A stretch of 64,000 nt of DNA from Phycisphaerae bacterium (lineage in GTDB: Bacteria; Planctomycetota; Phycisphaerae; UBA1845): assembly GCA_022072505.1 (NCBI GenBank), contig JAJVHU010000026.1, forward strand, positions 1 through 64,000, given 5' to 3'. This document shows, piece after piece, positions 1 through 64,000 of the stretch. Position 1 is the stretch's first letter, and each line of letters begins with the position of its first letter. The notes below the pieces were generated by a model, which made no database searches, was not told where the DNA came from, and worked only from the letters and a program-made list of their open reading frames with translations. The translations under genes were made by a program, and so were the position numbers.

Positions 1-1
1 C

Positions 2-1243
2 TACGAACTGGACAACCTCGTCTGCACGGATCCGGGCGAGGTGGACGACCATCGCACCGAGATCGCCGCGGCGCGCGGCCTGGTCATCACGCTGGACGAT
101 CCGTCCATCGTGGACTGGGATCTGCCGATGGGCATTCCGGGTCAGTCGTACTCGGTAACTTTCAAGGCCGAGGGAGGGGTGGGACCGTACTCCTGGTGCC
201 TCTGGGAGTTCACGAATGACGATGAATTTGATTATTGTGCAGACGCCTGCCCTCAGGGACTGGAAGAACTGGGTTGTCTTTTCGAAGACGTGACACCGCA
301 TGATCCGGAAAAGGAGAATGACGATCCGGATTGTCTGTGCCCGACCTCCGTTACGCCCGTCGGCGCGAGAGTGTGCCCGTGCGTGTGCGGACTCCCCGAG
401 GGTTTTACTTTCTCTGGCAACGGCGACACGGCGACGATCAGCGGGACGTATCCGCAGAACCCGGCGTCATGCTTCGAGTTCGTGCTGGGCGTGATGGACA
501 GTTCGGAGTCGCTGTACACCGGGCAGCATCAGAAGTACCTGCGCCGCTTCAGGATCCGGACGGGCGTGGAGCTGAACACGTCCGACGGGGGTGGGTATGA
601 TACGTATGTATCCGAAGGGGATTCAACAAACCACTGCGCAGAGAACAAGCTTGTCGTGAGCAAGGACGGCTCAGGAGGCGCTGACGGCAGAGTGACGTTC
701 CTGCGATTCGATCGAGAGGAGGCGGGTATTTCAGCAGACTACCTGGCTGTCGGCGGGGAGCTGATACTCCACGCCACCGACGACGGCGACCTGACCGATG
801 TAACGCTCTATTACGTGGAAGAAGGCGGCGTCGGCGATTGCAGGAAACAATACGCCGCCTTTCCGGATTGCGGCGACGCTGTTTGGGGCGATTGGGATGC
901 GATGGACCCCGATTACGTCGTCCCGATCGCTCGCATCTGCTCCATCCAGGCCGGCCAACATGTCCGCTTTGACGTCACGCCGTACCTGACCAAGCGGTAT
1001 CTGGATTGTGTGAACCAGATCCCATATTATCAGTTTGTCATTGCCTCCAATGAAACAAACGCCGGCCGGGGATTTCACGCAAGCGGGAGCACGACCGGCG
1101 ACCCTCCGCGGCTCACCTTTATCCATACGACCTTCAGCACCGCGAACGAAAACAACCAGAGGTGCGAGGATTGCCGGGACAACGACTGCGATGGGCTGGT
1201 CGATTGCGAAGATACGGCGCAGTGCGACCCATGCGATCCGTGA
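2..1243 (+). CDS. Secreted/cell-surface-type hypothetical protein with Cys/Asp-rich C-terminus (5' truncated by window start)
   Basis: Frame stays open from base 2 (YELDNLVCTDPGEVDDHR...) into the 41..1243 ORF; C-terminus NQRCEDCRDNDCDGLVDCEDTAQCDPCDP resembles DNDCDG metal-binding repeats. Confidence 0.7.
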   Translation, partial: YELDNLVCTDPGEVDDHRTEIAAARGLVITLDDPSIVDWDLPMGIPGQSYSVTFKAEGGVGPYSWCLWEFTNDDEFDYCADACPQGLEELGCLFEDVTPHDPEKENDDPDCLCPTSVTPVGARVCPCVCGLPEGFTFSGNGDTATISGTYPQNPASCFEFVLGVMDSSESLYTGQHQKYLRRFRIRTGVELNTSDGGGYDTYVSEGDSTNHCAENKLVVSKDGSGGADGRVTFLRFDREEAGISADYLAVGGELILHATDDGDLTDVTLYYVEEGGVGDCRKQYAAFPDCGDAVWGDWDAMDPDYVVPIARICSIQAGQHVRFDVTPYLTKRYLDCVNQIPYYQFVIASNETNAGRGFHASGSTTGDPPRLTFIHTTFSTANENNQRCEDCRDNDCDGLVDCEDTAQCDPCDP

Positions 1244-1680
1244 GCCTGACACCGCTCCGTGGGTTGAATCAGTCCTTCTTTTCCGTGGCGACGCGGAGGG
1301 CGACGCGCCCGAGGGTTGGGCATTCTTCGTGCCTTTGTGCCTTCGATGCTGTTGCAAAACCTTCGGAGAACCGTCAAAAAGTTGCCTCCTCGCTGTTTGG
1401 CGTGGGCAGCCCACTGTGCCGGGGCATGCCTGGGACGAGCTTGCCGCGCCCGTGCGAGTGCCACGAACGCCCGGTTCCCACGAGTGCGAGCGCTCCGTAA
1501 GCCAGCCTTGCGTCAGGTTTTATGATCGGAACGCCCCCCGCGCCTGCCGGCAGGCCCGAAGGCGAAAAATCCCAGGGGGTCTGGGGGACCGGTCGCCCAG
1601 CCTCTACCCACACGAAACAGCGAAGAGCCGGAAAAGAACGCTTCCTGACGGGCGCGGCTCGGTTTTGAAACCGCGTCTTA
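1129..1680. repeat. Degenerate intergenic repeat block containing an end related to the 81-bp TIR element at 16129-16209
   Basis: cgcttcctgacgggcgcggctcggttttgaaaccgcgtctta at ~1639-1680 matches cgcttccttacgggcgcggctcggttttgcaacagcgtctta at ~16170-16210; gctgttgcaaaacc at ~1349 matches the other end. Left boundary is approximate. Confidence 0.5.
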
Positions 1681-1839
1681 AGGACCGGAAGCACAAGGAC
1701 GAACCTGGGACGTTCCGTTTTGCGGGATGTTCCCGTAAGATCATGTTGTGCCTTTCGGCTTCAGGATCGGGCCTCAGGATCGGGTCAGAGGCGGATCCAA
1801 GCGGGGTTTTTGAACGTCAGGTTCAGGAAGCAGGGAGTG

Positions 1840-2868
1840 ATGAAATCCGCAACAGGTCGGATGTGGGGGTGGGTGGCCGCGGGAGGGATGTGCATCGCGG
1901 TTTGCTCGCCGGTTCACGCGGACATCCTGGACGACATTCTCGATCTTGCAAAAGGGGCCAAGACATATGCCTTGGCCGCGCGGGACCGGGCGATCGAAGC
2001 CCGGAACAACGCCGCCGCGGCGCGCGACAGCGCCAATGAGATCCGTAATGAACTGAGAGCGAGCCTGTCGCACCTGTCGGAGGAGATGCGCTCCGCGATC
2101 CGTGACGGCGCCGAAGACCTGCAACGTCAGCTTGTCGAGGAGCGAGAGGGGCTTGACGCCTTCACGGCCGGTCCGGACGGATGCTCGACGGACGAGTGCG
2201 AGCCGTTCCGCGCCCGCCTGATGGACCTGCTGGAGCAGGTCGAGACGGTCTTCAACGCGATCCTGGTCATCTCGGACGCCGAGGATTTCCAGATCGACCT
2301 GCATCGGGAGCGTGATCTGATCCACCAGCTTCCGGGGCGGCTGTTGTTCCCGCTGTACCGTAGCGGCCTGATTAACGACGACACGCTCCTGAACGCGCTG
2401 CACGAGGCGTCGGACGACCTGGTCATCGTGGCGGAAGTGATCCAGGAGGATCGGGAGCTTGCGTGCGCGTACGTGACCGAGAACGAGGCCGCGGCGGAGA
2501 GCGCGATCGAAAGTCTTCAGGACAAGGCTCGGGTGCTGAAGATCGCGGGCCGGCTCTTCGCGGCGCTGGGGAAGATTCCGGTTCAGCCGGAAGCGGCGGC
2601 GTGGGGCTGGGTCGGCGTGGTCGTGAAGCTCGAACCGGCGGAGAAGATCGCCACGGCGCTGGAGGGGCTGTCCGACGCGCTGGAGTCCGCGTCGGATTCG
2701 GCCTCGAAGCGCATCCGCGAATGCACGAAGGGCGGCGAAAACAGCAAGATCAAGGAGAACCAGAAGGAGATGATGAAAGACCTCGAGAAGCTCCTTCGAC
2801 GTCAGAAGGATCTTCAGACGGACGTCGATCGGATCCTCGAACTGCTCGAGGAGGATCCGAACCCGTAG
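1840..2868 (+). CDS. Secreted coiled-coil hypothetical protein
   Basis: In-frame ATG at 1840 followed by signal-peptide-like MKSATGRMWGWVAAGGMCIAVCSPVHA; charged Glu/Arg-rich helical body. Confidence 0.65.
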   Translation: MKSATGRMWGWVAAGGMCIAVCSPVHADILDDILDLAKGAKTYALAARDRAIEARNNAAAARDSANEIRNELRASLSHLSEEMRSAIRDGAEDLQRQLVEEREGLDAFTAGPDGCSTDECEPFRARLMDLLEQVETVFNAILVISDAEDFQIDLHRERDLIHQLPGRLLFPLYRSGLINDDTLLNALHEASDDLVIVAEVIQEDRELACAYVTENEAAAESAIESLQDKARVLKIAGRLFAALGKIPVQPEAAAWGWVGVVVKLEPAEKIATALEGLSDALESASDSASKRIRECTKGGENSKIKENQKEMMKDLEKLLRRQKDLQTDVDRILELLEEDPNP

Positions 2869-2940
2869 TCGCGGGTGTTGGCCTGTTCCGGGTGTTCTCT
2901 CGTTCCGCCCGGCGCGGATCACGGGCCTCCGGTTCTCTGC

Positions 2941-3028
2941 CCGAGCCCAGGCTTCAGCCTGCGCGAATCCTCATCCGGATGCGCGCCCCTCAATTCGCGG
3001 GTTCGCGCGGGCTGAAGCCCGCGGCTCG
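2941..3028. repeat. Palindromic GGCTTCAGCC-type intergenic element
   Basis: cgagcccaggcttcagcctgcgcgaa ... ttcgcgcgggctgaagcccgcggctcgg inverted arms. Confidence 0.7.
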
Positions 3029-3465
3029 GTTACGGATCGCACATCACCGCCTGCGCGGCGCATCGCCCCGCGAGGTTCGCTTCGCATTCTCTGCGGTGGA
3101 GGGTCTCCAAGGGAGCGGGGCGCTCGCTTTCTCACGGACGCGGTTCGGATAGGCGGCGCGGATTGGCGCAGGGGGATTTGGCGCGGGGTCTGCGCCTGAC
3201 GGTTGTTTTTCTCGGAGGTGTGTCTCGGACGCTCGTTACGCCCTGATTCGAGGGTCCGCCGGGGCCGAAACCGCGTTCGTCCGCGAAAGCAGGCCCGTCC
3301 GCCGCCGGATTTCGCCGGTTCTCCTCTCCCGACTTGAAAAACTCCTCGTGGTTTGCGACAATCAGAGAGCGATCGGGTAGTAGGGAACCCGGTGGTTCCG
3401 TGCGAGCGGCCTGCCTTCCGCGCGGTGGTTCAAGGGTTGTCGAATCTCAGGAGGAGCACAGGGAA

Positions 3466-4914
3466 ATGATTCGCAAGGCATCAGCGGCGGCGGTGGTGTT
3501 GATTTTCGCCGTCCGGGCGGGGGCTCAGGTCGGTCCGGACGTCATCACGGGAGATCTACCCGAAATAGCCCGATGGGCGCAGCTCAACGGCGTCACCGCG
3601 TATTCCGTGGGGACGATCTCATGCAACATCGGGGATCAGAATCTGGAATGGATTTCGCAAAGCACGCGCCACCCGGTCATTGCGCAGAACCTTTACCGTC
3701 TCAAGGACGGCCGGTTTGAGCAAATCGGCATGAGTTGGCTGAAGCACGGGTTCTGCGCCCTGCAGCAAACGCTTTGCTCGAACCAGTGCAACGGCGGGTT
3801 TGGATGTCTGGACTACCTTTCGGTGAATTGCTCAGACCCCTACAGCGCGGGCCTGAACGGAAATCAGTTCGGTCTCGGACCGCGTTCCGAAGTCAACGCA
3901 TCGACCGGCGAGTTTGTTTGGCCTTACGGGTTCTACCCCATCCTGAACGACCTCTCCTTCCGCCTGCTGGTCAACAACCGCGACTTGAATCCGAGTCGCA
4001 ACGCGGGCGCGCTGTACTATATCGAGGGGCAGTATGTTCACCCTCAAGACGCCGCGAGCGGGAACGACGACAACAACGCATCGCATCGGCGGGTCCGGGT
4101 GGTCGGATCCGACCCGACCTACAATCTGTTCTTTGTGGAAGGGACCACCACGCAGCGGATGCGCCCGGCAATCCTCGCCTGGGAGGACGCCGACCCGACG
4201 GTCAAGAGCGCGACGATCGACGTTCCCTCCGACGGGCGCTTCATCGTTGCGTACAAAGCGACGGACAACGGCGACGGGACGTACGATTACGAGTACGCCG
4301 TTTACAACATGAACTCGCACCGTTCCGGCAAGTCGTTTACGGTTCCCGTCGCCCCCAACGCGGTGGTGACCAACGTCGGCTATCACGACATCGACCATCA
4401 CAGCGGCGAAGGCGAAGACGACGGCGAATACAAAGGGACGGACTGGGCGGTTACGGTCGGCGACGGGTTCATCACGTGGACGACCGATGATTATGAACTT
4501 GACGTGAACGCCAATGCGCTCCGCTGGGGGACGTTGTTCAACTTCCGGTTCACGGCGAACGTCGCACCGGGACTGAGCACGGCGATCCTGGGGCTGTTCC
4601 GTCCGGGCACGCCCGACGCCGTCGATGTGGACGTCCTCGGACCGGGGGGCGACACGACGGTGCCTTGCGGCGCAATCAAGAAATTCGTCGCCCGCTGCAA
4701 CCCCACGAGCGGCAAGGTGATCGGCAAAGTGGTGACGAACAACGATGCGTACGACGGGCTTCCGGTCGAGATCGGCATCGACGGCAACGTGCGCGCCGTG
4801 GCGATCCTCAACCGCCGCGCGAAGTATTCACGGATCGGCGGAAAGGGGAATCACACGGTCGAGCTGGTGACGCCCGCCGAGTGCAAGGAGCCGATCAAGG
4901 TGAGCTGCGACTGA
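3466..4914 (+). CDS. Secreted hypothetical protein
   Basis: aggaggagcaca SD-like motif before ATG at 3466; signal peptide MIRKASAAAVVLIFAVRAGAQ; long ORF. Confidence 0.75.
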   Translation: MIRKASAAAVVLIFAVRAGAQVGPDVITGDLPEIARWAQLNGVTAYSVGTISCNIGDQNLEWISQSTRHPVIAQNLYRLKDGRFEQIGMSWLKHGFCALQQTLCSNQCNGGFGCLDYLSVNCSDPYSAGLNGNQFGLGPRSEVNASTGEFVWPYGFYPILNDLSFRLLVNNRDLNPSRNAGALYYIEGQYVHPQDAASGNDDNNASHRRVRVVGSDPTYNLFFVEGTTTQRMRPAILAWEDADPTVKSATIDVPSDGRFIVAYKATDNGDGTYDYEYAVYNMNSHRSGKSFTVPVAPNAVVTNVGYHDIDHHSGEGEDDGEYKGTDWAVTVGDGFITWTTDDYELDVNANALRWGTLFNFRFTANVAPGLSTAILGLFRPGTPDAVDVDVLGPGGDTTVPCGAIKKFVARCNPTSGKVIGKVVTNNDAYDGLPVEIGIDGNVRAVAILNRRAKYSRIGGKGNHTVELVTPAECKEPIKVSCD

Positions 4915-5006
4915 CCTCCGCATGACTGACGGAACTGACCGTGAGTGAATTGGGGTCGCGGCGCCGAAACCCTCGGCGCCGCGACCTTTTTCGTTCTCGT
5001 CTTCCT

Positions 5007-6467
5007 TCAACGATGCTCGTACCGCATCCGGAGGCACACGTTCTTCGGCTCGGTGAAGAACCGCAGCGCCTCCTCGCCGCCCTCGCGCCCCACGCCGCTG
5101 TGGCGCATCCCGCCGAAGGGCGCCCGCAGGTCGCGCAGCAGCCAGCAGTTCACCCAGACCGTCCCGGCGATCAGCGCGTCCGCCACGCGGTGCGCCCGGT
5201 CCAGATCGCGCGTCCACAGCGTCGCCGACAGGCCGTACTCGGTGTCGTTCGCCGCCGCGACCGCCTCCGCCTCGCCGTCAAACGCCCTGACGGTCACGAC
5301 CGGACCGAAGATCTCCTCACGGTCGGTCCGGCATCCGGCGGGCAGTCCGGTGATCACCGTCGGCGGCAGGAAGAACCCCCCCGCGCAGCGGTCGTTCACC
5401 GTCGGCGACCGGTCTCCGCCGCATTCGATCCGCCCCCCCTCCTCGACCGCCAGCCGGATGCACGACCGGACTTTCTCAAAATGCGCCCGGCTGACCAGGG
5501 CGCCGAGGTCGCAGCCGCTCTCCAGCGGATCGCCGACCTTCAGCGCCTTCGCCGCGGCGACGAACCGATCGAGAAACCGTGGATAGGCCGAGTGCTCCAC
5601 GAGGATCCGCGACCCGCACAGGCAGATCTGCCCCTGATTGGAGAACGCCGCGCGGACGCTGACGGCGACCGCTTCGTCGAGGTCCGCGTCCGCGAAGACG
5701 ACGTTCGGGTTTTTCCCGCCGAGCTCGAGGGAGAGCTTCTTGAACATCGGCGCGGCGGCCGCGGCGATGCCTCGGCCGGTCTTCGTTCCGCCGGTGAATG
5801 AAATCGTCGCAACCCGCGGGTGTTCGACCAGCGCCTGCCCGGCGCCGGCGCCCGAACCGTGGACGATGTTGAGCACGCCGGGCGGAAGACCGGCCTCCGC
5901 ACAGACCTCCGCCAGAAGACGCGCCGTCATCGGCGTCACTTCCGACGGTTTCGCGACGGCGGTGTTGCCCGTCGCGATCGCCGGGGCGACCTTCCACGTC
6001 AGCAGGTACAGCGGCAGGTTCCACGGCGAGATCAGACCCGCGACGCCGCGGGGTCGGCGCAGCGTGTAATTGATCGCCTCGCGGTCGGTGACGTGCAGCT
6101 CGGATTTCTCGTGCAGGATCGCCGTGGCGAAGAAGCGGAGGTTCTTCACCGCCCGCGGGATGTCCACGCCCCTCGCCGCCGACAGCGGTTTTCCCGTGTC
6201 CACCGACTCCGCCCGGGCGAAGTCCTCAAGCCGCGTCTCGATCAGATCGGCGATCCGCAGCATTACGCGGCACCGCGCCTCGGCCGGCGTCGCCGACCAC
6301 GCGGGAAACGCCGCCGCCGCGGCCTGCACCGCCGCCTCAACGTCCCGCGCGTCCCCGTCCGCGACGCGCGAGTACGCCCGCCCCGTCGCCGGTTCCACGT
6401 TGTCGAGATACGCCCCGCCCGCCGGCGCAACGAACCGGCCCGCGATGAAGTGCTCGATGGACTGCAT
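5007..6467 (-). CDS. Aldehyde dehydrogenase family protein
   Basis: ALDH signatures SPWNLPLYLLTWKVAPAIATGNTAVAKPSE, FTGGTKTGRGIAAAAAP, LELGGKNPNVVFADADLDEA, FSNQGQICLCGSRI. Confidence 0.93.
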   Translation of the reverse strand: MQSIEHFIAGRFVAPAGGAYLDNVEPATGRAYSRVADGDARDVEAAVQAAAAAFPAWSATPAEARCRVMLRIADLIETRLEDFARAESVDTGKPLSAARGVDIPRAVKNLRFFATAILHEKSELHVTDREAINYTLRRPRGVAGLISPWNLPLYLLTWKVAPAIATGNTAVAKPSEVTPMTARLLAEVCAEAGLPPGVLNIVHGSGAGAGQALVEHPRVATISFTGGTKTGRGIAAAAAPMFKKLSLELGGKNPNVVFADADLDEAVAVSVRAAFSNQGQICLCGSRILVEHSAYPRFLDRFVAAAKALKVGDPLESGCDLGALVSRAHFEKVRSCIRLAVEEGGRIECGGDRSPTVNDRCAGGFFLPPTVITGLPAGCRTDREEIFGPVVTVRAFDGEAEAVAAANDTEYGLSATLWTRDLDRAHRVADALIAGTVWVNCWLLRDLRAPFGGMRHSGVGREGGEEALRFFTEPKNVCLRMRYEHR

Positions 6468-6701
6468 CCGCGTCAGCGTACCGCGCTGAACACGACCTGG
6501 CACGCGAGGGCGTCAAGAAGATATGATGCGCCGAGCACCCTTCGCAGCCTGATTCGTCAAGCGCGGACATCGGGATGAACCGGGCCCAGACCGTGCGGCC
6601 CCGCGCCCGACGGTCGCCCCCCCCCCGCCGAATTTAGACCGGTTTAGGCGTTGGGCTAAATTTAGTCCGAAGGCTAAATATCGAAGACCGCGGTCTCGCG
6701 G

Positions 6702-8582
6702 CTATCGAGCGGCGGCGAAGAACTTGTCCACCGTGCTCCTCGCCGGGGGGGGCGTCAGGAGCGACACCAGCACCAGCGCCGCCGCCGCCGCCAGCACCAT
6801 CGGGCACGCGGGCACGACCGCCCACTCGTGGCTTAACCCCGGCAGCGTCACCAGCGGCTCCAGGCGCGAGCCGAACCCGCCGGGCGCGGAAAGCCCCGCC
6901 CGGACGTAGTAGTACACCCCCAGCCCGATGCCCGCGATCACCGAGGCGTACGCCCCCCACTTCGTCATGCGCCGCCAGTACAACGCCCCGATCACCAGCG
7001 GAAACAGGGCGGAGAATCCGCTGAAGCACCAGATGGCCAGGCCGAAGATCGGCTTCGTCTCGCGCAAGAGGAGCGTCAGAATCCACGAGGCGAATACGAC
7101 CCCGATGACGAACACGCGACCGGACAGCAGGCGCTGACGATCGGTCATCGCATCGTGTTTGACGTAATGATCCACGACGTCGTGGGTGAACATCGAGCCC
7201 AGGCTGAGGAACTGCGCGTCCATCCCCCCGAGGATCGCCGCGAGCACGCCCGCCGCCAGCAGACCGCTGACGTAAGGGTTCTTCAGCGACGCGACCATCA
7301 GCCCCAGCACCTGGTTTGCGTTCGCGTTGGGCATGTCCGGGGTGAAGGGCACGATCGGCTTGCCGCCCGCCACCGCCGACGTCGCCCAGATGCCGATCGC
7401 GATGCACGGCGCCCAGATGAGCATGATGAGCAGCGGGTGCAGCGTCACCGTGAGCCGGAACGACTTCGCCGAGCGCGCCGTCAGCCAGAGCTGAAACAGG
7501 TGCGGAAACATCGCCACTGAAAGCGGAATGAACCCGTAGCTGAGGAACTCCAGCTCGGTCATCTCCTTCGGCTTGTGCGGTTTCAGGACGCCGCCGCTCG
7601 ATCGATCCGCCCCCGCCTCAGGACCGCGCGCCTCGCCTGGAACGCGGGCCTGCGGTTCGCCCCGCGCAGCCGCCTCGGATCCGCGAGCCTGCGGTCCGCC
7701 ACCTTGGGCTCCTCCCGGCGTTTCCCCCGCTTCCTTACGGGCGCGGCTCTGTTGGGCTTCATTCCACTCCGCCAGGCGCTGCTCGTAAATGCGCTGATGC
7801 TCGTCGGTGACGGTGCGGGTGAGCTTGCTGGGGTTGTATTCCTGCACCATCTTCGTCGCCTGCGCGAAGCCGCCGAGGCGATCGGCGACGAAGTAGAACG
7901 TCACCACGCCCACGACGAGGAAGATGACCGTCTGCAATCCGTTGGCCCACGCCGTCGCCCGCGCCCCGCCCAGCCAGACGTACAACCACACCACCGCCGT
8001 GCAGACCAGCGTCGCCAGCCAGAACGGAACCGCGCCGTGAGCCGGCAGGGCCTTGCCCGCGGCGTCCAGAACCGGGAAGAGCGTCGGAAACGCCCCACGC
8101 GTGGCGACACCGACCATCGTCCCGGCGCCGAGGATGCCGAGGATGATATAAGGCATCTGCAGCAGCGCGAGGATCGGGAAGAGCAGCACGCCGATGTTGC
8201 GGGATTCGAGACGGTCGCGGAAGAACTGAATCTGCGTCTGATAGCCGTAGCGCTTCCCGAGCGACCAGAGCCTCGCGCCTACGAGGAAAAAGCACGCCGC
8301 GTGAACGATCCCCGACCACGACGCCATCTTGCCGTATACGCCGACGCCGCTGGTCCACGCCTCGCCGCTGCTGCCCTGGATGGCGAACGCGGTCATCGTG
8401 GTGCCGAAAACGGACAGAACCAGCAGCACCGGTCCGACGCCGCGCGAGGCGACGAAGTAATCCACCGCCGTGCCCTTGAACACCGTCGTGCTGGCGACGC
8501 CCAGGAGGATGAGGGCGCCCAGGTAGGCGACGATGATCCAGAGCTGAAGTTGTCCCGGCGGCAGGTCGGCCAGCAGCATCAA
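6702..8582 (-). CDS. Sodium:solute symporter (SSS) family protein
   Basis: Multi-TM protein, SSS-like VDYFVASRGVGPVLLVLSVFGTTMTAFAIQG; downstream of a DUF3311-like gene as is typical for SSS transporters. Confidence 0.88.
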   Translation of the reverse strand: MMLLADLPPGQLQLWIIVAYLGALILLGVASTTVFKGTAVDYFVASRGVGPVLLVLSVFGTTMTAFAIQGSSGEAWTSGVGVYGKMASWSGIVHAACFFLVGARLWSLGKRYGYQTQIQFFRDRLESRNIGVLLFPILALLQMPYIILGILGAGTMVGVATRGAFPTLFPVLDAAGKALPAHGAVPFWLATLVCTAVVWLYVWLGGARATAWANGLQTVIFLVVGVVTFYFVADRLGGFAQATKMVQEYNPSKLTRTVTDEHQRIYEQRLAEWNEAQQSRARKEAGETPGGAQGGGPQARGSEAAARGEPQARVPGEARGPEAGADRSSGGVLKPHKPKEMTELEFLSYGFIPLSVAMFPHLFQLWLTARSAKSFRLTVTLHPLLIMLIWAPCIAIGIWATSAVAGGKPIVPFTPDMPNANANQVLGLMVASLKNPYVSGLLAAGVLAAILGGMDAQFLSLGSMFTHDVVDHYVKHDAMTDRQRLLSGRVFVIGVVFASWILTLLLRETKPIFGLAIWCFSGFSALFPLVIGALYWRRMTKWGAYASVIAGIGLGVYYYVRAGLSAPGGFGSRLEPLVTLPGLSHEWAVVPACPMVLAAAAALVLVSLLTPPPARSTVDKFFAAAR

Positions 8583-9010
8583 TCTGATCCTCCCCTTTCG
8601 GTCTCCGGAAGTTTGATGGCTGTTTCGCGCCGAACAGGATCAAACGTCATTTGGTACCGATCCATCACGCCGTGCCTGCCCAGCAGGTTCGGAACATCCT
8701 CAACTTCGGCAATCGCAAACGACGTGGGAAACACGACCCCCCCGTCGAATCGCAGAGGAATCTCATGCAGGTAGGCGAAAATGCTCCCGCTTCCGACGCC
8801 GCTCATGTCGACGCGCTTTCCCGAAGTCAGTTCCAGTCCAAGGATGGCGGCGCATGATCGGCGCAGAAGCGAAACGACGGCTCCTGTGTCGACTCTGGCG
8901 GTGAAAGTGTAAAACCTCCCGGAAACGGCGCGAAGCTCCAAGCTCGCAAAGGTGGACCACACCTCTCCAAAGTGCCGGGTCGAAAGGTGATCCCACTTAA
9001 AGACCGCCAT
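8579..9010 (-). CDS. Retropepsin-like aspartyl protease family protein
   Basis: Start MAVFKWDH at 9010; TARVDTGAVVSLLRRSCAAILGL contains the DTGA motif; stop overlaps symporter ATG. Confidence 0.7.
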   Translation of the reverse strand: MAVFKWDHLSTRHFGEVWSTFASLELRAVSGRFYTFTARVDTGAVVSLLRRSCAAILGLELTSGKRVDMSGVGSGSIFAYLHEIPLRFDGGVVFPTSFAIAEVEDVPNLLGRHGVMDRYQMTFDPVRRETAIKLPETERGGSD

Positions 9011-9230
9011 AAATCGTGTCCGTTTCGGAGTCGATGGCATGCAGAATGAAGTTTTCCCCTGGCGCGACGGTTTCGGCCTGCTCCGCCGCTTCCGTAGCCG
9101 TTTCTCCGACGCCGATGACGCGTTCCTGCCAGATCGCCACCCACTTGCCGCGATAACGCTCAAAGAGTTCGCGCTCATGTTCCGTCAACCATGCAAAGTC
9201 TGAGGTCATGTAGTTCGCCTCTTTCATCAC
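8997..9230 (-). CDS. DUF5678-like small protein
   Basis: LTEHERELFERYRGKWVAIWQERVIGVGETATEAAEQAE; overlaps the start of the retropepsin-like gene. Confidence 0.6.
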   Translation of the reverse strand: MMKEANYMTSDFAWLTEHERELFERYRGKWVAIWQERVIGVGETATEAAEQAETVAPGENFILHAIDSETDTIYGGL

Positions 9231-9293
9231 GGATCAACTCGGTCCCTCATACCAATGCGACGCAGGCCGAATTGTTCGGCGGGGGATTTTCCG

Positions 9294-9539
9294 TCATCCC
9301 TTCTCCGACCTCGCCGTCCGCGACGCCGCTTCGTTGTCCGCCACCTCCAGATCCTTCGGCCAGCAGTACCGGCAGGCAAGCCCCCAAAGCACACACGCCG
9401 CAATCGAAACCCCGATGTGATACGCGAGGCTTACCGGCAGGAATCCGAACACCAGCGTGCGATGATCGTCCCGCCACCAGAAATCCTGATGCAGAACCGC
9501 AAGGAGAACCAACGCCCCGAAGACCGCGATTCTGGTCAT
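9294..9539 (-). CDS. DUF3311-like small membrane protein
   Basis: Two hydrophobic helices, 81 aa (FLPVSLAYHIGVSIAACVLWGLACRYCWP), upstream of an SSS symporter. Confidence 0.65.
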   Translation of the reverse strand: MTRIAVFGALVLLAVLHQDFWWRDDHRTLVFGFLPVSLAYHIGVSIAACVLWGLACRYCWPKDLEVADNEAASRTARSEKG

Positions 9540-9737
9540 GCGTATCCCCCGCCTTCCCCTGCTCCCGCCTTCTCCATCGCGTCTTCCGCCGGCCCCGATC
9601 GTCAGCGCCGGAAAGCCTGGCGCTCGCCGGGATCCACGAACGTCGTATCATCCTACGGCGCAGACCGGATGCTAGCGGTTCGGCGCCCGCCTCGCACGCG
9701 CGGCGATGAAACCCGACGCCGACAAGGAGAACCCGAC

Positions 9738-10163
9738 GTGAGCCTCTTCGATTTCCTCAAACGCGGTCCCGCCCCGCCCGGCAAGCCCGGGCGGGTCGGA
9801 ACTTGTCCGTCCCCTGAGTATCCCGACCCCGCGCGACTTTTCGAGGAGGCCATCACCCGGCATCACAAATTCCACGCCGAGCAAGGCTGGGCGAGCTTCG
9901 AGGCCGATCGTTCCGGCAGGAAGATCGTCGTTCAGGTGGCCGGCGTGGTGGTCAACACCTGCCTTGAGGAAGTTGATATGACGGCGGTGCTCGAGCGGGC
10001 CGGGCTCGCGCATCGGGCCGGGAGCGTGGAAGTGCTCGACAAGGATCTGTTCGAGTTTCCCGAGGCGACTCCGCACGAACTCGCGCGGGTCGTGGACGCG
10101 GTGTTCCGTCAGCACTACCGTCTGACGCCCGATCATCCGGTCATTGCCACGGTCGAGGCCTGA
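9738..10163 (+). CDS. Hypothetical protein
   Basis: GTG start at 9738 (VSLFDFLKRGPAPPGK...), in frame with ORF 9255..10163. Confidence 0.6.
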   Translation: MSLFDFLKRGPAPPGKPGRVGTCPSPEYPDPARLFEEAITRHHKFHAEQGWASFEADRSGRKIVVQVAGVVVNTCLEEVDMTAVLERAGLAHRAGSVEVLDKDLFEFPEATPHELARVVDAVFRQHYRLTPDHPVIATVEA

Positions 10164-10202
10164 ATGCCGGAATGAATGTCCGCCGCGCCCGCCCGGTCCG
10201 CT

Positions 10203-11771
10203 CTACCGGGCGATTTCGATTGCCCGCAGCTCGCGAAGGACGGTGACGCGGATTTCTCCCGGATAGGTCATCTCGGCTTCGATGCGGCGGGCGATGTCGC
10301 GGGAGATGCGCGCCGCGTCGTCGTCGCTGACCTTCTTGGCGTCGACGATGACGCGGATTTCGCGGCCGGCCTGGATCGCGAACGCCTCCTTCACGCCGTC
10401 ATGCGCGGTGGCGATCGCCTCGAACTGCTGAAGGCGCTGGATGTAGCGTTCGAGGGACTCGCGCCGGCTTCCGGGGCGGGCGGCGCTGATCGCGTCGGCG
10501 GCCATCACGATCGGCGTATACGGGCTGATCGACTCGATGTCGCCGTGATGCCCCTCGATCGCGTTGAGGACTTCCGGGCGCTCGTTCAGCTTGCGGCAGA
10601 TGTCCGCGCCGATCTTCGGATGCCCGCCCTCCAGTTCGTCATGATCGACGGCCTTGCCGATGTCGTGCAGCAGACCGCAGCGCCGCGCCAGCTTCCCGTC
10701 CAGCCCGAGCTCGTCGGCGATGACCTGGCACAGGTAGGCGACCTCGACGCTGTGGCGCAGGACGTTCTGTCCGTAGCTGGTGCGGAACTTGAGTCGCCCG
10801 ATCAGCTCGATCTGCCGCGGGTGCAACCCGGTGATCTTCGTCTCCATCGCGGCCTGCTTGCCCGTCTCGACGATCTCCCGGTCCACCTCCTTTGACACCT
10901 GCGAGAAGATCTCCTCGATGCGCCCCGGCTGAATGCGCCCGTCCTGAATCAGGCGCTCGAGCGTGACCCGGGCCTTGTACAGGCGGACGGGGTCGAAGGC
11001 GCTGACCTCGACGATGCCCGGCGTGTCATCCACGATCACGTCCACGCCCGTCACCTTCTCGAACGCGCGGATGTTGCGCCCCTCCCGCCCGATGACGCGC
11101 CCCTTCATGTCGTCCGAGGGGATCGCCACCGTGGCGACGGTCGCCTCGGACGTGTGCTCGGCGGCGTAGCGCTGGATCGCGGTGAGGATGACGTCGCGGG
11201 ATTTCTCCTTCGCCTCCTCCTTGGCCTGCTCGATGGCGTTGCGGACGATCGTCGCCTGCTCAAGGGACAGGTCGTGCTCGAGCTGGCGGAACAGCAACTG
11301 CTTCGCCTCCTCCGGACCGATGCCCGAGATCTGGTGCAGCTTGCGCCGCGCGTCATCGGCGAGGCGCTCCAGCTCGGCCTCGCGCTCCTTCATCGACGCC
11401 TCTTTCGCCGCCACGGACGCCTCGAGCTGCTCGATCTTCCGCTCCTTCATCGAGAGCGTGTCCATCTTGCGCTCGAAGTTGTCCTCCCGCTTGGCGAGGC
11501 GCTTCTCCGTCTCCTTCAACTCGCGGCGCGTCTCGTTGGACTCCGCCTCGAACTGCTCCCGGCGCTTGAGGTACTCGCCTTGCGCCTCGACTTCGGCGGC
11601 TTTGCGCGTCTGCTCGGCCTCGGCGCGGGCATCTTCCAGAAGGCGCTGAGACTCCGCCCGCGCCTGGTCCAGCCCCCGCTGACCCCGGACGCGGAAGTAG
11701 ACGATCAGCCCCGCCGCCCCCGCGACAGCTCCGATCAACCCGCCCACCACCCACTCCGTGTTCGCCAGCAT
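10203..11771 (-). CDS. rny: Ribonuclease Y
   Basis: N-terminal TM, long coiled coil, KH-like GRVIGREGRNIRAFEKVTGVDVIVDDTPG, HD motif CGLLHDIGKAVDHDELEGGHPKIGADI. Confidence 0.96.
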   Translation of the reverse strand: MLANTEWVVGGLIGAVAGAAGLIVYFRVRGQRGLDQARAESQRLLEDARAEAEQTRKAAEVEAQGEYLKRREQFEAESNETRRELKETEKRLAKREDNFERKMDTLSMKERKIEQLEASVAAKEASMKEREAELERLADDARRKLHQISGIGPEEAKQLLFRQLEHDLSLEQATIVRNAIEQAKEEAKEKSRDVILTAIQRYAAEHTSEATVATVAIPSDDMKGRVIGREGRNIRAFEKVTGVDVIVDDTPGIVEVSAFDPVRLYKARVTLERLIQDGRIQPGRIEEIFSQVSKEVDREIVETGKQAAMETKITGLHPRQIELIGRLKFRTSYGQNVLRHSVEVAYLCQVIADELGLDGKLARRCGLLHDIGKAVDHDELEGGHPKIGADICRKLNERPEVLNAIEGHHGDIESISPYTPIVMAADAISAARPGSRRESLERYIQRLQQFEAIATAHDGVKEAFAIQAGREIRVIVDAKKVSDDDAARISRDIARRIEAEMTYPGEIRVTVLRELRAIEIAR

Positions 11772-12036
11772 CCCCGCATCCCCCCGGTACGGCGCATCAC
11801 CGCACGCAAGTTCATGACGCCGTTGCAGACCGAACCGCGCCCGCCTGTCCTTGACGTCGCGAAGCCCTGTCGCGGAAAAGGATCACGAAGCGGCGTTTCT
11901 TCCGGTCGATCGCACGTTCGTCGACAGCCGACAAACGCAGCCTGGAGGAACTCAGGAGCCCGACGGGGCGGAGCCCGCCCACCCGCCGCCTCAAACCGGC
12001 GGGCCGGAATCCAACGTGGGCGCGTGCGAGGGAACC

Positions 12037-12264
12037 TCAAGGTGATGCAAAACGCGAAATCCCGGCGGACCCGGCGCGCACCCGCACACCCGTCCGCGAC
12101 AACCGCGACACGAACGCTCCGAAAGCGGCACGCATCGCCTCGTCGCGCGGACCCCGCCCCGGCAGGCTCGCAATCAACGCAGGGACGCCCCCCCCGCTTC
12201 GACCGCTCACCGCCCCGGTCAGACCCGCGATCAACGCCAGCACCACGGACAACAGGAGATTCAC
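12037..12264 (-). CDS. Possible small membrane protein
   Basis: MNLLLSVVLALIAGLTGAVSG hydrophobic N-terminus only. Confidence 0.25.
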   Translation of the reverse strand: MNLLLSVVLALIAGLTGAVSGRSGGGVPALIASLPGRGPRDEAMRAAFGAFVSRLSRTGVRVRAGSAGISRFASP

Positions 12265-12631
12265 GTTCAGCGTCTCAAAGTCGTCAGTCTGAACCGCCCA
12301 GACCGCTTTCCGCCTCGGCGACTTTCATCCCGACAACACAAATACCGACTCGCAACGCACCCGCGGATGTCCGACGGCCGTCATGACGACGCGCCTTGAC
12401 GCGTACCTCCGATCCGCCGCAAAAGGACCGACCCCAACGCCCGATCCTGACTTCTCAGACCTCCACGGACTGCGCGAACAAAATCACCCCGCCATCCTAA
12501 GGCTTTCGCCCCGCCTGTCAACCCGGTCGCCGTACAACAGGCTTCGGGGCTTCGGGCTTCGCCGCCTCGCCCCGGAGCCTGCGCCTCGGGGTCCGCCGGT
12601 TCCCCGGCCCCCCGGCCTTCACCCTGCGCAC

Positions 12632-13525
12632 TCAGAACACGTACATCTTCATGCAGAACACGCTGCCTCCGGACTTCATGAACTCGGACGTGTCGACCTC
12701 GATCACCGTCAGCCCGCGTCTTCTCAGCGCCTCGACCGTCCGCGGATTACCTTTTTGGATGACGACATGGGTTCCCGCGATCGCCGTCGCGTTGCACGCG
12801 AACCCGCTCAGCGCCTCCCCCTCGTCGCATTCGATCACGTCCTTGAACACCGCCCGGATCAGGTCCAACCCGGTCTCATCAAACGCACCCGGATAAACCA
12901 GCGCGGTGTGCTCGTTGATGGCGCAGAAGCTCGTGTCCAGGTGGTAGAAATGTTCCGAGCGCAGCGCGAGCCGCAGCACCGGCGCGCCGAACGTGTCGCT
13001 CACCGCGTCATACACCTCCGGATCCGTGCGATATCCGTAACCCCCCCAGATCAGCGATCGTCCCGGATGCCAGATCGCGTCGCCGCTGCCCTCGAAGAAC
13101 TCCTCGCCGGGCAGATGCATCACGTCATAACCCCGACGCTCGAACCATGCGGCGAACGCCGGAACCTCCCGCCGACGCGAGGCGTGCCGCATCTGGCTCG
13201 CCACGCACACCGGTTGACCGCCCGCATCCAGCCCGACCAGCGTCTGATTGGCGCAGAACACCATGTCTTCGCAGTCCTCCAGCGGTTCGATCGCCTCGAC
13301 GGCGGCGCCGCACACGATGAAGGCCTCCCGTAGCGCGTGCCACTGCCGCTGTGCCAGTTCAAAATCCACCGTCCCGGCGTGTCCGGCCATGTGAGGGTTC
13401 TTCACGTCCACCACGTCGAAGTACGTCGGCGGACACATCAGCAACGTCCGCGGCAAGGGCTGCGGATCGCACGAAACCGCAAAGTCCGCCGGAATCTGCG
13501 CCGCTGAGTCGAATACTTCGGACAT
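12632..13525 (-). CDS. Amidinotransferase/dimethylargininase-like (GME superfamily) protein
   Basis: CPPTYFDVV, DCEDMVFCANQTLV, HLDTSFCAIN, terminal GGSVFCMKMYV typical of arginine-modifying enzymes. Confidence 0.85.
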   Translation of the reverse strand: MSEVFDSAAQIPADFAVSCDPQPLPRTLLMCPPTYFDVVDVKNPHMAGHAGTVDFELAQRQWHALREAFIVCGAAVEAIEPLEDCEDMVFCANQTLVGLDAGGQPVCVASQMRHASRRREVPAFAAWFERRGYDVMHLPGEEFFEGSGDAIWHPGRSLIWGGYGYRTDPEVYDAVSDTFGAPVLRLALRSEHFYHLDTSFCAINEHTALVYPGAFDETGLDLIRAVFKDVIECDEGEALSGFACNATAIAGTHVVIQKGNPRTVEALRRRGLTVIEVDTSEFMKSGGSVFCMKMYVF

Positions 13526-13549
13526 GTTCCCTCCTTGTCAGTCGCCCTG

Positions 13550-13707
13550 CGACGCGCTCGCCTGCGCTGGGGACACGCACCGAGCGGCTCGCCCCTCTAC
13601 GTCACCAGCGCATACGCCTCCACCAGCCCCGGCAGCGCTCCGGACCTCGCCAGATATCTCAGACGCATCCTCTCGGTGCGTGTCCCCAGCGCAGGCGAGC
13701 GCGTCGC
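13550..13707. repeat. 36-bp perfect inverted repeat flanking the 3' end of the YkgJ-like gene
   Basis: gcgacgcgctcgcctgcgctggggacacgcaccgag (13550-13585) versus ctcggtgcgtgtccccagcgcaggcgagcgcgtcgc (13672-13707). Confidence 0.9.
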
Positions 13708-14892
13708 GGAGCGATCAACGATCCGCAGGGATTCGAAAGCATCATCGTACGTGATCGCCGCGCGGCCCTGCGCCGCCGCCCGGTGTCGCGCCAGGAACCC
13801 CCACGCCGCCGCTGACGCCCACAGCGCCAGCAGCCCGTCCACCACCGGCCAGTCATAATACCCCGCCCCGAACACCGACCGGCTCGCCACCCGCTCCGTC
13901 AGATATCGCCGCACCAGATCCTCGATCCGCTCCGCTTCACCCGGGTCGTCCGCCGCCTTCACGGCGTCCACGCGGTCAAATGCCACCCCCGGCGGCAATC
14001 CGTGCGTCGCCGGGACTTCTCCTCGACCACGGCGGAATCTTCCGGCATCCCGTAGGTGCCGGAAACGCAGCCCGAACCGGCGAAAGAACCCCGCACGAAG
14101 CTCATGAATCGTGGCATGTGCGCTGAACGCATAAACCAGTTGACGCAGCATCGCCCGTGCGCCGCGCGTCACCCCCGCTTTCGCCCGGTCGGCGCCGGGG
14201 GGCGCTGGGAGGCGGTCCGGGTTCGCCGAAAACAAAAGGTCCGTCAACTCGTCAAAACGCCCCACGCCGACACGATCGAGCCGCGCCTCCGCCAGCGTCG
14301 CCGCCACTTCCGCCGCGCGCCGCAGCACCCACGTCAGCGGCTCGTCGCGCGCATTCAGCATGCGCAGCAGCCGCTCGGTCAGGCGCTGGGTCTGGATCTC
14401 GCTGAGGCGATGCGTCCCGGTCAGACGCGGAACGTCCTCTCGCCACGCCAGGTGCGGCAGCGCGCCGACCAGCTCGCCTAGAAAAGGGCGATGCTTCGCC
14501 AGCCCCTCCCCCTGCGACCCCGCCGCGCTCGGGCAGTCGAACCGCAGCGCCACCCGCCAGCCCTGCGGCACGGGCCGGACCGTGAAAGGATAGATGCGAC
14601 AGGCCAGCGGTTTCGCCTGCTCGCCGAACCGCGCGTGGATTCGGCAGAGGTTCGTCGCCCGGTCCAGGAAAACACAGGCGCCGTCGTCATGCTTGTTGAG
14701 CACCGTCGACCGCCCGAGTCGCACATAAGGCTCGATGCCGAGTTCCCCCCGCCAGTCCTGCCGGTCGATCCGCGCCCGCTCCTCGGCGCTGAGATGCCCG
14801 ACGAGGTCGTAGCAGCATCGTCCGCAGGAATGACAGGACCAGCGCTGCCCCGGTATCTGCGGCATCAGGATCGGCAAGGGCGTCGTCGGCAT
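13597..14892 (-). CDS. YkgJ-type cysteine-cluster (putative zinc/iron-chelating) protein
   Basis: Start MPTTPLPI at 14892; WSCHSCGRCCYDLVGHLS ... CRIHARFG...PLACRIYPF. Confidence 0.85.
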   Translation of the reverse strand: MPTTPLPILMPQIPGQRWSCHSCGRCCYDLVGHLSAEERARIDRQDWRGELGIEPYVRLGRSTVLNKHDDGACVFLDRATNLCRIHARFGEQAKPLACRIYPFTVRPVPQGWRVALRFDCPSAAGSQGEGLAKHRPFLGELVGALPHLAWREDVPRLTGTHRLSEIQTQRLTERLLRMLNARDEPLTWVLRRAAEVAATLAEARLDRVGVGRFDELTDLLFSANPDRLPAPPGADRAKAGVTRGARAMLRQLVYAFSAHATIHELRAGFFRRFGLRFRHLRDAGRFRRGRGEVPATHGLPPGVAFDRVDAVKAADDPGEAERIEDLVRRYLTERVASRSVFGAGYYDWPVVDGLLALWASAAAWGFLARHRAAAQGRAAITYDDAFESLRIVDRSATRSPALGTRTERMRLRYLARSGALPGLVEAYALVT

Positions 14893-15134
14893 CCGGCGGA
14901 TTCTCCCTCCTCGACCCCTCCCCGCCAACCGCGCCTTGTTCACTGGTCCGGATCCGTAAGGAGGCGTTCCGGTCCCTTCAGGACGTCGCCGCGCCCTGCA
15001 TCCCCTGTGCGGGATGGCGAATTGAGACATGATTCGGCCCGCGCCGCCCCGCTTGATGCCGCTTCCGCCACGGCTAGAATCCACCTGTTCGGCGGACGGG
15101 GAGGCTGGAATCCCCCGCTTTTCCGCTTTACCGG

Positions 15135-15208
15135 GGGCGATTAGCTCAGTTGGTTAGAGCGTTCGGATCACACCCGAGAGGTCGCAGGTTCGAGTCCTGC
15201 ATCGCCCA
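15135..15208 (+). tRNA. tRNA-Val (CAC)
   Basis: GGGCGAT/ATCGCCC acceptor stem, GCTCAGTTGGTTAGAGC D-arm, TTCGG-ATCACAC-CCGAG anticodon arm (CAC), GCAGGTTCGAGTCCTGC T-arm. Confidence 0.93.
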
Positions 15209-15225
15209 CTGCCGCTGGCGCCATC

Positions 15226-15285
15226 CGAGCCGCGGACTTCAGTCCGCGCGGCGGCAGCGTCAAGCGAGGGCTTCAGTCCGCGCGA
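15226..15285. repeat. GGCTTCAGCC/GACTTCAGTC-type intergenic palindromic repeat
   Basis: gagccgcggacttcagtccgcgcggcgg ... gagggcttcagtccgcgcgac. Confidence 0.55.
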
Positions 15286-15355
15286 CGGAAACCCCCGTGC
15301 GACCCTGAATCTCTCCCCTCGCCGCCGGGCCCCGGAGTTTCCGAAGGACGCAGGC

Positions 15356-15994
15356 ATGACGACCGAAAGACCGACCTTTGATCCCCGCATCGACGCCTAC
15401 ATCGCCAAGTCCGCCGACTTCGCCAGACCGATCCTCACCCACCTTCGCAGGATCGTGCATGAGGGCTGTCCGAACGTCACGGAAACCCTCAAGTGGAGCA
15501 TGCCCGCCTTCGAATACAAAGGCCTCCTTTGCGGCATGGCCGCGTTCAAGCGGCATTGCACCTTCGACTTCTGGAAGCACTCCCTGGTGATGGGAGACGA
15601 GGCGGCGGCGGGCGAAGCGTCCCCGGTGGCGAAAATCGACGAGGCGATGGGCCAGTTCGGACGCATCACGAAGCTCTCCGACCTCCCGCCCAGGCGCGTG
15701 CTGCTGTCCTACGTGCGCAAGGCCGCGAAGCTTAACGACGAGGGCGTCAAGCTCCCGCGCGCCCCGCGCGGCCCGGCGAAGAAGCTCCGCACCCCGCCCG
15801 ACCTCGCCGCTGCCCTGAAAAAGAACAAGACAGCCGCAACAAACTTCACCGCCTTCAGTCCCTCCCACCGCAACGAGTACATCGAGTGGATCACCGAGGC
15901 GAAGGCGAAGGAAACCCGCCAACGCCGGTTGGCGACGGCCATCGAGTGGATCGCCCAGGGAAAGGGACGGAACTGGAAGTATGAACGAAAATGA
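15356..15994 (+). CDS. YdeI/OmpD-associated family-like protein (DUF1801 N-terminus)
   Basis: RIDAYIAKSADFARPILTHLRRIVHEGCPNVTETLKWSMPAFEYKG and FSPSHRNEYIEWITEAKAKETRQRRLATAIEWIAQGKGRNWKY. Confidence 0.85.
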   Translation: MTTERPTFDPRIDAYIAKSADFARPILTHLRRIVHEGCPNVTETLKWSMPAFEYKGLLCGMAAFKRHCTFDFWKHSLVMGDEAAAGEASPVAKIDEAMGQFGRITKLSDLPPRRVLLSYVRKAAKLNDEGVKLPRAPRGPAKKLRTPPDLAAALKKNKTAATNFTAFSPSHRNEYIEWITEAKAKETRQRRLATAIEWIAQGKGRNWKYERK

Positions 15995-16128
15995 ACGGCT
16001 TGCCTGAGTCTCCATCTGACTCCGGTTGCGGGGTCTGGGAATCACATGAGCTGACGATCCTGCGGCGCGATCCGCGGAGAGGCGGCGGCGGGACTGTGTT
16101 GTGCCCCGGAGGATCCTCCGGGAGTCTT

Positions 16129-16209
16129 AGACGCTGTTGCAAAACCGCCGGTGCAGACGGGAAAAAGAACGCTTCCTTACGGGCGCGGCTCGGTTTTGCA
16201 ACAGCGTCT
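16129..16209. repeat. 81-bp MITE-like element with 19-bp perfect TIRs
   Basis: agacgctgttgcaaaaccg (16129-16147) and cggttttgcaacagcgtct (16191-16209). Confidence 0.9.
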
Positions 16210-16343
16210 TAGTTCGGGAGGATCATCCGGAAGTCGCAGCCCGGGAAGGGGCGCTGGAAAACAGCCCAGCACGCCAGTGCCGGGAAGCCTGGGTTCCCTG
16301 CGTTCCTGCTGCCGGCCCAGAGGAGCGAAAGCCAGGCCGCGAC

Positions 16344-17027
16344 TCAAATCGTCGCCTCGATGATTCCGGAGTCCGTCATGAACGCCGACTCAAGCAGGGT
16401 GCGCAGCGCCTGTCGAGCTCGATGCAGACGGACCTTGACCGCGGGGACGGAAAGGCCGAGGCGATCGGCCGTCTCCTGCGTGTCCAGCTCTTCGATGTCG
16501 CGGAGGAGCAGAACGACGCGGTAGGGATCGGGAAGCCGGTCGATGCAGGCGCGCACTTTCTCCCGCAACTCGGCCTTTTCGAGCTGCTCCGGAGGAGGAG
16601 CGCCCCACGCCGATCGGCTGCCGACCCGGTGGCCCGTCTCGTCGTAGGTCGGGAGCAGGGATTCGATCGACACACTGGGCCTGCTCTTGCTGGAGCGGAG
16701 CTTCATCAGGCAGACGTTGACCACGATGCGATGCATCCACGTGCTGAGCTTCGACTGACCGCTGAAGGACTCCAGGTTTCGAAACACCGACTGAAAGGCC
16801 TCCTGTACGGCGTCGGCCGCGTCGTGCTCGCATCGCAAGTACCGGCGCGCCACGGCGAGCATCGGTCCGGCGCTGCGCCGGACGAAGTCCTCTCCGGCTT
16901 GCGGGTCGCCGGCGCGGACGCGCTCGAGCAGAATCGAGTCCGACTCGTCAGGACGCGCGTGCGGATGGAGGACGGCCCCGGTTGACGGTGATGGGACATC
17001 CGCCTGGGGGTGGGGTCCGCGGATCAT
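16344..17027 (-). CDS. ECF-type RNA polymerase sigma factor
   Basis: Region 2 DAADAVQEAFQSVFRNLESFSGQSKLSTWMHRIVVNVCLMKLR; region 4 LPDPYRVVLLLRDIEELDTQETADRLGLSVPAVKVRLHRARQAL. Confidence 0.93.
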   Translation of the reverse strand: MIRGPHPQADVPSPSTGAVLHPHARPDESDSILLERVRAGDPQAGEDFVRRSAGPMLAVARRYLRCEHDAADAVQEAFQSVFRNLESFSGQSKLSTWMHRIVVNVCLMKLRSSKSRPSVSIESLLPTYDETGHRVGSRSAWGAPPPEQLEKAELREKVRACIDRLPDPYRVVLLLRDIEELDTQETADRLGLSVPAVKVRLHRARQALRTLLESAFMTDSGIIEATI

Positions 17028-17293
17028 GTCCGCTCCTCCCCCTTGAGCAGCTCCGCCACGAAGCTGGAGCACATCGGAATCCTGACACCCTCGTCGCGCA
17101 GGCGGCGAAGCAGGCCCACTCCTTCGGCATCCACATAGGTGATCCCGGAGAGGTCGAGATGCGTCGGCCGTGTCCGGAGTTCTCCCAGCTTGCAAGCCAG
17201 GTGACATTCTCCCACCCACGGTCCCATGAGTTTGCCTTCGAGCTTGAGCCATATTTCCGCGTCCCTTTCTGATCGGGTGATCCTGAGCAAGCT
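17024..17293 (-). CDS. STAS-domain-like protein, translationally coupled to the ECF sigma gene
   Basis: LLRITRSERDAEIWLKLEGKLMGPWVGEC...THLDLSGITYVDAEGVGLLRRLRDEGVRI; stop overlaps the sigma ATG as ATGA; TTG start inferred. Confidence 0.65.
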   Translation of the reverse strand, partial: SLLRITRSERDAEIWLKLEGKLMGPWVGECHLACKLGELRTRPTHLDLSGITYVDAEGVGLLRRLRDEGVRIPMCSSFVAELLKGEERT

Positions 17294-17481
17294 GGTCTCC
17301 TTCGTCGGAGAGAGGCGAGGGCAACGTTCGTGCCAGGCAGAAGGGCAAACCCAAAAGCGTTGCAACTTCTTTTTGGAGCATAGATTAAGGAGGGCGGGCC
17401 GATCACGGCGCCCGAGACCGGAGTGAACCACGACCGCGATCGCCACGAACCTTCGTGGGCCCCACGAAACGTCGTGGCGCC

Positions 17482-19407
<1,926 letters not shown>

Positions 19408-19433
19408 GCCGGCATTGTACCCCGCCTATCAGT

Positions 19434-19524
19434 CCGTTGAAAAAGGGTAACGCCTCCCTCCGGGAGGCGAATTTCTCCGGGAAAAACCGGTATCACGAAA
19501 GCCGATCGCGAGTTCTTCGACCGG
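19434..19524 (-). repeat. ~90-bp nested-hairpin repeat, copy 1
   Basis: Reverse complement of the elements at 52317-52405 and 60324-60427. Confidence 0.85.
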
Positions 19525-19663
19525 CGGCTATGCGCGCCTGCGTACATGCCCCCGGCGCCCGGCGAAGGCGGCGCACCGATGCGCTTCAAGCCGCCGCCTC
19601 CCCTGCGTTGCGATGGTGTTGCCCCCGGCGCCGCGTCGGGGTCGCCCATCCGCGGCCGCGGGT

Positions 19664-21460
19664 TCAGGGAGCGCAGGTCACGTGTGCAAGGACGTCCGGG
19701 CATCCGTGCAGGGTCAGCCGGTGGTCGCCGATGCCCGCCTCGTCGAACTTCGCCCGGGCCCGGCCCCGGTCATCCACCTCGGCGACGACCGAACGCACGC
19801 CGTCAAGCGTAACCAGCACCTGATCCCCCGGCGGAAGCGACGACCGGAGTCGAGCGATGATCCGCCGGGTTGAAGGACGACAGTCGCCGCTGAGTTTGCG
19901 GATGTCCACGCAGTCGTAAGGCGCCTGCCGCGGCGCAAGGGTCACGACTTGATCCACGGCGAACGGACCCTGGAAGACTTCCGTGCGCGATGCGAGCGTT
20001 CCGACGCGCGGCCAGACGACTTCGATGCGCTCGACCGTTTCATGGGCGCCGACGCCGAAGTGCAGGCGCGGATCGTCGGTCGAGGCGGTGCTGCTGCCGA
20101 TGTACTTCTCGCGCACCTGCGTCGTCCGGCCCGCGACGAGCCGCACCTTCGCGCCGACCGCGTCGCGGCTGACGAACGTGCCGTCGCCGCGAAGCTGCAC
20201 GGCGACGTAGTGCCCCGCGCTCGGCGAGAGATTCCGGTAGAAACTCAGGCGCTGCTCGGCCGTGCCCGGGTTCATCGTGACAATGTCCACGCGCCCGTCG
20301 TTATCCGCGTCCACCTGAAGCGCGAAGCGGCTTGCGGCCAGGATGCCGTTGAGGTTGCCGGAAATGTCGTCCCATGTTCCATCGCCGAGGTTCTCAAACA
20401 GCTTGTCGAAAGCGGGACTGCCCCAGCTTCCGGCCATGTAGTAGTCGAGGTCGCCGTCGTTGTCCGCGTCGAGGAGGGCGTTGCCCCAGCCGAAGATGGA
20501 ACGGAACGGATCGTAGGACACGAGCGCGCCGCCGTCGTTGCGATAGTAGCGTCCGCGGTTGCCGTTGCTGGCGAAGTAGTCGATGTCGCCGTCGTTGTCC
20601 ACGTCGCCCGCCACGAGACCCATCGGGGCGAACCCAAGACCCGTGAAGCCGACGTCCTCCGCCACGTTGATGAACCGCCGTCCGCCGCGCTCGTCGGAGA
20701 CGTTCCTCAGCAGCGTCGCCGGGCGTCCGTAGACCAGAGGGAAGGCGTCCTCCCAGCCGTCGCCGTCGAAATCCGACCACAGCACCGTGTAGACGGCGTT
20801 GAACGCGCCGAGGTCGGGTGTCAGATCACTGACATCGGCGAACGTTCCGTCCCCGTTGTTGCGGTACAGCAGGATCGAGCGGCCGCCGCCGGCGTTGGCG
20901 ACCATCAGGTCGACGTCGCCGTCATGATCGAAGTCCGCGGCGCCCGAGGATTGAGGGCTGTAACCCGCTCCGCGCAGACCGGCTTCCATCGTGACGTTGG
21001 AGAACGTTCCGTCGCCGTTGTTGCGGTAGAGCAGGCCGTGCGTTGCGGGATCTCGGGTGTACCCCAGCGAATATACGTCGCTGTCGCCGTCGTTGTCGTA
21101 ATCGAAGACGGAAAACCCGAAGGCAAAACGCTCGACGGATTCGGCGTCGTCCAGCCCGCTGCCGGCGGTCACCTCCATGAACAGGCGCCCGCCTTCGAGG
21201 TCCGGGTCTTCCACGTTGCGGAGCAGGCGGATGCTCTGTCCCGCGGGATTGCCGAAGAGCAGGTCCATCCAGCCGTCGTTGTCGAAGTCGATCACGCCAA
21301 GCCCGAGCGTGGCGTCGGGAAGAGGGAGATCACCCAGGGCGACACGATCCACAAAACAGGGGCCTCCGGGGCATTCCTGATTGCCCTGCACGAGCGAGAT
21401 CATTCCGAGCAAGGCGGAAACCCCAGTGCAGCCGATAAGCGGCGAGAGTCGAGTATTCAC
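19664..21460 (-). CDS. CRTAC1-like protein (FG-GAP/VCBS repeats with ASPIC/UnbV C-terminus)
   Basis: Repeated DFDNDGWMDLLFGNPAG / DYDNDGDSDVYSLGYT; C-terminal GAKVRLVAGRTTQVREKYIGSSTASTDDPRLHFGVGAHETVERIEVVWP. Confidence 0.9.
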   Translation of the reverse strand: MNTRLSPLIGCTGVSALLGMISLVQGNQECPGGPCFVDRVALGDLPLPDATLGLGVIDFDNDGWMDLLFGNPAGQSIRLLRNVEDPDLEGGRLFMEVTAGSGLDDAESVERFAFGFSVFDYDNDGDSDVYSLGYTRDPATHGLLYRNNGDGTFSNVTMEAGLRGAGYSPQSSGAADFDHDGDVDLMVANAGGGRSILLYRNNGDGTFADVSDLTPDLGAFNAVYTVLWSDFDGDGWEDAFPLVYGRPATLLRNVSDERGGRRFINVAEDVGFTGLGFAPMGLVAGDVDNDGDIDYFASNGNRGRYYRNDGGALVSYDPFRSIFGWGNALLDADNDGDLDYYMAGSWGSPAFDKLFENLGDGTWDDISGNLNGILAASRFALQVDADNDGRVDIVTMNPGTAEQRLSFYRNLSPSAGHYVAVQLRGDGTFVSRDAVGAKVRLVAGRTTQVREKYIGSSTASTDDPRLHFGVGAHETVERIEVVWPRVGTLASRTEVFQGPFAVDQVVTLAPRQAPYDCVDIRKLSGDCRPSTRRIIARLRSSLPPGDQVLVTLDGVRSVVAEVDDRGRARAKFDEAGIGDHRLTLHGCPDVLAHVTCAP

Positions 21461-21704
21461 GAGTCAATCCTTTCAAGTCATCCGATGATCCACCATCCGC
21501 GGTCGAGGATTTCGCCGAGGATGCCGACGTGCAGCCTGGTTGGATGAACCAGCAGCGCGCCGGGTTACAGGTTCCCCGCCGGGTTCGGCGCTTCAGCGTG
21601 CAGGCGGCGGATCACACGGCGGGGATGGCCCGCGGCCGCGACGCGCGGAGGCGCGTCGCGGGTCATGATGCTGCCGGCGCCGATCGTGACGGGCTTGCCG
21701 TCGT

Positions 21705-22628
21705 TCATCCCCCCGCCTCGAATCCCGGATAGAGCGTCATCCCGCCATCGACGAAGAGGCTCGCGCCGTGAATGTAGTCCGCTTCGTCGGACGCGAGCCA
21801 GACCGCGGTTCGGGCGATGTCTTCCACTTCGCCGATGCGCTTGTAGGGAATGAGTTTCATCAGTTCGGCGTACGCCTCCGGCGTCTCCCAGGCGGCGCGG
21901 TTGATCGGCGTGCGGATGGCGCCGGGGCAGATGCTGTTGACGCGGATGCGCCAGGGGGCGACCTCCTGCGCGATGCTTTTCATCATGAGCATGACGCCGC
22001 CCTTGCTCGCGGCGTAGTTGATGTGCCCGGCCCAGGGGATGACCTCATGCACGCTGCTGATGCACAGGATTTTCCCCGCGGCGCAGGAGACCTCCTTGCG
22101 CACGCCGCGGCGCTTGAACTCGCGCACGGCCTCGCGGGCGCAGAGGAACTGTCCGGTGAGGTTGACGCCGATCACCCGGTTCCACTGGGCGAGCGTCATG
22201 TCTTCGACGCGGGCGTCCTGCTGAAGTCCGGCGTTGTTGACCAGAATGTCGATCGTTCCGAACTCGTCCCCGATCCGCGCGAACATCTCCAGCACCTGCG
22301 CCTCGTCGGACACGTCGGCGCGATGGACGATCGCCCGTCCGCGATGGGCGCATCCGCAGTGCGTGGCCTCTTCGGCGGCCTCCTTCGCCGCGGCGTCGTT
22401 GCCGACGTAGTTGATCATGACGTCCGCCCCGGCCGCACACAGGGCGGCGGCGATTCCGCGTCCGATCCCGGAGGAGGCGCCGGTGACCAGCGCCTTTTGT
22501 CCCTTGAGGACGGGTCGCACCTCGCATTGCGGCATCACGACCTTCGGCAGTTGATCGGGCGGGATATCACGGATGAGGGCGCTGCCCATCGGAACCAAAC
22601 GATCTGGCCTGCTCACAGTTACGGACAT
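21705..22628 (-). CDS. SDR family oxidoreductase (glucose 1-dehydrogenase-like)
   Basis: GQKALVTGASSGIGRGIAAAL, ILVNNAGLQQD, INYAASKGGVMLMMKSIAQE. Confidence 0.92.
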   Translation of the reverse strand: MSVTVSRPDRLVPMGSALIRDIPPDQLPKVVMPQCEVRPVLKGQKALVTGASSGIGRGIAAALCAAGADVMINYVGNDAAAKEAAEEATHCGCAHRGRAIVHRADVSDEAQVLEMFARIGDEFGTIDILVNNAGLQQDARVEDMTLAQWNRVIGVNLTGQFLCAREAVREFKRRGVRKEVSCAAGKILCISSVHEVIPWAGHINYAASKGGVMLMMKSIAQEVAPWRIRVNSICPGAIRTPINRAAWETPEAYAELMKLIPYKRIGEVEDIARTAVWLASDEADYIHGASLFVDGGMTLYPGFEAGG

Positions 22629-22672
22629 TGTTGTGCCTCCTCTTGGCAAACCACAGATACCACGCCGCATCC

Positions 22673-22783
22673 TAAGTAGAACCGCAGAATCCTTGACCCG
22701 GGCCGCGTGGCTTCAGCCCGCGCGAAGCCTCGCGCGGGGTAAACCCCGCGGCTCAACGCGGGTCATTCATTCTGCGTTCCTAC
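22673..22783. repeat. ~110-bp palindromic intergenic element, copy A
   Basis: Near-identical reverse complement of 39805-39914. Confidence 0.9.
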
Positions 22784-25537
22784 ATGGACGGAAGTTGTCG
22801 CCGGCCGCGCCTTCGGTCTTCTCCCGGGTTCCGCCGTCGGCCGCGCGGCGGCGGAGTCCTTCACCGGCGCTGCGTGCGCTTGCGGCATCAGCAGTTTGGC
22901 GACGAGCGCCGTCCACCCGCACTGGTGCGAGGCGCCGACGCCGCGACCGGTGTCGCCGTCAAAGTACTCGTGAAAGAGCGGATAACCGCGAAAGTGAGGA
23001 TCCGTTTGCAGTTTGTCATAGGCGCCGAATACGGGGCGCCGGCCGTCGCCATCGGACAGAAAGATCCGCGACAGTCGCCGCGCGAGTTCGTCCGCAACCT
23101 GGCGGAGGGTCATGAACTGCCCCGACCCCGTCGGACATTCGATCTTGAAGTCGTCGCCATAGTAGTGATGGAACTTCTGAAGCGACTCGATCAGCAGGTC
23201 ATTGACCGGAAACCAGATCGGCCCGCGCCAGTTGGAGTTTCCCCCGAACGCGCCGGTATCCGACTCGCCGGGTTGATAGCGGACGGTCAGATCGTGGCCG
23301 TCGAGGGGGAAGCGGTAGGGCTGGTCGCGGTGCGCGCGTGACAGCGCGCGCACCCCGAAGCCGGAGAGGAATTCTCCCTCGTCCAACATGCGGCGGAGGA
23401 GCGCTTTCATGCGGCGCCCGCGAAGCAGGGAGAGCAGGCGGCGCTGACCCGTGCCGGGCACGTCCCAGTGCGAAACCAACGACGCGAGGTCGGGGCGGTA
23501 ATTCAGGAACCACTCCAGCCGCTTCTTGAACTCGGGGAGGCGGTCGAGCAGCTCCGGTTCGAGCGTCTCGACGGCGAAGAGCGGGATCAACCCGACCATC
23601 GAACGCACTTTGAGCGGGACGACGCGCCCGTCCGGAAGATTGAGCACGTCATAGTAGAATTGATCGTGCTCGCACCACAGCCCCACGCCCCGTTCAGCGC
23701 AACTCTGCCTTCCGCCGATGTGGTTCATCGCCTCGGCAATGTGCAGGAAGTGCTCAAAGAATTTCGTGGCGATATCCTCATAGACGCGGTTGTGCAGCGC
23801 CAGTTCGAGGGCGATGCGCATGAGGTTCAGGGAATACATCGCCATCCAGCTCGTGCCGTCGGCCTGGTTGATGAACCCGCCCGTGGGAAGCGGCGCGCTG
23901 CGGTCGAAGACGCCGATGTTGTCGAGCCCCAGGAACCCGCCCTGAAAGACGTTCCGGCCTTGAGCATCCTTGCGATTCACCCACCAGGTGAAGTTGAGCA
24001 TGAGCTTGTGGAAGACGCGCTCCAGGAAGGCGAGGTCGCCGGGGTCTTGTGGGTCGCCCGCGGCGCGGCGCTGCTTGCGGTCCATCTGAAACACCCGCCA
24101 GGTCGCCCAGGCGTGGACCGGCGGATTGACGTCGCCGAAGGCCCACTCGTACGCGGGCAACTGGCCGTTCGGGTGCATGTACCACTCGCGCGTCAGCAGA
24201 ATGAGTTGATCCTTGGCAAACTCCGGATCGATCATGGCGAACGGAACGCAATGAAACGCGAGATCCCAGGCCGCGTACCAGGGGTATTCCCACTTGTCGG
24301 GCATGGAGATGATGTCGGCGTTGTTCAGGTGCATCCATTCGCGGTTGCGCCCGTTGAGGCGTTCGCGGGGCGGCGGCGGCTGGGCGGAATCGCCCTGGAT
24401 CCACTCGGGCACGTCATAATAATAGAACTGCTTGCTCCAGATCAGTCCCGCGAGCGCCTGGCGATGCACCAATCGCGCATCGGGATCGGTCATGCCGGCT
24501 TGAACAACCGCGTAGAACTCGTCGGCCTCACGCCGGCGAAGCGCCATGATCGCGTCGAAATCCTCCGGGCGGGTGTTGGAATCGCCTTTCGACAGCCGAA
24601 GACGGAACGGAACACTCTCGCCCGCCGGAATGGTCTCCGCGTAATGCAGTCCCGCCTTCGTTCCGGCTTGAGCGCGGTTGACGGCGTCGACCCTCCCGTC
24701 GATCAGGTGCTCATGAAAAGCGTCCTTGAAGCCGCCGGGGATCCCCTCGACGCCGTACAGGCGTCGAACGTTCGTCTCGTTCTCGCAGAAGAGCGGCGCG
24801 GGCGTCGCGTCACCTCGAAGTCGATACTCCCCCAGATCGTTGCTTCTCGCGAGAATCGCCCCCCCATCCGCGGTCATCGACGGCTTCGGAGTTTTCCCGT
24901 TCCACGACCAGGTGTTGCGAAACCACACTTGCGGCAGAACGTGAATTGCAGCCGCTTCCGGACCACGGTTGTGGACGGTCACCAGCATGAGGATGTCGTC
25001 CGGGCCGGCCTTGGCATACTCAATGAAGACGTCGAAGTACCGGTCATTATCGAACACCCCGGTGTCGAGCAGTTCATACTCGGGTTGATCCTTGCCGCGT
25101 CGGCGGTTCTCTTCGACGAGCCGCGCGTAGGGGAATTCGCACTGCGGATATTTGTAGAGCATTTTCAGGTACGAGTGCGTCGGCGTTCCGTCGAGGTAGT
25201 AGTAGATCTCTTTGACGTCCTCGCCGTGGTTGCCTTCGCTGTTGGTCAGTCCGAAGAGGCGTTCCTTGAGGATCGGGTCGCGGCCGTTCCAGAGCGCCAG
25301 CGCCAGGCAGAGGCGTTGCTGGTCATCACTGATCCCCGCGAGGCCGTCCTCGCCCCAGCGATAGGCGCGGCTTCGGGCGTGGTCGTGCGGAAGATAGTCC
25401 CAGGCGGTTCCGTGGGCGCTGTAGTCCTCGCGGACGGTTCCCCATTGGCGCTCGCTGAGATACGGGCCCCACCGGCGCCACGCCTGCGCGCCCGTCTTTG
25501 TCTCATGGAGTCGCTTGTGTTCGGCGATGTGATGCAT
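22763..25537 (-). CDS. Large glucosidase (GH63/MGH1-like)
   Basis: 924 aa, [57 protein letters not shown]-like [32 protein letters not shown]. Confidence 0.85.
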
Positions 25538-25751
25538 GTGACCTCCTCGCGCCTCATCGGCGGCGAATGCTCCGCACCCTGGATGCCCGGCGCATGAAGA
25601 GGGTTACACGCAGGGTCGCGCCACGCGCCCTCGATCCGCCCGTGTAACTTGCCGCCGGGCGCTTGCATCGGATGCGTGGGTTTCGCCGATCGCCGATTCG
25701 CCGCGAGCGCGGCGGGCATTCGATGAACCGGGTTTATCAAGGAACCTCTCG

Positions 25752-26198
25752 ATGATGCGTGGAATTCATAAGTTTCCCCTCGCGCTTTCGGCCGTCGCCC
25801 TGCTTGTCGTGGGGACGGTCGCGGGAACCAGGGTCATTGCGCAGAACAAGGGCGGACAGGGCGCCGCGGGCAAGCACGTCACCAGCGTGTTCAAAGGCGC
25901 GAAAGTCAACGGCGGCGTCGTGATGCACGAGATGAAGGACGGCAAGAGCGTCCTGACGCTCTCGGACGATTTCAAGTCGCCGGACACGCCGGACCCGCAT
26001 TGGCGGATCGTGGATTCCAAGGGCAACGTCCACCTGCTGAACCGGCTCATGGTGAAAGGCGGTCTGGTGGGGGGCGACAAGCTGAACAAGTCCATCACTT
26101 TGCCCGCGAACGTCTACGACGTGGCGAAGGTCCAGGTCTGGTGCGCCTGGGCGGAGGCGCTCCTGGGCGAGGCTTCGTTCGAGAGTCCGGTGAAGTAG
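25752..26198 (+). CDS. Secreted DM13-domain-like protein
   Basis: Signal peptide; FKGAKVNGGVVMHEMKDGKSVLTLSDDFKSPDTPDPHWRIVD ... VYDVAKVQVWCAWAEALLGEASFE. Confidence 0.6.
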   Translation: MMRGIHKFPLALSAVALLVVGTVAGTRVIAQNKGGQGAAGKHVTSVFKGAKVNGGVVMHEMKDGKSVLTLSDDFKSPDTPDPHWRIVDSKGNVHLLNRLMVKGGLVGGDKLNKSITLPANVYDVAKVQVWCAWAEALLGEASFESPVK

Positions 26199-26627
26199 CG
26201 CCGGCCCGGCGGGCGGGAAGCCCGTGAAGCATGCCGCCGGTTGATCCCGCGTCGTCGCGGCATCATGCGCGAGAGGTCGGGGGACGTCTTGCGTCCGCCG
26301 GGCCCGGGATCAACCGGTCTTCCGTCAACCCTTCCGAGAACCTCTCCCGAATGCGTCTCGATCCCTTTCCCGAAGCACGGAGTCAACCCAGGAACAAAAC
26401 CGTGCCGGATTCCCGTCGCGGCATCCACCGCATTCGACGGGGAATTCCGGGCTTCCGGCGGCTTCCGTAGCCCGCAGGACCGCCATCCGTGACGTGGATG
26501 CTCCGCCGGGGAGCCTGCCGCGGAAGTGCTTCGCGGAGCGGTTTTTCGTCGAGGAGCTGAAACCTCGTACAAGGATCCCGCATCCCAAGAGAAGAGCCGA
26601 TTCCGAGCATCCGGAACGGCGAACGCA

Positions 26628-26906
26628 ATGACGAACGGAATCTCAATGACTTGTCGTGAGCTGATAGATTTTCTGGCGGATTATCTGGACGACGCCTTGT
26701 CCTCGCGGCAGCGCATCGTTTTTGAAACGCACCTGCTGGTCTGTCCGGCGTGCCGTGATTATCTGAAGACTTACCAGCACTCCATCCGCCTGGCTCGCAA
26801 ATCCCTCTGCGAAATGGAAGGTAAGACCCCGGAGGAGGCGCCGGAAGATCTGATCCGTGCCGTCCTGGCCAGCCGGAGCGCGGACCCCGGGCGACCGGCT
26901 TCATGA
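26628..26906 (+). CDS. Zinc-finger anti-sigma-like (zf-HC2) protein
   Basis: MTCRELIDFLADYLDDALSSRQRIVFETHLLVCPACRDYLKTYQHSIRLA. Confidence 0.8.
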   Translation: MTNGISMTCRELIDFLADYLDDALSSRQRIVFETHLLVCPACRDYLKTYQHSIRLARKSLCEMEGKTPEEAPEDLIRAVLASRSADPGRPAS

Positions 26907-27022
26907 GCTTGCGCGGAGTCTGCCTCATGCGTTTCACTCATTGCGCACGGCCGAGCGGTCTGCGAATGGGTTCGTTTAGAGCCGAAATCATCAAGCAGAA
27001 GAATCGAGCGTGAGAGATCGTC

Positions 27023-29044
27023 ATGGCGCAGCGTTATCAACCGAGCGACGAGTGGATCGAGACCGACGGACTGGGGGGCTTCGCTTCGGGCACGGTCGGC
27101 GGAATCCGCTCGCGACGCTATCACGGCCTCCTGCTTGCAGCGACGAACCCGCCGACGGGTCGGATGATGCTCGTGAACGGTCTCGACGCCTGGGTGGAGG
27201 CGCGCGGCGGGACTTTCGCTCTCACCACGCAACAGTACGCGCCGGGCGTCGTGCCTGCGGATCAGGGGCTGGCGCCGGAGTCTTTCGACGCGGCGCCGTG
27301 GCCGCGGTGGGTGTACAAACTGCCCGACGGCGCGCGGGTCGAACAGGAGATCTTCGCGGTGCATGGCAGGCCCATCGTTGCGCTGTGCTGGCGCCTGCTC
27401 GATTCGAGCCGCACCGCGAAGCTTCACGTTCGCCCGTTCCTTTCGGGCCGGGATTACCACTCCTTGCACCATGCGAATTCCGCGTTTCGGTTCGATCCGC
27501 AGCGGCGCGGCGAGACGCTCGTCTGGTCGCCGTACGAGGGCGTTCCGCAGATCGCGCTGACCGCCAACGCGAACTACCGGCACGAGCCTCACTGGTATCA
27601 CCGTTTCCACTATGAAGAGGAGAGGCAACGCGGTTTGGACTGCGTGGAGGATCTGGCCGCGCCCGGCGTCCTGACGTTCGACCTTGGGGCAGGCGAGGCC
27701 GTATGCCTGCTTTCCGCCGGCGCGTCTGTGGAGGATGCCGGCGCCGACGCCGATGTCCGCGGATCGTGGCGTCGGCTTCGCGAGGCGGAACGCGCAAGGC
27801 GAGCCGCATTCCCGTCCTCCTTGCATCGCGCCGCCGATCAATACTTCGTGCGCCGTGGGGCGGGCAAGACCCTCGTCGCGGGCTACCCGTGGTTCACCGA
27901 CTGGGGCCGGGACACGTTCATCGCGCTGCGCGGATTGGGTCTGGCTACGGGTCGGTTCGAGGAGGCGCGTGACATCCTGCTTGAATGGACGGGCGCCGTT
28001 TCGGAAGGCATGTTGCCGAACCGCTTTCCGGATCATGGAGAAACTGCGGAATACAACGCCGTCGACGCATCGCTGTGGTACGTCGTGGCCGTGCATGAGT
28101 TCTTCTCGGCGGCGGTGAAGGCGGGGATGGCCGTATCCAAGGCGGACCGGGAGAAACTGGAGTCCGCGATACAGTCGATTCTCAAGGGGTATGCAGAGGG
28201 CACGCGCTTCAACATTCACTGCGACGATGACGGATTGCTCGCGGCGGGCGAACCCGGGGTGCAGCTCACCTGGATGGACGCCAAGATCGGCGACTGGGTG
28301 GTGACGCCGCGCATCGGAAAACCGGTGGAGGTGCAAGCCCTGTGGCTGAACGCGCTGGGTCTGTCGGGCGGGCTTTCGCCGCGATGGGGCGAACGGTTCG
28401 AACGAGGCCGGACCGCCTTCCGCGAGCGGTTCTGGAACGAAGCGAAGGGCTGTCTGTACGACGTTGTGGATTGCGATCACGTGCGCGGCACGCACGACGC
28501 GCGGCTTCGCCCGAACCAGATCTTCGCCGTCGGCGGGCTGCCGATCGAACTCCTGGAACCGCAGCAGGCTCGCCGAGTCGTGGATTGTGTCGAACAAAAT
28601 CTGCTGACTCCGTTGGGGCTGCGTTCGCTCGCGCCCGATGAACCGGAGTACGCGCCGTGTTATCGCGGCGGCGTGCGCGAACGCGACGGCGCGTATCACC
28701 AGGGGACGGTCTGGCCGTGGCTGATCGGTCCGTTCGTGGAAGCGTGGGTGCGCACGCGCGGAGCGACGGCGCAGACCCGGCGTGAAGCCAAGTCGAGATT
28801 CCTCTCGCCTTTGAACCAACATCTTGAGCGAGCCGGTCTCGGGCATGTCAGCGAGGTCTTCGACGGCGCTTCACCGCACACGCCGGGCGGTTGCCCGTTT
28901 CAGGCCTGGTCGCTTTCCGAGCGGATTCGACTGGAGCGCGTGGTGCTCGCGGAGGACGTCCGCGCGGCGGAGCCGGTCACGAAGGCACGGGAGACAATCC
29001 CCGCGGCGCCGGTCTCGCGACGGAGTCGCTCGCGCCGTGTCTGA
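27023..29044 (+). CDS. Amylo-alpha-1,6-glucosidase (glycogen debranching enzyme)
   Basis: EWIETDGLGGFASGTVGGIRSRRYHGLLLAATNPPTGRMMLVNGLD; AGYPWFTDWGRDTFIALRGL; GTVWPWLIGPFVEAWVR. Confidence 0.93.
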   Translation: MAQRYQPSDEWIETDGLGGFASGTVGGIRSRRYHGLLLAATNPPTGRMMLVNGLDAWVEARGGTFALTTQQYAPGVVPADQGLAPESFDAAPWPRWVYKLPDGARVEQEIFAVHGRPIVALCWRLLDSSRTAKLHVRPFLSGRDYHSLHHANSAFRFDPQRRGETLVWSPYEGVPQIALTANANYRHEPHWYHRFHYEEERQRGLDCVEDLAAPGVLTFDLGAGEAVCLLSAGASVEDAGADADVRGSWRRLREAERARRAAFPSSLHRAADQYFVRRGAGKTLVAGYPWFTDWGRDTFIALRGLGLATGRFEEARDILLEWTGAVSEGMLPNRFPDHGETAEYNAVDASLWYVVAVHEFFSAAVKAGMAVSKADREKLESAIQSILKGYAEGTRFNIHCDDDGLLAAGEPGVQLTWMDAKIGDWVVTPRIGKPVEVQALWLNALGLSGGLSPRWGERFERGRTAFRERFWNEAKGCLYDVVDCDHVRGTHDARLRPNQIFAVGGLPIELLEPQQARRVVDCVEQNLLTPLGLRSLAPDEPEYAPCYRGGVRERDGAYHQGTVWPWLIGPFVEAWVRTRGATAQTRREAKSRFLSPLNQHLERAGLGHVSEVFDGASPHTPGGCPFQAWSLSERIRLERVVLAEDVRAAEPVTKARETIPAAPVSRRSRSRRV

Positions 29045-29870
29045 CGCGCTGGCCCACTCCTGGCCCGAGGTTCTCATGGAAGGCGGGCTCCTGGGCGCGT
29101 TCATGATTTCCGCCTGCGTGTTCGGGACTCTTCTCGAGCATCCCGGTTCCCGCGTGCGCCGAGCGGTCGGGAGCGGATTCCAGCGGCGCGCCTTGATGGG
29201 CGCGGCGATGGGTTTGACCGCGGTAGCGTTGATCTATTCTCCGTGGGGGGAGCAATCCGGCGCGCATATGAATCCGGCCGTGACGTTGACGTTTCTTTCG
29301 CTCGGAAAAGTCAAGGCGTGGGACGCGCTCTTCTACCTCGTTGCGCAGTTCATCGGCGGGGCGGCGGGGGTCGCGGTCTCGCGCTTGTTGTTGGGGGGAC
29401 GTCTCAAGCATGAACACGTCAATCACGTGGTCACTCAACCGGGGCGGCGCGGCGCCGGCGTCGCGTGGGTCGCGGAGCTGGCGATCGCGTTCGTCATGAT
29501 GCTGACGGTGCTCGTCGTCGGCAATGATGCGCGGCTCGCTCCGTATACCGGCGGGTTCGCCGGCGCGCTGGTGGCGTTGTACATCGCCTTTGAAGCGCCG
29601 CTCTCAGGGATGAGCCTGAACCCGGCTCGGACCTTCGCTTCCGCCGTAATCGCGCGGCGCTGGCGGGCGCTGTGGGTGTACTTCACGGCGCCGGCGGCGG
29701 GCATGATGCTGGCGTCGGTCGTCTACACGTCCGGCATGCTCGGAGGCTGCCCGGTGTACTGCGCCAAGCTGGATCACTGCAACGGAAAGCGGTGCATCTT
29801 CAGGTGTGAATTCGAGCAACTGCGCGTCGTGCCAGCCAGCCAGACGGCGGGTTTACCCAGCCAGGAATGA
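29037..29870 (+). CDS. Aquaporin/MIP family channel
   Basis: Two NPA boxes SGAHMNPAVTLTFLSLG and LSGMSLNPARTFASAVI; GTG start overlaps the upstream stop. Confidence 0.92.
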   Translation: MSDALAHSWPEVLMEGGLLGAFMISACVFGTLLEHPGSRVRRAVGSGFQRRALMGAAMGLTAVALIYSPWGEQSGAHMNPAVTLTFLSLGKVKAWDALFYLVAQFIGGAAGVAVSRLLLGGRLKHEHVNHVVTQPGRRGAGVAWVAELAIAFVMMLTVLVVGNDARLAPYTGGFAGALVALYIAFEAPLSGMSLNPARTFASAVIARRWRALWVYFTAPAAGMMLASVVYTSGMLGGCPVYCAKLDHCNGKRCIFRCEFEQLRVVPASQTAGLPSQE

Positions 29871-29921
29871 AACCACCTTGTTTCCTGTGCATCCAAGTCG
29901 CCGGGCGACATTCAAGGGGAA

Positions 29922-31499
29922 ATGATCTTGCAAGTTCCGCGGGAATACGACGTCATCATCATCGGCACCGGCGCGGGCGGCGGGACGCTGGCGGCCAGGC
30001 TCGCTCCTTCCGGCAAGCGCATCCTGTTGCTGGAGCGCGGCGACTATGTCCCGCGCGAAAAGGACAACTGGAGTTCGCGCGCCGTCAACCTCGAAGGCAA
30101 ATACAACACCCGGGAAACCTGGCGCGACAAGCACGGCAGGGAACTGCACCCGCACACCAACTACCACGTCGGCGGCAACACCAGGTTCTACGGCGCGGCG
30201 CTCTTCCGCCTGCGCAAGCACGACTTCGGCGAGGTCCGCCATCACGGCGGCGTCTCGCCCGCCTGGCCGATCCGCTATGAAGACCTGGAGCCCTACTACA
30301 CGCAGGCCGAGCGGAGGTATCACGTCCACGGCGTGCGCGGCGAGGATCCGACCGACCCGCCCGCGAGCAGCCCGTACCCGCATCCGCCGGTCAGCCACGA
30401 GCCGCGCATTCAGCACCTGCACGACGATCTCGTCGCCCTGGGCCTGAAACCGTTCCACGTTCCGCTGGGCATCATGCTCGACGAGAAAAACCCGCGCCGC
30501 AGCCCGTGCATCCGTTGCAACACCTGCGACGGGTTCCCTTGCCTTGTGCAGGCGAAAGCCGACGCGCAAGTCTGCGGCGTCGATCCGGCGCTGCGACACG
30601 CCAACGTCACGCTCGTGACCGGCGCGCGGGTCAAGCGAATCGAAACGGATGCGACAGGCCGCGAAGTCAAAGAGGTCGTCGTCGAACGCGACGGCGCCGA
30701 AGAACGGTATCGCGGCGGGATCGTGGTGGTTTCCTGCGGCGCGATCAACTCCGCGGCGCTGCTCCTGCGCTCGCGAAGCGAGAAGCATCCGCGCGGCCTC
30801 GCCAACGGTTCCGACGTCGTCGGACGGCACTACATGGGGCACATCAACTCCGTGCAGATGGCGATCTCGAAGTGCCCGAACCCAACCGTCTTCCAGAAAA
30901 CATTGGGGATCAATGACTTCTACGGACCGTCAGCGGACTGGGATTACCCGATGGGTCACATCTCGTTCGTGGGCAAGCTCGACGGGGACACCCTCAAAGC
31001 CGGCGCCCCGCCGCTGACGCCGGGCTGGACGCTGGAGAAGATGGCGCAGCACAGCCTCGATTTCTGGCTCACCAGCGAAGACCTGCCCGATCCTGAAAAC
31101 CGCGTGTCGATTGACGGCGACGGTCGCATCGTGCTCAGCTACACGCCCAACAATGAGGAAGGCCACAAGCGCCTGATCGCCAGGCTGAAAGACCTGATGA
31201 AGAAGACAACCCAATGCAGCGTGCACGGGCACGACTGCCACCAGGGACTGCTGGCGCGCTCGTTGTGGGTCGGTCAGCGCATCCCCCTGGCGGGCGTGGC
31301 GCATCAGTGCGGAACGGTGCGTTTCGGCAACGATCCCAAGTCGTCGGCGCTCGATGCCAACTGCAAGGCCCACGAAGTGGACAATCTCTACGTGGTGGAC
31401 GCGAGCTTCTTTCCCTCCAGCGGCGCGGTGAATCCGGCGCTGACCATCATGGCGAACGCCTTGCGCGTCGGCGAACACTTGCTCGAAAGAATGAGGTGA
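29922..31499 (+). CDS. GMC family oxidoreductase
   Basis: YDVIIIGTGAGGGTLAARLAPSGKRILLLERG; C-terminal NLYVVDASFFPSSGAVNPALTIMANALRVGEHL. Confidence 0.95.
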   Translation: MILQVPREYDVIIIGTGAGGGTLAARLAPSGKRILLLERGDYVPREKDNWSSRAVNLEGKYNTRETWRDKHGRELHPHTNYHVGGNTRFYGAALFRLRKHDFGEVRHHGGVSPAWPIRYEDLEPYYTQAERRYHVHGVRGEDPTDPPASSPYPHPPVSHEPRIQHLHDDLVALGLKPFHVPLGIMLDEKNPRRSPCIRCNTCDGFPCLVQAKADAQVCGVDPALRHANVTLVTGARVKRIETDATGREVKEVVVERDGAEERYRGGIVVVSCGAINSAALLLRSRSEKHPRGLANGSDVVGRHYMGHINSVQMAISKCPNPTVFQKTLGINDFYGPSADWDYPMGHISFVGKLDGDTLKAGAPPLTPGWTLEKMAQHSLDFWLTSEDLPDPENRVSIDGDGRIVLSYTPNNEEGHKRLIARLKDLMKKTTQCSVHGHDCHQGLLARSLWVGQRIPLAGVAHQCGTVRFGNDPKSSALDANCKAHEVDNLYVVDASFFPSSGAVNPALTIMANALRVGEHLLERMR

Positions 31500-31503
31500 T
31501 GCG

Positions 31504-32610
31504 ATGGCGATGACCAGGAGCGGACGCGGAAGGGTCCGCGATGCGCGGGTTCTGGCGGCCGGATTGATGCTTGCCTCCACGGCGGCGACGCTTTCGTCGT
31601 CGGGCGCCGTTCGTTCGGCAGGCCCGCCCCGGCTGCCGAGGGTTGCGGTGGAATCCGTGGAATCCGTCGGGTTCACGGTCCTGGATCTCGACCGTTCGAT
31701 TTCGTTCTTCCGGGACGTGTTGACGTTTGATCTCGAGGAAACCGCGATCACCGGAGGCGAAACCGCCGACCCCGCGCAGCCTGTCGATCCCCGAACGCGC
31801 GTCGCGCGGATGACCCTGGGGGATGAGCGGCTCCTCCTGACGGAGTACGTCGAATTGAAAGGCCGACCCTTCCCCGCCGATTCGCGCAGCAACGATCTGT
31901 GGTTTCAGCACGTCGCCATCATCGTCAGCGACATGGATCGCGCCTACGCGCGTCTGAGGGAGCACGGCGTGACCCCGGCGTCTCGCGGCGGACCGCAGAC
32001 GCTTCCCGACTGGAACAGGAACGCGGGCGGGATCAGGGCGTTTTACTTCCGCGACCCCGACGGTCACTTCCTGGAAATCCTCCAGTTTCCGCCGGACAAG
32101 GGGGATCCCCGTTGGCACGCGCGGACCGACCGGTTGTTTCTCGGCATCGACCACACCGCGATCGTCGTGTCGGACACCGAGGCGAGCCTGCGGTTTTATC
32201 GCGACACGCTCGGGTTTGAAGTGGTGGGCCGAAGCGAGAACCACGGCCCGGAGCAGGAGGCTCTTAACCATGTGCCCGGAGCCCGCCTGCGAATCACCAC
32301 CCTCAAGGCGGCGTCCGGCCCCGCGATTGAATTCCTGGAATACCTCAACCCGCGCGACGGGCGTTCCTACCCCGTCGGGACGAAGCCCGGCGACCTGGTG
32401 TACTGGGAGACCGCTCTTGTGGTCCGGGAAGACGCTCGCCCGGCGCGACCCCCTCGCGGCGACGAACCCTCATCGCCGCTCGCGGAGGCCCCGGGGCAGA
32501 CCGACGCCGTGGACGGTCCCAAGATGACGAAACTTTTGCGCGATCCTGATGGTCACGCCATGAAGATCAAGGAAAAGGACAGGCGCGAACAAGCGATCGC
32601 GCCGAGGTGA
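31504..32610 (+). CDS. Tandem VOC (glyoxalase-like) domain protein with signal peptide
   Basis: VGFTVLDLDRSISFFRDVLTFDLEE and IDHTAIVVSDTEASLRFYRDTLGFEVVGRSE; FYFRDPDGHFLEILQFPP. Confidence 0.88.
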   Translation: MAMTRSGRGRVRDARVLAAGLMLASTAATLSSSGAVRSAGPPRLPRVAVESVESVGFTVLDLDRSISFFRDVLTFDLEETAITGGETADPAQPVDPRTRVARMTLGDERLLLTEYVELKGRPFPADSRSNDLWFQHVAIIVSDMDRAYARLREHGVTPASRGGPQTLPDWNRNAGGIRAFYFRDPDGHFLEILQFPPDKGDPRWHARTDRLFLGIDHTAIVVSDTEASLRFYRDTLGFEVVGRSENHGPEQEALNHVPGARLRITTLKAASGPAIEFLEYLNPRDGRSYPVGTKPGDLVYWETALVVREDARPARPPRGDEPSSPLAEAPGQTDAVDGPKMTKLLRDPDGHAMKIKEKDRREQAIAPR

Positions 32611-32660
32611 ACCCGCGGGACTCGGCAAGACCGCGATCGCTTTCGCCGCAGGATGAAAAC

Positions 32661-34589
32661 ATGTCCGTTCCGTCGCCAGCGCCCGTGCATCCGTTTCAGC
32701 TTTCAACCGAAACCGTTTCCGGTCTGCCGAGCGCGCTGCGCCAGGCGCTGTGCGGCCTGGTTGAGCGTGTGCTGGGTTTTCCCGCGCTCAACGCCCTGTA
32801 TGCGGCCGCGCGGGCCTCGCGCCGCGAGGCGCCGTTCGTCGAGCGCGTGCTGGAGGCCATGAACGTCCGCATCGACGTTTCCCGCGAGGCGCTTCAACGT
32901 GTTCCGCGATCCGGTCCGTTGATCGTCGTCGCCAATCATCCGTTCGGCGGGCTGGACGGGCTGGTGCTCACGGCGCTGCTGTTGCGCGTCCGCCCCGACG
33001 TTCGTATCCTGGCCAACCACGTCCTGCGCCGCATTCCGGAACTGCACGAGACGTGCCTTTTCACCGATCCGTTTGGCGGACCGGAGGCGGTCCGTCGGAA
33101 CATCGGCGCCGGCAGAGCGGCCATCCGCTGGCTCGGCGAAGGCGGCGTGCTCGGCGTGTTTCCCGCGGGGGAGGTGTCGCATCGGACGTTGCGAACCGCC
33201 CGCGTGACCGACCCCCCGTGGAATCCCTCGATTGCCCGGCTGGTTCAAGACACGGGAGCGCCTGTGCTGCCCGTCTTCTTCGAGGGGCGCAATCGTCGCC
33301 GGTTCCAGTGGGCGGGACTCTTCCATCCCCGCGCGCGAACCGTCTTGCTTCCGCTGGAGTTCCTCAGCCGGCGCGGACAGACCGTCCGTGCGCAGGTGGG
33401 TTCGGTGATCCCGCCCGGCCGCCTCGCACGGTTTGCGGGCGACCGCGCCTCGCAGACTCACGAGAGAGATCGCACGCATACGTCGAGCGATCGCCAGGCC
33501 CGGTCAGCGCTTGCGGAGTATCTCCGCCTCCGCACCTACCTGCTCAACGGGCGCGAGAGCCGTCGGGATGCGAAGGTCCGCGGCTGCGAATTCGCTTCTC
33601 CGCGGCGTGAAGGAACACCGGCGCCGATCATCGAACCCGTGGACACGGCGCTGCTCGCGTCAGAGATCGAGTCGCTTCCGGCGACGCAATCGTTGTCGCA
33701 GAGCGGTTCGTTTCGCGTGCTCTATGCTTCGGCGAAACAGATCCCCAACGTGCTCCGCGAGATCGGACGTCTGCGGGAGTGGTCCTTCCGCGCGGTGGGC
33801 GAAGGGACCGGGCGCGAGGCGGATATCGACCGCTTCGACGAGCACTACCTGCACCTCTTCGTCTGGGACGCGGGTGAGAACAACCTGGTCGGTGCGTACC
33901 GGATCGGACGCACGGATGAAATTCTGACCCGTCTGGGCCCCCAGGGGTTGTACACGAGCACCCTGTTTGATTTCACGCCGCGCCTGCTGGAGCAGATCAA
34001 CCCCGCGCTGGAGCTGGGCCGATCCTTCGTCGCGCCACGGTACCAGCGCGACTACGCTCCGCTCATGCTGTTGTGGAAAGGCATCGGCCGGTTCGTGGTG
34101 TCGCATCCGAAGCACCGCCGCCTCTTCGGCGCGGTCAGCATCAGCGATGAGTATCAGTCGATGACCAGGCGCCTGCTGATGTCCTTCCTGCGGACGCATC
34201 GCCTCGATCCGAACCTGGCCCGAGAAGTCCGCGCTAAAAACCCGCCGAAATTCCCCCCCTTCCGCGACCCGGACCTGCGACGCCTGGCCACCTCGGTGGC
34301 GGACCTTTCGGACGTGGAGGAACTCGTCGCCGAAATCGAATCCAACCGTCGAGGCATCCCGGTCCTGCTGAGGCAGTACCTCAAGCTCAACGCCAGGCTC
34401 CTGGGTTTTAACATGGACCCGGACTTCGGCGACGTGCTCGATGGGTTAGTGCTTGTCGATCTGGCCGCCGTCGAACGGACGGTCCTCAACCGATACCTGG
34501 GCAAGGAAGGCGCCGAGGAGTTTCTGGCGCATCACGCCGATCCGATCTCTGACACGGCGCCCGTCCTGACGCGCTCCCGAGGGCGTTGA
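32661..34589 (+). CDS. OlsF-like fusion: lysophospholipid acyltransferase plus GNAT N-acyltransferase domain
   Basis: PLIVVANHPFGGLDGL...GVFPAGEVSH acyltransferase motifs; C-terminal LFVWDAGENNLVGAYRIGRTDEIL...LELGRSFVAPRYQRDYAPLMLLWKGIGRFV. Confidence 0.8.
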   Translation: MSVPSPAPVHPFQLSTETVSGLPSALRQALCGLVERVLGFPALNALYAAARASRREAPFVERVLEAMNVRIDVSREALQRVPRSGPLIVVANHPFGGLDGLVLTALLLRVRPDVRILANHVLRRIPELHETCLFTDPFGGPEAVRRNIGAGRAAIRWLGEGGVLGVFPAGEVSHRTLRTARVTDPPWNPSIARLVQDTGAPVLPVFFEGRNRRRFQWAGLFHPRARTVLLPLEFLSRRGQTVRAQVGSVIPPGRLARFAGDRASQTHERDRTHTSSDRQARSALAEYLRLRTYLLNGRESRRDAKVRGCEFASPRREGTPAPIIEPVDTALLASEIESLPATQSLSQSGSFRVLYASAKQIPNVLREIGRLREWSFRAVGEGTGREADIDRFDEHYLHLFVWDAGENNLVGAYRIGRTDEILTRLGPQGLYTSTLFDFTPRLLEQINPALELGRSFVAPRYQRDYAPLMLLWKGIGRFVVSHPKHRRLFGAVSISDEYQSMTRRLLMSFLRTHRLDPNLAREVRAKNPPKFPPFRDPDLRRLATSVADLSDVEELVAEIESNRRGIPVLLRQYLKLNARLLGFNMDPDFGDVLDGLVLVDLAAVERTVLNRYLGKEGAEEFLAHHADPISDTAPVLTRSRGR

Positions 34590-34599
34590 AGAGCGAACG

Positions 34600-36351
34600 T
34601 CATTCGACCCTTGGCCGCGCCTTCGACGCGACGGCCGCAATCGCGTCGAGCTTCTCGACAACCTCCGGGTCAATCGCTTCCTTCGGCATGAGCGAAGCGA
34701 GGGCAGGGTAATCGGATTTCCGAAGTTCGAGCGGCAACTGCATTTTTTTGTAGAAGGTTTGAAAGAGGGGATCGAGAAACTCATCGGTGGCCTTGACATC
34801 GACGGACCAGGGATCGGGCTTTCCGAGGGTTCTCAATGCAGACGAGACTTCGTCGATGGATTCGCGCATCGCGCGCTCGCGCGGGTCTCGCTCAGCGAGT
34901 CCGAAAAGATCGTCCGAAGAAGCGTTGCCGGCGAATTTCATCAGGACATCCTTGGTGCAGAAGTAGTTCTCGATTTCGCGGCGTTTCCACATCCGCTCGA
35001 CGAGATCGACGCCGGGTTGCAGCTCTTTCTCCAGACGGTCGAAGAGCGCCAGGCCCACTAGGTCAGACTTCGCCTCCTGCAATCCGTAAAAGTGGTCCCG
35101 CGCCCGCTGAGGGAGGTTTGTGCCCACGTAGTTTACGAACGGGCGTTCAAGAATGGAGGCCGCAGGGTGCGCGAGCGTCCGGGCAAAGGACTGAAGAATC
35201 GCCAGGTCGCTCGGGCTTTCCAGGTACAGCACCCAGCCGGTCTGCTCGGCCTGGTAGTACTGATCGAATCCGATGTCGCGGAGCGCTTTGAGAACCTGGG
35301 CCTTGCCGTTGTCGATGCGATGAGGCGGTCCGACGAACGCAACGACCACATCCCGCCCCGCGGCTTCGTTGAGGACGATTTCCGAGTGGCTGGCCGCAAT
35401 GACCTGCGACCCTTGTTCCGCGGCCACTTGGGTAATCAGATTGTATGTCTGGCGCTGACGCAGCACTTCGAGATGAGCATCCGGCTCATCAAGCAACAAT
35501 ACCGTCCGAGGGTTCGCATAGAGGTGAGCCAGAAGGAGGAGGGTCTGCTGAAGTCCGCGGCCTGATGAGGAGAGATCCAGCGTGGTCCTGCCCTCCCGGT
35601 ATTCCATCGCGATTTCGCCGCGCTCCGCGATGTACTTTGGAGGCAACAGGACAGCGCCGAACAGATCCTTGATGTCTTTGACAAGCCGGTCCCACGTGTG
35701 ATCCCGGCTCTCGCTGGTGTGAATCTGGAAACACAGATTCCGCAGCACCTGCGCCGTCTGCCCCTCGCCAAGCAGCACGTTGATGCGCCCGGGTTCCCAC
35801 TTGGGTTCGACCGCCGCCAGCCCGGACATGGGCGGAAGGAAGGCGACACGTACGGCGCCCGCGGCCTCCGGGATATCCATACGCCTCACGGCGTCGCTGG
35901 ATTCCAGGCGCAACGGTCGGCAATAAAACGATTCGTCGTTGGCGTAATCAAATTCGAGACCGCATTCCCAGGCGCGATCTTTGGTCACGCCATTCACGAT
36001 AATGTCGATCCTGACGTTCTCGGTCTTGGGTTTCCGCTTTCCGTCGACTTCGACCTGGTCCACATCGCGGACGTGCAAGTCGCGCCAAAGCATATTGGAG
36101 GCCGGCACGGGAATCGAGAGCAGGTCGCGACGGTTGACCGTCACCCCGGGGCGTTTTTCGGGCGAGGGAGCGCCGCGCCGCTTTTCTCGCTTTTCATTCC
36201 ATCGACGAAGCCCGATGTCCCACAGCGCCAGCGCCTGAAGCGCCGTGGTCTTGCCCGAATTGTTCGGACCCACCAGCACGACCGCCCGGCCCAGTTCGAT
36301 GCCGACCTCGTTGAATCGCTTGAAATTCCGTATGCGCAGCCGCGTGAGCAT
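34600..36351 (-). CDS. AAA family ATPase (RecF/OLD-like) with TOPRIM-like C-terminus
   Basis: IRNFKRFNEVGIELGRAVVLVGPNNSGKTTALQALALW (Walker A); DLSSSGRGLQQTLLLLAHLYANPRTVLLLDEPDAHLE; C-terminal YLESPSDLAILQSFA and ALFDRLEKE...WKRREIENYF. Confidence 0.85.
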   Translation of the reverse strand: MLTRLRIRNFKRFNEVGIELGRAVVLVGPNNSGKTTALQALALWDIGLRRWNEKREKRRGAPSPEKRPGVTVNRRDLLSIPVPASNMLWRDLHVRDVDQVEVDGKRKPKTENVRIDIIVNGVTKDRAWECGLEFDYANDESFYCRPLRLESSDAVRRMDIPEAAGAVRVAFLPPMSGLAAVEPKWEPGRINVLLGEGQTAQVLRNLCFQIHTSESRDHTWDRLVKDIKDLFGAVLLPPKYIAERGEIAMEYREGRTTLDLSSSGRGLQQTLLLLAHLYANPRTVLLLDEPDAHLEVLRQRQTYNLITQVAAEQGSQVIAASHSEIVLNEAAGRDVVVAFVGPPHRIDNGKAQVLKALRDIGFDQYYQAEQTGWVLYLESPSDLAILQSFARTLAHPAASILERPFVNYVGTNLPQRARDHFYGLQEAKSDLVGLALFDRLEKELQPGVDLVERMWKRREIENYFCTKDVLMKFAGNASSDDLFGLAERDPRERAMRESIDEVSSALRTLGKPDPWSVDVKATDEFLDPLFQTFYKKMQLPLELRKSDYPALASLMPKEAIDPEVVEKLDAIAAVASKARPRVE

Positions 36352-36462
36352 GCGCGAAGTTTCGTCGAGGACCGCCCTCCGGGCAAGGCGACCGGCGCGG
36401 GCGTGCCCGAAGTCTTATCCGGGGGCGTGCGCCGGGTTTTCATGGCGGCTGCAAGCCAAAGG

Positions 36463-38115
36463 CTAGTCGGCGAGCGATGCCCTGGATCGCGCGGCGTAGT
36501 AGGTCCGCGCGTCGGCGAGCACCTCCCGAAGCGACGACGCCGCGTGCCCCAGACGCCGGTTTCGATCTCCGATTTCGAACAACAGCGCCCATTGTCGCAT
36601 CAGCGTCCGGTACGCCCGCAGCAGCGACCATGAGGGGTCGTACAGGTTCGTGGACTCCGACGTGGCTCCGTTCAGCTCAACGATCGAGAATCCGCGTCCG
36701 GCCTTGAACTCGTCCACGTCGGCGTAGCGCACGTCGAATCGACCGAAGCAAAACCCCTCGACCTGGCGCGCGATGCGGTCGATCGTTTCCTCCAGCCCGG
36801 ACGTGCGCAGGTGCGCCCCGTCTCGAAACATCGTGCCCTGGCAGTGGTTGCCCGCCAGCGCCAGCCTGAGCGTCTCCCCGAGGGGCAGCACACGATCGGT
36901 TTGACCGTTCAGTCGTTCAAGAAACGTCCGTGCCTGCATGCGGAAGCGCGGATGACGCCGGATCAGCGTTTCAACGCTCGACGCGCCGTCGCCCGTCAAC
37001 ACGGGAAACACCTTGTCGGTGATGGAGAAGATCCGCCCGCGCGGTTCATCCGGCATCCTCACGTAAAAGATTCCCGCCTCGAAAGGACCGCAGTGGTAGA
37101 CCTGCGCGAGGACGGCGCGCGGATGCGCGTCGAGGTAGCGCGCGGCGGCGTCAGCGTTGCGGATGAGCCGGACTCCCGCGCCGCGCTGCCCCGCGTCGGG
37201 CTTGAGGATGAGCGGAAACGTCCATCCTCGATCCTGCATGATGGCGAGCAGAGCCCGCACGCGAGGCCGCCGCGCAGTCGCCGGCTCGACCGCGTCGGGT
37301 TCTGCAGGGGCAATCCGCGCGCCGGGCACGACCCAGTCCGGCGGCAGCTTCGAGAGAATGTCGAACTTCGACTCGCCGACCACTCCGCCGTGGGGGATCC
37401 CCGGGTTCGCCGCCGTGGGCGTCGTCAGACCCCGGTATCGAAACGCCAGCCAGGCGATCCACGGAACCAGCGGGAGATAGAACACCCACGCCGGCCAGAA
37501 CTCCCAGCGCCACAGGCGCGACAGCCGAGCCATCAGCGTGGCGCGCCCCTGGACGGTCAGTCCGAGCGTGACGGTGCGAAGCAGGATCCAGCACAAGACC
37601 AGCGCGCCTGCGAACGCGATCCAGCCGCCGCCGAGAAAACCGCGCAGCGTCGCGAGCACCCGTTCTCCCGATAGCGCGGCAAGCCCCACGATGAGCGGCG
37701 TCCATACCAGCACCGCCGCCAGCGTCCACGCGATGAAGCGATCGACCCGCGTACCGACCATCCCCGCCGCCACGTACATCGGAACGCGCGTCCCCGGCAG
37801 GAAACGCGACGCGACCACCGCCTTCCAGCCCCATTGATCGAACTCCCGTCCGAGATCCTCGACACGGTCCCGCGGAAGCCGCTTTCGAACCCAGCTCCAG
37901 GCGAGCAGGCGCCGCCCGAACACTCGACCGATGAGCCACAGCCCCAGATCGCCCAGGAAAATGCCCGCGGCGCAGGAGGCTATCCCGAACAACGCGCCGA
38001 GTCGGCCCGCGCGGATCAGCAACCCGGCAGCGATGCACGTTCCGTCCTCCGACACCAGCGTGCCGGCGGCCACGGCCGCAAACTGCGCCCAATCGCCTTG
38101 CGCGCCGCCGCTCAC
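36463..38115 (-). CDS. DedA/VTT membrane domain fused to an ATP-grasp domain
   Basis: N-half VVASRFLPGTRVPMYVAAGMVG (DedA-like, multi-TM); C-half PLILKPDAGQRGAGVRLIRN ... FSIVELNGATSESTNLYDP (ATP-grasp). GTG start at 38115 overlaps the upstream stop. Confidence 0.8.
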   Translation of the reverse strand: MSGGAQGDWAQFAAVAAGTLVSEDGTCIAAGLLIRAGRLGALFGIASCAAGIFLGDLGLWLIGRVFGRRLLAWSWVRKRLPRDRVEDLGREFDQWGWKAVVASRFLPGTRVPMYVAAGMVGTRVDRFIAWTLAAVLVWTPLIVGLAALSGERVLATLRGFLGGGWIAFAGALVLCWILLRTVTLGLTVQGRATLMARLSRLWRWEFWPAWVFYLPLVPWIAWLAFRYRGLTTPTAANPGIPHGGVVGESKFDILSKLPPDWVVPGARIAPAEPDAVEPATARRPRVRALLAIMQDRGWTFPLILKPDAGQRGAGVRLIRNADAAARYLDAHPRAVLAQVYHCGPFEAGIFYVRMPDEPRGRIFSITDKVFPVLTGDGASSVETLIRRHPRFRMQARTFLERLNGQTDRVLPLGETLRLALAGNHCQGTMFRDGAHLRTSGLEETIDRIARQVEGFCFGRFDVRYADVDEFKAGRGFSIVELNGATSESTNLYDPSWSLLRAYRTLMRQWALLFEIGDRNRRLGHAASSLREVLADARTYYAARSRASLAD

Positions 38116-38960
38116 GAGGCCTCCCGCGAGACGTCGAGCCTCATCGCCGCCAAGGGCTTCGTACGATCCGGCGCGCCAGGCGTGTATGTCAGCGAGACGT
38201 GATCGTCTCGGATGTCCATGACGGTGCAGCTCACCGTGCAGGCGTCGGAGCGTTCCATGCACACGCTCACGTTTCGGCGATCCGGCCAGGCGTGGCGGTG
38301 GAACGCGGATTGCGCGGCGGGCCAATCCCTCCCCGGCGCGAACCTCTCGTGAAACAGTTCCCGCCGCGGTCCGTCCACGACGTCGTCTCCCAATCCCGAC
38401 GACGTGAAGAAGTGCGGACGTCCGCCGATCGAACGGGCGACGATCCGGGCGGTCGTTCCGTCGCTGAGCAGCTCGACCACGTCCCGCGCATCGGTGATCA
38501 CCAGGCGAAAGGGCGGGTAGTCCGCCGGGTTGAGCATCCCGGTTTGGCGCAAGACAGATGCCATATCTGTGGCACTTAGGATCCGCGGAAGGATCAACCC
38601 CCGGCTGGACCGCCCGGTGAACGGGTCGCCCGCGCCCCTCGGATGGGGATAAACATTGAGCAGGGTCGCGGCGATTCCCGCATCATTCACGGCCGCCCAT
38701 GTCCCGTCCGAAACCGGATCGACGGGCATGATCGCGCGGCGATCTCCGCAGCGGCGGATTTGCGGCGGCAACGCGAGCGGTCTGGAACGCGACTCATCGC
38801 GGTTGCAGACCAGCCGCGCCCCGGCCGTGAAACCGGACCGCCCTTCCGGGGAGGTCCGGTCGCCCACGAACGCGGGCGCAAGCGAAACGTCGCGCCGCGC
38901 GTCGTCGCGCTCCCCGCCGGAAGCGGGTTCATCAAGCGGGATCAGCGTGACGGTACACAT
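38112..38960 (-). CDS. NRDE/TANGO2 family protein
   Basis: MCTVTLIPL ... ARLVCNRDESRSRPLALPP ... DGTWAAVNDAGIAATLLNVYP. Confidence 0.88.
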   Translation of the reverse strand: MCTVTLIPLDEPASGGERDDARRDVSLAPAFVGDRTSPEGRSGFTAGARLVCNRDESRSRPLALPPQIRRCGDRRAIMPVDPVSDGTWAAVNDAGIAATLLNVYPHPRGAGDPFTGRSSRGLILPRILSATDMASVLRQTGMLNPADYPPFRLVITDARDVVELLSDGTTARIVARSIGGRPHFFTSSGLGDDVVDGPRRELFHERFAPGRDWPAAQSAFHRHAWPDRRNVSVCMERSDACTVSCTVMDIRDDHVSLTYTPGAPDRTKPLAAMRLDVSREAS

Positions 38961-39637
38961 AAGGATGAGGCCCGATACGCCAGGGTGGACGGAGCGTATC
39001 CGAACCCCTCCGGTACGGGAATCCCCAGCGTCGCGCACATCGCCCCCATGAGGGCGTGGTGATGCACCGTGTGACTGAGCACGAACGCCAGCTCCCGGCT
39101 GAACGAAGACATCGCCTCGAGGGACATTCCGTCCGCGCCGATGACGGTCCTCACCCGCACGGCGTGCGTCAGCATCGACGCGTCGAGCCTGCGCAGCCGG
39201 CCTTCGAGGTCGAGGATCGCGTCGAACGCCGCGGCGCGCCGGGTTTCGACCACGGTTCCCCGCCGGCGGTCGTCGTAGTCGATCACGCCCCGTGCCGCGC
39301 CCGTCAGGAGCGCGTCGATGTGATCCAGACAGTGCCGGACGTGGGCGCCAAGGCTTCCGGAAACTCCGCCGACCGGTTTGAGGACGTAATCCGCGTCGCC
39401 GGCCCCTGAAAGAATTTCCACAAGCTGATGAAGGAGTTGCACCAGCAACGGGATGGGATTTGCCTCGGGGCGAACCGCGCCTGGAGCGAAGTCGTCCGCC
39501 GTGCCGCCCCCGGAGTCGCTCCTCCCCGTGGATTCGCAGCCGTGCTCACGCGCCGGCGCCCTCCCATCCGGAAACGTTGACGGAGACGTCTGATGAACCC
39601 CTTGACCCCTTAAGCGCCTCGGCATCGCAGTTTGCAT
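38942..39637 (-). CDS. DinB-like domain protein
   Basis: LGAHVRHCLDHIDALLTG, FSRELAFVLSHTVHHHALMGAMCATLGIPVPEGFGYAPSTLAY; start ATG ~39637 (MQTAMPRR) inferred. Confidence 0.7.
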   Translation of the reverse strand: MQTAMPRRLRGQGVHQTSPSTFPDGRAPAREHGCESTGRSDSGGGTADDFAPGAVRPEANPIPLLVQLLHQLVEILSGAGDADYVLKPVGGVSGSLGAHVRHCLDHIDALLTGAARGVIDYDDRRRGTVVETRRAAAFDAILDLEGRLRRLDASMLTHAVRVRTVIGADGMSLEAMSSFSRELAFVLSHTVHHHALMGAMCATLGIPVPEGFGYAPSTLAYRASSLCVPSR

Positions 39638-39691
39638 ATCCGTCTCCCTGGGGCACGCCTGGGCGCCCCGTTCCACTCAGCAACTCTTCGC

Positions 39692-39750
39692 CCTAAGTGG
39701 AACCGCAGAACCACTTACCCGAGCCGCGGGCTTCAGCCCGCGCGAATTCG
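39692..39750. repeat. Partial copy of the GGCTTCAGCC palindromic element
   Basis: cctaagtggaaccgcagaaccacttacccgagccgcgggcttcagcccgcgcgaa. Confidence 0.75.
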
Positions 39751-39804
39751 CCGATGCTTGAGAACCTGCCAGCATGATGGGGCCGGCTTCGCGACAGGTT
39801 CTAT

Positions 39805-39914
39805 GTAAGAACGCAGAATGAATGACCCGCGCTGAGCCGCGGGGTTTACCCCGCGCGAGGCTTCGCGCGGGCTGAAGCCACGCGGCTCGGGTCAAGGTTC
39901 TGCGGTTCTACTTA
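39805..39914. repeat. ~110-bp palindromic intergenic element, copy B (inverted relative to 22673-22783)
   Basis: Near-identical reverse complement by eye. Confidence 0.9.
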
Positions 39915-40385
39915 GCGTCGAATGACCGTCTGAATGAAACCTGGAAGCTCGCGCCGCCGGATAACCAGAATCGCACCCGAGCATACGAACACGATCCACG
40001 CCAGCGCAAACAACAATCCCCCGTCGTCCATCACCACGACGCCGAGCCTGACGAGATGGCTGACGATCGCGCCGCTGATCACCCCCAGGGCGAGCGACGC
40101 GCCAAGGGACGCCGTTCTCGGAATCAGGATCAGGATGCATGCGACAAGCTCCGCCACCCCCGATCCGATCCGCCCCCACGGCTCCATTCCGAGGGTCGTG
40201 AATATGTACACCGATTCCCTGGCGGCCGTGAACTTGAAGAAGAGTGTCTGAAAGAGAATCAGCGCGGTGATCCCCTGCAACACCCAACTCAGCGCGATCG
40301 CCCGGCGGACCGGCGACCGCGCTTCACCCGCCGTCGACGCACCCTTCGCTGCTTCGGTCATGCTCGTCGGAACCCCTGTCATCAT
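39912..40385 (-). CDS. DoxX-like membrane protein
   Basis: Four hydrophobic helices, LQGITALILFQTLFFKFTAARESVYIFTTLGMEPWGRIGSGVAELVACILILI. Confidence 0.7.
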   Translation of the reverse strand: MMTGVPTSMTEAAKGASTAGEARSPVRRAIALSWVLQGITALILFQTLFFKFTAARESVYIFTTLGMEPWGRIGSGVAELVACILILIPRTASLGASLALGVISGAIVSHLVRLGVVVMDDGGLLFALAWIVFVCSGAILVIRRRELPGFIQTVIRR

Positions 40386-40447
40386 GGTTGCTCTCCGGTT
40401 GACGCCGCTGCGTACACTGCGGATTCGATGCCCCGCGTGAACTCCGG

Positions 40448-41269
40448 TTACAACCGTTGGATGTCGGCCGGATTGATCTTGAACAGGGTGAGGTCGTCTC
40501 GTCGCTCCAACGTGCCGGTGATCTCAACCGGATCGGCGACGAAGGGGAGGATGCGCGCGTCCAGCGCGAGGCCCTCGTGATTGCACAAGAGATAGTACGA
40601 CCGTTTCCCGTCGGCGTCGATCGTGACGAACATCGGCGGGATGCCGCCCGAAATGCACAGCGTCGCGCAGGCCTTGTGCGGTTTGCCTTCGCCGGGCTTC
40701 ATCGCGCCGCAGTAGCACTTCGGATCAATGATCTCTCCGCGCAGCGTGACCGTTCCCAGCGACTCGCGCTGAAGGACTGACAACCGCGCGATTTCAGTTT
40801 CGGACCGCGAGGCGTCCGGTTTGCTCCCGTCAGGGCTGAGTTCGATCAGCTTCACGGAGTCGCGTTGCAGGAGCGTGCCGCGAACCCCGGCCATCCTGCC
40901 GTCCAGGGCGCGGACGCCGTCGCCGCCGCCGCGCTTTCCCTCCTCGACCAGGAGCATCGTCGCGACCGGCCTGTCGGGATCGTTCGTCAACACCCGGATG
41001 AGCGGGTACGGCGCCGCTTCAATGCGCCCGATCATCGTCGGCGCCGCCTCATCAGCCCAGACGCCGTCCCCGGGGTCGTTCTGCGACAGAGAAAGAAAGA
41101 GCGCGGTTCCGCCGGTCAGCGCGAGCAACCCAGCCAGCACCCGCATCACGAACCTGCGCAGCGCGCCGGGCATCTTCAGATATCCGACATAGAACGATTC
41201 GCCTGGACCGACGCGGGCAGATCCCGCCTCGAGCGCCCCCGTTCCCGGAACCCCCTCTTCATGCGTCAT
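40448..41269 (-). CDS. Membrane-anchored hypothetical protein with Cys motif CYCGAMKPGEGKPHKACATLCISGG
   Basis: ATG at 41269; TM helix FVMRVLAGLLALTGGTALFLSLS; conserved-looking Cys/His C-terminal segment. Confidence 0.7.
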   Translation of the reverse strand: MTHEEGVPGTGALEAGSARVGPGESFYVGYLKMPGALRRFVMRVLAGLLALTGGTALFLSLSQNDPGDGVWADEAAPTMIGRIEAAPYPLIRVLTNDPDRPVATMLLVEEGKRGGGDGVRALDGRMAGVRGTLLQRDSVKLIELSPDGSKPDASRSETEIARLSVLQRESLGTVTLRGEIIDPKCYCGAMKPGEGKPHKACATLCISGGIPPMFVTIDADGKRSYYLLCNHEGLALDARILPFVADPVEITGTLERRDDLTLFKINPADIQRL

Positions 41270-41330
41270 GTTGACTCTCCTCCACGCGACCTGCGCTCCG
41301 CTGCGCGCCGGCGCGCGTCCCGATCCGCCA

Positions 41331-42398
41331 TCACCCAGCCCGGTCTGCGATTCGCGCCGGCTCGACCGGCGTTCCCGGCGGCAGGGGACGGGGATCCACT
41401 TCGATCCGACCGTCCAGAACGCGCACACGGTACGTCTCGATCCTCTCCGTGAACGGAGGCGGAGATTGACCGTCCCGAGGGCGATACTGCCAACCGTGCC
41501 ACGGGCAGGTGACGCATCCATCAATGATCTTGCCCTCGCCCAGCGGACCGCCCTGGTGGGCGCAGACGTTCGTCGTCGCCGAAATCCCTCCGTCGTGGCG
41601 GAACAACGCGATCCGCTCACCGCCGCCGACGGTCACGGTGCATCCGCGCGCCTCCGCAAGGTCGTCCACGCAGGCGACCGCGACCCAGTTCTCGCCGTCC
41701 GGCGTCACCCGTCGCGTCCCCGCCTCGTCATGCCGCCGTTCGCGCATGCCGGCAACGAGATGCAGACCGACGACCGTCGCCACGCCAATGCCCACCAGCG
41801 CCGCCGGCCACCAGCTCCGCTGCGCCTGAAGAATCCCCAGCGCCACGTGCATGACCAACAGGCCGTACGCGACGTAGACGAGCATGTGCAGCCGCTTCCA
41901 GGCGCGCGCGCCCAGGTTCCTCAGCCAGAAGTCATGACTCGTCGCCGCCATGAGGAACAGAATCCCCAGCGCGAGCGCGCCGAGAATCTCGAACGGAAAC
42001 GACGCCAGCGAAGTGTAGTTCGTGTTGCTCGACAGCAACGAGACGAGCGGAGGAATGACGCCGAAACCGTGATAGAACCCGATCGCCAGGAACGCATGCG
42101 CGAACCCCACAAGAAACGTCGCCACCCCCAGATGGCGACGGTTATACAGCCACGGCAGAAATCGACGGTCCAGTCGGGCCAACGGACCAAGGCACAGAAC
42201 CACGTGCAGCATCAGGAACGCGCAGGTGGCCAGCGCGCGCATCGCCAGGATCGGGTCGCTGATGGCGTGGGCGCCGCGGTAAAAAGCCTTTCCCGCGAGC
42301 ATGAAAACGGAAAGATACAACACCACGCCGCCCGCGATGCACGCATCGTAAACCCGCTTGTGACGGTTCCACTGGATCGCAACGTAGCCGACGCTCAA
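41331..42398 (-). CDS. Ferric-reductase-like transmembrane domain fused to a Rieske [2Fe-2S] domain
   Basis: Multi-TM with His-bearing helices, then CAHQGGPLGEGKIIDGCVTCPWHGW (C-x-H ... C-x2-H); TTG start overlaps the upstream TGA. Confidence 0.85.
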   Translation of the reverse strand: MSVGYVAIQWNRHKRVYDACIAGGVVLYLSVFMLAGKAFYRGAHAISDPILAMRALATCAFLMLHVVLCLGPLARLDRRFLPWLYNRRHLGVATFLVGFAHAFLAIGFYHGFGVIPPLVSLLSSNTNYTSLASFPFEILGALALGILFLMAATSHDFWLRNLGARAWKRLHMLVYVAYGLLVMHVALGILQAQRSWWPAALVGIGVATVVGLHLVAGMRERRHDEAGTRRVTPDGENWVAVACVDDLAEARGCTVTVGGGERIALFRHDGGISATTNVCAHQGGPLGEGKIIDGCVTCPWHGWQYRPRDGQSPPPFTERIETYRVRVLDGRIEVDPRPLPPGTPVEPARIADRAG

Positions 42399-42586
42399 GG
42401 GTTGCCTCCCTCCTCCGGTTTGTGAAACGGGACATCGCCGGCTTCCGCGGCGCCGGGGTCGGACCGGAAGGCATCCCATAGGCTCGCCCGCGGGCGCGCC
42501 CCCAAGGCCGCAAAGAAACCGATCAGAATCAAAGGCCCCAGAACCAGCCACAAGTGGACGTGCAAACGGCGTTGCGCCCGCGTCAT
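42395..42586 (-). CDS. Small membrane protein upstream of the Rieske fusion
   Basis: MTRAQRRLHVHLWLVLGPLILIGFFAAL. Confidence 0.6.
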   Translation of the reverse strand: MTRAQRRLHVHLWLVLGPLILIGFFAALGARPRASLWDAFRSDPGAAEAGDVPFHKPEEGGNP

Positions 42587-42804
42587 GTTCCTCTCCGCAC
42601 CCGCAAAGCCCGCCGCCATCGAGCCGCCAACCACGGCCACAGCGCCGCCGACCCCGGAATCATCAACAGACGGAATGTTAGTGGCGCGTGCCGGGCGACA
42701 GGGTCGATCCGCCCCATCCCGCGCCAGACAAAAGCGACGGCGAAGAGCGTTCCGGCCGCACCATAGCTCGCGAGGCCCCAGAGCACGAGATCAACCATGT
42801 GCAA
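42583..42804 (-). CDS. Small membrane protein
   Basis: MHMVDLVLWGLASYGAAGTLFAVAFVWRG; overlaps the next gene. Confidence 0.55.
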   Translation of the reverse strand: MHMVDLVLWGLASYGAAGTLFAVAFVWRGMGRIDPVARHAPLTFRLLMIPGSAALWPWLAARWRRALRVRRGT

Positions 42805-43514
42805 ACCCCTCGCACTGAACGGGGCTCCGTATCGACCGCGTCGCCTCCCTTCGGCGACCGCGTTTCCGGCCGCGGACTCGTCGCCCTTCCCCCGGCGCGC
42901 CGGCCGACCGTCTGAACTCCCTCCCGATGGGTGTGGCGTCCCCCATGTTCGCAGGGAGTAGCCGTGTCCGTCATGAGGCGGGGAAAGCCGGAATCCGAAC
43001 GAGCAACGCCGGCCCCGCGATCCTTCATCCCAGCGCCTCGCCGTTGGATGCCATTCACGAACGGCAAGTTACACAGGCCCGCCGTTCATCGAGGCCGGAT
43101 TGTCCCGGGAAAGGCCGCGCCCGCCGGATATCGACGCGGCGAAGACGTTCGGCGTGCGCTGTGGACCGGATTGATTGGAACGCGAAGCTCGTGAGCGAGG
43201 ATGGGAACAAACTCTGCGGACAGCCCCGCCTGCGTAACATGGGTTGACCGGTTGGGCCGGGAATCCGGGAAGTGTCCCGCGCCCGGCTCAATTCACGGTT
43301 TGAACTTCTCGAAGGCCTTGCCCTTGAATCTGCACACGCCGTGCTCGTGCGTGCCAAGCCACCAGCCGCCCGCTCGGTCACAATAGATCGAGAAGACCGT
43401 AATAGCATGACAGCGCCATTTAGGCTCAAGTTTGAGAGGGTGTCCGCCCGAGGTTTATGATGCATGCGGTTTTTGGGGGGCGCGCTCCTGGATTCTCAAT
43501 CAGGAGACTCGGCA

Positions 43515-43670
43515 ATGACTGCGGATCAGGGGCGATCGTTGCAGCCGGAGTTGGCTGCGCTGTTGGAAACGTTTCGTCCGTATATGAAGCGGGCGTCGAA
43601 CGATGGGCACTTGTTGGCGTATGTGTTGGGACTGTTGGCGGACCTGAAGCGCAAGAGCATCTTTGGAGCG
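43515..43670 (+). pseudogene. Truncated N-terminal remnant of an IS701-like transposase
   Basis: MTADQGRSLQPELAALLETFRPYMKRASNDGHLLAYVLGLLADLKRKSI, then similarity is lost (FGAISYQDSV...) and no DDE domain follows. Confidence 0.5.
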
Positions 43671-43695
43671 ATATCTTATCAGGACTCAGTGAGAT

Positions 43696-44127
43696 ATGGC
43701 AGCGGGCGATTTCTCTCAGACGGAAGCTCGGGTTTCACTCGTATTGAAGAGCGCAGAAATCACAGCCGATGAAATGGCGGAGAAGCTGTCGACCAAAGCT
43801 TCGCACACGTTGGCTATTGGCGATAGGCTGGGTTTCTCGCACATTACTGCGAAAGTTCATTGCTGGTCAATAAGATCAGAGTGGTTTTCACCAAGCGAGT
43901 ACGATCTCGACAATCGCACGAATAGACTGCTTGAGCAATTGATGGTCTGTGAGGCATCGTTAAGAGAAATGACGAGCGACGGTAGAGTGGAGGCGTATGT
44001 GCAATTTGACATTCATATCGTCGGTGAAGATCAGTTTCCCTTTACCCTGCGACCGCAAACTCTGGAGAAGGTCGTCCGCATTGGGGCGTCTATTGATCTA
44101 GATATTTATTCTGTTTCAAAAAGTTAA
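43696..44127 (+). CDS. DUF4279-like protein (candidate immunity protein)
   Basis: SLVLKSAEITADEMAEKLSTKASHTLAIGD...SIRSEWFSPSEYDLDNRTNRLLEQL...VVRIGASIDLDIYSVSKS. Confidence 0.65.
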   Translation: MAAGDFSQTEARVSLVLKSAEITADEMAEKLSTKASHTLAIGDRLGFSHITAKVHCWSIRSEWFSPSEYDLDNRTNRLLEQLMVCEASLREMTSDGRVEAYVQFDIHIVGEDQFPFTLRPQTLEKVVRIGASIDLDIYSVSKS

Positions 44128-44159
44128 GTTACACACAATAGCAGTTCGGCGGGGAGGCG

Positions 44160-44558
44160 GTGTTCACGGGGCACATGGACGGCGACTTCATCGCCGAGGT
44201 CCAGGTCAAGCTGAACTCGGGGAAGGACGCGGCGATCTATTTTCGCTATCTGGACCCGGACAACTGGTACCGGGCGCGGCTTCAGGGGACGCCTTCGGGG
44301 GCGGTTTTGCTGGAGAAGATGCTGAAGGGGAAGCTGACGACGCTGGATTCGGCGGCGGCGTTCCCTTCCGATCCGGACGTGCTTCGGGTCAAATGCGTTG
44401 GTTCGACGCTGGAGGCGTGGTATAATCCTGCGGGGACGCCGGGTTCGCCGACGCTTTCGGCCTCGGATGGGGACATCGGCTGGGGCGGGGTCCGGGTAGC
44501 GCGTCTCTCCGAGACGCGAGCACGGCACGGAGTGCCGCGCTACCCAAGCGCTCTTTGA
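44160..44558 (+). pseudogene. 5' fragment of RHS module 1 (concanavalin/LamG-like segment), interrupted by a palindromic element
   Basis: FTGHMDGDFIAEVQVKLNSGKDAAIYFRYLDPDNWYRARLQG..., frame broken at 44494-44545. Confidence 0.75.
44494..44545. repeat. 52-bp palindromic element (type P1), copy 1
   Basis: GGGTAGCGCG ... CGCGCTACCC 10-bp TIR; internal hairpins GCGTCTC-TCC-GAGACGC and GGCAC-GGA-GTGCC. Confidence 0.95.
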
Positions 44559-44613
44559 CAACTTGGAAGTCGCGTATGACTCGGACGACGATGATCGTCT
44601 CACCGGGTCGGAC

Positions 44614-44698
44614 GATCCTTGACTCGCCGCTTCACCGCAATACGGTGAACATCGCGTAGCGATGGGCGAGCGGGGCTCGCCGTGTCGTGTCAAGGATC
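44614..44698. repeat. 85-bp palindromic element (type P2) with three internal hairpins
   Basis: GATCCTTGAC ... GTCAAGGATC TIR; TTCACCG-CAATA-CGGTGAA, CATCGC-GTA-GCGATG, GGCGAGC-GGG-GCTCGCC; absent from the equivalent site in module 2 (~47110). Confidence 0.95.
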
Positions 44699-46150
44699 AT
44701 CAGCGAGGACTTCGCGGGGACGAGCGTCTCGCCGACGCATGACGACGCGGGGAACCTGACGAAGGACGCGGATTACGCCTACGTCTATGACGGCTGGAAC
44801 AACCTCGTCAAGGTGCGGGCGCAGAATGATGCCGACGTCGTGATCGGCGTCTACGCCTACTACGCCGACAACCGCCGGGCCTCGAAGGTCGTGACGAACC
44901 GCGGCGAGCTCGACGGGACGACGTACTTCTTCTACGACGGCCTGCGCGAGATCGAGGAGCGCAACGGCGCCGAGGCCGTGATACAGCAGTACGTCTGGGG
45001 CCACGAGTACGTCGACCAGCTCCTGATGATCCGCGGCGCCGGCGGCACGTGGTTCGTGCATCAAGACGCCAATTGGAACGTCATCGCGTTGACCACGCCC
45101 GGCGGCGACGTGGCGGAAGAGGTTCAATACCAGCCGTATGGTTTGCCGCAGGTCCGGCGTCACCTGGCCTTCGGCGACAGCGACGCGGATGGCGACGTGG
45201 ATGGCACGGACAACACGGCGCACACGGCCGCGCTGACCACGTACAACCGCACGTTCGACGCGGACTTCGACGCCGACGTTTCCAACACCAGCGGCGACGC
45301 GGACAAACTCGCCTGGGACGCCAGTTACAATGACCCCGACGCCTCTGTGACGATGGTCGTCGCCAACCGCAGCTTCTCGCCGACGGGGAACCCGTTCCTC
45401 TTCACGGGCCGCCGCCTCGACGCCGAAACCGGCCTCTACTTCTACCGGTTCAGGACATACCATCCGACGCTCAAGACGTTCATCCAACGCGACCCGCTGG
45501 GCTACGTCGACTCGGCGAGTCTGTATCAGTACGTGGGAGGCAGGCCGTTATTCTGGCTGGATCCGTTCGGTCTCGAAGCCTCGATCATCCTGATTGAAAG
45601 AACCTCTGGGAACAACGGAAGTTCGGGATGGTCGTCTGGGTCATCATCCGGAAAAGGCGGAACAAACCCGTATGGCCACATTGCGTTAAAGGTCACATAC
45701 GACGATGGCAGTGTCGTGTATTATGATGTTTCGACGCCGATTGACCAGAGCAATACAGCAAAAGGAGCAGTCAACACGTACACGAGCGCGCAATTCGTGG
45801 AACGTTACGATGGGGGTTGGGTTGAAGCGGATGTTCCCGGTGACCCCGATGAGGAGAAAATGCGCGATTACATCGAATCTCTTGAAGGTGAATGGGACTA
45901 TAACCTCTTCACGAATAACTGCGTGACCTTTGCCTGTAATGTTGTAGCTGCTGGTGGGCAGCCGTTGGGTGAGACATACGTTTTCCCGCGAGAGTTGATG
46001 AAGTACTATTGGGCCGCCAACGGACATAGGGGGCGAATAGTCCCAGCGCCAACAAAGCGCGGTCGAACTGCTGATGAGAGATTGCGCCGGGGGCTTCCAA
46101 TTGAAGATGAGGTAGACGAGGAAGAAGATGACAACGACCCGTGCGAATAG
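44687..46150 (+). CDS. RHS-core orphan module 1 with putative permuted-papain-like C-terminal tip
   Basis: RHS hyperconserved GNPFLFTGRRLDAETGLYFYRFRTYHPTLKTFIQRDPLGYVDSASLYQYVGGRP; tip with GHIALKV ... TNNCVTFACNVV. Confidence 0.8.
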   Translation: MSRIISEDFAGTSVSPTHDDAGNLTKDADYAYVYDGWNNLVKVRAQNDADVVIGVYAYYADNRRASKVVTNRGELDGTTYFFYDGLREIEERNGAEAVIQQYVWGHEYVDQLLMIRGAGGTWFVHQDANWNVIALTTPGGDVAEEVQYQPYGLPQVRRHLAFGDSDADGDVDGTDNTAHTAALTTYNRTFDADFDADVSNTSGDADKLAWDASYNDPDASVTMVVANRSFSPTGNPFLFTGRRLDAETGLYFYRFRTYHPTLKTFIQRDPLGYVDSASLYQYVGGRPLFWLDPFGLEASIILIERTSGNNGSSGWSSGSSSGKGGTNPYGHIALKVTYDDGSVVYYDVSTPIDQSNTAKGAVNTYTSAQFVERYDGGWVEADVPGDPDEEKMRDYIESLEGEWDYNLFTNNCVTFACNVVAAGGQPLGETYVFPRELMKYYWAANGHRGRIVPAPTKRGRTADERLRRGLPIEDEVDEEEDDNDPCE

Positions 46151-46313
46151 CCTTGGCACAGGCTCTGTCAGCAACTGCCGCTATGATTGGTTCCTGAGGG
46201 CGTTGCGCAGCGACATGTGATGAAGTACTAGAACCTATCACAATACTCGCAAACTATGGTTAATACGACCGAAGTGCAATGCAAATTCATCGAAGAAACG
46301 CAGTCCCGCCGCG

Positions 46314-46796
46314 ATGAGCGAAAACCATAAAATGACGTTCTGGGATAGGTTCTACTACAGCAATCCTAAACTCCGACGAAACAGACGATGGTTGCCGAGG
46401 CATGTATGGTTCGCAACGCTAGGCCTGCTGCATGTTGCCGCCGCACTCGTTATTGAGCAGATAGGGTCGATAGCCAGCTATAGTATCTACTTAGTTATTG
46501 ACTTTCCATTGGCTATCTTGGTTGAAGAATCAGAATATGTGTATCGGTATGGGCAATGGTTTGATAGCCATCGTTTTTTCTCGCTTAAGTGCCATTGGTT
46601 TATCGTTTTGCATGGAACTATCATGTATGCAGGCATTGGATATGTTATTGGACTAATTATGGAGCGCCGCACCGTTAAACAGGGTGCTGTCAATGGGTCA
46701 CGTTCGCAAGGAAACGGTGATGGCTGCATACAAAGTCGCGGCAACATATTCCGAGAGGATATGTCTAATAATAGGGATCCGGACGCCCAGTATTAA
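46314..46796 (+). CDS. Small membrane protein, candidate immunity for RHS tip 1
   Basis: Two to three hydrophobic helices, AT-rich, immediately after the RHS tip. Confidence 0.5.
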   Translation: MSENHKMTFWDRFYYSNPKLRRNRRWLPRHVWFATLGLLHVAAALVIEQIGSIASYSIYLVIDFPLAILVEESEYVYRYGQWFDSHRFFSLKCHWFIVLHGTIMYAGIGYVIGLIMERRTVKQGAVNGSRSQGNGDGCIQSRGNIFREDMSNNRDPDAQY

Positions 46797-46857
46797 CTTG
46801 TCAATCGTTTGTTCTCTCGCAGAACACTTGGCCAAGTAGAGTGGAATCGAAGGTGGG

Positions 46858-48666
46858 TTGTTTGTATTTGAAGGGCCACTCCAGTATCGAGCATGGTTTT
46901 GTCGTCCGGACGTGCTGCGGGTCAAATGCGTGGGCTCGGCGCTGGAGGTGTGGTATAATCCCTCGGGGACGCCGGGAGCGCCGACGCTGTCGGCGACGGA
47001 TGGGGACATCGGCTGGGGCGGGGTGGCGCTTAGCGGCTGGGACGCGCTCTTTGACAATTTGAAAGTCGCGTATGACGCGGACGACGATGACGACATCACC
47101 GGGTCGGACGACGTCGTCATCAGCGAGGACTTCGCGGGGACGAGCGTCTCGCCGACGCATGACGACGCGGGGAACCTGACGAAGGACGCGGATTACGCCT
47201 ACGTCTATGACGGGTGGAACAACCTCGTCAAGGTGCGGGCGCAGAATGATGCCGACGTCGTGATCGGCGTCTACGCCTACTACGCCGACAACCGCCGCGC
47301 GTCCAAGACCGTGACCAACCGCGGCGACCTCGACGGCGTGACGTACTTCTTCTACGACGGCCTGCGCGAGATCGAGGAGCGCAACGGCTCGGAGCAGGTG
47401 ACGCAGCAGTACGTCTGGGGCCACGAGTACATCGACCAGCTCCTGATGATCCGCGGCGCGGGCGGCACCTGGTTCGTGCATCAAGACGCCAATTGGAACG
47501 TCATCGCGTTGACCACGCCCGGCGGCGACGTGGCTGAGGAGGTGCAGTACCAGCCGTATGGTTTGCCGCAGGTGCGGCGCCACCTGGCCTTCGGCGACGC
47601 GGACGCCGACGGCGACGTGGACAGCAGTGACAACACGGCCCGCACCGCGGCGCTGACGACGTACAACCGCGCCTTCGACGCGGACTTCGACGCCGACGTG
47701 TCCAACACCAGCGGCGACGCGGACAAGCTCGCCTGGGACGCCAGTTACAATGACCCCGACGCCTCTGTGACGATGGTCGTCCCCAACCGCAGCTTCTCGC
47801 CGACGGGGAACCCGTTCCTCTTCACGGGAAGACGCCTCGACGCCGAAACCGGCCTCTACTTCTACCGCTTCCGCACGTACCACCCGACGCTCAAGACGTT
47901 CATCCAGCGAGACCCGCTGGGCTACGTCGATTCGGCGAATTTGTATCAATATGTGGGCGGAATGCCGACGGCGGCGGGGGATCCGCTGGGGTTACGGACG
48001 TTTGATGAAGATGATCCGCCTCGCGACTGGCCCGGGAATATCGGAAAGGGACTAGGTGAGGACAAGGATGATGGAATCACAGGAGACTGCGAGCGCCTAG
48101 AGAAGGTCAAGAAGATAAGCACGGATGCCGCACGGCGGGGTGCCGCTGATGATTATCGCGGAATGCGGGCAACTGTCGGAATAGGAATGGTTGCTATCGC
48201 TGGGATCCTTTTGCCCGGTCCGGATGATATCATCTTCAGTGGCTTAGCAGCTCGATACGGTTATCGCTGGGTAACGCAGTTTGGGAGAAAAGTGTTAGTT
48301 GATAAGAGGGGCCGCAAGATCGCCGCGGATCAGGCTAAACAGCTAGAAAGCATCTACAACAAGCTGAAAAAACTCCAAAAGGGTGGCAATCTAGCCTCTT
48401 TGACTATTGAAGAACTGAGAAAACTACTATCAAGATCCGAACTCGCTGCACTAAGAATGTTGTTTGGCCAAGGTAAGGATGGGGCACAAGCATCGCTTGC
48501 ACTAATCAACGCAGGCCTAAAAGGTGTTCCTCCTGGTCTTACGCAGAACGCTTTGGATATTTATGCTGAAATCGCAAGGAGATCTATAGAAGCTGGACAT
48601 GATGATGGTGTGCAGATAATGCGACTTGAGATTATCGCAGCCATAAACGACCTCATGAAACCGTGA
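46858..48666 (+). CDS. RHS-core orphan module 2 with uncharacterised C-terminal tip
   Basis: Same core as module 1; tip LRTFDEDDPPRDWPGNIGKGLG...AALRMLFGQGKDGAQASLALINAGLKGVPPGLTQNALDIYAEIARRSIEAGHDDGVQIMRLEIIAAINDLMKP. Confidence 0.85.
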   Translation: MFVFEGPLQYRAWFCRPDVLRVKCVGSALEVWYNPSGTPGAPTLSATDGDIGWGGVALSGWDALFDNLKVAYDADDDDDITGSDDVVISEDFAGTSVSPTHDDAGNLTKDADYAYVYDGWNNLVKVRAQNDADVVIGVYAYYADNRRASKTVTNRGDLDGVTYFFYDGLREIEERNGSEQVTQQYVWGHEYIDQLLMIRGAGGTWFVHQDANWNVIALTTPGGDVAEEVQYQPYGLPQVRRHLAFGDADADGDVDSSDNTARTAALTTYNRAFDADFDADVSNTSGDADKLAWDASYNDPDASVTMVVPNRSFSPTGNPFLFTGRRLDAETGLYFYRFRTYHPTLKTFIQRDPLGYVDSANLYQYVGGMPTAAGDPLGLRTFDEDDPPRDWPGNIGKGLGEDKDDGITGDCERLEKVKKISTDAARRGAADDYRGMRATVGIGMVAIAGILLPGPDDIIFSGLAARYGYRWVTQFGRKVLVDKRGRKIAADQAKQLESIYNKLKKLQKGGNLASLTIEELRKLLSRSELAALRMLFGQGKDGAQASLALINAGLKGVPPGLTQNALDIYAEIARRSIEAGHDDGVQIMRLEIIAAINDLMKP

Positions 48667-48669
48667 TAA

Positions 48670-49194
48670 TTGTGCGATCAGAAGGGCGACAACACCTCTG
48701 ACTTTGCCATGAACGATATTCGTTGCAATTGGTTGGTTATCTTGCTCTTGGCCGATGCGCCGAAGTTGTTTCGCATGTGCCGCTTGCACAAAAAGTTTAT
48801 ATCTAGAAAACTTGCTTTTAGCCTGGTTAAAGAGGGGACGTTTAATGCATTCTACGATTGGATCGCATCCCCCAGTGGGGTCATTATAGGTGTAAGATAC
48901 TGGGTATTAGGTGACGAGCTAAATGGCTATTGTTTTTCGTGGCATAAGCTACCATATATTAGGCGGACAATGCATCCTGATGCGTATGACATTAGATTTA
49001 ACTGCGATTTACCGGAGTGTGTTCCTCCAAGAAACGATCAATGTTTTGGTGGTGATGTCATTTATAAAGCAGATCAGTCTGAGCTTTATGCCCTGGCGCT
49101 AGATCTGTACGGATTAGATCAGTATGATTTGGTCGCCGGGCTGAGAATAATCGACCTGCCAGAGCTGAAGGAGACGAAGGATGGATCCAATTGA
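48670..49194 (+). CDS. Candidate immunity protein for RHS tip 2
   Basis: AT-rich ORF starting 4 nt after the RHS stop; no recognisable domain. Confidence 0.5.
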   Translation: MCDQKGDNTSDFAMNDIRCNWLVILLLADAPKLFRMCRLHKKFISRKLAFSLVKEGTFNAFYDWIASPSGVIIGVRYWVLGDELNGYCFSWHKLPYIRRTMHPDAYDIRFNCDLPECVPPRNDQCFGGDVIYKADQSELYALALDLYGLDQYDLVAGLRIIDLPELKETKDGSN

Positions 49195-49213
49195 TGGATC
49201 CAATTATTGATCA

Positions 49214-49430
49214 AGCCCTCACCATCCGGACGCGCTTCGGGTAAAGTGCAGCGGCTCCGCGCTGGAGGTGTGGTTGATGGTGGCGCAGGTCTCTGACCTG
49301 CGAATCCGGGGGTTCGCCGACGCTTTCGGCCTCGGATGGGGACATCGGCTGGGGCGGGGGCCGGGTAGCGCGTCTCTCCGAGACGCGAGCACGGCACGGA
49401 GTGCCGCGCTACCCAAGCGCTCTTTGACAA
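49214..49430 (+). pseudogene. 5' fragment of RHS module 3 carrying two palindromic insertions
   Basis: CGGACGCGCTTCGGGTAAAGTGC...GCGCTGGAGGTGTGG, then gcaggtctctgacctgc hairpin and P1 copy 2. Confidence 0.75.
49363..49414. repeat. 52-bp palindromic element (type P1), copy 2
   Basis: Same sequence as 44494-44545, at the equivalent site of another RHS module. Confidence 0.95.
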
Positions 49431-49431
49431 T

Positions 49432-51024
49432 TTGAAAGTCGCGTACGACTCGGACGACGATGACATCATCGACGATCCGGGGGACGACATCGTCATCGGC
49501 GAGGACTTCGCGGGGACGAGCGTCTCGCCGACGCATGACGACGCGGGGAACCTGACGAAGGACGCGGATTACGCCTACGTCTATGACGGCTGGAACAACC
49601 TCGTCAAGGTGCGGGCGCAGAACGACGCGGATGTGGTGGTGGGCGTCTACGCCTACTACGCCGACAACCGCCGGGCGTCCAAGACGGTGACGAACCGCGG
49701 GGCGCTCGACGGGCAGACGTACTTCTTCTACGACGGCCTGCGGGAGATCGAGGAGCGTAACGGCGCCGAGGCCGTGACGCAGCAATACGTCTGGGGCCAC
49801 GAGTACATCGACCAGCTCCTGATGATCCGCGGCGCGGGCGGCACGTGGTTCGTGCATCAAGACGCCAACTGGAACGTCATCGCCCTCACGACGCCCGGCG
49901 GCGACGTGGCCGAGGAGGTGCAGTATCAGCCGTATGGTTTGCCGCAGGTGCGGCGCCGCCTGGCCTTCGGCGACGCGGACGCCGACGGGGACGTGGACAG
50001 CAGTGACAACACGGCCCGCACCGCGGCGCTGACCACGTACAACCGCACGTTCGACGCCGACTTCGACGGCGACGTTTCCAACACCAGCGGCGACGCGGAC
50101 AAGCTCGCCTGGGACGCTTCGTACAATGACCCGGACGCCTCAGTGACGATGGTCGTCGCCAACCGGGCGTTCTCGCCCAGCGGCAACCCGTTCCTCTTCA
50201 CGGGCCGCCGCCTCGACGCCGAAACCGGCCTCTACTTCTACCGCTTCCGAACGTACCACCCCACGCTGAAGACGTTCATTCAGCGCGATCCGCTTGGGTA
50301 CGTCGATTCGGCGAGTTTGTATCAGTATGTGGGGGGAATGCCGACGGCGGCGGGGGATCCGTTGGGGCTCGAAGAAGACTCTCTGGGCGTTGATGAGTTC
50401 ATAAGAGAGCGTCGTGAGCAGGTTATTAATGGCCTTAAGGATCTCGGGAAAACAATTGAAGCAGGCCTCTCAATCATTGCAGCGGTAAACCCAATCATTG
50501 ATGGTTATCAGATTGTTACGGGCAAGGATGCGATAACCGGGAAAGATCTTTCCGCGGTCGAAAGAGCAATTGAAGCTGCTGGATTAATGATCCAAGGTGG
50601 CGGTTGGATCATTGAAGGCGGAGAAAAAGTCTACAAATTCTATGCAAAGGCCGAGGATGGAACAACGCGCGTATTTGTCATTCTGGCTAAAAGTTATGGT
50701 GAAGCGAAGGAGACGGTTGACCATCTCAGAAAAGGGTTGCAGTGGGGAAGCAAAGCGCCGCGGTCGGTAACGCCTACGGGAAAAAAGCAAATCATTACTT
50801 GGTGGTGGCGGAACCCACGGACGGGAAAGATAGAGGAATCCACAGTCGAGTACGATAGATTTGGTCGACAGGTCGCTCGTACTGATTGGACTAATCACGG
50901 GAGACCTGCGCAACATGGCGATCCTCATCACCATGTAACCGACTATGGACCTGGTAAAGGCAATGGTTGTGAATCGGGTCCGCTTGACGGACCGTTTCCT
51001 GGACATGAAAAACCCAAGCCATGA
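49432..51024 (+). CDS. RHS-core orphan module 3 with pre-toxin-TG-like segment and His-rich C-terminal tip
   Basis: RHS core; VNPIIDGYQIVTGKDAITGKDLSAVERAIEA; terminal YDRFGRQVARTDWTNHGRPAQHGDPHHHVTDYGPGKG. Confidence 0.88.
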   Translation: MKVAYDSDDDDIIDDPGDDIVIGEDFAGTSVSPTHDDAGNLTKDADYAYVYDGWNNLVKVRAQNDADVVVGVYAYYADNRRASKTVTNRGALDGQTYFFYDGLREIEERNGAEAVTQQYVWGHEYIDQLLMIRGAGGTWFVHQDANWNVIALTTPGGDVAEEVQYQPYGLPQVRRRLAFGDADADGDVDSSDNTARTAALTTYNRTFDADFDGDVSNTSGDADKLAWDASYNDPDASVTMVVANRAFSPSGNPFLFTGRRLDAETGLYFYRFRTYHPTLKTFIQRDPLGYVDSASLYQYVGGMPTAAGDPLGLEEDSLGVDEFIRERREQVINGLKDLGKTIEAGLSIIAAVNPIIDGYQIVTGKDAITGKDLSAVERAIEAAGLMIQGGGWIIEGGEKVYKFYAKAEDGTTRVFVILAKSYGEAKETVDHLRKGLQWGSKAPRSVTPTGKKQIITWWWRNPRTGKIEESTVEYDRFGRQVARTDWTNHGRPAQHGDPHHHVTDYGPGKGNGCESGPLDGPFPGHEKPKP

Positions 51025-51398
51025 ATCCTACAATTAAGAGCGTTTTTGAGATTGCGTTGGAATCCGCATCGCAGATTAATCTAGAAAGTCGAGCTTTTGA
51101 CCGGCTTATGAGTTTAATTGTCCATCGGTGCCCCGAGGAGCTTCCAGGTGCTTGCACGATTGACATGGTTTTTTCGGGCGAAAATTCTCATGCGCATTGT
51201 GTGATGATTCGTTTTAGTGGTGTAAGAATGCTGCGCATTGCAGAGTGGAATATTGATAATGTACGATTGGATTCGATGACAGCTGTCGATGTGCGGCACG
51301 AACAATGGGAGAACGTTTTTTGGGAAATCACCGAGGAGGAGCAGGGCTTAATTTCCTTTCGATGCCTAAGTGTTCGTATTCAAGAAATTCGGTTATGA
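51021..51398 (+). CDS. Candidate immunity protein for RHS tip 3
   Basis: ATG overlaps the toxin TGA (ATGA); small soluble AT-rich ORF. Confidence 0.55.
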   Translation: MNPTIKSVFEIALESASQINLESRAFDRLMSLIVHRCPEELPGACTIDMVFSGENSHAHCVMIRFSGVRMLRIAEWNIDNVRLDSMTAVDVRHEQWENVFWEITEEEQGLISFRCLSVRIQEIRL

Positions 51399-51486
51399 GT
51401 GCTCGATGTTTCATGGTAGAGTCGCGATACGGATGGCCAGCCCGCCCAATCGCTATTTGACAATTTGAATTACATAGCAGCCTGCC

Positions 51487-51795
51487 GCAGGTCAAGCTGA
51501 ACTCGGGGAAGGACGCGGCGATCTACTTTCGCTATCTGGACCCGGACAACTGGTACCGGGCGCGGCTTCAGGGGACGCCTTCGGGGGCGGTTTTGCTGGA
51601 GAAGATGCTGAAGGGGAAGCTGACGACGCTGGATTCGGCGGCGGCGTTTCCTTCCGATCCGGACGTGCTTCGGGTCAAATGCGTTGGTTCCGCGCTGGAG
51701 GTGTGGCTGATGGTGGCGCAGGTCTCTGACCTGCGAATCCGGGGGTTCGCCGACGCTGTCGGCGACGGATGGGGACATCGGCTGGGGCGGGGTCC
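51487..51795 (+). pseudogene. Terminal fragment of a fourth RHS module (no RHS core)
   Basis: QVKLNSGKDAAIYFRYLDPDNWYRARLQGTPSGAVLLEKMLKGKLTTLDSAAAFPSDPDVLRVKCVGSALEVW identical in type to module 1. Confidence 0.8.
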
Positions 51796-51957
51796 GGGTA
51801 GGGTAGGTCGTCTCTCCGAGACGACAATGCGTGGCGCGTCTCTCCGAGACGACAATGCGTGGCGCGTCTCTCCGAGACGCGAATACGGCACGTGTGCCGC
51901 GCGACCCGGATTCGCGGCACAGAGTGCCGCGCTACCCCTTCAACCCGGCGCTACCCC
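51796..51957. repeat. Expanded P1-type palindromic element with tandemly amplified hairpins
   Basis: cgtctctccgagacgacaatgcgtggcg repeated, followed by ggcacgtgtgcc and ggcacagagtgcc hairpins and gcgctacccc end. Confidence 0.85.
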
Positions 51958-51961
51958 GTTG

Positions 51962-52100
51962 AGCCTGGGAATTTTTCCCCAGCCGGGGCCTCATGATCGC
52001 GCGTCTTTCGGGTCACGGACCTGCCTTTCAGCCTTGGATTGGGTGTTTGATGCCGGAGGGCTTCCAATAAATTCCAAGACTCGTTGGGTTGGTTGAGGCG
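51962..52100 (+). repeat. Intergenic repeat (copy of 54914-55045)
   Basis: gcctgggaatttttcc...gcgcgtctttcgggtcac...gcctttcagcc.tggattgggtgtttgatgc.ggagggcttcc. Confidence 0.75.
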
Positions 52101-52188
52101 GGATCGCCGCGAACCCAAAGTAGGCCGCCTTCGGCGCCCAACCTTGGGCTGGAGGCTGCGAAATTGCTTCGGGATGGAAACGAACGCA

Positions 52189-52265
52189 TCCGACGGTCGT
52201 GCGGGATCGTCGGAATCATCGGGATTGAAACGAAACCCCGACGATCATGCGATCCCGTCGGCGGG
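52189..52265. repeat. Imperfect inverted repeat
   Basis: ccgacggtcgtgcgggatcgtcgg ... ccgacgatcatgcgatcccgtcgg. Confidence 0.6.
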
Positions 52266-52316
52266 GCGTGTTGCACTCCGGAGCCGGGTGGAGATACGGG
52301 TGCGACCTTATCCGCC

Positions 52317-52405
52317 TGTTGAAGAACGCGCGATCGGCTTTCGTGATACCGGTTTTTCCCGGTGAAATTCGCCTCCCGGAGAGAGGCGTTACCCTTTTTC
52401 AACGG
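52317..52405 (+). repeat. ~90-bp nested-hairpin repeat, copy 2
   Basis: gttgaagaacgcgcgatcggctttcgtgataccggtttttcccggtgaaattcgcctcccggagagaggcgttaccctttttcaac. Confidence 0.85.
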
Positions 52406-52470
52406 ACTGTTATGCCGGCGGAATCCGTTCTGGGCGCGAGGCGCCGTCCGGCGCGAGGGCGACTTGCGCG

Positions 52471-53784
52471 TCACGCGGATTCACGGCGGCGTTTTCGCCC
52501 GGTCTCGCCGGCGGGGGGCAGCAGGCGCTCGACGCCGTCGACGACCTGCTCGGTCACGACGTAGGTTCCGCCTTCGCCGAGGTCCGGCAGTTCATAAAGG
52601 ACTTCGAGCATCATCTCCTCCATCACGGCGCGCAGGGCGCGGGCCCCGGTTTCGCGCTCGATCGCCTTCTCCGCGATGCGCTCCAGCGCCCCTTGCGTGA
52701 ACTGAAGCTCGCAGCGCTCGTACTCGAAGAACTTCTTGTACTGCTTGACCAGCGCGCTTTTCGGCTCGGTGAGGATTCGCACCATGCTGTTGCGCGACAG
52801 CGGCTCCAGCGTCGTCACCATCGGCAGCCGCCCGACGAATTCGGGGATCATTCCGAACTCGATCAGATCCTCCGGCGAGACTTTCGCCAGGATGTTCGCC
52901 AGCGCCTGCGGATCGTCGCGTTCCTCCAGCTCGTTGCGGAACCCGATCGTGCTCTCGCCCAGCCGCCGGCGGATGATGTCGTCCAGTCCGACGAACGTCC
53001 CGCCGCAGATGAACAGGATGTTCGTCGTGTCCATCTGGATGTACTGCTGCTCCGGGTGCTTGCGACCGCCCTGCGGCGGCACGTTGGACACCGTCCCCTC
53101 CAGCATCTTCAGCAGGCTTTGCTGCACGCCTTCGCCCGACACGTCCCGCGTGATCGAGACGTTGTGCGAGGTTCGGCCGATTTTGTCGATCTCGTCGATG
53201 TAGACGATCCCGCGCTGGGCCTGCTCGAGGTCGTACTCGGCGTTCTGCAACAACCGCAGGAGAATGTTCTCCACGTCCTCGCCGACGTAGCCCGCCTCGG
53301 TCAGCGTCGTCGCGTCCGCGATGGCGAAGGGGACGTTCAGGAAGCGCGCCAGCGTCCGCGCCAGCAGCGTCTTCCCCGATCCCGTGGGACCGACGATCAG
53401 GACGTTGGACTTGTCGATTTCGACGTCGCCGCCCGAACCGCTCGAAGAAGCCGAGTCCACGTGAAGCAGCCGCTTGTAATGATTATGCACCGCAACGGAG
53501 AGCGTCTTCTTCGCGTGGTCCTGACCCACGACGTATTCGTCGAGGTAGGTCATGATCTCGCGCGGGCTGGGAATGCGCCCCAGAGAGGGTCCGGTCGCCG
53601 GCGTGGTCGACCGCCGAAGCTCCTGCTTGATGATGTTGTTGCACAGCTCGACGCAGGACTTGCAGATGAACACGTCGCGCGGACCTTCCACCATCGGTCC
53701 CGCCTCGCGAGGCCCCTTTCCGCAGAAGCTGCACGATCGCCCCCGACCGCCGCGTGATGAACCGCCTGACCGTCCCTGCGACAT
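52471..53784 (-). CDS. clpX: ATP-dependent Clp protease ATP-binding subunit ClpX
   Basis: Zinc finger [12 protein letters not shown]...[49 protein letters not shown]. Confidence 0.97.
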
Positions 53785-54045
53785 GAATGCTCCGTCCCAC
53801 CGGCCGCAAAAACCGCCGATCCCTCCCGGCTCCCTGCCGGCCCGTCCTCTATATCGACCTTCCCCGACGTTCTCTCAACACGAATCCGCTCCAGCGGCCT
53901 GCAATCGCCCCTCTGACGCCAAAGCTGCGCGGGACGCTGCTACGGTGAATTCGACCCCGGAAAAACCATCGTGTGCGAATAAAGCCTAAACGCCGCTCGT
54001 CCCAAGACGTTCCTGCTTCCCAGCGATGTCGGGCGAAACGCAGCT

Positions 54046-54357
54046 TTATTTTTTCCCAGCCGCGGCTTTTTCGATCGCTCGTTTGCGCAGAGCCTCGTAT
54101 TCCTGGATTGTGATCTCCCCTGTATCCCGCAGTTCTCGCAGTTTATCAAGATCGAACAGGGACTCCCTCTCCGCGCCTCCCCCGGGTGACACCAGTTTCT
54201 TGGCTCGTTTCAGGACAAAGAGCGTGGCAATCAGCAGAACCGCCACGATGGAGAACCAGATCACCCAGTCGCGGACGTACTCGCCCGTCTGCCCGCTTCC
54301 GGCGGGCTTCGGAGCGGCCTGGAACGCCGCCAAAGCCGGAATGAACCACGTCGTCAT
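54046..54357 (-). CDS. Membrane protein with SHOCT-like C-terminus
   Basis: Single TM followed by LDKLRELRDTGEITIQEYEALRKRAIEKA. Confidence 0.7.
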   Translation of the reverse strand: MTTWFIPALAAFQAAPKPAGSGQTGEYVRDWVIWFSIVAVLLIATLFVLKRAKKLVSPGGGAERESLFDLDKLRELRDTGEITIQEYEALRKRAIEKAAAGKK

Positions 54358-54913
54358 TCCCTGAAATCCTAGCCCCTGGGTCCACGGTTATCAACGGAAC
54401 GCGAAAACGCCGCCAACGCCCACGCACGATCTCCGTCGATCCTGGAACCCCCGGGGCGTCGGGCATCGTCCTGCTCCCCCAAAGTTAATCCGGGGGTTAT
54501 GAGAGTCTGACCGGTCACGGACGCGGGCCGGGGGATGGGCGCGGGCGGATTCAGGTGGGAGCGCCGGCGCCGCGCTCAGGCTGAAGTCAAGACGCACTCA
54601 GGCGGAGGGGTCGTTTCTTTTTTTCCAGTTCATCCGGGAATTTCGGGGAACGGAAGACTCCGCCTGCACCTTTCTATCGCGCAACTCTTTTCTTTCATAA
54701 CAGCCACTTATCGTCCGATTGAGAGCGAACGAGTCCCGGGGCCTGTCGCTCCTGCCAAGCGAACCCTGTGGCGTGGTCAAAGCCGTACGAACGACTCGGA
54801 ATCGCCCGCCTCGACAGTCCAGCAAGCCGGCGGAAAGCCGACGATCGGCATCCCGGAAATGCCGGATGAACCTTAAATTCCCAGACTTGGAGGGACATCG
54901 GCGCGTGCCCCGG

Positions 54914-55045
54914 AGAGCTTGGGAATTTTTCCAATTGACGCCTCACGAACGCGCGTCTTTCGGATCACAGGTCCGGCCTTTCAGCCCTCGGATTGGGTGT
55001 TTGATGCGGAGGGCTTCCCAAAAATCCCCAGGCTCGGAGGGGTTG
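54914..55045 (+). repeat. Intergenic repeat (copy of 51962-52100)
   Basis: gcttgggaatttttcc...gcgcgtctttcggatcac...gcctttcagccctcggattgggtgtttgatgcggagggcttccc. Confidence 0.75.
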
Positions 55046-55567
55046 AAGATCGAACGCCTCCGGTTCCCCAGGGTGGGGGCCGCAACCCCGTTGAGGTCGA
55101 CAAACGCCGCGTGCCGTGCCGCCTTCAAGGCGGGTCGAGAAGCGTTGCGCGCCTCGGAGCACCGGAGTCAAGTGGAGACTCGGGCCCCGGGATTACTTCC
55201 ACGTAAGCCCGTCCGGCAAGACACACGTCAATTATGATGCCTTGAATGTAATCAGGTCCGAGAATCCAGAAAGTCCGCGAAACAGAGTCAAACTACGGCA
55301 TTGGAAAGGTTTAACGACGAATTCAAGACGATCGACTCAAGAGGGGGGGGATTACCGGTCGATACGAGTATCGGACGGGCTTCCACCCGATGCTGGATTC
55401 CTCGGGGGGTTGCTGGTGCTCACGTCCGAATTCGAGGCAGCGGTTCAGGGAAGAATCGTCCGAACCCTCGGCGAACGTTGATGTCGGACCACGTCTGTCC
55501 GGTCGCCTGAGTCGGCGACGGGCAGGCGACATCGCTCGCCCGTGCGGCGGCAACGGGAGGTGGACGC

Positions 55568-55858
55568 ATGAACCGGATCGAAACGCAACAGCCTCAACTC
55601 ACTCCTGTCACGGCGCTCGCGCCGACCGTTCTGCCCTTCAGCCTGTCGAGCGTCCTCCGCGAAGGCGCGGAGACGACGCTCAGCGCGGACGCCGCCAGCT
55701 TTTCGGACGAAGCGGTCCTTCGTGCGCAGAACACGGCGCCTCGCTTTCATCTGATCTCCCGCATCCGCGACGAGATCAACGCCGGTGCTTTTGAGACGCC
55801 GCAGCGCATCGAGGGCACGGTCGACCGCCTGCTCGATATTCTCGGGTACGCCCCCTGA
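55568..55858 (+). CDS. FlgM-like (anti-sigma-28) protein
   Basis: C-terminal RFHLISRIRDEINAGAFETPQRIEGTVDRLLDIL; immediately upstream of flagellin. Confidence 0.6.
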   Translation: MNRIETQQPQLTPVTALAPTVLPFSLSSVLREGAETTLSADAASFSDEAVLRAQNTAPRFHLISRIRDEINAGAFETPQRIEGTVDRLLDILGYAP

Positions 55859-55927
55859 CGCCGCGCAGGTCCGCAAACCGCGTCGGCGCTGGCGAAATCC
55901 GCCGGTGTATCCGACAACCTCTTTGTC

Positions 55928-56728
55928 ATGAGCCTGCTGATCCAACCCGCGTTCGGCCTTTCCGCGCTGCGTGCGTTTCAGGCGGCGGATCGGGACATGC
56001 GCCTTTCGCTGGAGCGCCTGTCCACCGGGCGGCGGATCAACCGCGGGTCCGATGATCCGGCCGGTCTGATCGCGGTCGAGGCGATCACCGCGGAAATCCG
56101 GGCCCTGGAGGCGCAGCAGCTCAGCGCGTCCCGCGTCGACTCGTACGCCACGATCGCCGAGGGCGACCTGTCGCAGGCGTCGGACCTGGTGTCCGAACTG
56201 CGGGGCAAGCTCGTGGCGGCGGGCAACAGCGGCGCGCTGAGCGACGAGGAGCGCGCCGCCTATCAGACGGAGATCGACAGCCTCGTCAGCTCGATCGAGC
56301 GCTCCGCGGGATCGGCGCTGGAGCGCCTTGAGGGATTGAACCTTCCGGATGACGCGGTGGGCGACCTGGCGTCGGAACTGTCCGCGGCCGTGGCGGACCT
56401 GCGCGCCGTCGCCTCCGGGGGCGAGTTCGACGTTTCAAGCGGAAAGCTCGAGGAAGCGATGTCGCGCGTCGACGCCGTGATGTCCTCGACCGCCGAGCTG
56501 CGCGGGTCGGTCGGCGCTTACCAGCGGTACGCGCTGGACGCCGAGGTCCGCAGCAGCCAGGTGGCGGTTGAGAACCTCGTCGATTCCCGAAGTCGCATTG
56601 CCGACACCGACTACGCCCTCGAGACGGCGAACCTGAACCTCGCCCAGATCAAGCGCAAAGCTTCGGCGATGGTGCTGAAGATCGCGCGCAACCTGCCGGA
56701 AAACGTCCTGCACCTGCTGAGCGACTGA
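55928..56728 (+). CDS. Flagellin
   Basis: SLERLSTGRRINRGSDDPAGLIAVEAITAEIRALEAQ N-terminal and SRIADTDYALETANLNLAQIKRKASAMVLKIARNLPENVLHLL C-terminal flagellin domains. Confidence 0.9.
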   Translation: MSLLIQPAFGLSALRAFQAADRDMRLSLERLSTGRRINRGSDDPAGLIAVEAITAEIRALEAQQLSASRVDSYATIAEGDLSQASDLVSELRGKLVAAGNSGALSDEERAAYQTEIDSLVSSIERSAGSALERLEGLNLPDDAVGDLASELSAAVADLRAVASGGEFDVSSGKLEEAMSRVDAVMSSTAELRGSVGAYQRYALDAEVRSSQVAVENLVDSRSRIADTDYALETANLNLAQIKRKASAMVLKIARNLPENVLHLLSD

Positions 56729-56909
56729 CGCCGGCCGCGGCTCGCCTCCCGTCGATCCGGACGAAAACAACGACCTCGGCATGAACGCGGCGGCAGGGGC
56801 TTCCCGGCCCGCAATGCCCCGAGTGCGACGCGCCGGCGCCATGACCTTGTCTCTCCAAGGAGCGGCGATCGCTCCGTCGTCCCGCTTCGAGGTCGAAGGC
56901 CGTGCGGCG

Positions 56910-57665
56910 TCATCTTACCCCTGTGCCGCACTCCGGGCAGACGCCGCTGACGTTGCCGGTCAGGTCGTATTCGCAGGTTCGGCAGAGCATCCCCGTGCCG
57001 GAGAAGATCGGGTTGGTGCGGTAGCGATCCTCGACGACCATCGTCCGCACCCAGCCTTCGCCGAAGCGCCCGCGCTCGCGCAGCGTCGCGGCGATGGTGA
57101 TGTGCCCGATGTAGAAGGGCATGAGCAGGGCGAGATTCCGCTTCAGCGACGCGCCGAACGAGATCGGCGTCAGATCGCGGCAGTACACGACGCGCAGCCC
57201 GAACGCTGCTTTCCCGGGAGACTGACCACGGAACCCGTCCTTGCATAGCAGGCTCAGCAGGAAGAATACGGTGATCAGCACGTCCAGCGGCCCCGGCGCG
57301 CCGGTTCGCGCGGTGACGTTCATCAGCGGGATCGGCCAGCAGGGTGTCGCGGAAATCATACAAGGCGACATCAGGATTGCGGCAGGGGTCGAGACGTTGA
57401 GCGCCTGCGGCGTCCACGCGCTGAACACCAGGCCCGCCGCCGTCCAGAAGATCCCCAGCGCGATCATGTCGATCAGGAACGCCATCCAGCGCCGCTCAAT
57501 GAAGCGCTCCGAGCACGAGGCGCAGACATGGCCGGTGTAGAACTTGACCCAGCGAGGCCTCCGGCGCACTTCCCCGCACAACGGACACGGCGGCGAAGGA
57601 GGTGCGGCGTCGATCGGCGGCGATCCGGGGTTCATGACCTTCTCCTGCGGATCATCGAGCGCCAT
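56910..57665 (-). CDS. RDD family membrane protein with zinc-ribbon-like Cys motifs
   Basis: ERRWMAFLIDMIALGIFWTAAGLVF; GQSPGKAAFGLRVV; CPLCGE and CRTCEYDLTGNVSGVCPECGTGV. Confidence 0.75.
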   Translation of the reverse strand: MALDDPQEKVMNPGSPPIDAAPPSPPCPLCGEVRRRPRWVKFYTGHVCASCSERFIERRWMAFLIDMIALGIFWTAAGLVFSAWTPQALNVSTPAAILMSPCMISATPCWPIPLMNVTARTGAPGPLDVLITVFFLLSLLCKDGFRGQSPGKAAFGLRVVYCRDLTPISFGASLKRNLALLMPFYIGHITIAATLRERGRFGEGWVRTMVVEDRYRTNPIFSGTGMLCRTCEYDLTGNVSGVCPECGTGVR

Positions 57666-57879
57666 GCTGTAACCGCCTTATCGCGGGTTTTCAAGGCTTC
57701 CGACGGGGGCGAAGGCGCCGACCCGCTCGGACCCGGACCCGGACCCGGAACCGGGCCGGACTGGAACATCGTTTCAAAACCGAGCCGCGCCCGCCTGTCG
57801 TTGACGTTGGGAAGCAATGTCAAGGGTCAGGAAGCGTACCGGGAGGCAGGCAGGCAGCGAGGGACAAAGGGACAGAGGG

Positions 57880-57960
57880 ACGAAAGAAACCGGAGCCCTT
57901 ATCCCCGATTCCCGATTGGCGACTCCCGATTCACGACTTCCGATTCACGATTCTTGACCT
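57880..57960. repeat. Short imperfect tandem repeat (cccgatt(c/g)(a/g)cgac unit)
   Basis: attcccgattggcgactcccgattcacgacttccgattcacgattc. Confidence 0.6.
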
Positions 57961-58008
57961 GCGTAGGGCGGGCTATGCCCGCCGCTTTTGCCGCTACGGA
58001 CACGGCGG

Positions 58009-58773
58009 CTACGGACAGTTCTTGGTTTCCAGCAGGTTGCACTCGATGACGATCACGAAGTGTTCGCCGGAATCGACGGGGCACCAGGTGTGCGTCGCGC
58101 GGCCGTTCTCGTTGATCTCGACGGGAACGGTATCGTCCGCGTCGAGCGTGAACGTGACGGTCGCGCCCGGTTGGCCGTGCTTCATCACCGCTTTCATGCG
58201 CGGACCGCAGGGGCGGTTCTTGCACCTGAGGGTCAACGTTTCGTCACCCGTGCAGGTGGGCCGCTCGCCCCAGAACTGGATCATGCGGTTGCCCGCGCCG
58301 GTGAACGGGCCATACCACTCCTTGATCTTGTCGATCTTGTGGTAGTACGTCAGGAAGTCGCCGCCGATCGAGTTGCAATCCTGGTAGCCGTCCGTGGAGT
58401 GGATCGTGACGAAGAAGGACTCACCGGCCTCGACCGGGTACGGGGCGAACGGCGCGCCGTGCCAACCGGTTCCGCTGGTGACGAAGGATACTTCGCGCAG
58501 GAGGGCGCCCGGTTCGCCGCCGGTGTCGCGGCGGAGGCGGACGGTAAGCGCTTCGGTCGAGTCCCCGGTCAGGCGCCAGCGAATCTCCTCGAGGTAGAAG
58601 CGGTTCTGCGCCGTCCAGCGGTAGGCGACCTCGCTCTGGCCCGTCACAGCCGATCCCTCCTCGTAGGGGAGATCATCGTTGACGCCCTCGATGTATTCCG
58701 AGGCGAAAAGCGACGAAGCTCCTGAGCACGAAACCACGGCGACGCCCAGTTGCAACGCGAAGCTCGTTCTCAT
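58009..58773 (-). CDS. Secreted hypothetical protein
   Basis: Signal peptide MRTSFALQLGVAVVSCSGASSLFA from ATG 58773. Confidence 0.7.
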   Translation of the reverse strand: MRTSFALQLGVAVVSCSGASSLFASEYIEGVNDDLPYEEGSAVTGQSEVAYRWTAQNRFYLEEIRWRLTGDSTEALTVRLRRDTGGEPGALLREVSFVTSGTGWHGAPFAPYPVEAGESFFVTIHSTDGYQDCNSIGGDFLTYYHKIDKIKEWYGPFTGAGNRMIQFWGERPTCTGDETLTLRCKNRPCGPRMKAVMKHGQPGATVTFTLDADDTVPVEINENGRATHTWCPVDSGEHFVIVIECNLLETKNCP

Positions 58774-59049
58774 CTCTGAATCTCCTATGTCGCCCGGGTA
58801 GCGGCGACGTCGTGAGGATGCACACCCGTGGATGCATCTTACCACGTTCCGAGTTCACGCGTACACAGATTCCGGACGTTCCCGGCGAACCACAACGAGC
58901 CTGAAGGCGTGCGGGTCGGCGTCCCAACCTTCCGCATTCTTACCCGTTATTGCCGTGTGGTCGTTCCGGAAGTTAAACCATGACGCATTCGAGACTGCCG
59001 CATAACGACAATAACTGAATCTCTGCTTGACTCTGGCTCGGACGTTCGT

Positions 59050-59562
59050 ATGCGTGCCGGAATGTTGGCAGTTGCGAGCCTCGCGCTGACCTTGCTCGCC
59101 CATGTCGCCTCGGTGCAGGACGACGCCATCTTCCGGTTCACTATCGACGGCGGGGGCGACTGTGTCGGCGATGTGCTCGAGCTTTCGGGAACGATCGGAC
59201 AACCCGACGCCGGACCGCCGACGCCGATGACGGGTGGAGACTCCGAACTCACCGGCGGATTCTGGCCGGGCATGGCCTCGCCTCCTGAGGAAGGCCGCAC
59301 CGGCAGCAATGAAAAGCTCAAGAAAGCGAAGTTCCAGGACCGCAACGGCGAGAACCAGCTCAAGGTCACCGCACACCGGCGGTTTTGCAACGGCGTGATA
59401 GGATGCACCGATGGTTCGTCAGACTCCACGCCTGGGCGCTCACCTGTCCGTCGCCGGCGGACTTCACCTTGCGTTCGACGCGGCGCGGAAGGTCCGCTGC
59501 GACGCGATGCAGATCTTCGTCAAGAACCAGCGACAGTGGAGCGCGCCGCCGCTGTCCCCTGA
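59050..59562 (+). CDS. Secreted protein with FTIDGGG...LSGTIGQPDAG...LTGGFWPG motif, probably 3'-truncated/frameshifted
   Basis: Signal peptide and motif up to ~59370; C-terminus past a repeat remnant is low-complexity and overlaps the nfo frame. Confidence 0.5.
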   Translation: MRAGMLAVASLALTLLAHVASVQDDAIFRFTIDGGGDCVGDVLELSGTIGQPDAGPPTPMTGGDSELTGGFWPGMASPPEEGRTGSNEKLKKAKFQDRNGENQLKVTAHRRFCNGVIGCTDGSSDSTPGRSPVRRRRTSPCVRRGAEGPLRRDADLRQEPATVERAAAVP

Positions 59563-60301
59563 CGCGGTTCGCGCCTTCCGCGAGCATCCGCAGGCCGCCC
59601 GCGTCGCGCCCGTCATCGCGCATGCCTCCTACCTGTTGAATCTGGCGTCCGCCGACCGGGCCGCGCGCGCGAAAAGCCTCGCGGCTTTGACCGACGAGTT
59701 GCAACGATGCGAGGCGCTGGGCGTCGCCGGTCTCGTGCTGCATCCCGGAGCCGCGGGTGACAGCGACATGTCATCCGCGATCCGGCGCATCGCCGTCGCC
59801 CTCAACGACGTGCTCGCCGCCGTCCCGGACGGGCGCTGTGCGATCCTGCTGGAGACCACCGCCGGACAAGGCAGCGCCGTCGGGTGGCGTTTCGAACATC
59901 TGGCGGACCTTCTCGCGGGCGTCGAAGCGGGAGACCGCGTCGGCGCCTGCCTGGACACGTGCCACCTTTTCGCCGCCGGGTACGATTTCCGCACCGCGGA
60001 CGATTACGCCCTGATGATCGCCGAACTCGATCGCCTGATCGGCGTCCGCCGCGTCCGCTGCATCCACGTCAACGACTCGGTCAAACCCCTGGGAAGCCGC
60101 GTGGATCGACACGCCCACATCGGCGAAGGCGAGATCGGCCTCGCCGGTTTCCGGCACTTCGTCAACGACCCGCGCTGGGCGGACCTGCCGATGATCCTCG
60201 AAACGCCGAAGGGCGAAGATGACCAGGGGCGGGATTACGACGCGCTGAACCTCCAGCGCCTGCGACGACTGATCCGCCGCAGCCGGACTCCCGTCGATTA
60301 G
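59411..60301 (+). CDS. nfo: Deoxyribonuclease IV (endonuclease IV)
   Basis: LGAHLSVAGGLHLAFDAARKVRCDAMQIFVKNQRQW; GLVLHPGAAGDSD; ILLETTAGQGSAVGWRFEHLADLL; ACLDTCHLFAAGYD. Confidence 0.95.
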   Translation: MVRQTPRLGAHLSVAGGLHLAFDAARKVRCDAMQIFVKNQRQWSAPPLSPDAVRAFREHPQAARVAPVIAHASYLLNLASADRAARAKSLAALTDELQRCEALGVAGLVLHPGAAGDSDMSSAIRRIAVALNDVLAAVPDGRCAILLETTAGQGSAVGWRFEHLADLLAGVEAGDRVGACLDTCHLFAAGYDFRTADDYALMIAELDRLIGVRRVRCIHVNDSVKPLGSRVDRHAHIGEGEIGLAGFRHFVNDPRWADLPMILETPKGEDDQGRDYDALNLQRLRRLIRRSRTPVD

Positions 60302-60323
60302 ACCGCGGCTTCAACACCGAGCC

Positions 60324-60427
60324 TTAACCGCCCGTTGAAAAACTCACGACCGGTCTTTGTGATGCCGGTTTTTCCGGTAAAATTCGCGTTCCGGAGGGAC
60401 GCGCACCCTTTTTCAGCGGGCGGTTAA
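60324..60427 (+). repeat. 104-bp nested-hairpin repeat, copy 3, with 19-bp near-perfect TIR
   Basis: TTAACCGCCCGTTGAAAAA ... TTTTTCAGCGGGCGGTTAA (one mismatch). Confidence 0.9.
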
Positions 60428-60638
60428 CCGTGTCAGGGAACCTTCAGAGCCTCAAACATCCGGCGCGTGTTCCGCAGCGCGGCACGAATGTCGAACCTTG
60501 AATTCAATGCGTTGCCCCCTCGACGAGATCGGCGTACGACTGAAACCGGGCTGCCTGCGTCGACATCGTCACGGCAATTTCACGGCGCGCGGCCGGACGG
60601 AATCAACCGCGGGAGCGCCGGTCCGCGCTTCACAATCC

Positions 60639-62456
60639 TCACGCATCGACCAGATCAGCCGAGCCTACGTGAGGCGTTCGTTCTGAACCGCAACCCTCGT
60701 CCGCGTCGCGCGCCTCGCTCCCGTCATCGCACGGGGTGACGCCCGACCGGACCAGGCATGCCCGCACCAGCCCGAGGAAGAACGGGGACGGGTTCAGCGG
60801 CCGTCCGGTCAGCTCCGGATGCGCCTGCGTCGCCAGGAAGAACGGATGCACGGACTCCGGCAGCTCGACCACCTGCATGATCGGGTGCTGCGGCGCCCGG
60901 CCGGAAAAGACCAGCCCCCCGGCTTCGAGACGCTGGATGTAGTCCGGGTTGACCTCGTAGCGGTGCCGGAAGCGGAGTCGAAGGCGCTCCGCGCCGCCGG
61001 CGAGTCGCGAAATCAGCGAATCCGGCGTCAGGATCACGTCAAACCCGCCGAGGCGCATGTTGCCGCCCAGCCCTTCGAGGCGCTTCTGCTCCGGAAGCAG
61101 ATCGATCACCGGGTCGGGGCAGTCGCGGTCGATCTCGGTCGTGCCCGCATGACGCAGGTCAAGCACGTTGCGGGCGTACTCGATGACGGCCATCTGCATG
61201 CCGTAACACAGGCCCAGGTAGGGCACGCCGTTGCGGCGGACGTGCTCGATGCACTCGATCTTGCCGTCCACGCCGCGGAAGCCGAACCCGCCCGGGACAA
61301 TGACGCCGTGAATGTGGCGAAGGCGGTCGGCGACGTTCGCGCCGGTCAGCTCGGTGCTGTCCACCCACTCGAGCTGCACGCGGGCGTTCAGATGCGTTCC
61401 GGCGTGTTCGAGCGCTTGAATGATGCTGGCGTAGCTGTCGCGGACCGAGGTGTACTTCCCGATGATGCCGACGGTGACCGGGTGCTGGGCGCCGCGGAAG
61501 CGGGAGATGTAGGCGTTCCAGGTGCGGCGGGCGTCCTCCTCGCGTTGCTCGTTGACCAGGGGTTGCAGGTGAAGGATGTCGAGAACGGCCTGGTCGATGC
61601 CCGCGCCGTGGAGCATCTCGGGGATGAGGTAGATGCTCTCGCAGTCGTGCATCGAGAAGACGCGCTCCATCGGGACGTTGGCGTAGAGGGCGAGCTTCTC
61701 GCGGGCCTTTTTCGTCACCGGGCGGTGCGCGCGGCAGGCGATGATGTGCGGCTGGATGCCCGCGGCGTTGAGCAGCTTGAGGTTGATCTGGGCGGCCTTG
61801 GACTTCTGCTCGCCCAGCGACTGCGGCTCGATCACGTAGGTGAGGGCGACGAAGCAGAAGTTCTCCGCGCCCTCCTCGTAGGCCATCTCGCGGACGGCCT
61901 CGATGTAATACGCGTTCTCGACGTCGCCGACCGTGCCGCCGATCTCGACGAAGATGACGTCCGCGGCGCTGGCCACGGCAAGCTCGCGCAGGCGGTGTTT
62001 CACCTCGCCGGTGACGTGCGGGATCATCTGCACGTCGCGCCCGAGATAAAGCCCCTTGCGCTCTTTTTCGAGGACGGTGGCGAAGATCTGCCCGCTGGTG
62101 GAGAAGTTCAGGCGCGACAGATCCTGGTCGAGCATGCGCTCGTACGTGCCCAGGTCCATGTCGCACTCCATCCCGTCATCCAGGACGAAGACCTCGCCGT
62201 GGCGGAAGGGGTTGAGCGTGCCGCTGTCGCGGTTGAGGTAGCCTTCGAGCTTGATCGGGGCGACCTTCAGCCCCTTGTCCTTGAGGATCTTCGCCAGCGA
62301 ACTGGAGAAGATGCCCTTGCCCAGACCGCTCATCACGGTGCCGAAGACGACGACGTACTTTGTCCGCCCCTTGACATACCCGGACGGAAAAGGGGTGTAG
62401 AACTCGGTGTCGTCGGTCAGGTGGCTGACGCCGGAAAGTATGTCGTTGCCGCTCAT
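60639..62456 (-). CDS. pyrG: CTP synthase
   Basis: KYVVVFGTVMSGLGKGIFSSSLAKILKDKGLKVAPIKLEGYLN; GGFGFRGVDGKIECIEHVRRNGVPYLGLCYGMQMAVIEYARN. Confidence 0.97.
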   Translation of the reverse strand: MSGNDILSGVSHLTDDTEFYTPFPSGYVKGRTKYVVVFGTVMSGLGKGIFSSSLAKILKDKGLKVAPIKLEGYLNRDSGTLNPFRHGEVFVLDDGMECDMDLGTYERMLDQDLSRLNFSTSGQIFATVLEKERKGLYLGRDVQMIPHVTGEVKHRLRELAVASAADVIFVEIGGTVGDVENAYYIEAVREMAYEEGAENFCFVALTYVIEPQSLGEQKSKAAQINLKLLNAAGIQPHIIACRAHRPVTKKAREKLALYANVPMERVFSMHDCESIYLIPEMLHGAGIDQAVLDILHLQPLVNEQREEDARRTWNAYISRFRGAQHPVTVGIIGKYTSVRDSYASIIQALEHAGTHLNARVQLEWVDSTELTGANVADRLRHIHGVIVPGGFGFRGVDGKIECIEHVRRNGVPYLGLCYGMQMAVIEYARNVLDLRHAGTTEIDRDCPDPVIDLLPEQKRLEGLGGNMRLGGFDVILTPDSLISRLAGGAERLRLRFRHRYEVNPDYIQRLEAGGLVFSGRAPQHPIMQVVELPESVHPFFLATQAHPELTGRPLNPSPFFLGLVRACLVRSGVTPCDDGSEARDADEGCGSERTPHVGSADLVDA

Positions 62457-62626
62457 GATCGGATCACGGAATAAGGGTTCCAGGTTTCGCGCGTCGGGAA
62501 TCGTTCCCCGGTCGGCATACCGCTCCGACCGACGATGACGTGCGGCGCACCCGCCCCGTCGGCGCTTAAGCGCGCCGCCGCCGTCCGCAAGCCCCTTCCC
62601 CCCTCCGCAGGCGCCCCCGGCGCCGC

Positions 62627-63421
62627 TTATCCGTCACTCCCCGTTGTCCGGCGCACAAAGGCCGCGTAGTCCTCCGGCGTGTCGATGCCCGGCATCTGGG
62701 GATTCACGATCAGAACGAAGATCGCGCGGCCGTTTTCCAGCCAGCGCAACTGCTCAAGCGATTCCGCCTCTTCCAGCACGCTCGGCGGCATCTTATCCCG
62801 ATCGGTCAGGCTCAGCAAGACATCGACGCGGTAGGCGTACACGCCCAGGTGCAGCAGCCAGCGCCCGGGACGATCCACCTCGCCCCGGGTCGCCCGCGGA
62901 AAGGGAATCAGGCTGCGCGAAAAATACAGGGCACGCGACTGCTGATCGACGACGACCTTGACGCAGTTCGGGTCCGTCGGGGAACCAGGCCCGCAAGACG
63001 GTCCGGCGTCCGAAAAACCAGCCGCCAACGTGTGAACCTCCTCGGCGCGGTCGCCTGGCGCCTCGCGGACCGCCCTGGCAAGACGAATCAGGACCGCAGG
63101 ATCGATCTCCGGCTCGTCGCCTTGAATATTCAAGACGCAGTCGCGGGGGGAAAGGCCCAGCACTCTTGCCGCTTCTGCGACACGGTCGGTCCCCGAGGGG
63201 TGGTCCGCGCGGGTCAACACGGCTTCGCCGCCGAAGGATTTCACAGCCTCGGCGACGCGCGCGTCATCGGTGGCGACCACCACGCGATCCAGGCACGGCG
63301 CCGCGGACATCGCCCGGTCCCAGACATGCTGAACCAGGAACTTCCCCGTCTCGCGCAGCAGGGGCTTTCCCGGAAGGCGCGAGGAAGCGTAACGCGCCGG
63401 AATCACACCGATCACCGCCAT
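62627..63421 (-). CDS. kdsB: 3-deoxy-manno-octulosonate cytidylyltransferase
   Basis: MAVIGVIPARYASSRLPGKPLL...VLTRADHPSGTDRVAEAA...LNIQGDEPEIDP. Confidence 0.93.
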   Translation of the reverse strand: MAVIGVIPARYASSRLPGKPLLRETGKFLVQHVWDRAMSAAPCLDRVVVATDDARVAEAVKSFGGEAVLTRADHPSGTDRVAEAARVLGLSPRDCVLNIQGDEPEIDPAVLIRLARAVREAPGDRAEEVHTLAAGFSDAGPSCGPGSPTDPNCVKVVVDQQSRALYFSRSLIPFPRATRGEVDRPGRWLLHLGVYAYRVDVLLSLTDRDKMPPSVLEEAESLEQLRWLENGRAIFVLIVNPQMPGIDTPEDYAAFVRRTTGSDG

Positions 63422-63733
63422 CAGGGATCCCCGCTTGCCGACCGCACGCGCCGTGGTTCGGCGGTGGCAACCCGCCTCCCGGACGCCGCGCGTGTATCAC
63501 GAAACCTCCGTCCCGGTACGGTGGCGAATATAAAATCCGTTGCAAGATTCGCAAATGCGTGCGCAAGAAGCGCCGACAATGAGGCGTCCCCGAAGCCTCC
63601 CGCGCGGACCGGCTTCGCCAGGCGGATTCGGTGGACGAACCGGGGCTGTTTAACCCGCGGCCTGAACCTTCATCCGACTCCGTTGCAACAGGTTTCGCCG
63701 ACGGCCCCGCAGGATCGTCGGGCGCATTCGCCT

Positions 63734-64000
63734 CAATCCCGAAGAACACGCGCGAACATCCGTTGTTGTGTTTCAATCCCGAAGGACACGCGCGAGCGTC
63801 TGTTGTTTTGTTTCAATTCCGAAGAGCACGCGCGAACGTCTGTTGTTGTGTTTCAATCCCGAAGAACACGCGCCGATGTTCGAAGGACACGCGCGAGCGC
63901 CTGAAGAGCACGCGCCAACGTCCGTTGTTGTGTTTCAATCCCGAAGGAGGCGCAGGATTCTCGGATGCGTTGGTCACAATCCCGAAGGGATTGCGGCCTC
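63734..64000 (+). repeat. Degenerate ~40-bp tandem repeat ending in a CAATCCC-GAA-GGGATTG palindrome, truncated by window end
   Basis: caatcccgaagaacacgcgcgaac(a/g)tc(c/t)gttgtt(g/t)tgttt units at 63734, 63774, 63814, 63854; final gtcacaatcccgaagggattgcggcctc. Confidence 0.85.

Follow-up and report, generated by a model that had tools for sequence, protein, structure and literature searches.

What is a head-to-tail run of Rhs cores, each leading into a different C-terminal sequence and none preceded by the start of an Rhs gene, and what became of the gene from which it came? The run lies in the window, a stretch of 64,000 bases of DNA that corresponds to bases 1–64000 of contig C15 in a 4.67-Mb draft MAG (70 contigs, 94.9% complete). 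We consider it very probable that this array is made up of orphan Rhs C-terminal toxin/immunity modules that were displaced from a parent gene, now missing, and have partly decayed.

Layout of the array

The features of the locus, in order, are as follows.

43406–43661, +: truncated left end of an IS701-like element, with the rest of the transposase missing (96% identical to 256 nt in contig C8)
43696–44127, +: DUF4279 ORF, candidate orphan immunity gene, toxin tip missing (PF14106, E 1.3e-12)
44140–44695, +: 5' segment of module 1, with palindromic inserts (aligned with modules 2–4 and genome G001)
44696–45574, +: Rhs core 1, in frame, ends DPFGL (TIGR03696, E 1.5e-18)
45575–46150, +: tip 1, candidate permuted papain-like cysteine hydrolase (weak PPPDE, LRAT and TseH matches below cut-off; homologue after DPLGL)
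46228–46354, no strand: MITE of ~127 bp with inverted terminal repeats (CTAGAACCTATCCCA...); five other copies, in contigs C53, C47, C1 and C17
46314–46796, +: membrane-protein ORF, candidate immunity gene 1 (three hydrophobic segments; first ~14 codons are MITE)
46905–47115, +: 5' segment of module 2, intact, reads into the core (module alignment)
47116–47994, +: Rhs core 2, in frame, ends DPLGL (TIGR03696, E 4.6e-18)
47995–48666, +: tip 2, of no recognised class, with a single hydrophobic stretch (no match in Pfam, none convincing in PDB)
48709–49194, +: soluble ORF, candidate immunity gene 2, alternative TTG start at 48670 (position and frame; no TM segment)
49224–49491, +: 5' segment of module 3, with palindromic inserts, same start point as module 2 (module alignment)
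49492–50370, +: Rhs core 3, in frame, ends DPLGL (TIGR03696, E 3.4e-17)
50371–51024, +: tip 3, PT-TG pre-toxin region and His-rich end (NHGRP...PHHHV) (PF14449, E 2.8e-8)
51021–51398, +: ATGA-coupled ORF, weakly Imm50-like, candidate immunity gene 3 (PF15594, E 0.0026)
51429–51469, +: ~41-bp scar of a 5' segment, possible trace of another lost module (repeat family D9)
51487–51793, +: fragment 4, a core-less 5' segment that runs into palindromic repeats (98% identical to 44202–44420 over 219 nt)

An earlier, sequence-only reading of this DNA had described three cores head to tail with a fourth 5' fragment behind them, and this layout was recovered by a repeat search, which found 300-nt direct repeats starting at 44697, 47117 and 49493 (copies 93–94% identical to the first), and by matches of all three cores to Rhs_assc_core (TIGR03696, E 1e-17 to 1e-18). 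As expected of orphan modules, each of the three consists of an Rhs core fragment that passes through DPxGL into a variable tip, with a small ORF on the same strand after it; in module 1 the MITE separates the pair. The three core–tip frames are open, as is each of the four small ORFs. The same reading had held that each core carries a different, AT-richer tip followed by a small unrelated ORF, and the tips are indeed mutually unrelated, with GC content stepping down from 65–66% in the cores to 49–52% in the tips and 44–46% in the small ORFs that follow them. It was also correct that the modules lack an N-terminal delivery region. The frames begin in the 5' segment, and neither the modules nor the DNA upstream of them at the locus contains an N-terminal or export region of an Rhs protein.

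Conservation and mosaicism of the cores

Nucleotide-level alignment of the modules, which had been proposed as a check, showed that the three cores are mutually 89–92% identical over 879 bp. With the region as a DNA query the other cores were returned at E=0, which excludes chance similarity. Values of dN/dS among the window cores were 0.12–0.20, which is purifying selection, and on this basis the cores appear to have diverged mostly as working coding sequence. The informative core sites (119) fell into 45 runs and none of 10,000 shuffles gave as few, indicating that the cores are mosaic, with the proviso that the shuffle ignores clustering of linked changes.

Relatives of the core were found in a Phycisphaerae MAG (JABWBH01), in a planctomycete MAG (BOJX01, BroJett003) and in a short contig binned as Villigracilaceae. 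The window cores share 82–88% identity with those of the sister species G001, which is below the identity among themselves. In a tree of the cores, those from the window were split from the rest with a support of 95, while support inside the non-window group was low.

Tips and adjacent ORFs

The tips are about 190–224 aa long and are rare, whereas the core occurs in every genome of the genus. They are presumed to be toxic and to be neutralised by the adjacent candidate immunity ORFs.

Tip 1 gave matches to PPPDE, LRAT and TseH of 18.7, 16.6 and 14 bits, each below the Pfam cut-off, and carries a His in GHIAL and a Cys in TNNC. In genome G538 a relative of tip 1 directly follows the DPLGL of a longer Rhs frame and retains these His and Cys residues in GH and NxCVT. 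The role of this sequence as a tip, and our guess that it may be a permuted papain-like cysteine hydrolase, are both supported by that relative. Only one partial, distant match to tip 1 was found outside this genome among 347 genomes of the class. PDB sequence searches with the tips yielded chance-level or unconvincing matches, among them SUMO proteins for tip 1, and these were rejected. The ORF after tip 1 had been called a membrane protein, and its three hydrophobic segments agree with this, but its N-terminus is uncertain as the start codon and ~14 codons lie inside the MITE. A 128-bp match upstream of this ORF (46314) could have pointed to paralogous immunity genes; the match is the MITE and the proposal was dropped. 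No family match was found for the ORF.

Tip 2 had no Pfam match and no convincing PDB match, and among 294 genomes of the phylum it is present only here. Single-sequence AF2 models of tips 1 and 2 (pLDDT 34 and 43) were too poor for a fold search. The ORF that follows tip 2 (48709–49194) has no TM segment, in agreement with its earlier description as soluble, and matched no family.

Tip 3 passes the gathering score for PF14449 (PT-TG; 34.1 bits against 23.5), and we infer that its His-rich end may be Ntox24- or Tox-HHH-like. Among the 347 class genomes it had a single partial, distant match, in G591, that covers the pre-toxin region only. The next ORF (51021–51398) overlaps the stop codon of tip 3, so that the ATGA coupling noted earlier was confirmed. 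It scored 18.3 bits against PF15594 (Imm50), below the gathering score of 27.1; Imm50 has been paired with Tox-HHH and Ntox24 (PMC3482391). Malate dehydrogenase, proposed for this ORF by a PDB sequence search, was rejected as an unconvincing match.

The ORF at 43696–44127, upstream of module 1, had been thought DUF4279-like and passes the gathering score for PF14106 (DUF4279; 48.4 bits against 25). In Salmonella, DUF4279 has been proposed as an Rhs immunity domain (PMC13304343). A search against PDB sequences returned only chance-level or unconvincing matches for this ORF.

5' segments and mobile-element scars

The modules had been said to begin each at a different point in the same concanavalin-like segment. 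The first part of this claim holds for module 1 and fragment 4, which start near 44140 and 51487, but not for modules 2 and 3, which share a start at TCCGGACG (about 46905 and 49224). The concanavalin-like assignment found weak support: Pfam gave no match for the 5' segment in the window, its homologues had sub-threshold matches to 3keto-disac_hyd (E 0.05–0.5), and a PDB sequence search yielded nothing beyond chance-level or unconvincing matches. In contig C23 of G003, a genome of the same genus, a long Rhs frame that is open at the contig end has the 5' segment immediately before the core. It is followed by a second module, with 85% identity that sets in about 250 nt ahead of the 5' segment. 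This arrangement identifies the segment as what normally lies in front of the core in longer Rhs genes. Another contig of G003 (C1, L076 2–4135) holds a long Rhs frame of 1377 aa that stays open to the end of the contig and has an HEVGH metallopeptidase-like tip.

Palindromic inserts interrupt the 5' segments of modules 1 and 3 and fragment 4. In module 1 they lie near 44491–44547 and 44616–44695, and the second brings an in-frame TGA. Short palindromic repeats (GCGTCTCTCCGAGACGCGA) are seen at 44491–44547, 49360–49416 and 51795–51935, and this palindrome has 19 sites genome-wide (≤2 mismatches) compared with 0 for a control. The IS701-like end at 43406–43661 recurs in C8 and at the contig ends of C34 and C21; its match to the IS701 transposase is weak (E 0.0033), and 35 bp separate it from the DUF4279 ORF. 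Taken together, the scars left by the IS, the MITE and the palindromes tip the balance towards an array in partial decay.

Beyond the modules, a dispersed repeat of ~105 bp was found at 52303–52414, 60324–60429, C15:65242–65349 and C15:69560–69662, 80–95% identical to copies in C8 and genome G002. Positions 39693–39916 contain stretches 89–94% identical to DNA just upstream of a full-length Rhs gene on contig C41 (L037 19429–19545).

A second array with its parent, and relatives in other genomes

The sequence-only reading had noted that a full-length source gene is missing from the window. This is the case, and neither the 94.9%-complete assembly nor a species-level genome scan contained any gene that joins the window core to an N-terminus.

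In the same genome, contig C41 carries a full-length Rhs gene of 1,295 aa (RHS repeats, E 1.2e-34) followed by seven orphan modules. In described enterobacterial loci, orphan modules usually sit downstream of a main rhs gene that shares their core, a placement seen for the C41 array and not for that in the window. The orphan cores on C41 are 88–95% identical to the parent and start at parent nt 1807, 1895, 2022, 2301, 2446, 2504 and 2525, yet all end at nt 3125–3140. Recombination in the core would be expected to leave just this pattern, in which the 3' ends are fixed at the tip junction and the 5' ends are scattered. The core that lies farthest from the parent resembles it most closely (95.4%), which is not what a simple series with the oldest module farthest away predicts. 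The core family on C41 differs from that of the window, with about 29–33% amino acid identity (tblastn).

The C41 tips (L037 = C41:1–20000, between 1590 and 19382, minus strand) are cysteine-rich. At least four end in an NC or DC motif (YNCGSWAHDY, IQDCHWAV, YNCRDFAKDAMSKC and MNCRYFTATALSQC) that resembles tip 1 (TNNCVTFACNVV), and six of the seven C41 immunity ORFs have a hydrophobic segment. Envelope targets are possible for these tips.

In G001, contig C17 carries three modules of the window family and a terminal fragment similar to fragment 4, and C60 carries one more module; both runs begin at contig ends. The setting of the G001 array differs from that in the window, and no synteny was found between the two, the flanks being unlike except for short dispersed repeats. 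The C41 parent with its seven orphans, the same-core modules of the sister species and the tip-1 relative in G538 together lend good support to the earlier identification of the window modules as orphan Rhs-CT/immunity modules.

Origin and present state of the array

Under the reading that we favour, a full-length Rhs gene would repeatedly acquire new DNA for core, tip and immunity protein by homologous recombination in the conserved core, each event displacing the old tip and its immunity gene to a downstream position, still headed by part of the core. Experiments in Salmonella and Dickeya back this displaced-tip model (PMC3967940, PMC3150448). Without an N-terminal or export region the orphan tips would probably be silent, while expression of the small immunity genes may continue. 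Recombination of an orphan core with a full-length gene from its own family could presumably bring the attached tip back into use. In Salmonella, passage selects cells whose main rhs gene has become fused to an orphan tip through 522 bp that are 95% identical (PMC3967940); by analogy, a full-length gene that shares the window core could take up the window tips, with about 880 bp of core available for the exchange. Here the parent would have been lost, perhaps by an IS701-associated deletion beside the DUF4279 gene, or would lie in the unassembled ~5% of the genome.

Two other accounts of how the array arose carry little weight. Simple tandem duplication of one module, with ends that diverged later, would explain why the window cores are closer to each other than to those of G001, but such within-genome similarity is equally expected from gene conversion. 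The tips have no mutual similarity and a GC content sharply unlike that of the cores, the 5' ends vary and the cores are mosaic, and we consider duplication highly improbable. We give even less credence to an assembly artefact in which reads of several Rhs genes were joined at the shared core. The assembly is a draft MAG in 70 contigs, and a large number of the Rhs cores of this genome and its sister genomes are located at contig ends, but the modules match each other exactly over at most 124 bp, which makes a mis-join unlikely though possible. Three modules occur together on one contig of G001, an independent case, and eight cores on the single contig C41.

Further alternatives share the origin set out above and concern the present use of the array, and so their likelihoods are not exclusive of displacement. 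The modules may be functionless relics of an Rhs locus broken by mobile elements, neither a reservoir nor a bank of immunity genes. The IS701-like remnant, the MITE at the start of ORF 46314, the palindromic inserts, fragment 4 and the 41-bp scar all fit such a history, as does the failure to find a same-core parent in the assembly. Against it, every core–tip frame and small ORF has stayed open and core dN/dS is well below 1, although that selection may date from before displacement; we see this as a possibility of some standing, short of an even chance. Alternatively, the small ORFs could be expressed and protect against the Rhs toxins of neighbouring strains, with the tips as passengers. Retention of a DUF4279 gene without its tip and expression of an orphan immunity gene in E. 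coli EC93 (PMC3150448) speak for this, but a pure bank has no need of open tips, and a MITE sits at the start of ORF 46314; on balance it seems rather unlikely. The recombination reservoir originally proposed is upheld in part: the mosaic cores and purifying selection agree with it, but no same-core parent was found in the assembly or in the species-level genome scan, and the scars are typical of decay. That the array is a maintained, parentless store, its tips and immunity genes mobilised by recombination with full-length genes from or to other strains, we think improbable. If true, Rhs arrays would be a population-level library in planctomycetes.

Comparison with known systems

The orphan Rhs arrays described in the literature cited here are enterobacterial (PMC3150448, PMC3967940). 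Displaced modules in the window share with the orphan rhs-CT/rhsI loci of Dickeya dadantii 3937, Yersinia pseudotuberculosis and Salmonella LT2 (PMC3150448, PMC3967940) a core without an N-terminus, the DPxGL junction, a variable tip, an adjacent small immunity ORF, head-to-tail order and a varying length of retained core. Unlike those loci, the window has no main rhs gene upstream and its assembly no rhs gene with the same core, the core is preceded by a segment common to other planctomycete Rhs genes, and toxicity is a prediction. The eleven orphan cdiA-CT/cdiI pairs of E. coli EC869 (PMC3150448) likewise form a long array of displaced tips and immunity genes, but with CdiA and VENN in place of the Rhs core and DPxGL.

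The polymorphic toxin cassettes surveyed by Zhang et al. 2012 (PMC3482391), a survey that uses the planctomycete term 50 times, are alike in their tip-replacing toxin–immunity cassettes, pre-toxin region and pairing of Imm50 with Ntox24/Tox-HHH. In contrast to that catalogue, no family was matched by tip 2 or by two of the immunity candidates, and the Imm50 score does not reach the cut-off. Several of the tips and candidate immunity genes lie outside catalogued families. The arrangement is of a known type, found here in the Phycisphaerae, a poorly studied group, and includes an array of seven orphans behind a parent gene. That C41 array has the same layout as the window, with variable 5' and fixed 3' core ends, and differs in its full-length gene and core family. 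Comparing the two offers a natural test of how such arrays grow and of their fate once the parent is lost.
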